A stretch of DNA of 64,000 bases, from positions 10,354,101-10,418,100 of the forward strand of contig NC_003074.8 of the NCBI RefSeq assembly GCF_000001735.4, given 5' to 3'. Below, piece after piece: positions 1 to 64,000 of the stretch; position 1 is the stretch's first letter; every line of letters begins with the position of its first letter. Both the position numbers and the translations under genes were made by a program. This stretch comes from Arabidopsis thaliana (Eukaryota; Streptophyta; Magnoliopsida; Brassicales; Brassicaceae). Under the pieces are notes generated by a model that was not told the origin of the DNA, searched no databases, and was given only the letters and a program-made list of their open reading frames with translations.

Positions 1-848
1 ACGAAAATGAAATATTTATGAGGAAATTTTGTAGCTGACGATAGAAAAGCCTCCTAGATCGATGTCTTATTATCTCAAGCCAGTAGCTGATAATGCCATT
101 AGCTACGCCGTCCAAAATCCAAATCATCAATGTCCGTTTTAGCGCTGAAGCGAATAAAGTATGTCAATACCTTATACGAGGCAAACAACCTAATTCTTTG
201 TCATATTTTCGTATGAACTATGAATCTTTTTTATTTTGTGTAATTCTTAAAAACAAAATAGAGTTCCGATTTTTCAGGTAATGAAGTTTAAGACCCATTC
301 GAAATTTATAAATTTATAAATTTTTTTAAGTTCGAGTCAGTTAAGATATTTACATTCAAAACTGGTTCCCGTTCTAGGTAAAGTAGTCAAACTATCCGAA
401 AAAATTGTAATTGCAGCAAAACTTGGTAAAAAATGTATTTATAATTGCATCTTTGGGTATGTGAGCTATTACATGTCAACATATTCTGTTTTTAATTTCA
501 AACTTTATACTCCCACTCTTCGTATTAGTTGTAGTTTAAATTATTTACAAACATACTAAAAAATTATAAAAATCTCATTTAATCTATCTTTTTATATAAA
601 AACATCATTTATTATAACCAATTTAACCAATAAAAAATATATAATTAAGTATAGTAGGTTAGAAAAATTTAAATACATTTATTATTTGCATAAAAAGCTA
701 AAAACAACATTTATCTTGAGAAAAAATAAAAATCCTTAAACTACATTTATATAAAAAGAGAGAGAGTATATTTATTTACCGTATCTTGTTTTTCTTTTTA
801 TCATTTATTACTTCTTTTTATATAAATGTAGTTTAACGATTTTTCTTT

Positions 849-1241
849 TTATCGTGCGATTGACGCCAAAAAGCTTTCGTAGAAGTGCTCCATGGAAGCT
901 ACGGGTGGAAACTTTTTCCCACTGTCAAAATAAGGTTCCGACGAAGGTATCTCCTTAGAGGAGTAAGGTTGTTGGATTCGCCAAAGAGTATCACAAGTCC
1001 AAAACGCAGCAAATGCAGCAGGACTCGATTGGAGATTTCTTCCATTCAAATCAAGGCATAAGTCGTTCAGTTTAAGGAGGGTTGAGAGAAGAATTGATCG
1101 AACATACCGACGCGTTTTTATCCAAAAGGTTCGAGAGGGTTGGGATGCTTCGCCCATTAGTCTTGGGAAGCCATGGTTAGGCTTTCTAGAGGAAATATCA
1201 AATCTCAAAGTATAACCAAATAAAAGAGCAGATGCTTTCAT
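849..1241 (-). CDS. Unassigned ORF, possible transposon relic
   Basis: An open frame of about 130 codons lies in a GC-richer island inside AT-rich DNA. I do not recognise the product: there is no signal peptide, membrane segment or familiar motif, although the Trp- and Pro-rich middle (…TLWRIQQPYSS…) is not obviously random. No intron signals were resolved and the neighbours are non-coding. It may be a fragment of a transposon or retrotransposon protein, or a chance ORF. Low confidence that it is expressed. Confidence 0.15.
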   Translation of the reverse strand: MKASALLFGYTLRFDISSRKPNHGFPRLMGEASQPSRTFWIKTRRYVRSILLSTLLKLNDLCLDLNGRNLQSSPAAFAAFWTCDTLWRIQQPYSSKEIPSSEPYFDSGKKFPPVASMEHFYESFLASIAR

Positions 1242-1486
1242 CGCATCACAACATTTAAGGTTTGAGAACTATACTAATCCCCTAAGAGCACCTCTATGGG
1301 TGTAACTTAGATGTATCTTACAGACTTACACTAATATCTTAGAATTAAATTTTAAAAGTAAATCAAAACAGATTAAAAACTAAGATTTGCTTCATATCTA
1401 AGAAGTTTTTATGAATTAAAAACTAAGATTTGCTTCTTACATGTCATGTTTCAAAATTTTAATTTAAACAATTGTGAAGATGCAAG

Positions 1487-1510
1487 GTTAAGAACCAATT
1501 GGTTCTTAAC
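1487..1510. repeat. 24-bp perfect palindrome
   Basis: The sequence reads the same on both strands. The centre is CCAATTGG, and the arms begin GTTAAGAA and end TTCTTAAC. It lies just before the words ATTGGGGATGGTC, which resemble the ends of small Arabidopsis non-autonomous transposons. No matching partner end was identified. Confidence 0.6.
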
Positions 1511-1760
1511 CATTGGGGATGGTCTAAGTTTCCAAATTAGATATGCATCTAGTGATAAACAATCATAAGGTTTCGATAATTGAATAAGCAAATCCCCTCT
1601 AGATGCATTGTTCCTAAAGCTGAATGGAGTCGACGACCATCCTTTGTCGAGAAACAAAGCAAAGAGAGACTATGCAAATTGATAGGGAAATCAGACCTGG
1701 ATATGGGCCACATGGGAGATATTGGGCTTTAATGAAAGATGAGGCTCATCCAATCAAACC

Positions 1761-2324
1761 CTAGGGTTGATGTTGTCGGGATAAGGAAAGCGCCTCCGTC
1801 ATTCTGAAGAATTGGAATGATGGGCGACTGTGAATCATATAGGGTGACCATTGCCAGCGTTTGAGCTCGTCGTGTGCCGTCGACGTTCCCAGCGGAAGAA
1901 GCACATCTGATGGTCCAAGAGATACTCCTGCCATCAACGAAAACCGGTGAGAAGAAACCAAAGGTGGTGTTGGTGCTAGTCCAGATCTAGAGCTTTTTGA
2001 TAAGTTGATGAAGTCTTGCTCTGATGTTTGAGAAGAGGAGCTGTTGGACTGTTGTGAATTTTCTTGTTTTGGGTTCGAAGACAGAGATGCATCCAAGATC
2101 TGAGTCAGATCGGAGCCAATAGAGCATCGATATACTCTTCCGTCACAAAGAAAACTTTCAGTGAAGAAGCTCACATAAAAAAGGAGATTTAGATATTTTG
2201 AGAGATTTGAGATAACGGAGGAAGATTCAATGAAGATAAAGCTTATATAGAACACATGAAGGTTGATGGGAGTTGATAAGTCCCGACGCCGGCAATCGGA
2301 ACCACCCCCGGCGTCAGAGAGCAT
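1761..2324 (-). CDS. Unassigned 187-codon ORF
   Basis: A single uninterrupted minus-strand frame has a Ser/Gln-rich middle (about residues 85-110: …QENSQQSNSSSSQTSEQ…) and no recognised domain. A TATA-like TATATAAG lies inside the ORF near 2245 (minus sense), so any transcript may start within it and the first ATG may not be used. The frame ends close to GC-rich DNA that continues to 1.6 kb. It could be the 5' part of a decayed transposable element or a hypothetical gene. The family is unknown. Confidence 0.2.
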   Translation of the reverse strand: MLSDAGGGSDCRRRDLSTPINLHVFYISFIFIESSSVISNLSKYLNLLFYVSFFTESFLCDGRVYRCSIGSDLTQILDASLSSNPKQENSQQSNSSSSQTSEQDFINLSKSSRSGLAPTPPLVSSHRFSLMAGVSLGPSDVLLPLGTSTAHDELKRWQWSPYMIHSRPSFQFFRMTEALSLSRQHQP

Positions 2325-3131
2325 GGTTGTCGAGAGTGTCTCGATTTCGGTGCCTAGGAGCTTTTTAAGTCACCAAGACTAGAAAAAAAAATTCACATGT
2401 TATTTTTGTACAAATACTAAAATGTAATACTAGTTGAACTTTACATATATGTTTATGAAGGCAAATCTTAACAAACTCAAAGATTTGTATATATTAAAAA
2501 AGTTTATGAATATTTCTTGTATTCGATAAATTATAAGAAGAAATAATATAATTTAAATCGATTAAAGAATCAATACCAACAGTTAGATTTATTTAGTCTA
2601 TATTCATTTAAAATTGATTAGATTGGAAGTATTTTTATTGTATATAAAATCATGTATTTATAGCCTTAAACATCTCCATTAAGCCACAATATGATTCTTC
2701 TTTTTCACGAGCTCATTGATTTTACTTATATAGTATATTGATGATTTCTAGTAACTAGCAGCTGAGAAGTAGCATTTGATCGCATAGATTAATTTGAACT
2801 TGTAATTCGCTTGTTTTTTTTTTCTTAATTCTTATTTGCATTTCTGATTTGATTGTGTTTTTCAATTTGCGGTATATTTTTATTAAACGTAACGAGATTG
2901 TGTTGTGTTTTGATTGAATTTCTTATAATTTGTATTTTTAGATTTGATAAAACCATATGTTAGACCATTTATATTATTAGTCCAATACTAAAAACGCTTT
3001 TCAAGATTACATTATAGAAAATGAAAATATGTGACATTATAATAGAATAAAACATTACAAAATTACCAACATTCGGCCCCAAAAAAAAGTAAACCTTCCG
3101 GTATGATTACATAAAGCCATCTTATACTTCA

Positions 3132-4287
3132 TCAAATCGTTATATCGAAACATTCAACAATTGTTGATGAATTTTCCAAAGTTAGCACAAGATTATACCA
3201 CAAAATCTTTCCCCAAATCTCTCCTTGTTGTCCTCGCCTTTCCAGTGCAATTTTTATACACCAAAGCTCTGTTCCTCCATTTTTATCAAGGTTGAGCAAA
3301 ATTACGAGCTTTCCGCCATGATTTGCCATTCTAGACCCAAGAGTTCCATCCATTTTTGGTATATCTTCAATACCTTTCACGAAACTCCACACCCTAACAC
3401 TTGGATCATAGACACGTACTCGATAAATACGTTTTACACTGTCAAAACCAAAAGTATACAACATGTTGTCAATAACGCACGAACCAACTACCCAATCTCT
3501 ATCCAATAAGAAGTCCCTCTCCCATACACCTTTCTTAGGATCGAAAACAATGCCATTTCCACGATCCATTATGTAAATCTTCTTGTTCATCACAACACTC
3601 TTGAGCGTTATCTTGGACAACTCTTCATTACACAATCCTGAAAAAGACTCCCAAGTTTGCTTCTCGAGGTCAAAAACCTCAACCCAATTATCCAACGAAT
3701 CTGCCTTATTATACCCTCCAATTACATAAATCTTCCCATCTACGATACCAAACGCCGCACAGCCACGTGGCACACGCATACTAGGAAGAAATTGAAATGT
3801 TCCATGTAGGCAATCGATAACAAACACATTAGAAGTCATATCGCCATTGATACATCCACCAAAAACATAGATCTTGTGGCCTAATTGCAATAACAGAAGA
3901 TCCCCAACAAGGCAAAGACGGGCATGAAGGCAATGGAACCAATTTATGGATACAAGAGTTAGATTTATTTTTGTAAGGTTTTTGATTGAGAGTATACCAA
4001 ATAGGGTCTTCTTCATGGCTGAATCTCAAGGCAACATAGAGAACGTTTTCGGTCCGTTGAAAGAGTGAACGTACAATGTTCAGCTCGATCGAAGTGATTA
4101 AACGATTGAAAGTCTTTGAGACAAGAGATAGGGAAGGATAATCGCATCTTGGAATATATGCAAAACAGTTCACAATAATTTCATCTGGAAGCGGAAGAGA
4201 TGTTGGAGATGGAATTGATCTTGCAACAGTTGGTTTCTTGACCTTTGGTGTAGGATTTGCAGCGTTGACACTAACTACAAAAGTCAT
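3132..4287 (-). pseudogene. F-box/kelch-repeat gene with an apparent frameshift
   Basis: This is a member of the large Arabidopsis F-box/kelch family, whose intact members are SCF ubiquitin-ligase substrate adaptors. Translation from the ATG at 4287 gives an F-box at about residues 30-75 (LPLPDEIIVNCFAYIPRCDY, then LSLVSKTFNRLI). The frame then runs out of phase near 3882, after the words CWGSSVIAI. Kelch repeats continue in the next frame: GHKIYVFGGCINGD, then DGKIYVIGGYNKADSLDNW, then NKKIYIMDRGNG. Dropping one base at the junction would join the two halves into about 384 residues, the usual family length. As it stands, either a truncated F-box protein or a kelch-only protein from an internal ATG (4016, about 294 aa) could be made. 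It probably corresponds to At3g27910, by neighbour order only. A sequencing or assembly error cannot be excluded. Confidence 0.8.
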
Positions 4288-7200
4288 ATTCAATATGAGT
4301 ATGAGCTATGAAAGGAAGGATGATAGAAGGAAGTTATAGAATAGCTTAATTACTTTTGAGAAATATGTTAAAAACACGATTTGATTATGTATAACTATTA
4401 AATATAAATTTTATACAATTTATAAAAGGTTGAACATTTATGCAGTGTTTGTGTTTCAGCCAAAGATTTCTAGTCCCAGATTCATTTATCATTAATTATA
4501 TATATTCAACAACTATTAATAGTTACTGTGTTTGGATATTTTTTAAGAATTCAACAAATCATGTATTGCTCATTCTTATTAAGCAATATCATAAATGTTG
4601 GATTTGATTTTATGCCTACAAATAAGAATACAATACGTGGTATTTTCATGTGGAACACGCTCCAATCATCTAGAACAAGATTCGTTTTCTAAGCGCTTTC
4701 TTATGGGCCGGGTGTTCTCACAAAATAAAATTGCTCATGAGGAAATAAGAAGGAATCACTCAAAACATCTACACAATAGATGCTGGGCCGGTTCTTTGGG
4801 TGTTCTAGTGGAGCATATGTACATGGTCCAAAAATATTTTGCAACATTTTAGGGCCTTTTATCTTTATTCTAGCTTTAAAAATATGTTTTAGTACATGAT
4901 CCATTATTTTAATCAGTCGGGCCTCAATAGATGCATATGATATTTACCATTGCAATAGTCTCACCTTAAACAAATTTTACTAGTTAGGCATTCAATAATT
5001 GACAGTTGCTTCGATGATGACAACATACTCTTTCTTGTGAAAAGAAGATGTCTCATTATACAAAAAACATATCAACTACTACAAACTAGTCCACTTGCTA
5101 GATTTATAGTGCATTTCATGCCATTCAAGTTCCTATTACTAGGGTAACCCATCCCAACTTCAATTAGTTAAGGTCAATACACGATAAAAACTTTACAGTT
5201 CTTGAGGAAACAAATAAATCCAAAATTACAATATACAGTTAAGCATTGATGGAGAAATAGCGATAACATCCTAGAACCTTTTGATAGCTAGGTCCCCTCT
5301 TTGAAACATTCCTCCTTACATTTTTATTATTTTAAACTGCCTTATTGTTGTGTAAATTGTTCCCATGTTACAAGATGATTAGGACATAGCCACCAAAATG
5401 CACATTTATCAGTTTTGGATTTACAATCAATTCGGGGGTTTCAATTTCATGTTTAATTATAGGACATTATGAATCAATGAGTTTAATGAGTGCAATTACA
5501 ATTTCATTTTTTATATATTCATGTAGTCTCATTTGTGAGAAATCACAAGAGACAAATGAGAAAGTTATTTAGAGAATAAAGTATCGTTCAACAAAAATGT
5601 TCTTTCTCTGTTTAATATATATGTGACACATCTGTTGTAATGTAACAACAGTGTGGTATAACACCTCTGTTCTATCATCTTTGTTTCTAACAAATTGTTC
5701 AAAGCTCATACAACTATTGAGACAAGGCACACGAGTTCAATTCTATCTTAGGTGATAAGTCACTCCTCTACTTAGTGTAAACCAATCACCAAAGCCCTAA
5801 AGACGACTATTTTCAAGTAACATTTAGTCCATACTATTAAGCTATTTAAGCAATTTTTAAAAATTTAATCTTTGTGATCAAACATTTGTTCTCGTCTATT
5901 AAAAACAAACTTATTTTCTTTTTCTTAACAAAATCTTTCATCTCATCTCTGTTTATCGCTTTGTTTATAAACATAAATGAAATTCTTTTTCTTAGTTGGA
6001 CATTAATTCGGTTAGGGTAGATTATATTGAATTGATTGAAATGATGAGTTTATGGTCATATATGAGTCATTCAATATCCAGATCTTAGACTTATCACGTC
6101 TAAAAGATGTTCGTAAATGTTTTTAAATCAAACTTATTTGAAATTTTCAATGCAGTTAAATCAATTGAATTTTTGTTTATCCAACTACTAGTCGCGTTTT
6201 TAAGTTACAACACATTCATGTTTTCTAAAAAATTCGCAACAATATTTCTTCTAAAAGGTCAAAGTCATTTCCAACATGTATATCAACAAATTGATACACG
6301 GATTTCGGTTTTATTTCAAATTTGTGTAATATACAACTAAATTTAAAAGAAATCATTTAGAAAGAAATATTGAAAGGATAAATGTATATGATGTACTTCC
6401 AAAAATATATAATGTATATGATGTGTTAGTTACCAACAAAAATTTGTGAAAAATGTAAAACATATTCATGCAATAGATGACATATTATGTTGTATACCAC
6501 TTTCATCTTAAATATTTTACGTTTCTTTTTTCCAAAAATAATGTATGTTTACATTTTGAGTGCAAAAGTTTTGCAAAGAAATTTAGTTCTATATGTCATT
6601 TTCAATTTGATGTTCTAATTAGTGTTTCTTTTTGTTAAACTCATAGTTTTGGTGTCGAAATTCCCGGCAAAGATTACTACTGTTTTGAAAACCAGATTTT
6701 TAAAAGAGAAAACATGTGGTTTAATTTCAACTCAATTATTGCTGCTATCTTACTTTGCGTGTCCCTTCTGATGAAATTTACTACGTACCCAGTGTGGTTA
6801 ATAATAAATAGACGTGTCAACGACCCGTACGCATATGTATGTCCCTATGTGTAAATTAACTACGACGCAACAATATGTGAAAGAAATAAAAATAAATCCC
6901 AAAAAAATACACGAATCTTATATACATGTTTGAGTAATTAATGACCAATTTATAGTGTAAATTAAATGAAAACCTACGCGGAAGATATCAACACAACGTG
7001 GTCAGAGATCACACAACTTTATTGTTAGCTGAAATGTGAGAGTACAAATTTATTACAAATAGGAATAATAATAATAGATCCCATAATAGTATCTATTTTA
7101 TTTTATTTTTGGAACATTCAACATTTCTTTTGGCGTCTCAACTAACTCTCTTGTTTTTAATTTGAAGTTTTTAACAGCTTAACACCACATGCATGAGGCT

Positions 7201-7844
7201 CTTCGTGACAATATATAGCAAAAAAAATAAAATATTTTCGTTGTCTTTTTGATGATTAAGTATTCTTCTGGATAAGAGTTATAAGTGAACCTTTTCCACT
7301 TTAAGTACTCTGATGAATCAGTGGTTGATAAAAAATGTGTTCTAGTCCATGATCCGAAGAGACTATGAAATAGAGGCAGCTGTAACTTCTCGATAATCAT
7401 AAGAGAAATTTTTAACTTATTCATAATTTTATATCATAACAAGAGATGAACGTCGATAAGCGTGATTAAACTTCTCTTTCTTTGATATTCAAATTTAAGT
7501 AAAAAATCGATATATACCTAATTATTATTTTTAAAATCTTCTATGAGTCTATCTTATGAAACTTATATACTCATACTACTTTTAATTCGCATTATTCACC
7601 TGTAAAGAAAAAAATCGTTTAAACTTTATCCAAAAAATATATAAATGAGGTAATTAGTAAAACTCATTCAGTATCCGCGGTAACTAACTTATTTTTCACA
7701 TTCGGTAAAACTTAATGCTCTTTAAATAGTATAAAGAAGTACGTACTCCTAGATTGTAATAGTGGTAGTATTGATATCGATATTAGTATCCATAATTAAT
7801 TGTTATTTTATCTCAAAAATTCAAAGACAAATTCAAAACATCAA
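4288..7844. other. Intergenic, includes the downstream region of GL1
   Basis: No coding sequence could be supported. Short GC-richer words near 4.70-4.86 kb (GGGCCGG…, GGGCCTTTT) look like transposon debris. The part near the GL1 stop codon (roughly 6.5-7.8 kb) is of interest because GL1 is known to need sequence 3' of its coding region for trichome expression. I cannot delimit that enhancer by eye. Confidence 0.5.
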
Positions 7845-9406
7845 CTAAAGGCAGTACTCAACATCACCAGAAGCAAAATTCATCATTACGAGTGAACTAA
7901 GCTCAAAATCGTCGTCATGAACCCATAAAGCGTTATTGCCATAATAGTGACTTGGATCATTAGTAGTTGCCATTAGGACATCTTTTTGAGCCAGTTCTTG
8001 TTTTGGTTTATCCTCGTACGAAGCTGATACGACGCCGTTAAAGCTCTTGGCTATATTCTCGTAGATATTTTCTTGTTGATGATGACAAGAAGAAGGTGTG
8101 GCGGCAGTGATGAACAATGACGGTGGAGAGTCGTCGTCTTCTCCGGTGGTTTTGACGGCGGAGGAGTAATCTCCGACGAGTTTTTTGCTGAGATGAGTGT
8201 TCCAGTAGTTCTTGACTTGGTTATCTGTTCTTCCCGGTACTCTTTTAGCTATCAAAGACCATCTGAATTTGGGGAAAAAATATTATAGGACATTTTTATT
8301 AAATTCATACCATATAACATAAATTATAACATACCATATGTTTATGATTCTTTTTATTATTTCGACATCTGTATGTGATTCATAAATGAATGCATATTTA
8401 TATACATAGAGAGGATTTTTTATTTTTATTTTTCAATTGTGGAAAACGTTTCTAACTCTATAATGAATTTTGAGAAGTGACTGTTTGCACGACTAATACA
8501 CTTATGAAAAAGTGTCTATTATTCATTAAATATATCCACTTGAAATGTTCGAACATTTTTAAGTTCAAAAGATACTCTTAAAGATTTGTTTTTGGAGGAA
8601 ACACCTTTTAAAATTGAAATAACCCACCAACACATCGGTTGAGTTTCATTGAAGAGAAGACAAACTTTTATCTTGTGCAACTCTTTTCTTCTTCAGAAAA
8701 ATATATCAACTTGAAAATTTTGAACATATTTTAAGTTCAAAGGATTATTTTTAAGATTTATTTTGTGAAGAAAACACCTTTTGAAATGTGAAATAATCCA
8801 CGAACACATAGTTTAATTGAAATAAAACAGTCTTTACTTGTCAACTCTCTTTATTTTTACATTTGCAAGTAAGAAAATCCTTCAATTAGATTTTTAAAAA
8901 TCAACTTAACCGGCCAAATCTTTGTTTAAAACAACAATTCAAATATTTGACGAAAGAAAAAATCAGTTAACGATCGATTAAATAAAAAGACATGGTGTAT
9001 AATATTGTAGTAACATAAAGTTATGTACCTATTGCCGAGGAGCTTGTGGAGACGAATAATGAGGTCTTCTTCTTGTTCAGTGAAATTGCCTTTGTTCACA
9101 TTAGGGCTCAAATAATTCATCCATCTCAGTCTACAACTTTTCCCACATCTCTTTAGCCCTATCAACGAATCAAATTTAGTCTAACTGAGATATATTTATA
9201 TATGAACTAGCTAGAGACTAAAGTTAATATATATAATCACAAAACGCGCGAGAGAGAGAAAGAGTACCAGTTTTTCTGACGATGCGGTTCCATTGGCCAG
9301 TGCCATGATTAAGAACATAGTCCATAAGGATGTTGTCTTCTTCAACTGTCCATAAACCTTTCTTGTATTCTTGATTCTCTTTTTCATCTCTTCTCCTTAT
9401 TCTCAT
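7845..9406 (-). CDS. GL1: GLABRA1 R2R3-MYB transcription factor
   Basis: This is the MYB subunit of the MYB-bHLH-WD40 complex (with GL3/EGL3 and TTG1) that commits leaf epidermal cells to trichome fate, in part by activating GL2. Exons (minus strand) are 9406-9268, 9158-9029 and 8262-7845, all with GT-AG borders, giving 228 aa. The R2 repeat (about residues 14-66, regular W spacing from [17 protein letters not shown]) and R3 repeat (about 67-117) are complete. R3 contains the bHLH-interaction signature [20 protein letters not shown] ([DE]Lx2[RK]x3Lx6Lx3R). The acidic C-terminus ends in [26 protein letters not shown] sequence shared with WER and MYB23, the activation region. The start is the first ATG and lies close below a TATA box. 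It matches my memory of At3g27920, and no damage is seen. Intron 2 (9028-8263) contains a tandem duplication, listed separately. Confidence 0.97.
8530..8860. repeat. Tandem duplication within GL1 intron 2
   Basis: Two diverged copies of about 165 bp are arranged head to tail. Both begin ATATATC-(C/A)ACTTGAAA and share, in order, the words TTTTTAAGTTCAAA (approximate), AACACCTTTT and GAAATAA-CCCAC/TCCAC. Copy 1 runs from about 8530 and copy 2 from about 8701. The repeat lies entirely within the intron and does not touch the splice sites. Confidence 0.7.
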
Positions 9407-9510
9407 TCTTTTTTTATTCTCTGATTCCTTCTATGTTTGTGTGTGTCTGTGTGTGTGTGTGAGAGAGAGAAAGAGATTATGAGTAGTGAACTTATGATGG
9501 GTTTTCGTGA

Positions 9511-9527
9511 CACGTGCTTATATATAC
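9511..9527 (-). promoter_or_regulatory. GL1 core promoter: TATA box beside a G-box
   Basis: In minus-strand sense a TATATATAAG element (plus positions 9518-9527) is followed immediately by CACGTG (9511-9516). It lies about 110 bp upstream of the GL1 ATG at 9406, a normal spacing for a TATA box plus leader. A (GA/GT)n purine-rich stretch follows in the presumed leader. The identification rests on position and consensus only. Confidence 0.55.
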
Positions 9528-12500
9528 ACTCACATCAATACGTATCTTTGTGTAATCATGGCTATAAGCATAAATATGTACCTAATAATGTATAGATAGC
9601 GACTATAGCGTTATCCTTTGTTACCCTACGTTACGTATTAAAAGCTAAAATTTGGCAGTTGGTTTAATTGTATCTATGGCCAAAAAATTTATAAAAAAAT
9701 TGTTTTTTCTCCTCTGGCAATATCTAAATACTATACTTGCGACATGAAATTTACAAAAACAAATCTACTAAATATGGGGCAGATTACTGCGAAATGTTCT
9801 ATATTGTATGATTTAACTGATTTGTAATTTATTTGACACGTTAACCAGTTTGTTTATGCACTGTATACACTTACATTCTACTAATATTTGATAATGATCT
9901 TTTTCATTGGAACTACATATTATTTTTAGTTATTTATACAACAAAGTGGGATCGGAACAACCTATTTAAAAGTACCACAGAGTTCACCCTAAAACAGTTT
10001 TTTTGCAGAAGATAAAACATGAAAAAAGAAACTTTGATGGATCAATGAAATGGTTCTCCTTTCCATATGTCTTGTTTCTCAAATTATAGTCAACTTTTCG
10101 ACATACTTTTTAAAAGTTCATGAGGTTACCCTCTTTAATTGAGTTTTAAAAATAGACCACAAAATTTATGTGTTCATTTACATATCATATCGATTTAATT
10201 TCTTAAATCTAATCAGATAGTTTAGCCTGTATACTGATTAGTTAGTCAAAATGAGAATTTTCAAGTCACAAGTTCGAACATTATAGTAGATAAGAGACCA
10301 AATTAATCTCCTCTAATTTTCGGGGTAGAAAAATTATGGACCTAAATTATATATATGTGTGTGCATACTGTTAATATACAAAGACATATATATATATATA
10401 TATATATTTTGATGAAAGGTTTAATTTATTTACTCAAGAAAGCGTCTACGTACAAAGTATGAGTATATGTTGAATACCATATAACCTAGTTCCAACTAAC
10501 AAGTTAAGTGGTAGAGAATAAAATAGTGAAACTGAATATGTAAGGAATATGTCTCACAACTATTTAACTAAATAATTGGAGGAATAGAAGCTCTGCTCTT
10601 CACTTGTCTCCCTACTTACCAGTTACCACCTTCCTACTCTCTTCTACTTTGGTTTTCGAGCTAGCTTATACATATACCCTTATAAATATGCATACTATTT
10701 ACTTGCACAAAAACAGAAAAATATAGTTTCCACTAGCTAAATAGTATTTCGGTTATAAAAAAACTACTTTAATTTTTGACTAACTCGAGAAAGTACAAAC
10801 AATTATTTCTAAGAAATGTAAATTATGTATATGAAGTAGCTACTATCATTATTCTTTTTACTTATAAGTACTGTAGTTTTTTACTCAATGTTTTTGTTAT
10901 TAGGTTTTTTAGTATTAAGTTGTTAATATTGGGGCTACATAAAGCCAAACAAACATATATGATTGGCATAGTCAAGTTCTCAACAAGCTATCCTCTAACG
11001 AAGCATTTGGGTAACGACATGTCGTCGTATATATATCTAGATACACGTACATATTAAATTAGAAATTTACTCCAAAAGCAGAGGATTCTCGTAATCATTA
11101 CCAAGTCGGCTCGAAAGTAGTTTATATACATTACTATGAATACATTTCCAAATGAAGATGCCCGTGATTTATGACCCCACAAATTCAAAGACAAAGACAA
11201 AAAAAATATATACCCTATTAAACCGGTTTGGTTTAGATACAGTCCCAACCATAGAAGATACAATCTTACTACATATACTTTACGTTGCAAATTTATAAAT
11301 ACCAACCCATGTCAGTGTCTTGTTGGTGTTGCTTAAAAAGAATGACACAAATATTAAATTCCACGTAGGGACCTTCGCTGATCATTACATATTCGGTTCG
11401 TTTTCACTTATCACGTGGGTAATATTTGATGTTATGAAAGTGTTCAAAAACTACGTAAATTATAGTTTTTGCACCCAAAAAATAAAATACAAATGGTTGA
11501 GTTTGTATACAGGGAAACATGCAGACATAACCTCAAACTTTTTTTTTTTTTGCAAAGCTACCTTTCACCTGCAACACAACCATCCAAGTCATAACTTAGC
11601 TCGAGTAAATGATCTCTCAACGAGAGCATGCGTTCACAACTTAATAAAAAAACTCAATAATTTATCAAAACTACAGTACGTTGTTTTAAATATTTTAAAA
11701 AACTAACATAATGTGAAATAGGGACCGTAAAATGACTTAACAATTGAACAAATAACCTAAACCGTGTAAGACTATATTATAAAGATTCGAACACATGACA
11801 TGAACTCAAGACATAACCATATAATACACGTACATCTTTTGATAAATCATGAAGAATAATATCAAAAAGAAATTCTTGGTAATGAGTCGAAAATCAAACC
11901 ATTAAATTTTCAAACTCGAATGTTTGTAGATGTAAAATTTTAGGAAGTTTCATGTATAAAAAGTAACCATGTTCGGAACTGAATAAAAGCTATAAAAGGA
12001 CTTTGTTAACTTCGGAATCCGTAAGTTCAGAATTGTCTCGACTAAAATAAAGGTCCAAAATCAGTACTAATGTACTATGTAATATGTATCATTGCTAAGC
12101 CGCACAATCATGAAATTTTATTTTGGTACTACAAAGCCGCAAAATCAGTACTATGCATCATTGCAAAATCAGTACTATGCATCCGAGAGAGTGTTGAAAA
12201 AAAAATTTGGTACTACAAAGCCGCAAAATCAGTACTATGCATCATTGCTAAGATGAGGTAACTGTCCATTAAGCCGACGAAATTCGGTTTTCATTTTTCT
12301 CATTTTGATTTTTTCTAGGTGTCAGACTCGTCACTCCCAATGTCTGAACCGAAATTAAAAACCAATCCAAACCATAAGACCGTTTGAAGACATTGCAATT
12401 TTGGTTATTTCCGGTTACCTTTCGCATGTATGCAAATATAAACAGATTTTATGTACACAATTGGACGATCTATTTTCCGAACAATTGATATACAAAAATA

Positions 12501-12558
12501 TAACCCACCGGACTTTTTTTCTACACGTTATGTATATTTACTTCTTTCAACGACGTTT
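9528..12558. other. Intergenic between GL1 and DEG1
   Basis: This is the 5' side of GL1 and the 3' side of DEG1. No gene is supported; the ORFs at 10.8, 11.1 and 11.3 kb lack domains and codon character. It contains a (TA)n run near 10385-10406 and a short direct repeat at 12122-12249 (listed separately). GL1 upstream regulatory sequence is expected in the first kilobase or so above 9.5 kb. Confidence 0.5.
12122..12249 (+). repeat. Short direct repeats, 84-bp spacing
   Basis: A segment of about 43 bp (TTTGGTACTACAAAGCCGCA then AAATCAGTACTATGCATCATTGC) is present at about 12122-12164 and again at about 12206-12249. A partial copy (AAATCAGTACTATGCATC) lies between them. The short ORF covering the region (12070-12261) simply translates the repeat. 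Confidence 0.8.
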
Positions 12559-14764
12559 CTAAGACTCGTCCGGCTTTGGTTCGAGAGTTACAGAGATTTT
12601 CTCCTTGTGATCGCCTCTTAGAACCTCTACGGTCACCTAATCAACATCATCAGTGTCAAAACTATCTCGGATGCAGAAACTAATTGACAAAAACTGCGGA
12701 GTTTACCTCATCGCCGACTTTGCATTGATCGAGAATCCGGTACAGATCACTCCCGTTAGAGACTTTTGTACCGTTCACCGACGTGATTATGTCTCCTAGT
12801 ACTAGTCTCCCGTAACCATCACGTTTTGTTGACTGAAGTCCCTGTGGAACAAAACCAATTTTACACATTTCAATATTAAAACCGCGGAGTGAAACATAGA
12901 GAAAATATCTGTTATATGGAAACTTGGAAACAGGAAGAGCTTACGGCTTTGCCGGCTGGACCACTTGGAGGAGCATCCAAGACGAGCACACCGCTCACTC
13001 CCAATTGCTCAACAGATTGGTCCGGTGCGAATTTGATACCTAAGATTGGTCTGGTGACTTTACCAAATCTCACCAGCTGATCAACGATACCACCAACCTG
13101 AACATGAGAGAAACAGAGCTCGAAACAACTTTAGTCTCCCGTTAGTGGATTCAATGATAGAGAAAGACTCTATCTGATCAGATTTGCAATGGGTAAAAAA
13201 GAAGAGAGAACTCACTGTATCAACTGGGATCGAAAAGCCCACTCCAGAAGATGCACCAGAAGGAGAATAAATGGCTGTGTTTATACCAATTAACGTTCCT
13301 GAGCTATCTAGAAGAGGTCCTCCGCTGTTACCAGGGTTAATGGCTGCATCTGTCTGTATCACATCTTGAATTGGACGACCAGTTGCAGCAGAACTAATTT
13401 CTCTTCGCAAACCACTGTACAAATCATAATGCACAAACATGCTACAGTTTTAATAAGAGAAAAGGAATAGTATAGCCATTTGGCATGAAGAGGGGCAAGA
13501 GAAAATATATGTATCCAGTATCCTCAAGTACCAATCATCTTTTTTGACACTTTCATTTGTGAGTTCGTTATGAGAAGAACACATCTGATTAGAGTAGAAT
13601 GCAACTTAAAAAAAAGAGAAGACAAATATAATTTAACATACCTTATAACACCAGTTGTGAGAGTATGATCAAGTCCAAACTGCACAAAAAAGTTCTTGCT
13701 TTAGTGCGTATGAACAAGAAACATAAGTATTGACCTAGCTAGCAATAGAAAACACAAAGCAGAGCTTTAATCTATGATCACTTTAAGGATGTATACTCAC
13801 TGGATTGCCAATGGCAAAGACTTTCTGGCCAACAAGCAGATCAGCAGAGACTCCAACAGGTATAGGTCTTAATTTGTTTTTCGGTGCATCAATACGTAAT
13901 ACTGCAACATCCTTATCTTGGTCAAATCCAACAACTTTTGCATCAAATGTTGTTTGATCAGCAAGAGTGACCCTGTTATATACATCATCCAACTTCCTTA
14001 TCATACACAAACATCAAAAGAAACCATCCAAAGAAACAATGTACTCATTATAAAACTAAGAATACAACAATTACTAATTCCAATTTCTATCAAAAATCAA
14101 TCAGATTCTCAAAGTTTCAACATAACTAACCTGAGATCAGAAGCACCACGAATAACATGGTAATTGGTAACAATATGACCTTGCTTATCCCACACAAATC
14201 CTGAACCAGAGCCTTGAGGTACCTCAAGAACGTCCAATGTAAACGCGTCCTGCCTAATTCAAACAACATTAGACCAATCCTCAAATCACGGAGAGAAGAA
14301 ATTCAAAACGAAATTCACCAGAGAGAAATCAAATTCAGATACCTCACGGCGAGATTAGTGATGTAAACAACGGAAGGAGTGTTCTCTTGAAACAAACGAA
14401 CCGTCGCGAGCTCATCAGTTTGAAGTTTCTTCGGAGTACTAACTACAAACGCCGAGGCAGATTCAACGGCGGGAGAAGCGGCGAAGAGTGAAAACGATAA
14501 CGCGACGGAGGTACAGAGGAGGAAGAAAGGTTTAACGGCGGAGAACGGAGTAAAATGAAGAGTATCATCATCGTCGTCTCTGTTGTTGTCGTTTAGTGAA
14601 AGCTTCGAGAGGATTCGGAAATAGCGTTTGGATCGGATTGGGTAAAGAGAAATTGGAGAGGATCGTGAAGAAGAGAGATTGAAGAAGGAGAGGTGAGAAG
14701 AAGGAGGAGAGTGAAGGAAGAGAGTGGAAGAAAGGAGAAGCGAACAACTCGTCGTCGTCGCCAT
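12559..14764 (-). CDS. DEG1: DEG1 (DegP1) chloroplast lumenal serine protease
   Basis: DEG1 is an ATP-independent HtrA-type endoprotease of the thylakoid lumen that degrades damaged photosystem II proteins and assists PSII assembly. Exons (minus strand): 14764-14343, 14253-14131, 13972-13801, 13679-13642, 13414-13216, 13097-12945, 12841-12707, 12636-12559. They total 1320 nt and 439 aa. The N-terminus has a Ser-rich stromal transit peptide followed by a hydrophobic lumen-targeting segment ([20 protein letters not shown]). The catalytic triad is visible: His in NYHVIRG (residue 173), Asp in [10 protein letters not shown] (about 203) and Ser in [11 protein letters not shown] (about 282). A single PDZ domain follows ([18 protein letters not shown]…GDIITSVNG), ending in KPDES. 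All exon junctions keep phase and nothing is broken. It matches At3g27925 by recall. Confidence 0.96.
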
Positions 14765-15492
14765 TTAGTTTCTTCTTCTTCTTCTGGTCATGGGACAATG
14801 GGATTGTGGTCTCTGTTTTATTTCATTTTTTTTTGTAATTAAAAATATTAATTTTTGAAAATAATGGTTTTTCTATGCGAAGCTATGGTTTTGTATACGT
14901 AACCGAATCGAACCGAAATTGAATTGAAATTTGTTTAGTAAACCACTATTTTATGATCTTATGAATCTGGAATAAACAAAACCGGGTCTTTTTTTTGTTA
15001 CCGAATCAAATTGAATCGAAAACTTTTTGTACTTTGAAAATAAATTTAAACAGTAACCTTTATTATGGTAAATATTATAAAGAATGTTGTTACTTATATC
15101 CATAACCCGTAGTACACCAATAATCGATTTTTTAAAATTTTTAAATTTAAGTTGTATTTCTTTATATTATTTGTTTTGTTTTTGTTTGATATTTGTTCAC
15201 CCGTAATATATCATCCCATATAAATATCGTTCCAAACCGAATGAAAAGTCCAAAAACAAATCAGGATTTCGCTTCATTTAAGAACTTCGAAAAATCAAAA
15301 GCCCAAAAAGACCAAACTTAAGAGTTTAAACCAGATAATCCACTCCTAATTTTGAACACTAAACACTTGTACTCCATAAGAGTAAAAATGGTTATTCCTA
15401 AGTAATTCTTCTTTCGTCGAACTTATTAAATACTTGACTTGGTTGATATCTAAATCTACTAGATAAAAGTGCAAAAAGATTAATGGTGTAGT
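14765..15492. other. Intergenic, DEG1 promoter side and downstream of OM47
   Basis: This stretch is AT-rich with repeated ACCGAA/CCGAATC words near 14.90 and 15.00 kb, which may be transposon remains. No gene, clear TATA box or RNA gene could be defined. Confidence 0.4.
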
Positions 15493-18218
15493 TTAGAGAA
15501 TCTTCTGGGACGGTCTAAGTTCTTTTGGCAGCTCACTAAAATTCTCTGCGTCCACATCGGCTTGATACATTGGTCTCTTCCCCATTTTCCACACAATCCC
15601 TTCAGCTAAATGTTCTTTGTTCGGTGTCAGCATTACAAAGTTTGGATCAGCTCTTTGGTAACTGCAATTTCACAAAATAAAACAATGTGAAGAAGATCAT
15701 GAAGCTAAAGAGGGTTGATTTAATTTTAAACTTGTCACAAATGGACTGACCTGGCTTCTCTTAAGTTATCAACACGTAGACCGAACCCACATTGGACATT
15801 TCCAGTCCTATGATTAGTTGTTGCTGCATAAAAAATGAGTCCAAACATGTTCAAATACCAAGAACCTATGTTCATCTTGATTTCGCTGCATTCAGGTTAT
15901 TTATCAACGCATACCTGAAATATTGAATGCGAAAGACGGTTTCCACCACGACTTGAATGCTAATGACAATGTTGAGCTATGAGCTCCGACTTTACCCTGC
16001 AAAAGTTGAAAATGTTACATACTGAGCAAAATTTGAGATAAATGGTTTCTTTTTGAGTAACTCGATAAGGTAAATATTTTTTTATACCTTCAGCAAAAAG
16101 TTCTTGTTGGCCTGCCAAGACGCAGCCACCTGCAATAAAGAATCTGGGGCATTGGGTGGCGTCTTGGAATCATCAACCCTTCAATATTAAGACGAAATAT
16201 AAAGTTCTGTTTCTGTATAGACAAACAGTAGCTACAATGTTTTTTTTTTTTTTACTTAGAGATGTTCACTACCTCGATTGTAGCTCAAAACCAAAATCAA
16301 TGTAGTTTGTGATTCCAACTACTTGGTTTTCTTCGAAAGGATTTTGCACCTGTTCCAAGTCCATTAAATCGATTTCATATTGAGCCAAAGATGTGCTAAA
16401 CTTTATATATGGAAGACTAGTATAAGATGCAGCACAGAAAAAGGACTTGTTTGAAAGAGTTGTACCCGTCTTTGGACCACTACGTGTTGGTAGAACGAAG
16501 CAATAAACTGCATTTACAAGAAAGATAACATAATCAGCAAGACTAAAAATGCTACAAAATGGATGATATGCCATTAGATAAATAATGTGGTCGTTTGTCA
16601 AGTTCCATGAGATACTGAAAAATTGTTTGGGGTTAAGACTTGTGCATACAGACAGCAAAACAACATGTTTTCATCTACACGGATTTTAAAAGAATCACCT
16701 GAGAGCTTCTTGCTAGTTCAATGCCAATGTTAAAAGAAGGAGTCAAGGGGCTTTGTGACCCTACTCCATAGCCAGCAGCACAACTCCAGTTTCTTGGGTC
16801 TGTGTACTTTGCCAAATCTTTGCTTCCATCTAAAACAAAATCCAATAACAATTGTTGATGCTCACTTTCTTTCAATCACATAATTTATAGATACTAGTTT
16901 CCACATGTGATGCGTAAAATCTGTTCAACAGAAATAAAACAATGTAAACTAACTCACGTAGCGGCTCATATTGTACTCCTACTGTAAGACTTCCCATCTT
17001 GCTTACAAGCCATGCATGCTTTGGCAATTCGTTATTCGCTGAATTGAAGAATCAAAGGGTCAGCATTGTGTCCAAAAGAAAACAACGTGAATTCACAGAG
17101 CAACTTTATGCGCTTACCACTAAAAGGAGTGACAGTAGCTCCGACAGACAAATTCGTTGAGCCATATCTCAACCCCATGATTCTATATTCTTCAGATGAT
17201 TTTCCACTACAGAGACAACATATATTCACCCTCACAATATTACATCTAATCTAAATATAACAACAGGGTACACACCTAGATACGACTTACGTAATTTTTG
17301 AAATCAAAGGGTAGACCGCAAATGCCCCGATTCCATATTTAGGATAGTAAGCAGAAGACCTCATTAGAAGAACCCTTAATGATGATGACAAACAAAACAA
17401 ACAATTTCAAAACATTAAACTACTGTAATGAACATAACCTCCAAGAATATATCAAAAGTAGCACAAAGTTTACGGATTCGAGGTTGACACAGAGAGATCA
17501 ACAAAAGTATGAGGATCATCAACATCACTGCATATTTATCAAAAACAAACTAATCAGTATTCCAATTCTCCAACAACTACTTGTAATCTTTCAGATTAAA
17601 AACTAAAGAATCTATACCTTTGCCAGCGAAACTCCGCATTCCCAACAAAATCTCCTTCCACTCTACCATCTACAGCACCCGAAACCTTTAGACTATTAAG
17701 GAAAATTCTGATTTTCTACATATCCCTAATACATCCATTTAGAGAAAATTCTCGAATCATCACTATATAGAAACTAAATAACACAAAAGAGATTTCAAAA
17801 TTGGATACAGATGCAACCAAATCCACATGAGGATCATCAGTAGGCTTCAACAAAAACTTGCCCGTGAATCGATTAGCTTCTTCAAAGTAATCCTCAAATA
17901 GACATCTCAATGCAAGCTTCCCAAACAACAAATTATATGATGATTCCAACATCCTGCATCAACAACAACAACAATTTCTCACAATCGCACAATTACAATT
18001 TAACCTATAAATCAGAATCGATCTATTTGATTAGATTAGGTTATACAAAAACTACTTCGAAATCACGCGATTCTAACAAATTGAAAGTATGAGGATCAGA
18101 TCGGAGAAGAAGAGGAGATGGTAGACCTAGTGCGGGCGGAGAGAGGAGGGTAATCAAAGAGCGGAGGAACGAGTACCACCGGAGGCGGTGGTTCTTTTTT
18201 GACAAGAGCATTCCCCAT
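15493..18218 (-). CDS. OM47: Plant-specific beta-barrel outer-membrane protein (OM47 type)
   Basis: The reconstructed gene has 14 short exons (minus strand): 18218-18127, 17953-17809, 17685-17618, 17527-17474, 17374-17291, 17206-17118, 17038-16958, 16829-16699, 16507-16466, 16349-16273, 16178-16088, 15996-15915, 15823-15751, 15661-15493. They sum to 1278 nt, 425 aa, with every junction in phase. The start codon reads MGNALVKKE followed by a Pro-rich stretch. The rest alternates short amphipathic strands rich in Gly and aromatics with loops, as expected for a VDAC-like barrel; there is no helical membrane segment and no cleavable signal. By recall this is At3g27930, described as a mitochondrial outer-membrane beta-barrel (OM47) implicated in chlorophyll breakdown during senescence. 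The name and role come from memory; the gene structure is seen directly. Confidence 0.85.
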
Positions 18219-18362
18219 TGTTCTAGAACGGAGAAGAAGAGATTCTGCGACAACGAGAGAGCTTCTTCGATGAATTCAATAGTTAGTGAGAGCTCTCGGC
18301 GATAGTCTCGCTTCTGCTTTTGCTTCACGTTTGAATATTTCAACATTCTTCTATATTAAGAC

Positions 18363-18370
18363 TTTATATA
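18363..18370 (-). promoter_or_regulatory. TATA box of the OM47-type gene
   Basis: In minus sense the sequence reads TATATAAA, about 145 bp upstream of the ATG at 18218. Assigned by consensus and position only. Confidence 0.4.
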
Positions 18371-18930
18371 GTAATAAACCTAAGCGGCGCTTTAAATTAA
18401 CCGACTAATCCAAAAAAAAATCTTTAGAAACTAGACATTATCTTTGTAAAATTTAAATATTAAATTATTCGTATAATATTTTTTTCCCAATTTTTTGGAT
18501 ATTATTTATTGTTGTATACAATTTGTCAAGGTTATGGAGAATGTGTTTATGACAGTTTTGGTAATTGCAAGATATTGTGATGCATATGTGAATGTTTTGA
18601 AACCATATTTTAAGATAACATTTTATTAAATTTCAAAATTTTGGTTCTCTACACTGCTACACAACTGAAAAGTTGTTTTTGTTTTGAGATATTTTTTTCT
18701 TGGCAATTCGTGGTGACGATGATGTTGATTTGGAGTTATTGCAGCTTCTAGTGGTGGCTTTTCAAGCCTCCAAATCATCAGTTATTGGCATTGGTGGTAT
18801 TTCTTTAGCTCACTGATATGTTTTGGTTTTGCCTTGATGTTGATGTTGTTGTGAGTTGAGGTATTAGCGTTGCAATGCGTTTGCTGCCTAGTGTTGTGTT
18901 TTTACTATGCACTAGTGGAGGTAGTAAGAC
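18371..18930. other. Intergenic stretch left of the hAT element
   Basis: No gene is seen. It contains a GTTGATGTTG-type simple-sequence region near 18.72-18.86 kb and ends in the 8-bp target duplication AGTAAGAC at 18923-18930. Confidence 0.4.
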
Positions 18931-20212
18931 TAGAGCTGTCAATTGGTCAAAAGGACCATGGGCTCAGCCAAACAAATACTATTACGAACATTTAAAATTT
19001 GGCCAAACTAAAACATGGTTTTAGTGGACTCAGCCCAAATAGATCTGCAGTTAGAGGTGGGTTTGACCATTTGGTCAATGGATAAGTCCACCAATTAATT
19101 ATTTTTGCAATCATCTGTCTTCTTCTCTTCTTCTTCTTTCGTTTTTTCTGAAATCGAATTGGAGAAAAACACAATTGAGAATCGCTTCTAAATTCAAAGC
19201 TCTAGATTGTCTTCTTCCTTTGAGGATCGTCTTCTTCCTTCGAGGATCGTCTTCTTCTTTTGAGTATCGTCTACAATGGGTGATTTCTTTGATGAGGTAC
19301 GGTCTCTTATTTTTAGATCTGGGTTTTGGTTCAGTCATTCTGTTTCCTTTAAATGTGACTTAGCTATTCATGAAAATTATTTTGCAAGATAAAAAGTTAG
19401 TATTTGTTTGTTGTTACTATAAGTTTATGTATTGAGAGATAGTTTTTAAACATCATTATCACAATGTTTTATAATATGAGTCAATGTTTTGTTTTGTTTA
19501 ATTGTTTGAGATAATGGATAATGCTATTATTAACCTGAATGATGAAAACAATACCAATAAAGATTTGGAAGAAGATATGGATCATGAAGGCACTCTTCCT
19601 GAGAAAATGAAAGGTACATTCAAGCCAATTCGCCCTACCCGTAGAGTTTCTAAGTGTTGAAATAAATTCACAATAATTGGAGAGAAGTTACCTACTAGTG
19701 AACATGATATTAGATGCAACAAATGTAAAACACACTATATATTGAATCTATATAGAAATGGAATGACAACGTTGCTTTGTCATATTAGAACGTGCAATGG
19801 AAGTACACAGACTGTTCAAAAGCTAGATATTTTTTTCGTATACTGATTGCAATGGCCATTATTGAGCATGATTTACCATACTCGTTTGTTGAGTATAGGA
19901 GGATTAGAATGGCTTTTGGTTATGCTATTCTACAATTCGGTTATAGAGTAGAAACACAACATTTTAGATTAGTATTATGATGTTAAACTTTTTAAAACTA
20001 TTTTATGATGACTAATTACAATGTTTGTCATGGTCATTTTAGATTAGTATTATGATGTTAAACTTTTTTTTTATCTCCATGGACATATCCAATTGGTCTT
20101 GGTCACTCTTGAACTTGGTCACTCTTTGGCTTGGTCATTTTTGTCAACAGAAAAAAAAATGTCCAACTGGACAAGACCATTTGGTCATGGTCAAGCCCAA
20201 TTGACAGCTCTA
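18931..20212. mobile_element. hAT DNA transposon, internally deleted, with perfect TSD
   Basis: The element is 1282 bp. The left end reads TAGAGCTGTCAATTGG and the right end is its inverse, CCAATTGACAGCTCTA. Both are flanked by the same octamer AGTAAGAC (18923-18930 and 20213-20220), the 8-bp duplication typical of hAT insertion. Subterminal TTGGTCA words recur near both ends. The interior carries a broken transposase N-terminus (listed separately), and the catalytic and dimerisation domains are absent, so the copy is non-autonomous. Confidence 0.9.
19514..19980 (+). pseudogene. Broken hAT transposase N-terminus (BED zinc finger)
   Basis: The reading frame starts at 19514 with an acidic leader. 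It meets a TGA at 19658-19660 exactly where BED fingers have a Trp (SKC-stop-NKFTII). The same frame then continues with a BED-type finger, CNKCKTHYILN…LLCHIRTC (C-x2-C…H-x3-C). Just after it, near 19.83 kb, the frame shifts to YFFRILIAMAIIEHDLPYSF followed by VEYRRIRMAFGY, a block conserved after the BED finger in hAT transposases (RELLARAIIKHELPFSFVEY type). Thus at least one nonsense mutation and one frameshift are present. The product, if any, cannot be an active transposase. Confidence 0.8.
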
Positions 20213-21377
20213 AGTAAGACTAATGGTGTTTGGTGTAGCTCTGAGTTACAAAATATAGCTTTGTACTAGTTGCCTTTGGCATTGAACTTGGTAGAGAGAA
20301 CTTACACCGTTTATATATATATTTTTTTTGTGAAATTCCATTCTGAAGTCGCTTATGGAAATGTTCGACGAGCAGCTCTCGTGTATGAGAGCTGTGGGTG
20401 CTTCGCCGTTGACAACTTAGTCTTGGACTTTCGTTGAAAGGTTTCTAGTGTTTTTTATCTTGGTACTTCGGCTCTTATAACTTGAAATTAACATTTGTCT
20501 CAAACAACAATTTTAATGCCAACACTAGAATCATCATCACTTCGTATAACTCTATTAGTTTGTGTTTCTGTTGAGTAGATGGACTGAAAACCATGTCTCT
20601 GATTTATTCTTACGTATTTTTAATTTCTTTGCCATACGACCATTTTATAGGTAGGTGTACAATCTTTTGATTGTAAACTTAAATTGTTTTTATTTTTATA
20701 ATAAAACATTTACATATTTAGCAACAACAAAAGATTACGCATTTTTCATATCTTTAACCCATAATGAAGAGGCTTGTTGGTGGTCTATGCGTTAAGTTAA
20801 CAAGTACTATGCTGCTGCGTTAGTTTTATGTTACACACTTGTGCAAGCTCACAATGTTAAACGATTTCGGATAAAGAATAATAACACTAAAGCATTTTGA
20901 TAATTTTGTGGTGTGGGGGAGGGGGATGCAACAAGGTACGTCAAAGTATTAGAGGTGGTGTTGCTCTTTTTTTGGGGAAAAAGCTCCATCTTTCTAATTT
21001 CAAATGACTTTTTATTTGCTAATTGCTTCAATTTCAATTTTAAGATAATATTTAAACAATGAGAGTAAAATTTAAAATTCAGAAAATCGGGATCTAATTT
21101 TACAATAAAACATAATTTGTAGGGAACAAATTTTGAGGGCCCTAGTCCCAAGTTTCGATATGCTACACATCGCGCCGGCTTTAGGGTATTGTAATAAAAT
21201 AGCGAGTTAATCATTTTCCGATTATTTTTATGTTTTTATTAGACTTGCTTATTGAATAATTCCTCTTATGTAGTTGTTTTCTTTCAAAATATTAAAACAA
21301 AAACGAAGTCGTTTTTCAATATACAAATATAATCAAAGTCGTTTTGATTTAATGAAAAGAAAAACCCTAGTTTTCTC
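20213..21377. other. Intergenic between the hAT element and LBD26
   Basis: No gene is supported. The ORF at 20849-21214 has no domain and low-complexity composition. The final 100 bp contains the LBD26 core promoter. Confidence 0.4.
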
Positions 21378-21767
21378 TCTATATATATCAATGCATCCGC
21401 CTCATCTTTCTTCCACTATATTCCAAGTTCTGAAAAAGTCTCCACATAATCTCCTTCGTTGGTAAGTGTGATTAATCATATATTTTTGTTTCATATTTTT
21501 GTATAGAAAACATAAATCTAAATATATAGTGTTTATTAGATAATTTTAGGAGGCTATATGAGTTGTGTTTATCTGAAAGGATTTCTATCAAAATATATGA
21601 GATATACTAGATCTAAAATATTTCGATATACAAAGCACTAAAATTCCAAAAAAATAATTTCTACTTCTTATTTGTGTATAATTATATTATTTAAGAAATT
21701 AAAATTGTATTGTAATTGCAAACTTTGATGTCTTATGTAATTTGTATATCATTTTTCTGTTTTGCAG
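21378..21767 (+). promoter_or_regulatory. LBD26 promoter, leader and 5'-UTR intron
   Basis: A TATA box (CTATATATATC near 21380) is followed by a leader that reaches a strong donor G|GTAAGTGTG at 21462. The matching acceptor TTTTGCAG ends at 21767, 29 bp before the LBD26 ATG. A 306-bp intron in the 5' leader is inferred. Consequently the ATG at 21716 and its extra in-frame residues lie inside the intron and are not the start. Confidence 0.6.
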
Positions 21768-21796
21768 TTATTTCGAGAAAAAATAGGCAAAACAAA

Positions 21797-22258
21797 ATGA
21801 ATGCAAACCCATGCGAAGTTTGCAGGTTCCAAAATAAACAATGCGTCAACAACTGCATGTTTGCTCTGCTATTTCCTTCAAGTGATCTAGAGAAATTTGA
21901 TGTCGTCAATCGCATCTTTGGACTCGAAACTTTGACATTCTACCTCAAAGACCTTTCACCTATGGAACGCATAGATACTACCCGCACACTCTATTACGAG
22001 GCAAAACCATGCTTTCTGAACCCACCCAAGAACCCCTCAAAATTCCTCGAAGCTCTTCTAAATTATCCTTACCAAAAAGCTGAAGAGGTGTCCAAAACAA
22101 AGAAGTTGCTCGCATCTTACTCGAGACCATGTGTAGTATTGGCTCTTCCTGCACCAAAATATACTCAGTCGAAATCTAAACCATCTGTTTTGCGCAAAAG
22201 AAAAAGAAAGACTAAATCATCGGATGAATCGGCCATTCGTGTGGTTGAAGATTCCTAG
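21797..22258 (+). CDS. LBD26: LOB-domain protein LBD26
   Basis: This is a plant-specific nuclear LOB/AS2-family DNA-binding protein of 153 aa encoded in one exon. The zinc-binding block is complete near the N-terminus: CEVCRFQNKQCVNNC (C-x2-C-x6-C-x3-C, residues 6-20). A GAS-like region follows (FDVVNRIFGLETLTFYLKDL, then LSPMERIDTTRTLYYEA), but it is diverged from the class I consensus and the leucine-zipper-like coiled coil (L-x6-L-x3-L-x6-L) is not evident. The protein therefore looks like a divergent class II-type member. The C-terminus has a basic nuclear-localisation-like run, RKRKRKTK (about residues 135-142). The ATG at 21797 is chosen because it begins the LOB block directly downstream of the leader intron. 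It corresponds to At3g27940 by recall. Confidence 0.88.
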   Translation: MNANPCEVCRFQNKQCVNNCMFALLFPSSDLEKFDVVNRIFGLETLTFYLKDLSPMERIDTTRTLYYEAKPCFLNPPKNPSKFLEALLNYPYQKAEEVSKTKKLLASYSRPCVVLALPAPKYTQSKSKPSVLRKRKRKTKSSDESAIRVVEDS

Positions 22259-22540
22259 ATGGTCATTGTTGAAGATTTTTTTTTCTTTCTAAAAGTGAAT
22301 CTTTGGAACCAAATATGCTTTTAATTTAATTTCAAATAAAATAAAATATGCTTTTATTTCTATGTATTTTGATTTCTTTTTCTTGATGACTTATCTTTCT
22401 TTTGAATTATTTATGGATTTTATCAAAGTATATATTATCCATTACATATACTTAATTAGCGTAATTGTAGACTTTTTTTTTAGAAAATATTTTTAACACA
22501 TCCAGATGTTTGCACATATCCTTTCATGTTTGATTACCAA

Positions 22541-23157
22541 ATTTTCCTTTTTTATGGTCAACATAAGAAAAAAACTTACTATTCATGTGTTAAATATACT
22601 TACATTATTGTAAATATAAATAAATAAAATGTAAAAATTCATGAAATTCTATCTTAAACTTTATTAGCATTGGCTAGCGTGTCAAAGACTTTTTCATATT
22701 AGACTAGGTATTTAATTATTAGATTTCATACCTTTTCTGTTTAATTATTAATTTTCCCCTTTTAATGGTCAACAGAAAAGAAAAGAAAAAAACTTACTAT
22801 TCGTGTGTTAAATCTACATACATTATGGTAATTGTAAATCAATAAATAAAATGTGAGAATTCATGAAATTCTATATTAAAACTTTATAATATTGACTCTT
22901 TTAACAAAAAAAACTTTATTACATTGACCAGAGTTGTTCAGGACTTTGTTTTTATATTAGGCTAGGTATCCAATTATTAGATTGCATACCCTTTTCTGTT
23001 TAATTACTATTTGTTTTCCTTTTTTATGGTCAACAGAAAAAAACTTACTATTCATGTGTTAAATAAACAATACATTATTGTAATTATATATAAATAAATA
23101 AAATGTGAAAATATATGAAATTCTATCTTAAACCTTATTACATTGATTTTTTTAAGA
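22541..23157 (+). repeat. Tandem repeat, about 2.6 units of 210-260 bp
   Basis: Three successive copies begin at about 22541, 22751 and 23013. Each starts TTTTCCTTTT-ATGGTCAAC (approximate), followed by AAAAAACTTACTATTC, GTGTGTTAAAT (or ATGTGTTAAAT), AATAAATAAAATGT and ATGAAATTCTAT. Copies 1 and 2 also share TTAGACTAGGTAT/TTAGGCTAGGTAT and TTTTCTGTTTAATTA. The third copy is truncated near 23157. Unit length differs because copy 2 holds a small insertion. It is non-coding, directly downstream of LBD26. Confidence 0.85.
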
Positions 23158-23525
23158 GTTTAAATGGGTGCTTGAACTTGCTTTGAGATATAGATATTGT
23201 GTTGGAAATGAAAAGGTACTTGGAAATGCTTAGAACATGAACTTAAGTGGAGATTTGGTGATTGCCTAAAAAAAATATGGGAGATTTGGTGATATGAGTT
23301 TAGTCTAGGGAAGCATTTGTCTTGAGTTTTTTTTATAAGGAAAAATATATAGCGGAGTTTATGTAGGTTTCTAATTTATGTTGTTTTAGTATACATGAAT
23401 TTAAAAGAAATCTAACTTCTTTCAAATTTAACTGCTTTTAGTTCAATTCTTTTGAATTTGTTTAACAACGGTTGCACAAATTGTAAAAACATTATTTTTT
23501 TTTCCAATTTAATTTAACATTACAT

Positions 23526-23570
<45 letters not shown>

Positions 23571-23947
23571 GAAACGTTGTAAGTATTTTCACGTTTGGTC
23601 TCGTACCCAATTTAACATTTTACCGTCACTTTAAGCATATGTGTTTAGCTTCGACAAAACGTTGACATTGAGCTAGTTAGCCATTTGATCTACAAAATCA
23701 TAAAATTTGACTGCAAATAGTCAAGCAAAGTGTCCCACGTGATTACATCAACAACTTGCTATACAAACTTTGATAGATCTATTTATTTTATAATCTCTAC
23801 TTGTTGATCATATAATTTCCTATACCCTCTTACCTTAATATAATCCATTAGGAAAGCTTAACATGCCATATACATCGTGAACCAACGACTTCAATAAATA
23901 CCAGACTAGTTTCTTATTGTCAAGCTCATCGCATCCACTTACTTGAC
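23158..23947. other. Intergenic, 5' side of the GDSL gene
   Basis: This is AT-rich DNA with a long (TA)n microsatellite at about 23530-23568. No gene is present. The last 100 bp before the ATG at 23948 form the presumed leader. Confidence 0.5.
23530..23568. repeat. (TA)n microsatellite
   Basis: About 19 uninterrupted TA dinucleotides. Likely length-polymorphic between accessions. Confidence 0.95.
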
Positions 23948-25671
23948 ATGGCTATTTCTAAAATAACCCTTGCAATCATCGTTTTACTTCTAGGGTTCAC
24001 TGAGAAATTATCTGCCTTGTCGAGTAGTTGTAATTTTCCGGCAGTTTTTAACTTTGGAGATTCAAATTCTGACACCGGAGCTATCTCTGCGGCCATTGGA
24101 GAGGTTCCTCCACCTAATGGAGTTGCATTTTTTGGAAGATCCGCCGGAAGACACTCCGATGGCCGTCTCATTATAGATTTCATTAGTAAGTATCTTTGAT
24201 TTTCAATTTTACCCTTTTGTAAATTCTACTAACTATATTCATTAGCAACTTAATTCTACATTGATTTTAGAGTATAAGATAAGAGAAATTTTTGTGTTGC
24301 CAATTTGTTAACACTTATATATAGAGTTGCAGAAATCTCTATTTTAGAATCAATTATAGAGTAGGGTTAGAGAAATGTTTTGCATTTTTACTTAGAGTAG
24401 GGTTGGAGATGCCCTTAGTATATTTGAAACACACATTTGCTTCTAGTTATTGAATCGATTTTGACGATATATTTGTTATGATTTTGGGCAGCCGAAAATC
24501 TTACTTTGCCGTATTTAACACCATACTTGGATTCGGTTGGAGCTAATTACCGGCATGGTGCTAATTTTGCGACGGGCGGTTCTTGCATCCGCCCCACACT
24601 TGCTTGTTTTAGCCCATTCCATCTTGGGACTCAAGTGTCCCAATTCATTCACTTTAAGACTCGTACCTTGTCTCTCTACAACCAAACCAACGGTAAGTTC
24701 AACCGGTTAAGTCATACAAATTACCAAACCAGAATTTAAAACTAAAACTAAGTCTTCTACATGTTTTGTTTTAATGAAAACTTTGTTGATATTTGTTGTT
24801 TTGGCCTTAGGAAAAACTCCATTCTGCAAAGAAGTCTTTGCACGGCCCAAAGATTTCTCAAAAGCTCTTTATACATTGGATATCGGCCAAAACGATCTCG
24901 CGATTGGGTTCCAAAACATGACAGAGGAACAACTCAAAGCAACTATACCCTTAATCATTGAAAACTTCACCATTGCCTTAAAAGTAAGTATCTTAAAATT
25001 ATCGGAGACTTTGGTATAAAACAATCTCTAACAATGATTTATTTTATTAGTTGTTATACAAAGAAGGAGCAAGATTCTTCTCAATTCATAACACCGGACC
25101 GACAGGCTGTTTACCGTATCTTCTGAAAGCTTTTCCCGCTATACCGCGAGATCCCTACGGTTGTTTGAAGCCTCTGAACAATGTGGCAATTGAGTTCAAC
25201 AAACAACTCAAGAACAAAATCACTCAACTAAAGAAAGAGTTACCTTCTTCTTTCTTTACTTATGTTGATGTCTACTCGGCCAAATACAACTTGATCACCA
25301 AAGCAAAGGCTCTAGGTATGCACTAAACCAATTAAACGGTTTATATTTTTGGATTTTATTGGTTACGGTTAGACTTAAGACTTCTCATTCATTTCCGGTT
25401 TTATCAAATCTATAATGCAGGTTTTATTGATCCTTTTGACTATTGTTGCGTTGGGGCGATCGGACGTGGAATGGGATGTGGGAAGACAATATTTCTAAAT
25501 GGGACAGAACTCTATAGTTCTTCCTGCCAAAACCGTAAAAATTTCATAAGTTGGGATGGCATACATTACACCGAAACCGCGAATATGCTAGTCGCAAACC
25601 GAATCCTCGATGGTTCGATATCGGATCCACCTCTCCCTACCCAAAAAGCATGTAAACTCACGAAAAAATAA
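23948..25671 (+). CDS. Secreted GDSL esterase/lipase
   Basis: This is a plant SGNH-fold hydrolase of the ENOD8-like GDSL group, predicted to be secreted and to hydrolyse acyl or acetyl esters; the natural substrate is unknown. Exons are 23948-24185, 24492-24692, 24811-24983, 25051-25315 and 25421-25671, all in phase, giving about 375 aa. An N-terminal signal peptide (MAISKITLAIIVLLLGF…) is followed by block I with the nucleophile (FNFGDSNSDTG), the block II Gly (GANFATGGSC), block III Asn (LDIGQNDL) and block V Asp-His (SWDGIHYTE). The catalytic Ser, Gly, Asn and His set is therefore complete. Five exons is the normal structure for the family. Intron 1 contains the words GTTGGAGATGCCC, probably a small transposon remnant. 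By order it is probably At3g27950. Confidence 0.93.
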
Positions 25672-26412
25672 GTTGCCATGATATAAACTAATAAATGTCT
25701 AGCATATTTCTGGTGCTTTCAAGTAACTAGCCAAAATTTCTATTCACATCTCTCTTTTTGTTTTTGAATCAATGTAAAATTTTCTTCAAAAAGTCATTGG
25801 TTACAATATATGCAGCTTTAAGCAGAATGTTTCTATTCACATCTTATCATATTAGTTATTATATAAAAGACTATATCAAATAATCAGTAACTTGTTTGGT
25901 AAGAAATTTTAAACCGCTTAGTTCAGATTATCTTTTGCTTAGTGACAACTTTTCTTTTGTTGCTTTGCTAAGTGACAACTTCTTGATTCGGTGGGTCGTC
26001 TCTTTATGTTCTCATGCTACATATGTATGTGTATATTCGGTTATTGTTTTTTGTTGACATTCATGAACATTACATGACAAGACCAGACAAGATGTTTTAG
26101 TAACCAAACACTTGTTGTTTACTCAAGATCAGTGCTCAAAGTTAGAGAAACTGCCATCAAGGAGATTTTTAAACTCCAAAATTTCAATGTAAATCACATT
26201 ACAAAACGACCAAATCAATTGCGTTTTACTCTTTACATTTTATTTATAAAGAAAACAAATGCAAGATTTTTTTTTTTTTCCTTCACTTTTTATAAAACTA
26301 GAAAACATAAAGCCTCTTCATTTTTTTCCTTCTCCCTCGACCGTGTAAGTACCGTATTCGAACTTGTATTTTGTATATATATACATTTTAGACCGGACAA
26401 TAATCCGGTTAA
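25672..26412. other. Convergent 3' region between the GDSL gene and KLCR2
   Basis: No gene could be supported. The stretch holds the two 3' untranslated ends and AT-rich spacer. Confidence 0.4.
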
Positions 26413-28493
26413 TCAATAAACCGGTCTCTGTCCATTTGCAATTTCAGGGTTGTTGTCCAAAAGGGTAAGAAGTGCTCTGTTTCTTTTACTCCTTCCTCTT
26501 CCAGCTTCTTTCAACAACGCAGCAAGCCTCTGCTTCTCGTCCTCAACCTCGGGATTTGCCGTCCCGAGCTTCTCTTCTCTTGTCCCAACAACATACTCCA
26601 ATATCTCTATAGCATCATCTAACCTGTAAAGCAAGTAACACATTGCTTGTACCGCAGGGAAATACCAAAAAACATAACCTAGCAAGAAAATTGTTTTAAG
26701 TTCCAAATTTACCTTCCCATTGCGTCGTACGTTCCAGCAAGGTTACTGTAAACCGCTAATGTATCGGGATGGTACGGTCCACACTCTTTCTCAAGAATAG
26801 TTTTCGCTTCTTCAAACAAATCTGCAGCTTCATTGATCGCGTAACGCTGAACGCAAGCTAGTCCCATCTGATTCAAAGCAATCCCGAAAAGAGCGGTTTT
26901 TTTCTCTCCGCTATTGCGGAACTTTGATATCGCGCTCTTGAATATGTCGTAGGACTCGGAGTAATTTCCCATCATATAAGTAACCACACCCATTTGAGCT
27001 TCAATACCTGCAATCGTGTTCTGTTGACCTGGAGCGTTTGCATATATCTTCAACGCCCGTCTCAACAACTTAAGAGCTTGATCAAGTTCATTCATTGACT
27101 GATATATCGCAGAAATCTCTATAAAACCAGTCGCAACCTCTTCCATAGGAGTTCCTGGAGTCGGTTTTAGGTAAATCTTGAGAGCGTTTTCGCAGTACGA
27201 TTTGGAATCGCGTGTTTTCCCAATCTTGTTGTACAAGTCAGCAAGCCTAACGTAAACCAAAGCAACAGAGGAATGAGTCTCACCTTTTCCTTGCTTAAAC
27301 ACAGCTAAAGCCTTCTGGTATGCGAATATCGCTTCATCAAACCTAGCTAGCGACATGTAAGCATCACCAATACTGCAATCTACAGCAGCAACATCTTCTC
27401 TATGGTTCTGAGATGACATTGCCATGCTCGCTAAAACATAATGCTCAAGCGCAACTTCATAATCACCTTTCGCATCGCAGATAAGTCCCATCAGTTTTCT
27501 ATCCGCAGCTTCTTCAATAGAAGCTGTAGCGGCAGCACCGTTTTCTTTGTGAATGTCCAATGCCATTTGACAAAGCCTTGAGGCTTCTTCAAACTGCATT
27601 GCTTGAACATGAGCTTCCGCTAAGTACCTACAAGTTTCGCCAACTCGTGCATCCGATTCTCCAAGAACTTGTCTTTGAATCTCCAAACCCGCGGTGTATA
27701 GCATAATCGAATTTTCAACTTGACCCATCAAACCATACATGTCACCAAGCTGCATACACCCTGCAAATTTCGCCAACGCGTGATCCTCACCATCTTCAAT
27801 CATCGGTATCTCGATAGAACGTTCAAGAACAGGCACAGCGTCATTGTATCTCCCTAACCCTGCATATATCGCTGCCAAGATATGCAAAGACATCACCAAA
27901 TTCAACCCAAGTTGTTTCTCTCCTTCCCCACATTTCTCAAACACTTTCACCGCTCTCAACGCTAAATCAAGAGCCTTGTTTAAATTCTCACCTGAAGAAA
28001 CCAACTCTCTGGCTTGCTTCAACAACACCACACCAAGCTCAGGACTCTCCTCATCAACAGAAACCTTCCCCAAATCCGGTGATTTCCTCGAAGAGATCCT
28101 CGAACCCGGCATCTTCGGATTATTAGGACTCGTTTTCGCAACCTTCTTACCATTCGAAAGAGGTTTCTTCTGACTCAAGCTACCTTCTCCATTACTTTCT
28201 TCCTTCTTCTCCAAGATAATCTCTTTCTTGCTCTCTCCTTCTTCTCCTACATCTCCAACCAAATGCCTCAACTCCAAATCAATCCTAGATTCAGCTCCAT
28301 ACGAAATAAAACTCGCCCTGGACGGAGACTGATCATCAGAACTCTCCATTTCACAAACGTTATGATACAACTGCTCAATAGAAGCATTCATAGCTCCATC
28401 AATTGCAAGATCTATAGAACTCAGAGGACTCCTCGGTGAAGCTTGAAGGGCAGAATCGTCTTTTACCCTCTCATTGCTCTCTCCTACGTCCAT
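26413..28493 (-). CDS. KLCR2: Kinesin light chain-related protein 2 (TPR)
   Basis: This is a plant KLC-related tetratricopeptide-repeat protein (also called CMU2 in some work). KLCRs bind IQD scaffolds and kinesin partners at cortical microtubules and help stabilise them and orient cellulose deposition. There are two exons (minus strand), 28493-26713 and 26623-26413, giving 663 aa. Residues 1-145 are a disordered, Ser/Lys-rich leader (KSPDLGKV, SRISSRKSPD). From about 150 onward TPR helices repeat regularly, for example ALDLALRAVKVFEK, YNDAVPVLERSIEI, YEVALEHYVLASMA, FDEAIFAYQKALAVF, LDQALKLLRRALKIY and AADLFEEAKTILEK. The tail (RGRSKRNRALLTLLDNN) is basic. The frame is open a little further upstream to 28502, but that codon is TTG; the ATG at 28493 is the first true start. 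It matches At3g27960 by recall. Confidence 0.94.
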
Positions 28494-30999
28494 GGCCTCC
28501 AAAACTCACAACTCAATTATAAATCTGAATCAATGGAGACCAAGATTTTAGATTCAAATCCGTTAAAACAACAAGATAACATCAAAAGACTCGAAATTGA
28601 GAACCATAAGTCCCTAACTAGAATTATCTAAAGCTGACATAGATTCAGTTACTAACAGAGAACAAAACCCAGAATCAAATTCAACGAAATTGAAAAGAAA
28701 AACGAAAACTTTGAAGATTTTAAGAGATAAAAATCGAACCTTTATGTGTCTTTGACTCTGAAGAAATCTGCAAGAAGGCAAAAAAAGAACAGATTCTGTT
28801 TTTTGGTAACTTAGTGTGGTTGTGTAAGAGATGAAAATGAAGGATTTGGTGTCTTGTACTTTTCACTTTTAGGTGTTTGTTTTATATCTTCACTTTCATA
28901 ATCTCATAGCTAATGTTATGAGAAAGATGAAGCAACAACATTTATGCACAAACCCTTTCACTGTCCTTATATGTTTTGAAACAAAAGCAGACTTTTTTTT
29001 TTGGGTCTACATTGCTTACTTTAATTTACCTTTTAAATTGAATTATTGATTGATTATATTAAGATAATGAAGATGATAATTGACTCTTTTTGATGTGATT
29101 ATATGATTATTTTTTCAAGAAAGAGATGCATAACCAGAAATTTTTTTGAAGATCATTAGGTTTGAAGATGATTGACTCTTGAAGCAATAAAAAGAAGATG
29201 ACTTCTTCCCTACTTGCACTCTCTCTTTAAATAATTTATCTTTTTTCCTCAATTTTATAAATAAATTTATCTCTTTGAAAAATAATAATGAATGTCTCAT
29301 CCATTTTTTTTATCATCTAAAATTTGATTAAAAATTTGCTGTGAAACCAAAGAAAATTACAAATTTTCAAAGAAGGAAAAGTAAAACCGACAGATAAAAA
29401 ATAATTCCCCAAAAATTACAGCAGAAAAAAACGAGATTCTTTCTGGAAACTAAACACTATGAAATGAATGTTTCATCCATTTCAAGATTACCTTTTTTTT
29501 AATTAAAACTTTTAAAAAATATTGTTTCCTTCACATGCAATTTTTTCATGAATTTGTTTTTTTAAAGTTAAAGTTTGAGTTTTGCCCGTTAAGAATTAAT
29601 TATTTTTCTTATTTATCCTAAAAGAAATATTGTTTCCTTGAAATGCAATTTTTTAGGGATTTAATGAGTTAAATTAGAACAAAAAAAAATTGAGTTTTGC
29701 AGGTTAATTAGCCAGCTAATTAAATGCTGGGGAAAGATCACAATTCACAAGTCTACGTCAAACCCTACAAATTCACAGCTGTATAATAAGTACCGTTGAG
29801 ATTCCGCCACGTGTCATACTTAATCATCAATTATCTCTAATGATCATCCCATGATCTCTAATCTATATACGTAATATTAAAAACGTGAACAGTTAAAAAT
29901 TTAGCCTTTTGATTGATATAATGATGCAGTGTTTTTTTTTTAGTATAGTCTTTAACTCTTTATGGAAAGAAAAATTGGACCACTGGATTTAAAGGATTGA
30001 ATCACTAATTTAGTAAGAATTTTTCTTAATGACGAAATGATATGACACGTGGACTACAGCTGCATACCAGTTAGACAGCCTGGTTTTATGGTCCAGATGT
30101 GGTCCACCTTTAAGCCCATTACGGCTTTATGGGCCCTTATAGTCATCAGTGTAGGGCCTACCCAAAATGTAATTTTTATAGAACTCTCGTTCCCATATTT
30201 CATGAGTCAATTTTATTGTGAAAAAACGATAATGCGCTTAAGGCAATTTTTTCACTAGCCAACCAACAAAATATCGAAATGACTATTATTTTTATTTATT
30301 TTTTTTTTCTTGTCACAACGAAATGACTATTTATATATGTTTTTGTTAAGAGCCCATAACATTATATTATTTGGTTGGTCGGTCATATTATATATGCAAA
30401 TTATGTATGACTTGGTTTCTTACAAGAGACAGAGACAACCCACACGTTTGTTCATAATTCTAAGACCTAACAACGTCTCTTCCTTCGGATTTTTATTTTT
30501 GTATATTGCATAAAGACAACTCTGTAACCACAAATACTTTATTATTTCCTATTCACAAAGTTATAAGCAATTCTTTTTTATCGTCAGTTCATAAGCAATT
30601 CATTGGATTAATTTATGAACTGAAAACAAATTGTAATCATTGACGACTGTTGGGCGGTGCTGTTTTCTTTAACTCTTTCGCCGCTCGAATCCCATATCAA
30701 ATCTTATCTGTTCACAAATTATTTGGTTTTCTAAATTCCTACGCGTTTTATATTACCAACACGTTTTTGTTTTCTTCGAAAATTTTAGGTCAGAACGTAT
30801 ATAATTTTGACAAATTTGTCAAATACTATCTCTGACAAAAGTTTGATAAATTTTGACAAATTTGCCACAACATCAGTCATTGAATTGTACAATAACTGTC
30901 TAACAAATAAAAATTTTCTACTTAGCGTAAAATACATTCGTTCGTGAATCGTGATGAAACAAGAATACTTGCGAAACAAGCAAAGTAAACCTAATCAAA
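28494..30999. other. Intergenic upstream of KLCR2
   Basis: The first 250 bp is the KLCR2 leader. A donor-like AAG|GTTCGAT (minus sense, near 28740) and an acceptor-like ATTCAG near 28530 suggest a 5'-UTR intron. The rest is AT-rich. A pair of related words (ATATTGTTTCCTT-(C/G)A-ATGCAATTTTTT) at about 29520 and 29628 marks a diverged short duplication. No gene or RNA gene is supported. Confidence 0.4.
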
Positions 31000-31485
31000 T
31001 GCATGATTTAAGCATATACCGCAGGATTCGTTTCAGAATACCAAAATCTGCAACTATTGGAGCATGCATTCGTTGACAAACAAAATTGACTACATACTGG
31101 ATATACGGCCGAGTGATGGTGAGTTATTGCAATTTTCCAGCTAGGCTTCGAAAATAAGTTGCATCCGAGGATAATTCAAAGTTGAGGTTGTCGATTTTAT
31201 GTGGTAAAAGAGTCGGCATCAGATTACATTCAGACATAGCAGCCTATTGTAGAATGTCAGATGCATAAGCTGTTTGGTGAAGAAAAAGACCGTGTGAATC
31301 AGTTTTGATTTCATCACCAACAAAGTCATCTACATAGAGTAGAAGCACAAGTTTTTTCCCATTTTTGTGATATGTGAAGAGAGAAGGATCAAATTTGCTG
31401 CAAGTAAACCCAAAATCTAGGAGATAATTACCGAAGGTGTTGAACCAAGCTCGTGGTGCCTGCTTGTAGGAACCGGTTCTCATGA
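31000..31485 (-). pseudogene. Degenerate Copia reverse-transcriptase fragment
   Basis: In minus sense the frame begins KQAPRAWFNTFGNYLLDFGF and continues SKFDPSLFTYHKNGKKLVLL, then LLYVDD, the Ty1/Copia RT core with its YxDD active site. Directly after YVDD the usual 40-residue block is missing, and the sequence resumes at the later LFLHQTAYASDILQ block. It then runs on through a stop into MSECNLMPTLLPHKIDNLN, SLAGKLQ-stop-LTITRPYIQYVVN and FVCQRMHAPIVADFGILKRILRY, the conserved region before RNase H. Internal deletion, stop codons and the absence of LTRs show a dead fragment. Its upstream boundary coincides with an inverted repeat (31467-31527). Confidence 0.85.
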
Positions 31486-31527
31486 TTCAACCACCGAGTT
31501 TTGTTGAATCATGAAAACCGGTTCCTA
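31467..31527. repeat. 25-bp inverted repeat with 11-nt loop
   Basis: The arm 31467-31491 (TAGGAACCGGTTCTCATGAT then TCAAC) is matched by its inverse at 31503-31527 with one mismatch. The DNA could form a strong hairpin. The left arm overlaps the first codons of the Copia fragment, so it may mark a rearrangement junction. Confidence 0.85.
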
Positions 31528-34479
31528 TTATTTTACTCAATACAAAAAATGATTGGATTGGATGACACTCATCGATTATTTCAGCTTTTAAAAGTAAGAA
31601 AACATAACCAAAACATATTATAATTAAGCATAATATTTGACCATTTCTTTTCGATTGTTAAAAAATGACTTTTACAAACAAAATATAAGTAGACGATTTT
31701 TAATAATTACATACAAGTGCATCAACTATTTTTACGAACAAATTAAGATTCCTTTAAATTACGTTCTTAACTTCAATCAATGGAGTGTTTCAAACCTCTT
31801 CCGTCGATTTGACAAAACATTCGTTAGATTTGTTTCGATTTGTTATTAAATTCAATTCGATTTGAAAATTTTAGATATCCATAAATTAACGAAGCAAAAC
31901 TTAAAAGAGATATTCGTCAAAAACAGAGAAAATCAAAAATACTATAATTTAAATAGGTGAATATCTGCTCTTCTTCAAAATTAATTGCATACATAAATTC
32001 TAATTTTATTATTCTTATATGTGTTTTATAATCTTGTAATCATCGAACTAACTGTTTGAATTACAACATTGATAAAATATTACTATTTTTGACAAATATA
32101 ATTTACTATTTTTTGATAAAAAATTACTATTATTAGATTAATTTTTATATTGTTTTATTTTATAGAAAAATATTTGACAGACTAGATATCCAACAAATAG
32201 TTTGGATTTTAATGGATATAAGAAGAGGATATTCGGACACTAACAAAACAAAAAAAATTGAATAGCTAAGTATTCAGATAAAGCAAATCAGATTTCAAAT
32301 ACCACCTAATTTTCTGATATCCGCTTTATGCCCAACACTAATCTGATGACTTCTGTCTTCAAAACGTTTCTACCAAACATCAGATAGAGCCTAATACTGG
32401 TTTTGGCTAAGAACCAAAATTGAATTATCACTAGTATCACATAAACATACTATTCATCCAGTCATGTAGCATCTATTGATTGGAGCAGCGAATAGTCCTC
32501 ACGAGACACACCTTGATAATGGTGCAACTGTAATGTCTGGAAGCTCAGATATCGTCTTCGAGGAGTTACACGAAGGATCCTGATGACAAATAAAACATAA
32601 GTTTCTTTTTTATTATAAAAAAAACAAAAGGGAAAAACAAAAAATCAAGAAATATTGAGTTCTTTAAGTAAGTTTTTCTTTTTGTGAGTCTAATACAAAA
32701 GTATAGAAACGAATACTTACATTCTGTGGGTTTACACACTAGACGTAAAATGAAATTTCATTAATTAACTATAATAACAACGTCAATAACATAAGTAAAC
32801 AACTTGTAGTTGAACTTTTATTTTTCTTACTAAACTTTCTAATTGAAGGGTATATTTTTGTTAATTTTGTTAACGTATCTTTAATCGAAGGTATTTTAGG
32901 TATTAAATGTAGATAAATTTTTTTGTTTTAATTTAGAAATCCAAAACAAATTCAATGTATATTAGAGCTTAATAGTACAATAGGATTTTTATATGTAATT
33001 GGATTTCTTTTGTGAGTCTATATATGAATAGATGCAGTCATGAAACATGACAAAAGAGCATCCGAACTTTGGGGAATATGCTAACTTTTTCTTACTAAAA
33101 ATATGAATATGGATGTGCATGGACACATCTTAACTGTAGAATGTGCTGTAATTGAGAAGAAAAATATTGTGGTGATTAATTCATTTCAAAGCCTACATTT
33201 CTATTATGCATATTAGAAACTATTTATCAAAAATTCATTAAAAAAGAGGTTTCGAATCAAATTATAGATGAACGTGTTGAAGGAATATTTTCAACAAGGA
33301 AAAAGCTTTGAAAGTTTAAATGAATAAATTGGATTTTGTTAGTCAAGAAAAGAGATAGGTGTATATGCATGGTCTGATACCAAAGGACCATCTTTGCTTT
33401 TGTTCTTTAACACAATTATATGCATGAATAATACCCTTTTTTTTATTATCAAATTTGGAATCTTTTAGGATCAAACACTATAAACTAGAATCTTAGACTT
33501 GGCCCATATTTCCTCGGTCAAAAGATAGTAAGCTTCTAAAAAAACTTCAAACCTTTCAAGCAAAATATTTTTTTAAGTCAAAATTAAGAATCTAAAACAT
33601 ATGTACCATTTTGCAGTCTGATTTATACTGCAAAATTTGGTCACTCAAAATTCGAGACAATATTTTGTTTGCGTTTAAATTGAATACTGATATTTATTGT
33701 TAAGAAGATATCATGGTTCCTTTTCGAATTAATTCACACACATTCATACACAAAATAGAGAACATGAAGCTCTGAATCCATGTGAAGTTAAATTAGCATA
33801 TCCAAAGAAGATTGAAATGCGTGACGTCGTAAGTTTAAGCTACATTTTTGTAAACTAAGAGTAAACTTGCAGAAAAATATTACTTATATTTTCTTAGAAA
33901 GCCCTACATATTATTTATCAACCGCTAATGTGAACTATGGACACAAACGCAACATACCGACATGCATACGCAAGAGCATGATATTGCAACAGTTAAAAGA
34001 AAAGCCTTTATGAAAAAAGTAAACCTTATCTTCAGCGCGTAAATAAGATAAGATAAAGATGATCTTTGAGTCAATTAATAAATTTATTTTTTCTTTTTGA
34101 ATTTCTGTCACAGAATTTTTTTGTTCTTTATTATTTTGATAAAACAAATAATTTTTTACAGTAGTGTGCTATAAGACAATCGTTAATTGAAGTAGAGAGA
34201 TACTGACTAGTAAGAATTTGATGGAACATGAATTCTTAAATAATATATATATATATCTTTAAGTTTATAAGACAATTTTCGAAACTACTTTATCTTTCTA
34301 ATTTTCTTTATATGTAATATAAATATTTGAATAAATGATACAAAATAATTATTTTATTTTAACATCAAACGAACTTTGATTAATTTGAAGAGTGATCCTT
34401 GTGGAAGATTTGTACAAAAAAACTAGGAAGAAATAAATGGTGTATAAAATTCACATTGTTTGGTATTAAGTTCTTTGTC
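31528..34479. other. AT-rich intergenic stretch between retroelement fragments
   Basis: No gene could be supported. A slightly GC-richer patch at about 32400-32590 (…CGATATCTGAGCTTCCAGAC in minus sense) looks like a relic of coding or transposon DNA but was not identified. There is a short (AT)n run near 34243-34256. Confidence 0.4.
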
Positions 34480-34795
34480 AATCAATCAGCCGCTTCGTTG
34501 TTGTTCCTTGAAACCCATGTGAAGGTAGAATTTGTGAACTTTTCTGCCAGGTTATAGACTTTAAAATTCTTCATTTCTCTATTGATAATATGTGGTATTT
34601 GCTTGTTATCTCCTTCAAAAGTGACATTCCAAATCCTCGTATCCAAGTGTGTTGCAGTTCCGCCTCAATGACGATATTACAGGCTTTGCCTCTACTTTGT
34701 GTTGCTTCAACAAATAATCCTCTATCATCTCGTATAATCTAGCCAGCTTTTTCATTTTTCCCAGTCCGTAGGAGACTACAATCATAATTACATTT
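34480..34795 (-). pseudogene. LINE RNase H-domain fragment
   Basis: Minus-sense translation gives CNYDCSLLRTGKNEKAG, a stop in place of Trp, then IIRDDRGLFVEATQSRGKAC and NIVIEAELQ. After a frame change it reads GDNKQIPHIINREMK, NFKVYNLAEKFTNS and TFTWVSRNNNEAAD. This is the RNase H-like domain found at the C-terminus of plant non-LTR (LINE) polyproteins. The conserved acidic residues in CNYDCS, EAELQ, EGDN and NNEAAD are recognisable. One nonsense codon and at least one frameshift show it is dead. No RT domain or poly(A) tail is attached. Confidence 0.8.
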
Positions 34796-35508
34796 TAAAA
34801 AACTACTTGATGTGGTTTACGCCATTGTTGGTATTCTTGTGTATATAAAATGATTTTTTTTTCTTAGTACATGTACATACAAACTTCATTTTTTCAACAA
34901 AAAAACAAATTTTAGTGTATTGAAGGCTTTTTAAAAATTCGAAAATGAAGTGAATGATGTAAGAACATTTTCTAATATTTTAGAGATTATTCATAAACCT
35001 TTTATTGGTATTTTTGAAAGTTATATAAACAATCGTAATTGCTTGATGGTTTGTATTTTTGATCCTTTGTATTTTTATGTGAGCCTTTGTATATTTGTTT
35101 TTCTTCCCTACACCTACTTAGTGTTGGCTAGCTAGTTATCTGTGTGAGATTTTCTTGTTTATAAACTTGATCGACATCACATTTTCACACACACACGTGC
35201 ATACAATAATAGCATCTTCGTTATCGTCCAAAACAAATGACAACTAAAAATTATGATTCCTTTTACCATGAAAAGCGACCCCATCGCATTAAGGCATCTA
35301 CTTCAATTTCTGTTCGTCTCTAACGGTCATATATGAGAATGGTCAGCTTTGCTTTTCTTCATCCTGCTTTTATGAATATTCATCTATAAATACCTTCTCA
35401 CACCTTCTCCATTCTTCACATACTCACACACTCAGCTATCAAGAAGAGAACAAACTCTCTCAACTCTTTCGTTCTCAAGTATTTGCTTGCAAGTGTCTGA
35501 TACGTACA
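34796..35508. other. Promoter region of the exonuclease-like gene
   Basis: No ORF is supported. A TATA box (CTATAAATA, 35384-35392) lies about 117 bp before the ATG at 35509, followed by a CA/CT-rich leader (CACACCTTCTCC…). This is a good plant core promoter by position. Confidence 0.55.
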
Positions 35509-37444
35509 ATGGATTACCGATCATCAATGGAGTCTTCGGAAACTCTAAGGTAACTATTTTCATGGCCTACGCCTATAATACCAAACCATAATTCCATCAA
35601 AAACTCCAAGAGAAGACTAATGGAGCTAGTGGCATGCAATATCATATCCAAATTCTTGATTCAAGTGATGAAAAACCAAAACTAAGTTTTATTGATTTGA
35701 ATGTATATACATGTCAATGTACAGGAACAAGTGTGCCGCCTGTTACAGGCAATTCAACAAACTGGAACATTTGGTGGAGCACATGAAGATCTCTTATCAT
35801 TCGGGTCATGAACCTACTTGTGGCGTTTGCAAGAAACATTGCAGGTCTTTTGAGTCCCTCCGAGAACATCTCATAGGTAAATAATAGCCTCTATAAACTT
35901 TTCATATATATAGATATATAGCATTTCATATACACACTTTGTATATGAAAGCTTTTATAAATTTTGTTATCTCTATATAGGGCCATTGCCAAAACAAGAA
36001 TGCAAGAACATTTTCAGCCTTCGTGGATGCAGATTTTGCATGACGATACTCGAAAGCCCGAATTCTCGTAGAATCCATCAAGAGAGATGCCAATTCTCGA
36101 GCGTCAACTCTGTAATCCTCTTTTTCATATTTATATAATTAAACTTTTAACCTATATGAATCGAACGCAAGAATATATACTTATTCAAATCATATGATTT
36201 TCTCATTTTCAGGGATTGACGACTCGAATGGCAGCTTTAGGCTTAAGAGATAAGGCCATGATCGACTACACGTCATCACGGTCTCCAAGAGTGGTTGCAC
36301 TCTCTTGCAAGATGGTAGGAGGAGGAAGTGACGGGTCGTTGGATCTATGCGCGAGGGTTTGCATAACGGATGAGAGTGACAACGTTATCTTTCACACGTA
36401 TGTGAAACCTTCGATGGCCGTGACTAGCTATAGGTACGAGACGACAGGGATACGCCCGGAAAATCTAAGGGACGCAATGCCATTAAAACAAGTACAAAGA
36501 AAGATTCAAGAGTTTCTTTGTAATGGAGAACCCATGTGGAAGATTCGTCCAAGAGGTGGAAAAGCGAGGATTCTCGTGGGGCATGGCCTCGATCACGATC
36601 TTGACCGCCTTCAACTTGAATATCCTTCTTCCATGATAAGGTTGACATTTATATTTAAGAAAATAAATAAAGAAAATACATATAACAAGATTCTTTAGTG
36701 TTACTTCTCTTTCGATATAACATATGATTTTATGTGAGTTTATATGTTAATGGTGAAGTTTAATGTTTGTATGTAGGGATACTGCGAAATACCCACCGTT
36801 GATGAAAACAAGCAAGCTGAGCAACTCTCTCAAGTACTTAACCCAAGCCTATCTCGGGTAATAATATTATTTTTTGGTATTATAATATATTGAATCAAAT
36901 AAACTAATTTGGAAATTGTGTATATATGCATGCACTCGTATGTTGATACAATATATGTGTATAAATGATTACTTTTTGATGATGAGGGTATTGATGCTTG
37001 TATGGGTTTAAAGTTATAAGGAAGAGTTTCAAAACGTGAAAAGATTCACTGTTTAATAATACATTAATCTCTATATATATCTACACACATATACATATAT
37101 GGATTGTATATGACTAGCACCAAAATCGTTAAGACATTTTTATTTTACATGAGATGCTTATTATATTCAAGATTATATGTTAATAAATGATGTGTTTATA
37201 TAGGTATGATGTTCATTTTGGGATACAAGACCCTTATGAAGATTGTGTAGCGACGATGAGGCTTTACACGAGAATGAGATATCAGAAACACAAGATTGAA
37301 GCTTACCCTTTAGCCGCCGATGCGCAGAACCGTAGCAACCAGGTGGCTTGGAGGCAGAGTGAGGCCGAGAGGATGTCTCCTGATGAAATGCTCTCAATCT
37401 CTCGTTCCGACTATTACTGCTGGTGCTTAGACTCACTAGCTTAA
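35509..37444 (+). CDS. Zinc-finger DEDDh exonuclease-family protein with degenerate motif I
   Basis: Exons 35509-35549, 35725-35876, 35981-36111, 36213-36640, 36777-36857 and 37204-37444 are all in phase and give 357 aa. The N-terminal third has C2H2-like fingers (CAACYRQFNKLEHLVEHMK with SYH; CGVCKKHCRSFESLREHLIG) and a Cys-rich CRFCMTILES segment. The remainder is an RNase T/ISG20-like 3'-5' exonuclease fold. Motif I of this family is ALDCEM, whose Asp and Glu bind the catalytic metals; here it reads ALSCKM. Motif II (GHGLDHDLDRL) keeps its Asp, and motif III (DPYEDCVATMRLY) keeps an Asp. The protein ends YYCWCLDSLA. Loss of both motif I acids predicts little or no nuclease activity, so a binding role is possible. 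It is probably At3g27970; a paralogue (At5g40310) near MYB23 fits an old segmental duplication, by recall. Confidence 0.88.
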
Positions 37445-39803
37445 TTTCTAAACTTATGGGGTTATTTAAGTGGTCTCTTAAAATTAGTAATTCTTCAAAC
37501 TTTTCCAGAGATTTTTAATTTAGTAGTGTAATGTCGAATAACATTGGTTATGATTTTGTAGTAGTATCTAAATTTTCGAGTGTGTGTTGTGTGAGATGCC
37601 TAGATTGTTATTGAACTTTGTAATAATGCATTAATCTCAATTATTGATTAATTGACTGCTTTTTTTCCAATCACACATTACTTAAAATATGATTCCATTA
37701 CTTGATATTTAAATTTTAGAAGAATATACATTTCTGTTAAATATATTAAACACTTTTATTTTTTAAAAGGTATGAGTTAAAAAAATCAACTTTAATACTA
37801 GATAAAAAAAACGAAAATTGAAAGAAAGCAAAATATTAGAAAAACTAGCACAAAACATACTGATATCTTATTGTATAAATTTTATTTTCAAAGTTAGTCC
37901 AGTCATTAATAAGATCACCACACATGACTCATAACTTAAACAATATGTAACAAACTTTTCATCTTGTGTGGCTTTTCCTTCATATCATATAAAAGATTTG
38001 GACAGTCAATCATATACATAATAAAAAATAACCTTATTTTTTGTAGTAATTACATAGGTATGCCATTAGAAATAAAAATTTAAAGAGTAAATTAATTCAT
38101 CTTTTTAAAGGTTAATAATGTTTAAGACAATAAATTTTGTGATATGGCATATAATATTTTGAATAACTTTAACACTAACTAATTGAATATTTTCAATAAA
38201 TAATCATACTCGCACTCATTAGTCATAACATCATCAATTTAATTCTTTTTTTATGGGATTATTATATGTACTTGATGACTAAAACTTTGAGAATATTTTC
38301 ATGAATAATATGAATTTCTTCAATTGATTACAATATTTATCAAAAACAGCAGTTACCAAAAATAATAGTTTCATATTAAATTTTACACGTTGGTCATATA
38401 GGGAATCCTTGCGTACTGCATTCTGCATGGCATGTCAGCACAGTGAATCAGCATGTGATATAATTTTACTATAAGTAGAGCATTCATCAGTCGTGAATTT
38501 TCGGAATATATATTGATGATAACGTCGGTTGTTAAATGACACAAAAATAATGACGTCGTTTTGAGAACCGTTGTAACATCGTCGTAACAACAATATAGAA
38601 AAGACACAAGCATAAAAAAGAAGCCTACGCAACAATTACTACAACATCAATCTCCATATTGAATTGTCTTCTGATATACAATACCATTCCATGCCAAGCA
38701 GACTGAGACTTTATAAGTATGTGAAGCATCTCACGAGAGTTCTCAGTCAAATGCAACTCAACAAAGAAATCATAAGAAAGCATTGAGAAGCAAATTAGTT
38801 CATGAACCACATCACATCAGCATCCTGGAGACCAAAAAAGGAAGACAGTGAATCACTCAATAGAAGAACTGATAAGTTCTTGCTTTCAGTGCCAAGAGTG
38901 TAAGAAACATACCGCAAAAACAGACTACTAAACCCTTTTCAAGAACAATCCGAAGGAAATTGATTCTTCTCCACATCATTTAGCATCCAAAGCAATGACC
39001 ACCATCTTTAGTTACAGCTCTACGCAGCACATCTAAAGCTTTCTTGTTCTTTTACCAATTCTAAAAATCTCAAAGAAGAGATCGATTCCAGATACAAGAG
39101 CTGCATAAGATTCATTCAAAGTTGTCAAAATTACAGTACCATTTTTTTACGGAGGAATGACAAGTTATGAGAGTGTATCTTTTCGGGTAAACATTGTAAC
39201 GTAGTGAAAGTTGAGAGTGAATTGCGTAACAACCGATAGAATGAACCAAAAAGAAAAAAAGAACATCTTTTCTATCGCCCAAAAATAAATCTAAGGGTTT
39301 TCTATTTATTAGGTGTATATTGTCTTTTCTAGTACTAAAACAATAATGGCTAAGTCTCATCCTCACAAGAGATTAAGGTTGAGAATATATTGTATTGTTG
39401 TTAGCATAAACAAAAATAGATGAAACCAATTTCTACCAAATTCATTTTTTTTTAAGCCATTTAGAGTACATTGGGTAACAAGTATTTCAACTAAATTACT
39501 CTAAGACAATTCTTTCTATCTTTTATGAGCTGAAATATGGACCACTTTTCTTTTCTGTTCTTTGTGGATAATAAAACCAAACTTCACTGAATTATATCTT
39601 CAATTCACATTGCACTAAATTTTTAGATTGATCTCAAAATAAAGTTTTTTTCCTAAATATTGTCGTTTATCGAATACAATTAATTAAAGGATAAATTGAT
39701 TAAGTTGCTTTGCTTTGTATATAAGACCACCATCGCTCCCTCCTCTTTCATCAGTTAAGATAATATAAATTCAGTAATTAAGAGAGAAGAAATAAATACA
39801 AAA
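37445..39803. other. Intergenic, with unidentified coding-like relics
   Basis: AT-rich to about 38.38 kb. From 38.38 to 39.35 kb the minus strand has several short frames (for example 38625-38810 and 39112-39366) that look like remains of a multi-exon gene (NESYAALVSGIDLFFEIFRI near 39.1 kb), but stops interrupt them and no family was recognised. A TATATAAG at 39718-39725 is the likely TATA box of the pectinesterase gene. Confidence 0.4.
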
Positions 39804-41761
39804 ATGTTGGTTAAAGTTTTCTCTTTTTTCATCCTTATGATAATAATGGTAATTGGCGTTAGCAAAGAATATTGTGATGACAAACAGTCATGTCAAAACC
39901 TTTTGTTGGAGCTTAAGGCGGGTTCATCGTCACTCTCGGAGATTAGACGTCGTGACTTATTGATCATCGTTTTGAAGAATTCCGTACGGAGGATCGACAT
40001 GGCTATGATTGGTGTGATGGATGATACAAAACAACATGAAGAGATGGAGAATGATATGCTTGGTGTGAAGGAGGACACAAATCTATTTGAGGAGATGATG
40101 GAGTCGGTAAAAGATAGGATGATCCATTCAGTGGAGGAACTCTTAGGAGGAGAATTCCCACACTTGGCTTAGTAGCGTTCTTACTAGCTACATCACATGT
40201 ATCGACGAAATTGGTGAAGGTGCCTATAAACGCCGGGTCGAGCCAAAGCTTGAAAACCTCATTTCTAGGGCAAGAGTAGTTTTGGCTCTTTTTATCTCCA
40301 TTTCACTGAGAGACAACACCGAACTTATCTCGGTGATTCCCAATGGCCCTTCTTGGTTATTCCATGTTGACAAGAAAGATCTATATCTCAATGCTGAGGT
40401 AATAAAACAGAACCTTTATATTTTGAAGTTATAATTTGATAATCGTGAAAACCCATATTAAGGATTTACTTGATACTCAAGTAACAAATATTTAGGATTT
40501 TTATATTTACCTTTTATTGTAATTACTTTTAGGTAGATAATTCCTTTTCCTTAGAGATCAGCCCTTGTATAAAAATAGACCTTAAGGTCACGTAATGAAG
40601 AACACAATTCGATCGATATGTTTGACCCTCTTAACAAACCTTTTATCCTTTTTTTTCTTTCTTTCTACTGCTTATAGAATTTCTTCTGTTTCTTATAAAG
40701 CAGGCTCTAAAGAAGATTGCTGATGTTGTGGTCGCGAAGGATGGGACCGGAAAGTACAGCACAGTGAATGCGGCCATTGCAGCGGCACCTCAACACAGCC
40801 AAAAGAGATTCGTCATCTATATAAAGACAGGCATTTATGATGAAATCGTCGTCATTGAGAATACGAAACCCAATTTAACTCTTATAGGTGATGGTCAAGA
40901 TTTAACCATCATCACAGGCAATTTAAGCGCTAGCAATGTTAGAAGAACGTACAACACCGCAACTGTTGGTAAGAATTTGTATTCTCTTCTTGAATAGTTT
41001 ATAGTTTTCTCTTCTTTATACCAAACTATAACATTCTTAAAGACATTACTAATTATTCTAAAAATATGTTTGAAGCTTCTAATGGTAATGGATTCATCGG
41101 AGTAGACATGTGCTTTCGAAACACGGCCGGACCGGCAAAAGGACCAGCTGTTGCCCTCCGTGTGAGTGGTGATATGTCCGTCATTTATAGATGTCGTGTC
41201 GAGGGATATCAGGATGCCTTGTATCCTCATAGTGACCGCCAGTTTTATAGGGAGTGCTTTATTACCGGCACTGTAGATTTTATATGTGGAAACGCGGTGG
41301 CGGTCTTTCAATTCTGCCAGATTGTAGCAAGACAGCCTAAGATGGGGCAGAGCAATGTCATAACCGCTCAATCACGCGCGACTAAGGACGTCAAATCGGG
41401 CTTCTCAATTCAAAACTGCAACATCACAACAAGTTCGGATCTAGATACAGCAACCGTAAAAACGTATCTTGGAAGACCTTGGAGGAGATTTTCAACAGTC
41501 GCGGTTCTGCAATCTTTCATCGGTGATTTAGTTGATCCCGCAGGCTGGACTCCTTGGAAAGGAGAAACTGGTCTATCAACTCTCCACTACCGCGAATATC
41601 AAAATAGGGGTCCGGGAGCTGTGACTAGCAGAAGGGTGAAGTGGTCAGGATTTAAAGTTATGAAAGATCCTAAAAAGGCTACAGAATTCACTGTAGCCAA
41701 GCTCTTAGATGGAGAAACTTGGCTGAAAGAAAGTCGAATTCCATATGAAAGTGGATTGTAA
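39804..41761 (+). pseudogene. PME30: Pectinesterase (PMEI-PME type) with an apparent frameshift
   Basis: Group 2 pectin methylesterases are secreted wall enzymes that de-esterify homogalacturonan, with an N-terminal inhibitor-like pro-region. The first frame (39804-40172) codes a signal peptide (MLVKVFSFFILMIIMVIGVS) and a shortened PMEI-like region. It stops in EFPHLA just where the +1 frame gives HTWLSSVLTSYITCIDEIG, the usual end of the pro-region. No convincing intron bridges this. Later exons (to 40398; 40704-40968; 41076-41761) are in phase and code the catalytic domain: GIYDE, GYQDALY, GTVDFICGNA and LGRPWRRFS. The first oxyanion Gln of the family (QAVAL) reads PAVAL here. The acid-base Asp in VDF and the Arg in LGRPW remain. 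The locus is probably At3g27980; the symbol is from memory. It may be a pseudogene, or may be translated from a different splice form. Confidence 0.75.
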
Positions 41762-41830
41762 TAATGTTGTTCCATGCTTCACATGTATAACGTATAAAAT
41801 AAAAGATATTATTCTTCTATAATTTTTTCC

Positions 41831-44300
41831 ATGATTTTCTACAAAGATGGTAAGAAAGTGATATCTGGGAAATATCACGAAGGGCTTTACTATCTTGAAG
41901 GCATGGTTGTTAAGGCTGAAAAGAGTGTACCACATGCTGAAAATGGTGGAAAAAGTGTTGTCAAGGCTGTAGTTGGAGTGAGGAAGAAGAAGTCAAGGAA
42001 GGTGACTTTCAGCGTGAATTTAATTCAAAGGACCTACTCCATATGGCTTTGGAATCATCAGTTCAAGGTGGAGATGAATCCTCAACAGAAGAATCAGATT
42101 GTTTAGAGGAGGTTAAATCTGAGAAAAGTGAAGGACCTTCTGATGACAGCCACTGTTGAGAGATCAAAACAAGGAGTGGATGTTGTGTGATAGTAAAATG
42201 AAGGATGAAAGGATTACGATGCCAGAAAGTATCATTAAGAAAGGGGACACGTTAAAGTTGAAATGAAAGAGTTGGAAAAAGCTTCAAGGATTCAGGGAAT
42301 GGAGGTTAACAGAGATAAAGCTAAGGGAGTTCTAGCTCTGTTACAAGAAAGTCAGGAAAAGGAAGCTAAGACTTTCAAAATGTATGAAGCTACAGTAGTT
42401 GGTACCAACAACATCTCATTTCAGATTAACGAGCTTAACTACAGAAGGGAAGGAATCGGGAACCAAACTTATGGACACAAGGTTTTCAGATCATCACAGA
42501 TTTGGTATCTAAAGGAGAGGCTGTCCTAAACAAGATACTAAAAACAATTGATCCAACAGATGTTATGACTCAAGTAATACCTGGAAAGGACTTTCATGCC
42601 TGTTATGATCTCCTCAACATCGTCCAGGTAACTCCACTATCGATATTGTACGTTGGAAGGAAGAAGAACAGAGAAACAAGTCAGCTTTGGGAAAAATTGT
42701 TATGTCGATATGAAGACTTCATAAGGGTAAATGGAGTTACCTGTAGGCGCCTGGAAATACGGTGAGGAGACTTATATTCCAGGTGGAGCTGTAGGGAAAA
42801 TTAAAGAAAAGTCAGGTTAGTTCTTGGATTTGAAAGTATTGAGTCAAGAGTGGGTGATGTAAGAAAAGAGAAGCTGCTTACATGTGGAGAATCAGTTGAC
42901 CTGAGCTGCAGATTCTGATTCCATGTGGAGTTTATGTGATGAAGATTCAAGAAATCCGAGTTAGGAGCTGCTGTGAGAGTAAACATGAAATTCAAAGTTA
43001 GAAATGTTATGTAGTCTATGAAAATCGAAAGAGACCTAATGAAGGAAGATGATTCAGGTTAAGAAGAGTTACCGGAGTTCATCTTAACAGATGAAAGGCT
43101 TCGTTGTTCATTGGAGAAACAGTCCTAGTGTTTGTGACTTGATCTTGCAGGATAGATTTGAAAAAAGTACTGGGAAGAAGCTACCTCGGAATATTTTGGA
43201 GCCGTGTTAGAAAGTGATAGGTTCCAGGTGGAGTAGCTCATGAAAGTTTCAGCGAGAAACAAAAAAAAAAGGAGGGATTAAGGGTTCTCGTGCAAAACCC
43301 AGAAATTGAGATGGAGCAGCTACAGCCTAAAGGCAATAGAAATTGGGGAATAAAAGTGCTAGAAGTGACAGTGGAAGATGGAGATCGTCGGAAGAAACCT
43401 ACCGTGGTATCAAAATTGAAGTTTGTCAACTTTCAAAAATTTTGAATTCTCAGAAGATCTTAATCTCTAAGTGTGAAGAAGAGACAAGAGAGAGATTAGA
43501 TGTACCTGAGATTTGCAGATGATCAATGGCCGGATTCGCCGGAAAAGCCTCATCGGAGAAGAGGTGGAGCTCACCAATGGAGACTGAAATTGAATTTGAA
43601 GTGTCTCACAATTTCAGAAGAGATACTCTCTAATCATCACAACAACGAGAAAATGAGAGATTGGAGAGTACCATGAGTTGAGCGGTGATGGTGGTGGTCC
43701 GATTCGGCGGAGTTAAACGCAGCCGGAGTTAATTGATGGTGAAGATGACTGTGATGTTGTGATGTGTCACGGACAAGAGGCATGGATGAGAGACGAAGAG
43801 AAGTCTCTTGTTTCACCAGAACGGGGAGCAACCAAGAAAAGGTGAAGGTTTGCAGTTGCTTTCGCCGGAGGTAGCCATCAAAGTAGTCGGAATCTGAGTT
43901 TGATTTTGTCATCGAAAGGCAAGCTCCATCTTCTCCATGTCGAGAACAAGAGAGCGCGGTGCAGAAAGGAGGAGACGATGGCTGACGGGAACAAAGTCGT
44001 ATGTTCGCCGGAGGAGGTTGGAATCCGGCAGTGGTGTTTATTTCACGAGATGAGAAAGAGATGACGTTGGTTGTCGGAGATGGAGATGTCGAAGTCTTCG
44101 AGGAAGTGTGTTGTTGTCAAGAGGTGGAGATTGTTATTGGGTTTGACCAAAACACAATATTGGGCTTTTATTGGCCCAGCCGGAGTTAACATAAAGAAAA
44201 GAAGAACAAAAGTGGCCCATGACATATATATCTCTACGTGGGATATGATAGAGTGATAGTGGTGGTACACAGAGAGAGTTACAGAGAGAAAGAAAAGAAA
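41831..44300 (+). mobile_element. Decayed Copia-type retroelement sequence
   Basis: The frame at 41831-41950 reads MIFYKDGKKVISGKYHEGLY then YLEGMVVKAEKS, resembling the GAG-pre-integrase segment of Ty1/Copia polyproteins (…VLSGKYHEGLYYLEG…). It is followed by about 2 kb of purine-rich sequence (AAG/GAA-rich) with only short broken frames. The last 250 bp (about 44015-44290) recurs at 45930-46240 and looks like LTR U3/R sequence (CATATATATCTCTACGTGGG TATA region, GGCCCA words). No complete LTR pair, PBS or target duplication could be defined, so the boundaries are approximate. Confidence 0.5.
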
Positions 44301-45146
44301 CGAGAGACTAATATAAATTATTTAATATGAATATGAATTATTAAATGTTTTTTAATAAATAAATTTATATGCATTTTGCTTTAAGATATGGCATATTTTC
44401 TTATATTTATACAATTTTCTAATATAAAAATCATAAATTTTAAAAATATTATTCAATAAAATAGTTCTTGTGATTAAATGGCTATTGTAATTAAATATGA
44501 AGTACTAATAAATTTAGAAAGACTAATATTTATTTATTTTAGTTTATAAATTTAATAAAATAAAAATTTACATGTTGATAATTTTTATATTATTTGGTTA
44601 TAAAATATTTAGAAATCTTTCAATATTTTCAAATCTTTTCTTATTTTCTTATTTTGTTTTTTTTTTCATTTTACAAAAATTTAATAAAAAATAGAAAATA
44701 AGAATAGTTTTATAAAATTTAATTAGCGAGATGACTTATAAAGATTTGTTGTTTAAAATTCTATGTGGACGTATTAAGAAGAAAATAATTTTGACTTTTC
44801 TGTAGTATAGATTAGTTGTTTTAATTTATTTAATTACTCCTACACCCATTAAAAAAGATGTTCTTAGATCTCAGTCAAATAGTAACAAAATATTTTTCAA
44901 ATTTAAGGAAGGAAAATTATTTTATGTGTTGTCATATTGCTGTTAAATCAAATCAAATCAAAATCAAATATTTTTCGTACCTAAATAAATGGTCAAATTA
45001 TCAAAAAAAAAACATTGAACAATTTGATATATTGCTAATAAATTAAATTACTTTATTATGGTAAATAATTTGTAAGCATTTATTTTGAAAACAAATTCAG
45101 CCTATATAAATCTCATGTAAATTTCAAAACACACGAAATAAGAAAA
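44301..45146. other. Upstream region of the first PMEI-like copy
   Basis: AT-rich sequence that is homologous from about 44390 to the upstream region of the second copy (48030-48785), for example TTAAATGGCTATTGTAATTA and GAAGTACTAATAAATTTAGA. A TATA box (CCTATATAAATCTCA, 45101-45115) lies about 40 bp before the ATG, conserved in both copies. Confidence 0.7.
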
Positions 45147-45730
45147 ATGGTGGCATACGTCGATAAAAACTTTTCATTTGCTTGTTTTTTGGTTTTACTT
45201 CTTTTTGTTGACTCATCGTATGCAAGGTTTAATACGTTGGTTACAAAAGATCTGATCCACACCATATGCACCAAACAAGATATCAATTCTTCATTTTGTT
45301 TTCATGTTCTAAACACAAATCCTGAAATTGCTAGATTAGTTTTTTTGGTCTCTTCAAATTTGTGCTTAATTATCAGGTTCAAAATATTTCGGATACGCTG
45401 AAGCAATTTAAATTATCAGGAGGCTACACGCCAGGTGTTGAATCTAAATATAGCTTATGCATAGAATTATATGAAAATTCTTTCGACCGCCGTGATAAAA
45501 CCCTCGAATATTTGGCTGCCAAAGACTATAACAGCGTAAACACTGTAGTCGGTGAAACGTCGACAAATATGTTTACGTGTATTGATGATTTGTCATCCAT
45601 GAAGCCAATACCACAATATTTTCTGACGGAAACTAATGATATTAAAAATTTGTCTACCATTATCTTAGTGATTCTCGAATGTTTCATAAGTAAGAGAAAA
45701 GAATTCTGTAATTCTCGCAATCTATATTAA
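45147..45730 (+). pseudogene. PMEI-like secreted protein, frameshifted tandem copy
   Basis: The first 63 codons match the intact neighbour at 48786 almost residue for residue: signal peptide (ACFLVLLLFVDSSYA), then TKDLIHTICTKQDINSSFCF with the paired cysteines of the invertase/pectin-methylesterase-inhibitor fold. At about 45339-45348 the neighbour has TTAGATTTTCCTAGTC, whereas this copy has a T-run one base shorter (TTAGTTTTTTTGGTC). The frame is lost and a stop follows at 45401. The rest of the domain (QNISDTLKQFKLSGG…CIDDLSSMKPIPQYF…RKEFC) is intact in the other frame to 45730. Either the copy is a pseudogene or it makes an 84-residue truncated product. The remaining sequence is conserved, suggesting recent loss. 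Confidence 0.85.
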
Positions 45731-45924
45731 TAATAATATTAGTATGATTGTTGTCATTATCCAATCTTAATATATAAAAGATATTAAAAATATAAAACTT
45801 TTCTTGACTCCCTATGCTTACGAATCTCTCATTGCTACATTACAAATTCTTTTCTAAATCGTTTTATTTGATTCGCTGGCTCGTGAGTTGACTCGTGAGC
45901 TGTTTCTATAATTGCTTATAATTT

Positions 45925-47760
45925 TTTTTACCGGAGGTCGTTGGAGTCCGGCAGTGGTGTTGATTTCACGAGATGAGAAAGAGATGACGTTGGTTGTCGG
46001 AGATGTCGATGTCGTCGAGGAAGTGTGTTGTTGTCAAAAGGTGGCGATTGTTATTGGGTTTGACCAAAACACACAACATTGGGCTCTTATTGGGCCAGAC
46101 GAAATTGACATAAAGAAAAGAAGAACAAAAGTGGCCCATCACATCTATATATCTCTACGTGGGATATGATAGTTGAGGTAGGTGTGAGACAAGACACAAA
46201 GGGAGTTCTAGAGAGAAAGAGAAGAAACGAGAGTTTATTCTTCAAGAAGCTTTTTCCTTCTTTGTTCTTTGTCTTTGATCTTTGTTCTTCTTGAGATTGT
46301 ACCTGAAACCAAAGACAACATCACAAGTCAAATGGTGTTTGTAATCTCTTTGATATAGCGAAGCTTTGGAAGCAAGAGATCTCCCCCGAGACATAGCGGT
46401 TAAGCCGTGAACTCGGTATCAATTTTTGTGTTTGTTTCTCTGACAAGCAACCGTTCAGTTTCGTTTTCTCTACAGAACCAAACGGCTAAGGCTAAGAAGC
46501 TAAGGTGATGACTCAAGGAGAAGCCAAATAGACTACGGTTAGAGAAAGCCGAGTGATGATGGTTCGAGTCAAACAGAAGCTAAAGCTAAGGTGATGGTTC
46601 CAAGAATCAAAGTAAAGAAGGAGGTGTTCAAAGGTGGACACCAAGAAGAGGAGAAGAGAAGCTTACATGAGAGAGAGGAAGCTGAAGAAGGCTGCATCGA
46701 CAACCGGAAGAGACGTGAGGGAGGCTCACAGAGAAGATGCGGAGAAGACATGGAGACTGCTTGAGGGAAAGAGAAATCCCAAGAGCTCCAATATCTGAAA
46801 ATCAGAAACAATTGACAAGACAGGTCAATTGTAGAAAAGAGAAGAAGGAGTAGTTGAATTGAAGTGATAAAGATTAAAGAGTCAAGAGTTGCCTTTGTGT
46901 GATAAGAAGAAAATCACCAAGAGGAAGACAAGAGACCGAGACTTCACTCCAGATCACCTAGAAAAGAAGAAAGTAGAGGATGAGTTCGATTAAGGAAAAT
47001 CGAAGCAGAGGGAGATGAAGAACTTCACGCACAAATACGTCGAGAAGAAGAAACTCGATGCAAGGATATTCAAAGCAAGAGGGAGATGAAGAAGGCAAGC
47101 TTACCAGTGAGCTGTGCCAAAGATCGTGAAAGGGATTCACACAAGAGAAGAGGCGAATCACCAAGAGAAGAAGAAGCAATGGGATTGAATTCCCTAAAAT
47201 TGAATTGGGGATTTAATCTACGGATTCTTGGGGGAGTGTTGGAATTGTGAATCCTAGATTAAATCCTGCAACAAGGAAAGCTTTACGAAAGTAAGAGAAG
47301 GAGCAAGGAAGAAGAAGATGTCATGACAAGAAGGTCAACGACACATGAAGAGGAAGGAACAAAGTCAACAGAAGAGATGTTGGGCTTTGTGTTTTGTTGT
47401 AATGGGCTGCAGATGAATTAGGCCCAAGTATGTATAGTTAATGAGTGTTGTGTTATAGAGTCAAAGATGTTATGTAAAAGTGAATTAAGGAGTTGGGAGT
47501 TCCAACATAGTAGAGTGGCTGATGTAAGTCTTAAGACAATGATGTGGTCTAGGGTCTAAGTATGTGTAATGTAGAAAGTGGAGCAAAGCCACTATATGTA
47601 TGTGTGTCTTGCGTAAGATTATCCAAGTTTATTATCAATGTAGACATGCAAGTGTTTAAACGTGTTCTTGTAATTTCTGTTTTAACAAGAACAAAACCGA
47701 GGTTGTGAGAAAAGCAGAGAACTTCTGGTGAGAATTACAATAAATGCACAATCATCATAA
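45925..47760 (+). mobile_element. Non-autonomous or truncated Copia-type element with 3' LTR
   Basis: The element starts where homology between the two PMEI-like downstream regions ends, with about 300 bp repeated from 44015-44290. It then has a U5-like stretch (GTTAAGCCGTGAACTCGGTATCA, near 46400, written here only as its known end type) and purine-rich sequence without long frames. A polypurine tract TTGGGGGAG (47228-47236) abuts TGTTGGAATTGTGAATCC at 47237, the classic start of a Copia 3' LTR. The LTR contains a TATA-like CACTATATGTATG (47592) and ends near 47740. No gag-pol ORF is present. A 5' LTR matching 47237-47740 was not found, so two different elements may be joined here. Confidence 0.6.
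47237..47739 (+). repeat. Putative Copia LTR
   Basis: It begins TGTTGG immediately after a polypurine tract and contains TATA- and polyadenylation-like words. It possibly ends …GAATTACA at 47739, giving TG…CA termini. The right end is an estimate because no second LTR was available for comparison. Confidence 0.5.
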
Positions 47761-48785
47761 GTTTTAAAAAACTAAACAACTACACGAAGATAACGCAGAA
47801 AAGCCGGGTACTTTTTGTTTTCAATTATAAACGTCATGTTTCTCCCCTCTATAGCGTTAGAAACATCAGAATCTCCTCCAAATCTTTCTTCTGATTTCTC
47901 TATTTCCTTCTCAAGACCCTATCGAAAGCACAAATCATGCCAAACAATAAGTAACAAAAAAACACACAAAATCAATTAGTACCCGCAATTCACGCAACAA
48001 ATTTGTATGCATCTTGATTCAATATATTATCATATTTTCTCATATTTAGAATTTGTTTTCATAGAAAACTCGTAAATTTTAAAAATATCATTCAATGAGT
48101 TAGTTTTTTTATTAAATGGCTATTGTAATTAAAGATGAAGTACTAATAAATTTAGAGAGACTAATAATATATTATTTATTTTCGTTTATAAATTTAATAA
48201 AATACAAATTTACATTTTGATAAGTTTTATATTATTTGATTACAAAATATTTAGAAAACTTTCCATATTTTCAAAAAAAAAATTATTTTCTTATTTTGGG
48301 TTTTTCCATTTTACAAAAATCAAATAAGAAATAAAAAATAAGAATAATTTTATAAATATTAATTAGCTAGATGGCTTATAAAGATTGGTCGTTTTAAAAC
48401 TTAGGTGGACGGCTTTAGAAGCAAATAGCTTCAACTTTTATATAATATTGATTAGTTGTTTGTGATTTATTTAATTTTCCCTAAACTTTTAACCCATTAA
48501 AAGAGATGCCCTTACATCTTAGTCAAATAGTAACAACATGTATTTCAAATCTAAGGAAGAAAAATTATCTTATGGGTTATCATATTACTGTTAAATCAAA
48601 ATCAAATATTTTTCTTACCTAAATAAAGAGTCAAATTATCAAAAAAAAAACATTGAATTGTTTGACAAATTGCTAATAAATTAAATCATTGTATTATGGT
48701 ACATAATCTAAAAGCATTTAATTTTGAAAAACTTTTCAGCCTATATAAATCTCACGTAAATTCCAAAACACACAAAACAAGAAAA
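47760..48785. other. Upstream region of the second PMEI-like copy
   Basis: From about 48030 it is homologous to the upstream region of the first copy. A TATA box (CCTATATAAATCTCA) lies at 48740-48754, about 40 bp before the ATG. The in-frame upstream codons from 48696 are disregarded because they precede the TATA box. Confidence 0.7.
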
Positions 48786-49355
48786 ATGGTGGCATACGTC
48801 GATAAAAACTTTTCATTGGCTTGTTTTTTGGTTTTACTTCTTTTTGTTGACTCATCGTATGCAAGGTTTAATACGTTGGTTACAAAAGATCAGATCCACA
48901 CCATATGCACCAAACAAGAGATCAATTCTTCATTTTGTTTTCAAGTTCTAAATACAAATCCTGAAATTGCTAAATTAGATTTTCCTAGTCTCTTCAAATT
49001 TGTGCTTAATTATCAGGCTCAAAATATTTCGGATACGCTGAAGCAATTTAAGTTATCAGGAGGCTACATGCCGGATGTTGAATCTCAATATAGCTTATGC
49101 ATAGAATTATATGGATATGCTTTCGATAATCGTGATATTACCCTCAGATATTTAGCTGCCAAAGACTATAACAGCGTAAACACTAGGGTCAGTGGAACGT
49201 TGGAAGATATATTTACGTGTACTGATGATTTGTCAACAATGAAGCCAATACCACAATTTTTTATGACGGAAAGTAATTTGATTAAAGAATTGTCTAAGAT
49301 TCTCTTAGTGATTCTCGAATGTTTCATAAGTAAGAGAAAAGAATTCTGTAATTGA
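48786..49355 (+). CDS. Secreted PMEI-like (invertase/pectin methylesterase inhibitor) protein
   Basis: This intact single-exon gene encodes 189 aa. The signal peptide (residues about 1-27: MVAYVDKNFSLACFLVLLLF then VDSSYA) is followed by a four-helix PMEI-like domain. The first Cys pair lies in IHTICTKQEINSSFCF (C-x8-C, the hairpin disulfide of the family). A second pair lies in SLCIELY and FTCTDDL, and a further Cys pair sits near the C-terminus (LECFISKRKEFC). Family members inhibit either wall invertase or pectin methylesterase; which one, if any, cannot be told from sequence. It is the younger or better-preserved partner of a tandem pair with 45147-45730; promoter and 3' flank are duplicated too. 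The presence of a pectinesterase gene 7 kb away is suggestive but may be coincidence. Confidence 0.85.
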   Translation: MVAYVDKNFSLACFLVLLLFVDSSYARFNTLVTKDQIHTICTKQEINSSFCFQVLNTNPEIAKLDFPSLFKFVLNYQAQNISDTLKQFKLSGGYMPDVESQYSLCIELYGYAFDNRDITLRYLAAKDYNSVNTRVSGTLEDIFTCTDDLSTMKPIPQFFMTESNLIKELSKILLVILECFISKRKEFCN

Positions 49356-50052
49356 GATCTATAATAAAATAATATTAGTATGATTGTTGTCATTATCTTT
49401 TTTTAATATAGAAAAATAAGAAAAATCGAAAACATTTCTCCACTCCCTCTACCTACGAAACTCTCGTTTAAAGCTACATTCTTTTCTTTTTTTGTCATCC
49501 AATCTAAATTCTTTTCTTAATTGTTTTAATCGACGAGTTGACTCGTGAGTTGACTCGTAGGCTGTTTCTCTAATTGCTTATATAAGTTTTATACGATGAT
49601 GGAAGAAACTAGAGGAAATTGTCAAAAGATAAGAATCCATTTCTTCTACGCATATTGGTGGTTTTTTGGTAGAATTTGTTCTCTATGTTCTGTTAAGGTT
49701 ATAAATTCTCATCTTGTTTTTGCTTAGGATTTGAGATTAATAGTAGAAATAGATGATTCATCGCATCACTTTTGGATTTGGAATCGAGTCCTTGCAATTT
49801 ATTGTATTCATATAAAGGTATGATATCAGAAAAGGATTTTTGTTTCATTTGTGTGATGGACCTTAAAATGACTATATATAACAAAAACACAATTTTATTT
49901 ATATGATGATTTATATATCCATCATTCTGTGAACGGATTAGATTTTCTTTGCCTCGTAGATCAATGGTTTGTCTAGTATAGTATAGACAAGTTCAAATTT
50001 GTTTGGTTTTGCTTAACGAATCATTAATTTGTATTTTAATTTCATCTTCCTT
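49356..50052. other. Downstream of the PMEI-like gene
   Basis: The first 220 bp is homologous to the 3' flank of the first copy (AATATTAGTATGATTGTTGTC; GAGTTGACTCGTGAG). The rest is AT-rich and non-coding. Confidence 0.6.
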
Positions 50053-50728
50053 AATGCAATCGCCGACGTAAGACAATCAATTCAAGCAAAGCTTCAATTT
50101 TCTCTCTTATCCATTATCATAAATTTCCAAAAGCCTAATCCTTTACCTGAGAAGCATCTTTTCTCATTTCTGGAGCTTACGAGGCTGATCGGTCTCGTCC
50201 GATTGAAATTGGTATCCACGTTCTTGAAACAATCGAGACAGAAGGTTAAGATTGGGATATATTTCGCAACTTGGTGGGCATTGAACGATGTGTCCAATAA
50301 CTACAACAAGAAGGTTTTGAATGCTTTTCCTTACCTGTGGCTAACTTTGATGCTTTCTCTTGCTTGTGGCCCTCTGATGATGCTTGTCTCTTGGGTCAGT
50401 AGAGTTGCAGATGCTCTTTAAATCGATCTTGATTTCTTGAAAACTTTGTTCCCGTTAAAGGATCTAACTTTCATTACTGTTGTTTCTTTATAAATTGTCT
50501 TGCTTTAGGTGTGTTTGATCTTGAAAGGGACACATATTTAGATTAAGTGTGTAAGTAATATTGATGGAACTGTATGATGATGATTTTGATTGTTCAGGTG
50601 GCTTTGGCGCATACAATTGGACATGTTGAAGCGATAGTGAGTATGTCTAAAGTAGTAGTGTCCTTCACACACACATCATCAAAAGCAGTGAGGCAACCTT
50701 TAGCGTCTTTGTGGATGAGTATGTCTGA
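50053..50728 (+). pseudogene. Truncated GPT2-like glucose-6-phosphate translocator pseudogene
   Basis: Translation gives a plastid transit-like start (AIADVRQSIQAKLQFSLL) and then KIGIYFATWWALNDVSNNYN, KKVLNAFPYLWLTLMLSLAC and GPLMMLVSWVSRVADA, the first helices of plant plastid glucose-6-phosphate/phosphate translocators (GPT1/GPT2). An in-frame TAA (50419-50421) replaces a Lys codon. After an intron (about 50455-50597, donor GTTAAAG, acceptor TTGTTCAG) the next exon reads ALAHTIGHVEAIVSMSKV. A two-base slip in a CACACA run (near 50672) then moves THIIKSSEATFSVFV out of frame. The copy ends at 50728; most of the six to eight membrane helices are missing. Retention of an intron means it arose by DNA duplication, not retroposition. 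The N-terminus resembles GPT2 more than GPT1, from memory. Confidence 0.85.
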
Positions 50729-51141
50729 GTAACGGGTCATAATTTGAATATATATATATATAATTTCATACATATTATTTTGAAATTTATAATCGTATAT
50801 ACTACAATAATTAATAACATATTAAACTTTTTTATGTGTATCATGTGATCCAATTTTTAATACAAGCTGGAAATCATAGAATTGACGGGTTTTGATCGAT
50901 ATTAATATAAGATGGTATACTATAGGTGAAACTCTAAAATTAACAATCAAAATACAAGTGTATAATCTTAAACACTAAATAATATAAATAATATCAACAA
51001 AACATATACAACTCGCAGTGTACTATACATTAAAAATCAAATAAAATAATATCATATATTTATAAATCATCTTTACAAAAAAAAATTTAATTTAACTAAA
51101 ATATAAGCCTATCCCCGGTTTACCGCAGGTTAATATCTAGT
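50729..51141 (+). mobile_element. Helitron 3' end (first)
   Basis: AT-rich DNA ending in a GC-rich imperfect hairpin (CCCCGGTTTACCGCAGG, 51113-51129) followed by TTAATATCTAG and T. CTAG at 51137-51140 followed by T is the Helitron 3' terminus signature (hairpin, short spacer, CTRR, insertion before T). The 5' TC end was not identified, so the left border is arbitrary. Confidence 0.55.
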
Positions 51142-51858
51142 AGTTGACTAAAATGTTCGTCTTTTACGATATGATTTTATTTAAAAAAATCGTTCTAATA
51201 ATTGTACGTCCTAGCATATCATCGTCCTCTCTATAATCTATATGTTCCAACCACCTAAATATATCAAAACCTTTTTAAAAAAGTCTCTTCCCAATATCTA
51301 CATATACATTTTTGCAGCCATTTTGTAAAATAAATCATGTAGTTGGGACTTATTTACAATGGCTGCCACTGGATTTTAATATTTGTTTTTGATAATTAGA
51401 AAAAAAATCTTCGAATTAAATATTTGACATTTAACAATCTTCCTTAAATCTCTCCACATTAACTACACGATTAGTTATTAAAATAAAACTTCCAAAATAT
51501 TTAATATCATTTAATTACCACAAAATTATCATTTTTGATATTGCTTTTCTCCATGACTATTACAATTCAATTATAATCTTCAAACCGCAAAGATATTTGA
51601 TAGCATTTAATTACTACAAATTTACAAAATATTTAGACAATAATTCATAAACATATCATAAATAAGATCAACATTAATAAAATAAATAGTTTTTTTATGG
51701 GACGGGTTGGCGGGACGGGTTTGGCAGGACGTTACGTAATAACAATTGTAAACTATAAAATAAAAATATTTTATAGATAGATACAATTTGCAAACTTTTA
51801 TGTATACTAACTTTAAAAAATAAATTGTTTACGCGGTGTACCGCGGGTTAAGATCTAG
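51142..51858 (+). mobile_element. Helitron 3' end (second)
   Basis: A second, better-preserved terminus: a perfect 6-bp stem CGCGGT-GT-ACCGCG (51832-51845), GGTTAAGAT, then CTAG (51855-51858) and T. The two termini resemble each other, indicating neighbouring members of one non-autonomous Helitron family. The 5' end is not defined, and no Rep/helicase coding sequence is present. Confidence 0.65.
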
Positions 51859-51861
51859 TAT

Positions 51862-52072
51862 CACTACAAAAAAGCAGCAGAAATTTCATCCTCAAAAATT
51901 TGAAGGGATTTTGATCAAGAGGGACCGATATAGAACTCTTTGCAAATTCATTGAATTTTCGAAAGAATTTCTTTCTCTCGGAAATTGACGATATTTCCGG
52001 GCATTTCTGACAACATACGACTTTTGATATAACCGAACCTTATTACCACCATCTTGATCCTTTTTTTTTAAC
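51862..52072 (+). mobile_element. CACTA (En/Spm-like) transposon terminus
   Basis: It begins CACTACAAAAAAGCAGCAG at 51862, the conserved start of Arabidopsis CACTA elements, four bases after the Helitron end. TTCCG-type subterminal words follow (CTCGGAAATTGACG, TATTTCCGGGCATT). The inverse end (…TTTTTGTAGTG) was not found to the right. The fragment is interrupted by a hAT insertion at 52081, and its remainder may be deleted. Confidence 0.55.
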
Positions 52073-52080
52073 AACATAAC

Positions 52081-53220
52081 TAGGGGTGTCAAAATGGGTC
52101 AAAATTCATGGGTCAACTCAACTCAACTCAACCCATGAACCCTAATGAGTTGAAAATTTTGACTCGAATGAGTTGATGGGTCAAATGAGTTGATGAGTCA
52201 ATTGGTGTGATGAGTAAAATGAGTTGGGTTGTAATGGTTAATAGTTTCAATGATTTACCCAATTAACCCATCAAATTTTGTAAAATTGAATTAAACCAAC
52301 TAAAATCTCTAAATCAATACCAATTTAAGTTTAACCAACACATCTAAACCAATTTAATAAAAATAATATTTTTCCAAATTTCTTAAATATACAAGCGATG
52401 AAATTGAGAAAAAGTAAACTCGTAATTTTTCCACCAAAAAACATAAACCCATGATTTTTCTGCCAAAAACGTAAACCCATGATTTTCCCGCCAAAAACAT
52501 AAACCTGTGATTTTCCCGCCAAAAACGTAAACCCGTGTTTTTCCCGCCAAAAACGTAAATCCGTGATTTTCCAGCCAAAAACGTAAACCCAAGATTTTCC
52601 CGCCAAAAACATAAATCCATAATTTTCCCGCCAAAAACGTAAACCCGTAATTTCCCGTCAAAAACGTAAACCCGTAATTTTCCTTCCAAAAACGTAAACC
52701 CATGATTTTCCCGTCAAAAACATAAACTCGTAATTTTCCCGCCAAAAATGTAAACCCGTGATTTTTCCGCCAAAAACGTAAATTCGTGGTTTTTCCGCCA
52801 AAAACGTAAACCCAAAATTTTCCCGCCAAAAACGTAAACCCGTAATTTTCCTCCCAAAAACGTAAACCCGTAATTTTCCCGCCAAAAATGTAAACCTAAT
52901 ATTTTCCCGCCAAAAATGTAAACCCGTGATTTTTCCGCCAAAAACATAAACCCGTGAAAAGTGGAATCCGTAAATATCTTAAGTTTGATGATAATGAATT
53001 AATAATGATAATTATTTATTATTGTTTTATGATAATAATTAATTAAATTATTACTTAAATGGGTTAACCCATTTAAAACCTCAACCCATCAAATTAAATG
53101 AGTTATGAGTTGATCCAACCCATTTAACAACATGAGTTGGGTCAACCCATAACTCATTTAATTCTAAACTCATTTGATTATGAATTGAGTTGAGTTGGGT
53201 TATCCATTTTGATAACCCTA
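52081..53220. mobile_element. Non-autonomous hAT element carrying an E2F-site array (copy 1)
   Basis: The 1140-bp element starts TAGGGGTGTCAAAATGGGTC and ends with the diverged inverse, TATCCATTTTGATAACCCTA. The flanking octamers are identical (AACATAAC, 52073-52080 and 53221-53228), as expected for hAT insertion. Subterminal GGGTCAACTCAACTC and AACCCATTTAACAAC words are themselves complementary between the ends. The middle is a 28-bp tandem array (listed separately). There is no transposase. A related element lies at 59926-61287. Confidence 0.9.
52427..52960 (-). repeat. 28-bp minisatellite of E2F-like sites, ~19 units
   Basis: The unit is approximately GTAAACCCGTGATTTTCCCG followed by CCAAAAAC. 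Its core TTTCCCGCCAAA matches the E2F consensus TTTSSCGSSAAA, and the other strand reads TTTGGCGGGAAA. By eye about 9 units keep the perfect core and others have one change (TTTTTCCGCC, CCCGTC, CCAGCC). Because 28 is not a multiple of three, all three minus-strand frames stay open and read as FGGKI-(T/M)-GLRFWRENHGFTFLAGK-type repeats; these are not treated as genes. Confidence 0.9.
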
Positions 53221-53228
53221 AACATAAC

Positions 53229-54142
53229 AACGATAATAACGACCTTCCCATATTTCAAAAATAGGCTGTTTCTGATCTATAAGGTCCAAACAAAATAAAT
53301 TTTAGTTGGGTCTTTTGAAAATTTTAAAATACTAGTGAGAGCAGCTTGAAATTTGTAAAGATTCAGAAAATAGAGCCTGTTGTTGCAATAAAATAATGTT
53401 TTGGGGCTTGTTTGTATATCAGATGGACTCGATAGGGACCGGCTCTGAAATAGAGAAGAGCCATTTGCGTTTCATTCCTCAAGAGTAGGCGTTTTAGCCT
53501 GGCCAAGTAAGTCCTTTTGTGTCCTTCTAATTAGTATTTTTAGGTCTAACAGGAACAACACCAGGGCATTTATCTTTTAGCCTTTGCAAAAATAACAACG
53601 TTTTTTAGTACGTATGAAATCAAACCGCATCAAAACCGATTCACTCAATGGAAATTGAACTACTTTAGTAATATATTTTACTTTTAGTTTTTATTTTATT
53701 TTATTTAAATTAGATTACATTTCTAGGGTGTTCACATTTCTATACATATATACGATTTATATTTAGATGTTCAAATTTTTTGTGTTGATTTAAAAAGTTT
53801 GGATTATTCTTTTTGTATTTTTCATTGTCGGTGTTTTTCAACAAATCGACAATGTTATAAGAAAAGTGTTCTTTCAATTATCAAGATAAAAAACAGTAGT
53901 ATGGTAAATTTCTAGCTGGAAGACTATGATTTTTTCCATTCTAGGGTTAGAGACTAATTGTGATGGTACATAGATTTATATTGTCGCATATAATAATAGT
54001 TAATATCTTTCATAGAAGAAAAAGAGTTTGCATTTTACAAAAAGGAAACGCGAAAATAATAGAGTTACTTAAAGTTAAATCAGCCAAAAGCTTAAAAAAA
54101 AACATAAAACTAAATTCATATCTCATGAATCCAAACATATAA
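53229..54142. other. Downstream of SWEET4
   Basis: The first 300 bp has a GC-richer patch (GGGACCGGCTCTGAAATAG, near 53.44 kb) that may be transposon debris. The rest is AT-rich and non-coding. Confidence 0.4.
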
Positions 54143-55533
54143 TCAAGCTGAAACTCGTTTAGCTTGTCCACTGTTGCCACTAAGTTGTAACTGAGAGTTA
54201 ACCTTAGAAAGATTCTCCTCATCTTCTTCATCTTCATCATCTTTTGGTGTTGTCTTGTAATAGCAAGCATAGAGTATAAGTTGTACTGCTCCTGATACCG
54301 TTCCAAGTCCATTTCCAATCTATGAAAAAAATAACTAAGTGAAACTACTAATAGAAGAAGAATAGTATATAGTAACATATATCATTTAATAAACTTACCA
54401 AAATGAAAAGGTCGAACTTAATAAGTGCATAAATAACCCAAACGACACCATTGAGGAAATTGGCAAGTGAGAGAGAGAATGGCATGTACTTCACACTTTT
54501 GGTCTTGATCACCTTACTCTGTTTCAATCACAACAAAAATATCATGTTTTTAAATTATTGAAAATGAGAGAAAATACTAAATATTTAAGAAAGAAAAGAA
54601 GAGGATATTTATAAATAATATTTTACCATGATGGTGAGAGGAGCAATATACATGAGACTAACAAAAATGACACAAAAGATTCCAACAAAAGAAGATCTCT
54701 GGTTATGTGTGTGGAACAATAGCAATGTGCATGTGGCTACTATTCCTACAAACACCATCTCTCCTATTAACCATAGCCCCACTTTCACCTGCACCATGAA
54801 CCAATTTGATTAAAATAATTTCAGAAAAAAAAAAAAAAATCTACAAACATTTTGTTTTGCCTATCACTATCCTAAAACAGAATCAATCATAGTCTACCAC
54901 TTCTTATTACTATAATGTTTTAGCTTTCAATTTAAGCCAAACCTAATAGCGATTTTAGGTTTAGATAATGATTGGAAAAAACATTTAATAAAATTAAGTG
55001 AAAAGAATTGAGATATGAATGGAAATTACTAAACCTTGCGACTAGTTGGAGAAAAGAAGAAGAAGATAGCGAGATACACCAGCTCAATGGCTAAACCGGT
55101 ACCATTTATGGTGATCACAAGGAGACTATCTGGTTGAACCATTGGTAAGCCATAAAAGACCCATAGTGCGCAATTTAGAACCGTGGCTAAGTATGGGTCA
55201 GCTTTGTACTCCTCCACCTTTTTCTTCTTGTATATGGTTATGAACGTAGGTCTGCGTAAATATACATACTTATAAACATTAATTTAAGAGATCTATAAGT
55301 TGTTATAACTTATAAGTTTATAGCTAGATAGAGAGAGATTAATTATAATGATTACATGGGAGATAAGAACAAGAACAAGGAGATGACATTTCCTGCGACG
55401 ATAAACAAATAGTTTATAAAGTATTAGTAAACAAAGATTAGAGATTCTTCAAAATGTTCTTATACATACGAAACTCATATTTATACGTACCACAAATGCC
55501 GGCAATGTTTCTCGCAACTGTAGCGTTAACCAT
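54143..55533 (-). CDS. SWEET4: SWEET4 sugar transporter
   Basis: This is a plasma-membrane bidirectional sugar uniporter of the SWEET family (clade II, glucose/fructose). Exons (minus strand): 55533-55491, 55392-55356, 55251-55035, 54788-54627, 54518-54399, 54319-54143. They total 756 nt, 251 aa. The tiny first two exons are typical of SWEET genes. Two MtN3/saliva triple-helix bundles are visible: [20 protein letters not shown] (TM1), [18 protein letters not shown], the third helix, a linker helix, then [19 protein letters not shown] and [20 protein letters not shown] followed by VIYAL, and [20 protein letters not shown]. The conserved Pro residues (LSPIPTF, YGLPMV, APLTIM, MPFSLS) and the Asn-Trp/Trp pairs lining the pocket are present. 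An acidic cytosolic tail (DDEDEEDEE) ends VSA. It matches At3g28007 by recall. Confidence 0.95.
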
Positions 55534-56135
55534 TTCACTTCAAAAGAAAAATCCGAACTAGAACAAGGAGCAAGAACAAAGAAGAGAGCGAGCGAGATAT
55601 ATATGTAATTCGGTATGTTAAACTTGTATGGTTTTTGCATATATTTATAGATAGAAGATGAGATGTTTGTATAAATATAGATACTCATGTATACCACTAT
55701 GATATAAGTATGTGTATATGTATTGATGACGAAGCAAAACTCAAGAAGTAAAGGAATTGAAATGAAAACGACCTTGAATTTTTGTTTTTCCGTTTTGGGG
55801 AAACAATCATGACATTTATCTGAATATCTTTCAACACTTTCTCGTTGGCTTATTATTTTTGGATCCATGATTATAACTATTATGCCTACCTTACATAGTA
55901 TACGTGTGTATATGTATATATACATGTATATTTCACATGCATGTGATTGTATGCAAGTTCCTTTGTAATATTCTTATTCACGACCATATTTGAATATTTA
56001 AAAATAAAAACTATCAAAAAGTTATCCACGTGACGTGAATGTAAGCGAGCACTCTGATAGAGAAACAAATCACGTAAGATATATTTTCCTCTCCTTTTCC
56101 ATCTTTTTGGACGAATTTTAAATATGCGTTGTTAT

Positions 56136-56172
<37 letters not shown>

Positions 56173-59100
56173 GGTAAAATATTTGTTAATTTGCATGGAT
56201 TTATAGTATATATTTTCTCTGCTTAGGAGACATCTCATTTGTTTGCGATAGTTAAATTAATTCATATTACAGTTACAAATTAAACGAATGTTTACAAAAG
56301 TAATGATATAAAGAGTTCGAGTTTAAGTCTGTATTGAAATAACTAATACACTTATTTAGATTATTTCTAATGATAAATAAAGTTTCGAAGCGAAAGGTAA
56401 ATGACTTTACAGGTGTTGTGAGAAGGTAGACAAACAAATGATTTTTGTAACTTTAATATAAAATAAAGTAAGCATGCGACAATGTCCATTTCGAGTTTTT
56501 GATGCCGATGTAACCATATTGCTAACGATCTTTTATGAAATCTATGGACGATAAAAATCGCAATAATATATTTGCTTCCCGGCCGGTGCACTTTACCTAA
56601 TTATTTTTTTGTCAAATAGATTTTTATTTTTAGCTTTGAATTTGAATATAGAATAAGTATTTTCGTAGTGATATGAGTAAGGTATACCAACAACTAGATC
56701 AATTGTTTATTAAGATACAAAATTAGTTTTACTGAGATATTACATGGTGAAAAGGATGTTTTTTTCTTCCAAAAACAAGATTGAAATAAGAAAGTTATAC
56801 TATTAAAAATTTAAAATACTAATCTATTCACATAGCTAGTCTTTCAGTTAAACATTTATGTTGTTGATCAAAATTATTATGAAAAATCGTTTCATAATGG
56901 TTCGAATATTTCTAATGTGATTTCAATAATTGTTTTCTACTATGCATATTTCAAATAGTAAAAGTCTGTTTCACATACTAGACAAATTATTTTTGGTTTC
57001 GGTCAAGAATCAGTCTGTTGTAAAAAAATATAATAACAAAATATTATATAGTTGGATTACCAAAACAAAATCTATTTACATTCACTTTTTACTCTATGGG
57101 TGTTTAAAAAATTTAAAACAATTAAATTATTTACAATTTACGACAATGGATCATATTATCAAATTCTAAATTTTACTTACTAAAATATTTCACTATATAT
57201 GTTTGTATATGTTGGGGGCAGATCGTCATCTCCGTGGAACCACTAAGTTGAGAACAAATATGCGAAAGTCAGCAAACGAACATCAAACAAAAGCATTTGG
57301 TCCAAAAGTTTATCGAATGAAAATTTGTAACCAAAAAAAAGTTTATCAAAGGAATACAAAAAAAGTTAAACGATTTGCTTTTTAAAAACATTTTTAAAAG
57401 TTTATGCCAAAAGTTTATTAATTTATTCTAAGAACATTTTTAAAAGTTTATACCAAAAGTTTATAAATTTATTCTACGAATTTTTTTTTCTTGTATTGAA
57501 TGTAAAATTTATTTAACACCAAAAAATTGTTTTACAACGGATTTCTTTACCCAATTATTTCATGCATGCACTTATTATTCTTCAAAGTGATGTGCTTTGG
57601 TTTGTGCATCATTAATGCTCTCTCTTCACCACATCACAACGTCATTAATATTCGTTTGGCAAATTATGATTTATACTAACTTATCTATTACTATAGTGAT
57701 GAATTTTTTAACTCTATATTAATTGTCTTCTAGTACAAAAATTTATTCGAGGCGTAAAAATACTCTCGAAATGGAATTGGAAACCAAAAATCTCGTGTAT
57801 AAAGCTTTCTTCTCTAGGGTGATTGCTTGACAAAATGTCACACACACTATAATGGTCAAACCAACAAGTCCAACCACAATGATTTTTTTTTTTTACTTTT
57901 AAACAATAAAATATTATAACCCATAACCAAAAACGACTACTGAACAATGTTGTTGATGTAGTTTAAGATTTGATGAATTTGTAATAAAGTAAAGTTCAAC
58001 TGCATAATATATAGTAGTAATAATCTATCGTATTTTGATTACTGAATTCACTATCTTGATATTTTTTTCACCAGTAAAGATGTATATAGAAGATATGAAA
58101 AGTTTTGTAAAAAAACCAATGATCTAAGCTGATTTATCTAAGAAGAAATGTGTCGACCTAAATTTCATATAGTAGATGTATATATATATATAGTATGCTA
58201 AAGTTGATAATAATCGAAAGCTTTTCTTGTATAGATAGATAGATTAGATATGATAGCTTATTAATGTTCTATATAGATATAACTTTAATTTATACACTAT
58301 AGATTTCAATTAATTAATTTTAATACGTTTTACCTAACAAAATAAGAAGGTAATTCATCATATAGGATGGTTACATCTTTTGGAAATATTATTATATTAT
58401 ATAGGATATCTACATCTAGCTTGACTATTAGCTAACCTATTTCAAAGACTAAATTGTAATCAGGGTTTCATTCTAAGTGCTTTTTTTTGTTAAGAAGGAA
58501 AAAAACCTTGAAGGCAAAATTTATTGTAAACAAAGAATCCAAAATGCGAACCAATAAGTGGTTTACACGTAAGGCATTTCACAACAATGAAATAATCATT
58601 CTACGTGCGTAGAACAAATAATTATTTCTTAAAATGCTAACATTGTTTTTTTGAGAAGAGCTATATATTGTTGACATAAAAATAAAGCAGAGCTACTTTT
58701 CTTTTACTACAAATGAGAGAGTTATTAAACCCACATTTTGATTAATTATTAATATGACTTGCCAAGCGAAGTACCAAACTGATTTTTGAGATTTACCAGG
58801 CGATTAATTTGTTTGTCATGGTAATGCTCATATTTCAAATCAGTTTTAATATCGTTGTTGTGTATATTATATGGGATTTAAATTTGATAGTGAGACCAAA
58901 ATATTTGGGCACAGTGAAACTAATATCGGAGTAAACCAAACAGTCCAAATCCACATGCATGAACGTTTCAAGTTCCAAATAGTAATATGAAAAGACCAAA
59001 ACAAGAAAACATCAATCCACAATCGGTTGTTATCCATTACTGCAATTGTAATGTTTTATTCTATTATTTTGGCTCAAAAAAACATATTACTTTATAAATT

Positions 59101-59779
59101 TTGTACCGAACACGATAGAATTGAATCCTAACAAGGAACAATTCCAAACCGTCCATATAAAAAAATTGTCTAATTAAAGAAAGCAAAAGCTTTGCGGTAT
59201 CTCTCTTACAAACAAAAGTAGACATAAAGTTTGAATAATTGCATCATGTGATACTATATACTATTCAAACAAAGAAAGTCCCACCCAGGATGTTGAATTC
59301 GCCACGTTATATATCCAAAATCTTAACAGTATTTATTTATATCTTCCAATTGTTATTTTTTTCTGATATCCGAACTAAGTGTTGATAATCTAACGTTTAA
59401 TTAAGACGTTAATCAATCCTCCCGAATTAATAGAGTTGAACTAGTGATCTTGCACTCACTTTCAAAACTACTAGACGTCTAGTTATTACCATTTTTAAAG
59501 CATTTTAGTCCTCGCTCCTAATGAAATAAAAGAGAATTATGCAATTGACTACTATAAACTACTCTATGTGTATGATGAAAAGAAATGATTGGGAAGCAAG
59601 AAATATAATCAGATTAAGAAATGATTGTAATTCGAAGAAGTGTAATCTTCAAATTACTTATCAATAAAGTATTTTTTTTAGCATCGGTCAAGACATTGGT
59701 ACGTAAGCATATATTACGTATCATGGTTAATTTTGGTTTCTTTGAGCGTAAATTCTATTTACAAACCAATCAGAACATG
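55534..59779. other. Long intergenic stretch upstream of SWEET4
   Basis: A minus-sense TATA box (TATAAATATAT, 55639-55649) lies about 110 bp before the SWEET4 ATG. Further right are an (AT)n microsatellite (about 56141-56168) and a 46-bp tandem duplication at 57388-57480. No gene, RNA gene or complete transposon could be supported over more than 4 kb. The short ORFs at 56.4, 56.9, 57.2 and 59.6 kb have no recognisable product. Confidence 0.45.
57388..57480 (+). repeat. 46-bp tandem duplication
   Basis: ACATTTTTAAAAGTTTATGC…TTTATTCTA occurs at 57388 and again at 57434 with a few changes. Confidence 0.85.
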
Positions 59780-59925
59780 ATATATGGATGTCGAGTCCAC
59801 AAAAAGCCTCACAAAGATTACTTTTATGTATGAATCTTTTGGAGATGTCCCGACTAATATAAGTAGGAGAAGCTAGTGTGTATCCATCACCTATGGAGAA
59901 GTTGGAGGATTATATACATTATATA

Positions 59926-61287
59926 TAGGGGTGTCAAAATGGGTCAAAATTCATGGGTCAACTCAACTCAACTCAACCCATGAACTTTAATGAGTTAAAA
60001 TTTTTGACTCAAATGAGTTGATGGGTCAAATGAGTTATTTGGTCAATTGGTTTGATGAGTCAAATGAGTTGGGTTGTAATGGTTAATGGTTTCAATGGTT
60101 TACCCAATTAACCTATCAAGTTTTGTAAAATTGAATGAAACCAACTAAAATCTTTAAACCAATGCCAATTTAAGCTTAACCAACACATCTAAACCAATTT
60201 AATAAAATAAATATTTTTCCAAATTTCTTAAATATACAAGTGATGAAATTGAGAAAAAGTAAACTCGTAATTTTTCCACCAAAAAACATAAACCCGTGAT
60301 TTTTCCGCCAAAAACGTAAATTCGTAATTTTCCCGCCAAAAACCAAAACCTGTGATTTTCCCGCCAAAAACGTAAACCCGTGATTTTCCTGCCAAAAACG
60401 TAAACTCGTAATTTTCCCGCCAAAAACCAAAACCTGTGATTTTCCCGCCAAAAACCAAAACCTGTGATTTTCCCGCCAAAAACATAAACCTGTGATTTTC
60501 CTGCCAAAAACGTAAACTCGTAATTTTCCCGCCAAAAACCAAAACCTGTGATTTTCCCACCAAAAACGTAAACCCATGATTTTCCCGCCAAAAACGTAAA
60601 CCCGTAATTTTTCCGCCAAAAACGTTAACCCGTGATTTTCCTGCAGAAACGTATACCCGTAATTTTCCCGCCAAAAACTTAAACCTATAAACCTGTGATT
60701 TTCCCGCCAAAAACGTAAACCCGTGATTTTCCCGCCAAAAACGTAAACCGTAATTTTCCCGCCAAAAACGTAAACCCGTGATTTTCCCGCCAAAAACGTA
60801 AACCCATAATTTTTCCGTCAAAAAAATGTAAACCCGTGATTTTCCCGCAGAAACGTATACCCATAATTTTCCCGCCAAAAAACGTAAACCTATGATTTTC
60901 CCGCCAAAAACGTAAACCTGTAAACCTGTGATTTTCTCGCCAAAAACGTAAACCTGTGATTTTCCCGCCAAAAACGTAAATCCGTAATTTTCTCGCCGAA
61001 AACGTAAATCCATAAAAAGTGGAATCCGTAAATATTCTAAGTTTGATGATAATAAAATAATAATTATTAATAATGATAATTATTTATTATTGTTTCATAA
61101 TAATAATTAATTAAATTATTACTTAAGTGAGTTAACCCATTTAACAACTCAACCCATCAAATTAAATGAGTTATAGGTTGACCAACCCATTTAACAAAAT
61201 GGGTTAGTCAACCTATAACTCATTTAACCCTAAACTCATTTGATTATGAGTTGAGTTGAGTTGGGTTTACCTATTTTGACACCCCTA
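59926..61287. mobile_element. Non-autonomous hAT element carrying an E2F-site array (copy 2)
   Basis: The 1362-bp element has termini TAGGGGTGTCAAAATGGGTC and CCTATTTTGACACCCCTA. Flanking octamers are ATTATATA (59918-59925) and ATTATACA (61288-61295), one mismatch. Outer regions match copy 1 at 52081-53220 nearly base for base (CATGGGTCAACTCAACTC, AAATTTCTTAAATATACAAG, GTGGAATCCGTAAATAT). The internal array is longer than in copy 1. There is no transposase gene. Confidence 0.9.
60262..61015 (-). repeat. 28-bp minisatellite of E2F-like sites, ~27 units
   Basis: Same unit as at 52427-52960. By eye about 15 units keep the perfect TTTTCCCGCCAAAA core. Variants include AAAACCAAAACC in place of AAAACGTAAACC, which itself recurs periodically and indicates block duplication inside the array, and two CCCGCAGAAACGTATACCC-type units. 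All three minus-strand frames are open over hundreds of bases for the same arithmetic reason as in copy 1. Confidence 0.9.
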
Positions 61288-61640
61288 ATTATACATGGTA
61301 TAGAAGCAATCAATATTGCGATCGCTTAAACATTCTTGATTTGATAACATTTTTTTGGTTTTAGTCGCGCTAAACCTATGACCACACCATAATATGTGGA
61401 TTTCGAATCCACAAAAAGCCTCGCAAAGATTAATTTTATTTATGAATCTTTTTTGAGATGCCCTCAACTAACATAAGTAGGAGAAGCTAGTGTATCTTCA
61501 TCTATCGAGAAGTTGGATGAATTATATATACATTATACACATAGTACGGAAGAAATCATTGTTGCGATCGCTTGAACATCCTTGATTTGATAACATTTTC
61601 TAGGGGTTTTTGTCGTGCTAAACCTTTGATCCCATTGCTC

Positions 61641-63805
61641 CTATTGACAAAAGAGACGTATGAGAAATATTTTTTTTTTCCTTTACATATAGGTATTGAA
61701 AAAGAAAAAAACGAAGTCATAGCTTGAATGCAAATATATTTTGAGAAATTTTTAATTTTGCGGTTGCAGTTGTAAGAGATAATATAAGCATAGCTTATAT
61801 AACAGCAACCACTTTGATCTAATGGTTGATCAAAGGTTTAATGTTTTTTACACTATTTTGAGATTTCATTCCAAGATAATGTAGTTGTTTTTGTAGATTA
61901 CGATGCAAAGTTTTTTGAAAATTCTAGCATATTTAACATAACCAAAATTCACATCAAAATATCTAACGGATAGAAGTATCTAAAGTATCTTTATGCTTGG
62001 CTAGATATTGGCTTTTTCTTTTCTTGTTTGTCTTGCTTTCTGTTGTTCTTACTTTTCTTTTTTGGTCGGCCATTTTTCATTGTATTTGCCTTCGTGTTGG
62101 TCCGATCAATGAGTAAACCCGATTACTGGAATAGGAATCTCACACGTGTTGACAACATACATGTTGGGCTGACCCGTTTTCGTTTGTGCTTATGACATCC
62201 CAAACTCACATGACCCCAAAAAAATGGAAGAAGAATAAGAAAACAGTATATATGTATAAAAGAAGACGTAGAAAACATTTAAGACCAAGCAAAGAAGAAA
62301 GGATTGCTTCAGTTTGTTCTCGTTCCTGACCAAAAACAAATCATAATTTTCAGAATTTCTAGGATACCGAAAAAATCACACCTCTACGAAAATGGTAGTG
62401 TGTATATCTAATGATGTTATAATATTTGCAAATGAGAGGATAATTTGGAAATAACATTTAAGAAAACAAAACCCGGCCTTCTTAAAAAAAGACTATGGTA
62501 TGGGCCAATATTGAGATTTAAGACGTTTTAGCTTATTATAGACCGGACGTTGACCCTTTGTAACCATCAAGCTCTAAATTAAGCCTGAGAGAGAGAAAAC
62601 TAAGCCGTACAGCTCTAGAGAAAGTGCCATTTTCTCCCTTTTTATCATATTCAGTTTTCTTTACTACTATCAAATTATGCTTATATTTGAAAATAGGTGT
62701 TACTATCAAAAAATTTCAAAAACTTCTCTTAAAAGTTTCGGACAATTAGAACCATCTTTTTCTAAATCATATATATGAAAGAAGGCTAACTCTCTCCCAC
62801 AACTTGACACATCAGCACATGAGAGCTTGCCACCTAGACTTCATAAAAAGTAATACATAATTAGTAATTAATTCAACATAACAACTAAAATAGGAGGATA
62901 TAATTAATCAGAACTTGAACCATCACTCTTTCTACATATTTTAATTCAATATATCCTCTTTTTATTTTAAGATCCACTTAAGTGGCTAAAGTGATCATAA
63001 AATCCAAACATGGTACACATATTCCTTGCCTAAACATTAGACGATTATTATGAAAGAAACTAAATGAATATGCAAATTAAATATATCTAAGCTTTTCGAG
63101 ATTTATGCTAAGAAAACAAGTAATTTGAAAGATGTTTGAGGAGCTATTCTTATACCTAATACGTAAGATATAAGATTATGACAAGAACTTAACTAAACTT
63201 TCCAAAAACATCAAGTTGAATATGCTTAGATTGAATATGCAGAAACATGGTTAATAAAGACATGTTATATTTTTAGTGTAAGAAATAAATTTTCTAAAAT
63301 TTCACCGTCTCACAATCTAAACATATAACCAAAACAACAAGGATATATAAATTTTAAAAAAACTGAAAATCTAAAACAACAATAAAAAACAACTCAAACA
63401 CATTCGGTTTTCAGATGAACTAATATAGTTGGACTTTTCAAAAACAATTAGAAAGCATATTTATGTTTCAAAATCGATGCATTCAACTTTACTTTATATG
63501 AATAGACATTCTATAAAACAATTTGTAAATAGTAATACATAAACCCGCACGTAGTGCGGCTACTCATCTAGTACTGAATAATTCTTATTAATCAAGGAAA
63601 CTGGAGCCATAGTACAAAGCTAGACTACAAAGGAAGATACATGTCTTCAAAGAGAAAGATTAAATTATTTTCCTAGGAATATAACAAAATATTGAATAGT
63701 TCGACGGTTAGAAAATCACTTACAAGAAAAGAAAAAGAAAAAAGCCAAACCAAAGAGAATATGACTTAATGATCCAAAGTCCAAACGAAATTCAAGAGGT
63801 TGAAT
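61641..63805. other. Intergenic stretch ending in a Helitron terminus
   Basis: No gene is supported. It is AT-rich with (GA)n-like words near 62.58 kb. A Helitron-type 3' terminus lies at 63545-63571 (listed separately); the sequence to its left probably belongs to that element, but the 5' end was not found. Confidence 0.45.
63545..63571 (+). mobile_element. Helitron 3' terminus (third)
   Basis: A perfect 6-bp stem with 3-nt loop (CCGCAC-GTA-GTGCGG, 63545-63559) is followed by CTACTCAT and CTAG (63568-63571), then T. This is the full Helitron 3' signature. Confidence 0.7.
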
Positions 63806-64000
63806 TCAAAGTCTGCTAGGCACATTTCCCTCTGCCAAAACCCTTGCCATAATAGATTCTCGGACATCATTCAACTCTTCGTAGTTAGATACCTTCACAG
63901 GCAAGAAACTAAAAGCATCTGTCTTTTTCACTAAAGAAGTGAATGCATTCACAAATGCAGAAGGAACACAGCTGAGAATCCCTTGGTTCCACATATCATC
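63806..64000 (-). CDS. 3' end of an unidentified gene (partial)
   Basis: The minus-strand frame is open from the window edge to a TGA at 63806-63808, giving at least 64 C-terminal residues that end ESIMARVLAEGNVPSRL. The segment is balanced in composition and looks like true coding sequence (VPSAFVNAFTSLVKKTDAF, FLPVKVSNYEELNDV), with no signal peptide or membrane span. I do not recognise the family. The start and the upstream exons lie outside the window. Confidence 0.65.
   Translation of the reverse strand, partial: DDMWNQGILSCVPSAFVNAFTSLVKKTDAFSFLPVKVSNYEELNDVRESIMARVLAEGNVPSRL

Follow-up and report, generated by a model that had tools for sequence, protein, structure and literature searches.

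E2F-type site arrays in a short hAT element of Arabidopsis thaliana and in its relatives

How did a transposon come to carry about twenty copies of a host transcription-factor site, and do these sites act on the genes beside it? Both questions are raised by a non-autonomous hAT element, here called copy 1, in a 64-kb stretch of the A. thaliana genome (C3:10354101-10418100; hereafter, the window). The reading that we consider probable is that this element, with its ~20 E2F-type sites, is one of many passive E2F-RBR sinks, that it has been decaying neutrally since insertion, and that it has little or no effect on the nearby SWEET gene.

The amplification of E2F sites by transposable elements (TEs) is already in print, and copy 1 is a good example of it rather than a surprise. 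An excerpt of PMC12595863 attributes this amplification in Brassicaceae mainly to hAT, PIF/Harbinger and MULE MITEs, plus Helitrons, reports that TE-borne E2F motifs can bind E2Fa, and places such motifs near genes in A. thaliana, where they are polymorphic among ecotypes. Excerpts of other papers add that E2Fa binds such TEs in vivo, as seen by ChIP, and that promoters may be influenced, or E2F diluted, by these sites (both PMC4110626), that an E2F motif was captured by A. thaliana MITEs (PMC13317346), and that AtRBR binds MITEs (PMC7404004). The connection that the initial annotation of this locus had made to transposon-driven amplification of E2F motifs in Brassicaceae is thus borne out by the excerpts of PMC12595863 and PMC4110626. 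Copy 1 resembles the E2F-site MITEs of that family (Henaff et al., 2014, Plant J 77:852), whose amplification of the E2F consensus, in Arabidopsis too, is known to us via partial descriptions in PMC12595863, PMC4110626 and PMC13317346; E2Fa binding to these MITEs and a suggested dilution of E2F are likewise given as later papers describe them. The excerpts of PMC12477314, PMC8725346 and PMC7956360 repeat the 2014 result or place RB proteins on TEs in plants and mammals, and those of PMC11658180, PMC5167521 and PMC7385995 hold nothing on these arrays.

The element and its array

Copy 1 contains no transposase gene, and three features mark it as a hAT element (Table 1): an 8-bp target-site duplication (TSD), short inverted ends of the TAGGG type, and ends common to an element that bears a hAT transposase (L059, see below). 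TAGGG ends are typical of hAT elements. Over their first 17 bases, the two inverted ends share 15 positions in copy 1 and 16 in copy 2, a second element of the same family within the window. The initial annotation had placed the array inside a hAT element with perfect TSDs, and this description stands, with the addition that the element is one of many copies. Ds-like elements are non-autonomous hATs made by internal deletion; copy 1 is like them in its 8-bp TSD, its TAGGG ends and the sharing of these ends with a transposase-bearing element, and unlike them in that a host transcription-factor site, repeated in an array, makes up its interior. In its right part, a stretch of ~70 bp (window 53092-53163; element query 1013-1084) matches itself on both strands, and this self-complementary stretch could possibly form a hairpin.

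Table 1. Positions of the element, its array, its neighbours and its transposase-bearing relative (window coordinates unless a contig is given)
Feature	Position	Strand	Remarks
Open frame with PMEI domain	48696-49355	+	ends towards copy 1
Open frame, 130 aa	50029-50421		
Left TSD of copy 1, AACATAAC	52073-52080		identical to 53221-53228
Copy 1, non-autonomous hAT element, 1140 bp	52081-53220	+	left end TAGGGGTGTCAAAATGG
Copy 1, left part common to transposase-bearing L059	52081-52362	+	92.6% identity, 283 columns
Copy 1, array of 28-bp units	52409-52957	+	TRF: period 28, 19.6 copies, 84% match, 0% indels
Copy 1, right part	52958-53220	+	GAGTTG/CAACTC motifs near end
Right TSD of copy 1, AACATAAC	53221-53228		8/8 match to left one
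SWEET (MtN3_slv) domain matches, two	55044-55247, then 54348-54518	-	C3:10409144-10409347, C3:10408448-10408618
Copy 2 (L032), 1362 bp	59926-61287	+	TSD ATTATATA/ATTATACA, 7/8
Copy 2, array	60254-61015	+	about 26 units, 15 exact cores
L059, transposase-bearing hAT, 4037 bp	C4:2789604-2793640		family A ends, inverted pair; TSD GGAAGAAG, 8/8

The array had been annotated as about 19 units of 28 bp at 52427-52960 with about nine exact cores, and both figures hold: TRF delimits 19.6 units over a slightly different interval (Table 1), and 9 of the 19 core positions read exactly TTTTCCCGCCAAAA (starting at 52483, 52511, 52539, 52595, 52623, 52734, 52818, 52874 and 52902), the other ten carrying one or two changes when read singly. 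The core had also been called exactly palindromic, which it is not: the reverse complement of TTTTCCCGCCAAAA is TTTTGGCGGGAAAA, and the degenerate consensus alone is self-complementary. In 500 dinucleotide-preserving shuffles of the copy-1 array itself, TTTTCCCGCCAAAA appeared 0.00 times on average (maximum 1) against nine in the array, the consensus TTTSSCGSSAAA 0.01 times against nine, and the looser TTTSSCGS 0.51 times against 21. Across the window, the 14-mer TTTTCCCGCCAAAA occurs 24 times (nine in copy 1, 15 in copy 2; expected, 0.00), as does TTTSSCGSSAAA (expected, 0.02). With so many TTTSSCGSSAAA matches above chance, the copy-1 array has the composition of an E2F/DP-site array.

Helical phasing of the cores was considered and rejected: the DNA helix has 10.5 bp per turn, and a period of 28 bp, i.e., about 2.7 turns, puts adjacent cores on different sides. 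The 28-bp unit is stop-free on the minus strand, which yields long open frames that repeat a short peptide (window 52331-52829 and 60176-61013, up to 148 and 261 aa); these are likely spurious gene calls. Elsewhere in the window, a tandem duplication of 251 bp (1.8 copies, 81% match) lies at 22691-23155.

Same-end copies and the change in array length

The genome (119,662,809 bases in 7 contigs) was searched with copy 1, an array-bearing query, and 40 of the 210 candidates, both window copies included, were scored (L009-L048, here the family A copies). The left part of copy 1 matches in 40/40 of these loci and the right part in 39/40, and both ends could be mapped in 36. Among these 36 copies the TSD agrees at 8/8 positions in 25, at 7/8 in nine, at 6/8 in one and at 5/8 in one, each score being the best of 49 offsets; the TSD of L037 is the low-complexity TATATATA. 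The 20-base family A end is found at 140 places in the genome (either end, up to two mismatches), and its control at 0.

The transposase-bearing L059 encodes the domains zf-BED (PF02892), hAT RNase-H (PF14372) and hAT dimerisation (PF05699) in three separate frames, and holds an array of 4.4 units with a period of 29-30 at 3636-3763 (5 units by the unit matcher). In addition to the shared left part (Table 1), the right part of copy 1 together with its last array units matches the right end of L059 at 83.7% over 404 columns. Two relics, L061 and L063, retain transposase pieces at 88-94% identity and arrays of 4.3 and 4.7 units by TRF (3 each by the unit matcher), and in L060 (67% transposase identity) no array was found within the 4.5 kb read, in which the left end alone was found. 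The 40 scored loci, in a sample chosen by likeness to copy 1, hold 759 units, with 12-30 per locus. Four shorter end pairs, taken from the 20-base-end search, were additionally read: L064 (362 bp) has both ends, no clear duplication and 0 units, L065 (C1:16737800-16738540; 682 bp) has units in both orientations (4+5), L066 (795 bp, TSD 8/8) has 7 units, and L067 has 9. These pairs led us to reject the idea that every short copy has a long array, the 40 scored loci having come from an array-bearing query. The short copies span 0 to 30 units, and therefore both gain and loss of units occurred. L065 looks like two left halves joined head to head, with a left-type family A end at either side.

Copy 1 is most likely an internal-deletion derivative of the transposase-bearing form with an array grown from about 4-5 units, a direction of change that we infer; the opposite direction, i.e., contraction of the array in the transposase-bearing form, is possible. 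Under the passive-sink reading that we prefer, internal deletion of a transposase-bearing hAT would have produced the short form, in which the run of sites would have grown from those few units; hAT transposase would then have copied the short form around the genome, and wherever a copy landed, E2F/DP and, via them, RBR would find closely spaced docking sites.

The same difference in length, with 12-30 units in the 40 short copies picked for their likeness to copy 1 against some 4-5 in L059 and the two relics, could instead point to an adaptation of the transposon, in which binding of E2F and RBR would tie the element to S phase or to the open chromatin of dividing cells and raise transposition, so that long arrays would be favoured while the element is active. 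We regard this as doubtful. The 40 copies are the best of 210 candidates found with an array-bearing query, the same-end copies with 0, 7, 9 and inverted 4+5 units argue that array length varies freely, and the long arrays are accounted for equally well by a founder effect.

A different origin of the units was also weighed. hAT transposases bind subterminal repeats, and the 28-bp units might be such repeats of the element, with which the location of the L059 array, no more than about 400 bp from the right end, would agree. We find this hardly credible, since the array of copy 1 is one-sided and internal, better candidates for this role are the GAGTTG/CAACTC motifs that copy 1 and L059 have near each end, L064 has both ends and no unit, and L062, a relative of a second hAT family (family B, see below), has both of its family's ends and no array.

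Array length varies widely among same-end copies, being long in the nearest copies of copy 1 and short in the element with the transposase, and this variation deserves a closer look: a series of copies that have their ends in common and differ in unit number (0, 4-5, 7, 9 or 12-30) makes it directly testable whether host cell-cycle sites aid the spread of a transposon. The presence of an array in family B, as opposed to none in its one transposase-bearing relative read, also deserves attention.

The core in other families, in the genome and over time

Family B (L051, L001) has 27-bp units with the same core, spacers such as ACGCAATTTAACA and different ends (TAGAGATGTT); by eye, its TSD is 7/8 at L001, and no clean one was seen at L051. 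Both family B ends were found at 75-78% in L062, a transposase match with 50% identity to that of L059, in which no array and no TTTCCCGC were detected, and three other places match the family B right end only, beside hAT domains. In family C (L055, 3552-4296), a 27-bp array with the spacer CCGCAAAATCATG lies in an element flanked by TAA with the left end GGCCCTATTTGTTT, as read by eye, which we take to be PIF/Harbinger from its looks. The consensus cores of the three families are identical and recur with a period of 27-28 bp; the spacers differ, and all start with NCG and are A-rich, and the units of families A, B and C may be distantly related by descent. A fourth spacer type, in which the core is followed by ACCGTAAAATCGGAGAATTG, was seen in L007 and L008, with one and two exact cores, and L049, L050, L053 and L056 hold no more than a few TTTCCCGCCAAA sites, or just one, surrounded by different A/T-rich sequence and in some cases on both strands; these apparently come from further TE families.

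That a 14-bp core recurs at nearly the same period in three families despite different spacers, and that L062 has both family B ends without an array, speaks for an adaptation of the transposon. A wider form of this idea would make E2F-site arrays a repeatedly evolved selfish feature: in transposase-less forms, a small number of sites would have multiplied several-fold in family A and sites would have arisen anew in family B, and these would recruit E2F-RBR and couple hAT mobilisation to S phase, with the genome-wide sink as a by-product. We consider this, too, unlikely.

Genome-wide, the 14-mer TTTTCCCGCCAAAA occurs 1184 times (654+530) and its reversed control 0 times, and TTTSSCGSSAAA occurs at 1811 places and its reversed control at 49. 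When the first 100 listed 14-mer places, i.e., contig C1 up to about 10.53 Mb, a single and non-random stretch, were assigned by their flanking letters, 63 fell to family A, 12 to B, 9 to C, 3 to D and 13 to no family, 6 of these 13 lying inside the family B arrays of L051 and L001. Titration of E2F, a published suggestion, would be compatible with 1184 perfect sites. If most perfect E2F sites lie in transposons, then considerations of E2F dosage, ChIP/DAP data and promoter scans must allow for them.

Whether the cores have been protected since insertion bears on the choice between these readings. Outside the array, family A copies diverge from their consensus by 3.05% in the left part (39/40 copies) and 3.92% in the right part (33/40). 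Singletons served as a measure of change since insertion in 38/40 arrays; the comparison is rough, given that the tandem alignment mixes non-homologous units. Per cell, they amount at A/T positions to 0.0063 in the core, 0.0051-0.0082 in the flanks and 0.0098 in the spacer, at C to 0.0146 in the core and 0.0123 in the spacer, against 0.0154-0.0155 at flank C/G, and at CpG to 0.0205 in the core and 0.0146 in the spacer (flank CpG, with 2 sites a side, was left out). General protection of the core since insertion was thus not seen in the singletons of these 38 family A arrays, in which the core changes about as much as the flanks, contrary to what constraint by the host would give. In agreement with the passive-sink reading, this would be a pattern of neutral decay. 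Against it counts the loss of CpG (TG+CA over CG+TG+CA; 40 loci, a rough measure), which is slightly to moderately lower in the core (98/709) than in the first (99/648) and second (128/611) spacer CpG.

Total variation tells a different story in family A, in which the core/spacer ratios among units are 0.21, 0.41 and 0.60 (locus-bootstrap intervals, 0.17-0.28, 0.37-0.46 and 0.48-0.73), the units having been collected with a single typed 28-mer at up to 9 mismatches. The lower variation of the core may reflect an older constraint in the active lineage, a hint for which the passive reading in its pure form has no call and that would suit an adaptation of the transposon. In families B and C, core and spacer are almost equally conserved (0.84-0.87 vs 0.83, and 0.90 vs 0.86), which argues against that adaptation; better conservation of the core as a general rule was accordingly rejected, families B and C hardly differing and the family A figures coming from the single-28-mer search.

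The decay of the core at about the rate of the flanks would also be expected if the units were a neutral minisatellite hitch-hiking in the element, with a likeness to E2F sites that is of no consequence at all, and the 0 to 30 units among the copies read are what slippage would give. We nonetheless hold such a minisatellite to be distinctly improbable, given that at least three TE families share the core and differ in their spacers, that consensus places far outnumber those of the control, and that in vivo binding of E2Fa is described in the excerpt of PMC4110626.

Neighbouring genes

The initial annotation had placed SWEET4 1 kb from the element and suggested that the array could impose cell-cycle-linked regulation on it. 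The distance is about right: the nearest SWEET domain of the gene, which we take to be SWEET4, is separated from the element by 1128 bp and from the array by 1391 bp. The orientation is not that of a promoter, because the domains run from 55247 down to 54348 on the minus strand and the element ends at 53220, so that the 3' end of the gene faces copy 1. With the gene on the minus strand and the element behind its 3' end, control of the SWEET promoter by the array is not supported. As far as the domain hits show, copy 1 lies between two converging genes, the other being that with the PMEI domain.

A TE-borne E2F-type site near a gene can nevertheless matter. According to the excerpt of PMC5464667, a transposon-like element upstream of AtDRTS3 contains an E2F-like site, and promoter strength rose when the upstream E2F sites of AtDRTS2 and AtDRTS3 were mutated. 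This case resembles the present one in that a TE delivered an E2F-type site in A. thaliana, and differs from it in position: the AtDRTS3 site lies upstream of its gene, where mutation of E2F sites raised promoter strength, whereas copy 1 lies 3' of both neighbours. The mutation effect implies that such sites can act locally, and to this extent it counts against the passive-sink reading. Two things speak for cell-cycle control of the SWEET gene: perfect sites lie densely packed about 1.1-1.4 kb away from the nearest SWEET domain, and a promoter with an E2F-like site borne by a TE has been published (PMC5464667, in part). With the element downstream of that gene, and a second gene likewise ending towards it, we judge such control highly unlikely; a 3' effect of copy 1 on the SWEET gene is possible. 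On the reading that we prefer, copy 1, behind two genes that point at it, would act as a passive sink in neutral decay, presumably bound by E2F with no local consequence of this binding.

A second SWEET gene, with two domain matches in one open frame (C1:24906577-24907203), has a family A copy in its vicinity: L025 (24907541-24908608), with 10 exact cores, begins 338 bp upstream of the nearest domain of this gene. The SWEET gene of contig C1 with L025 may be a better candidate for a local effect of E2F than the SWEET gene near copy 1.
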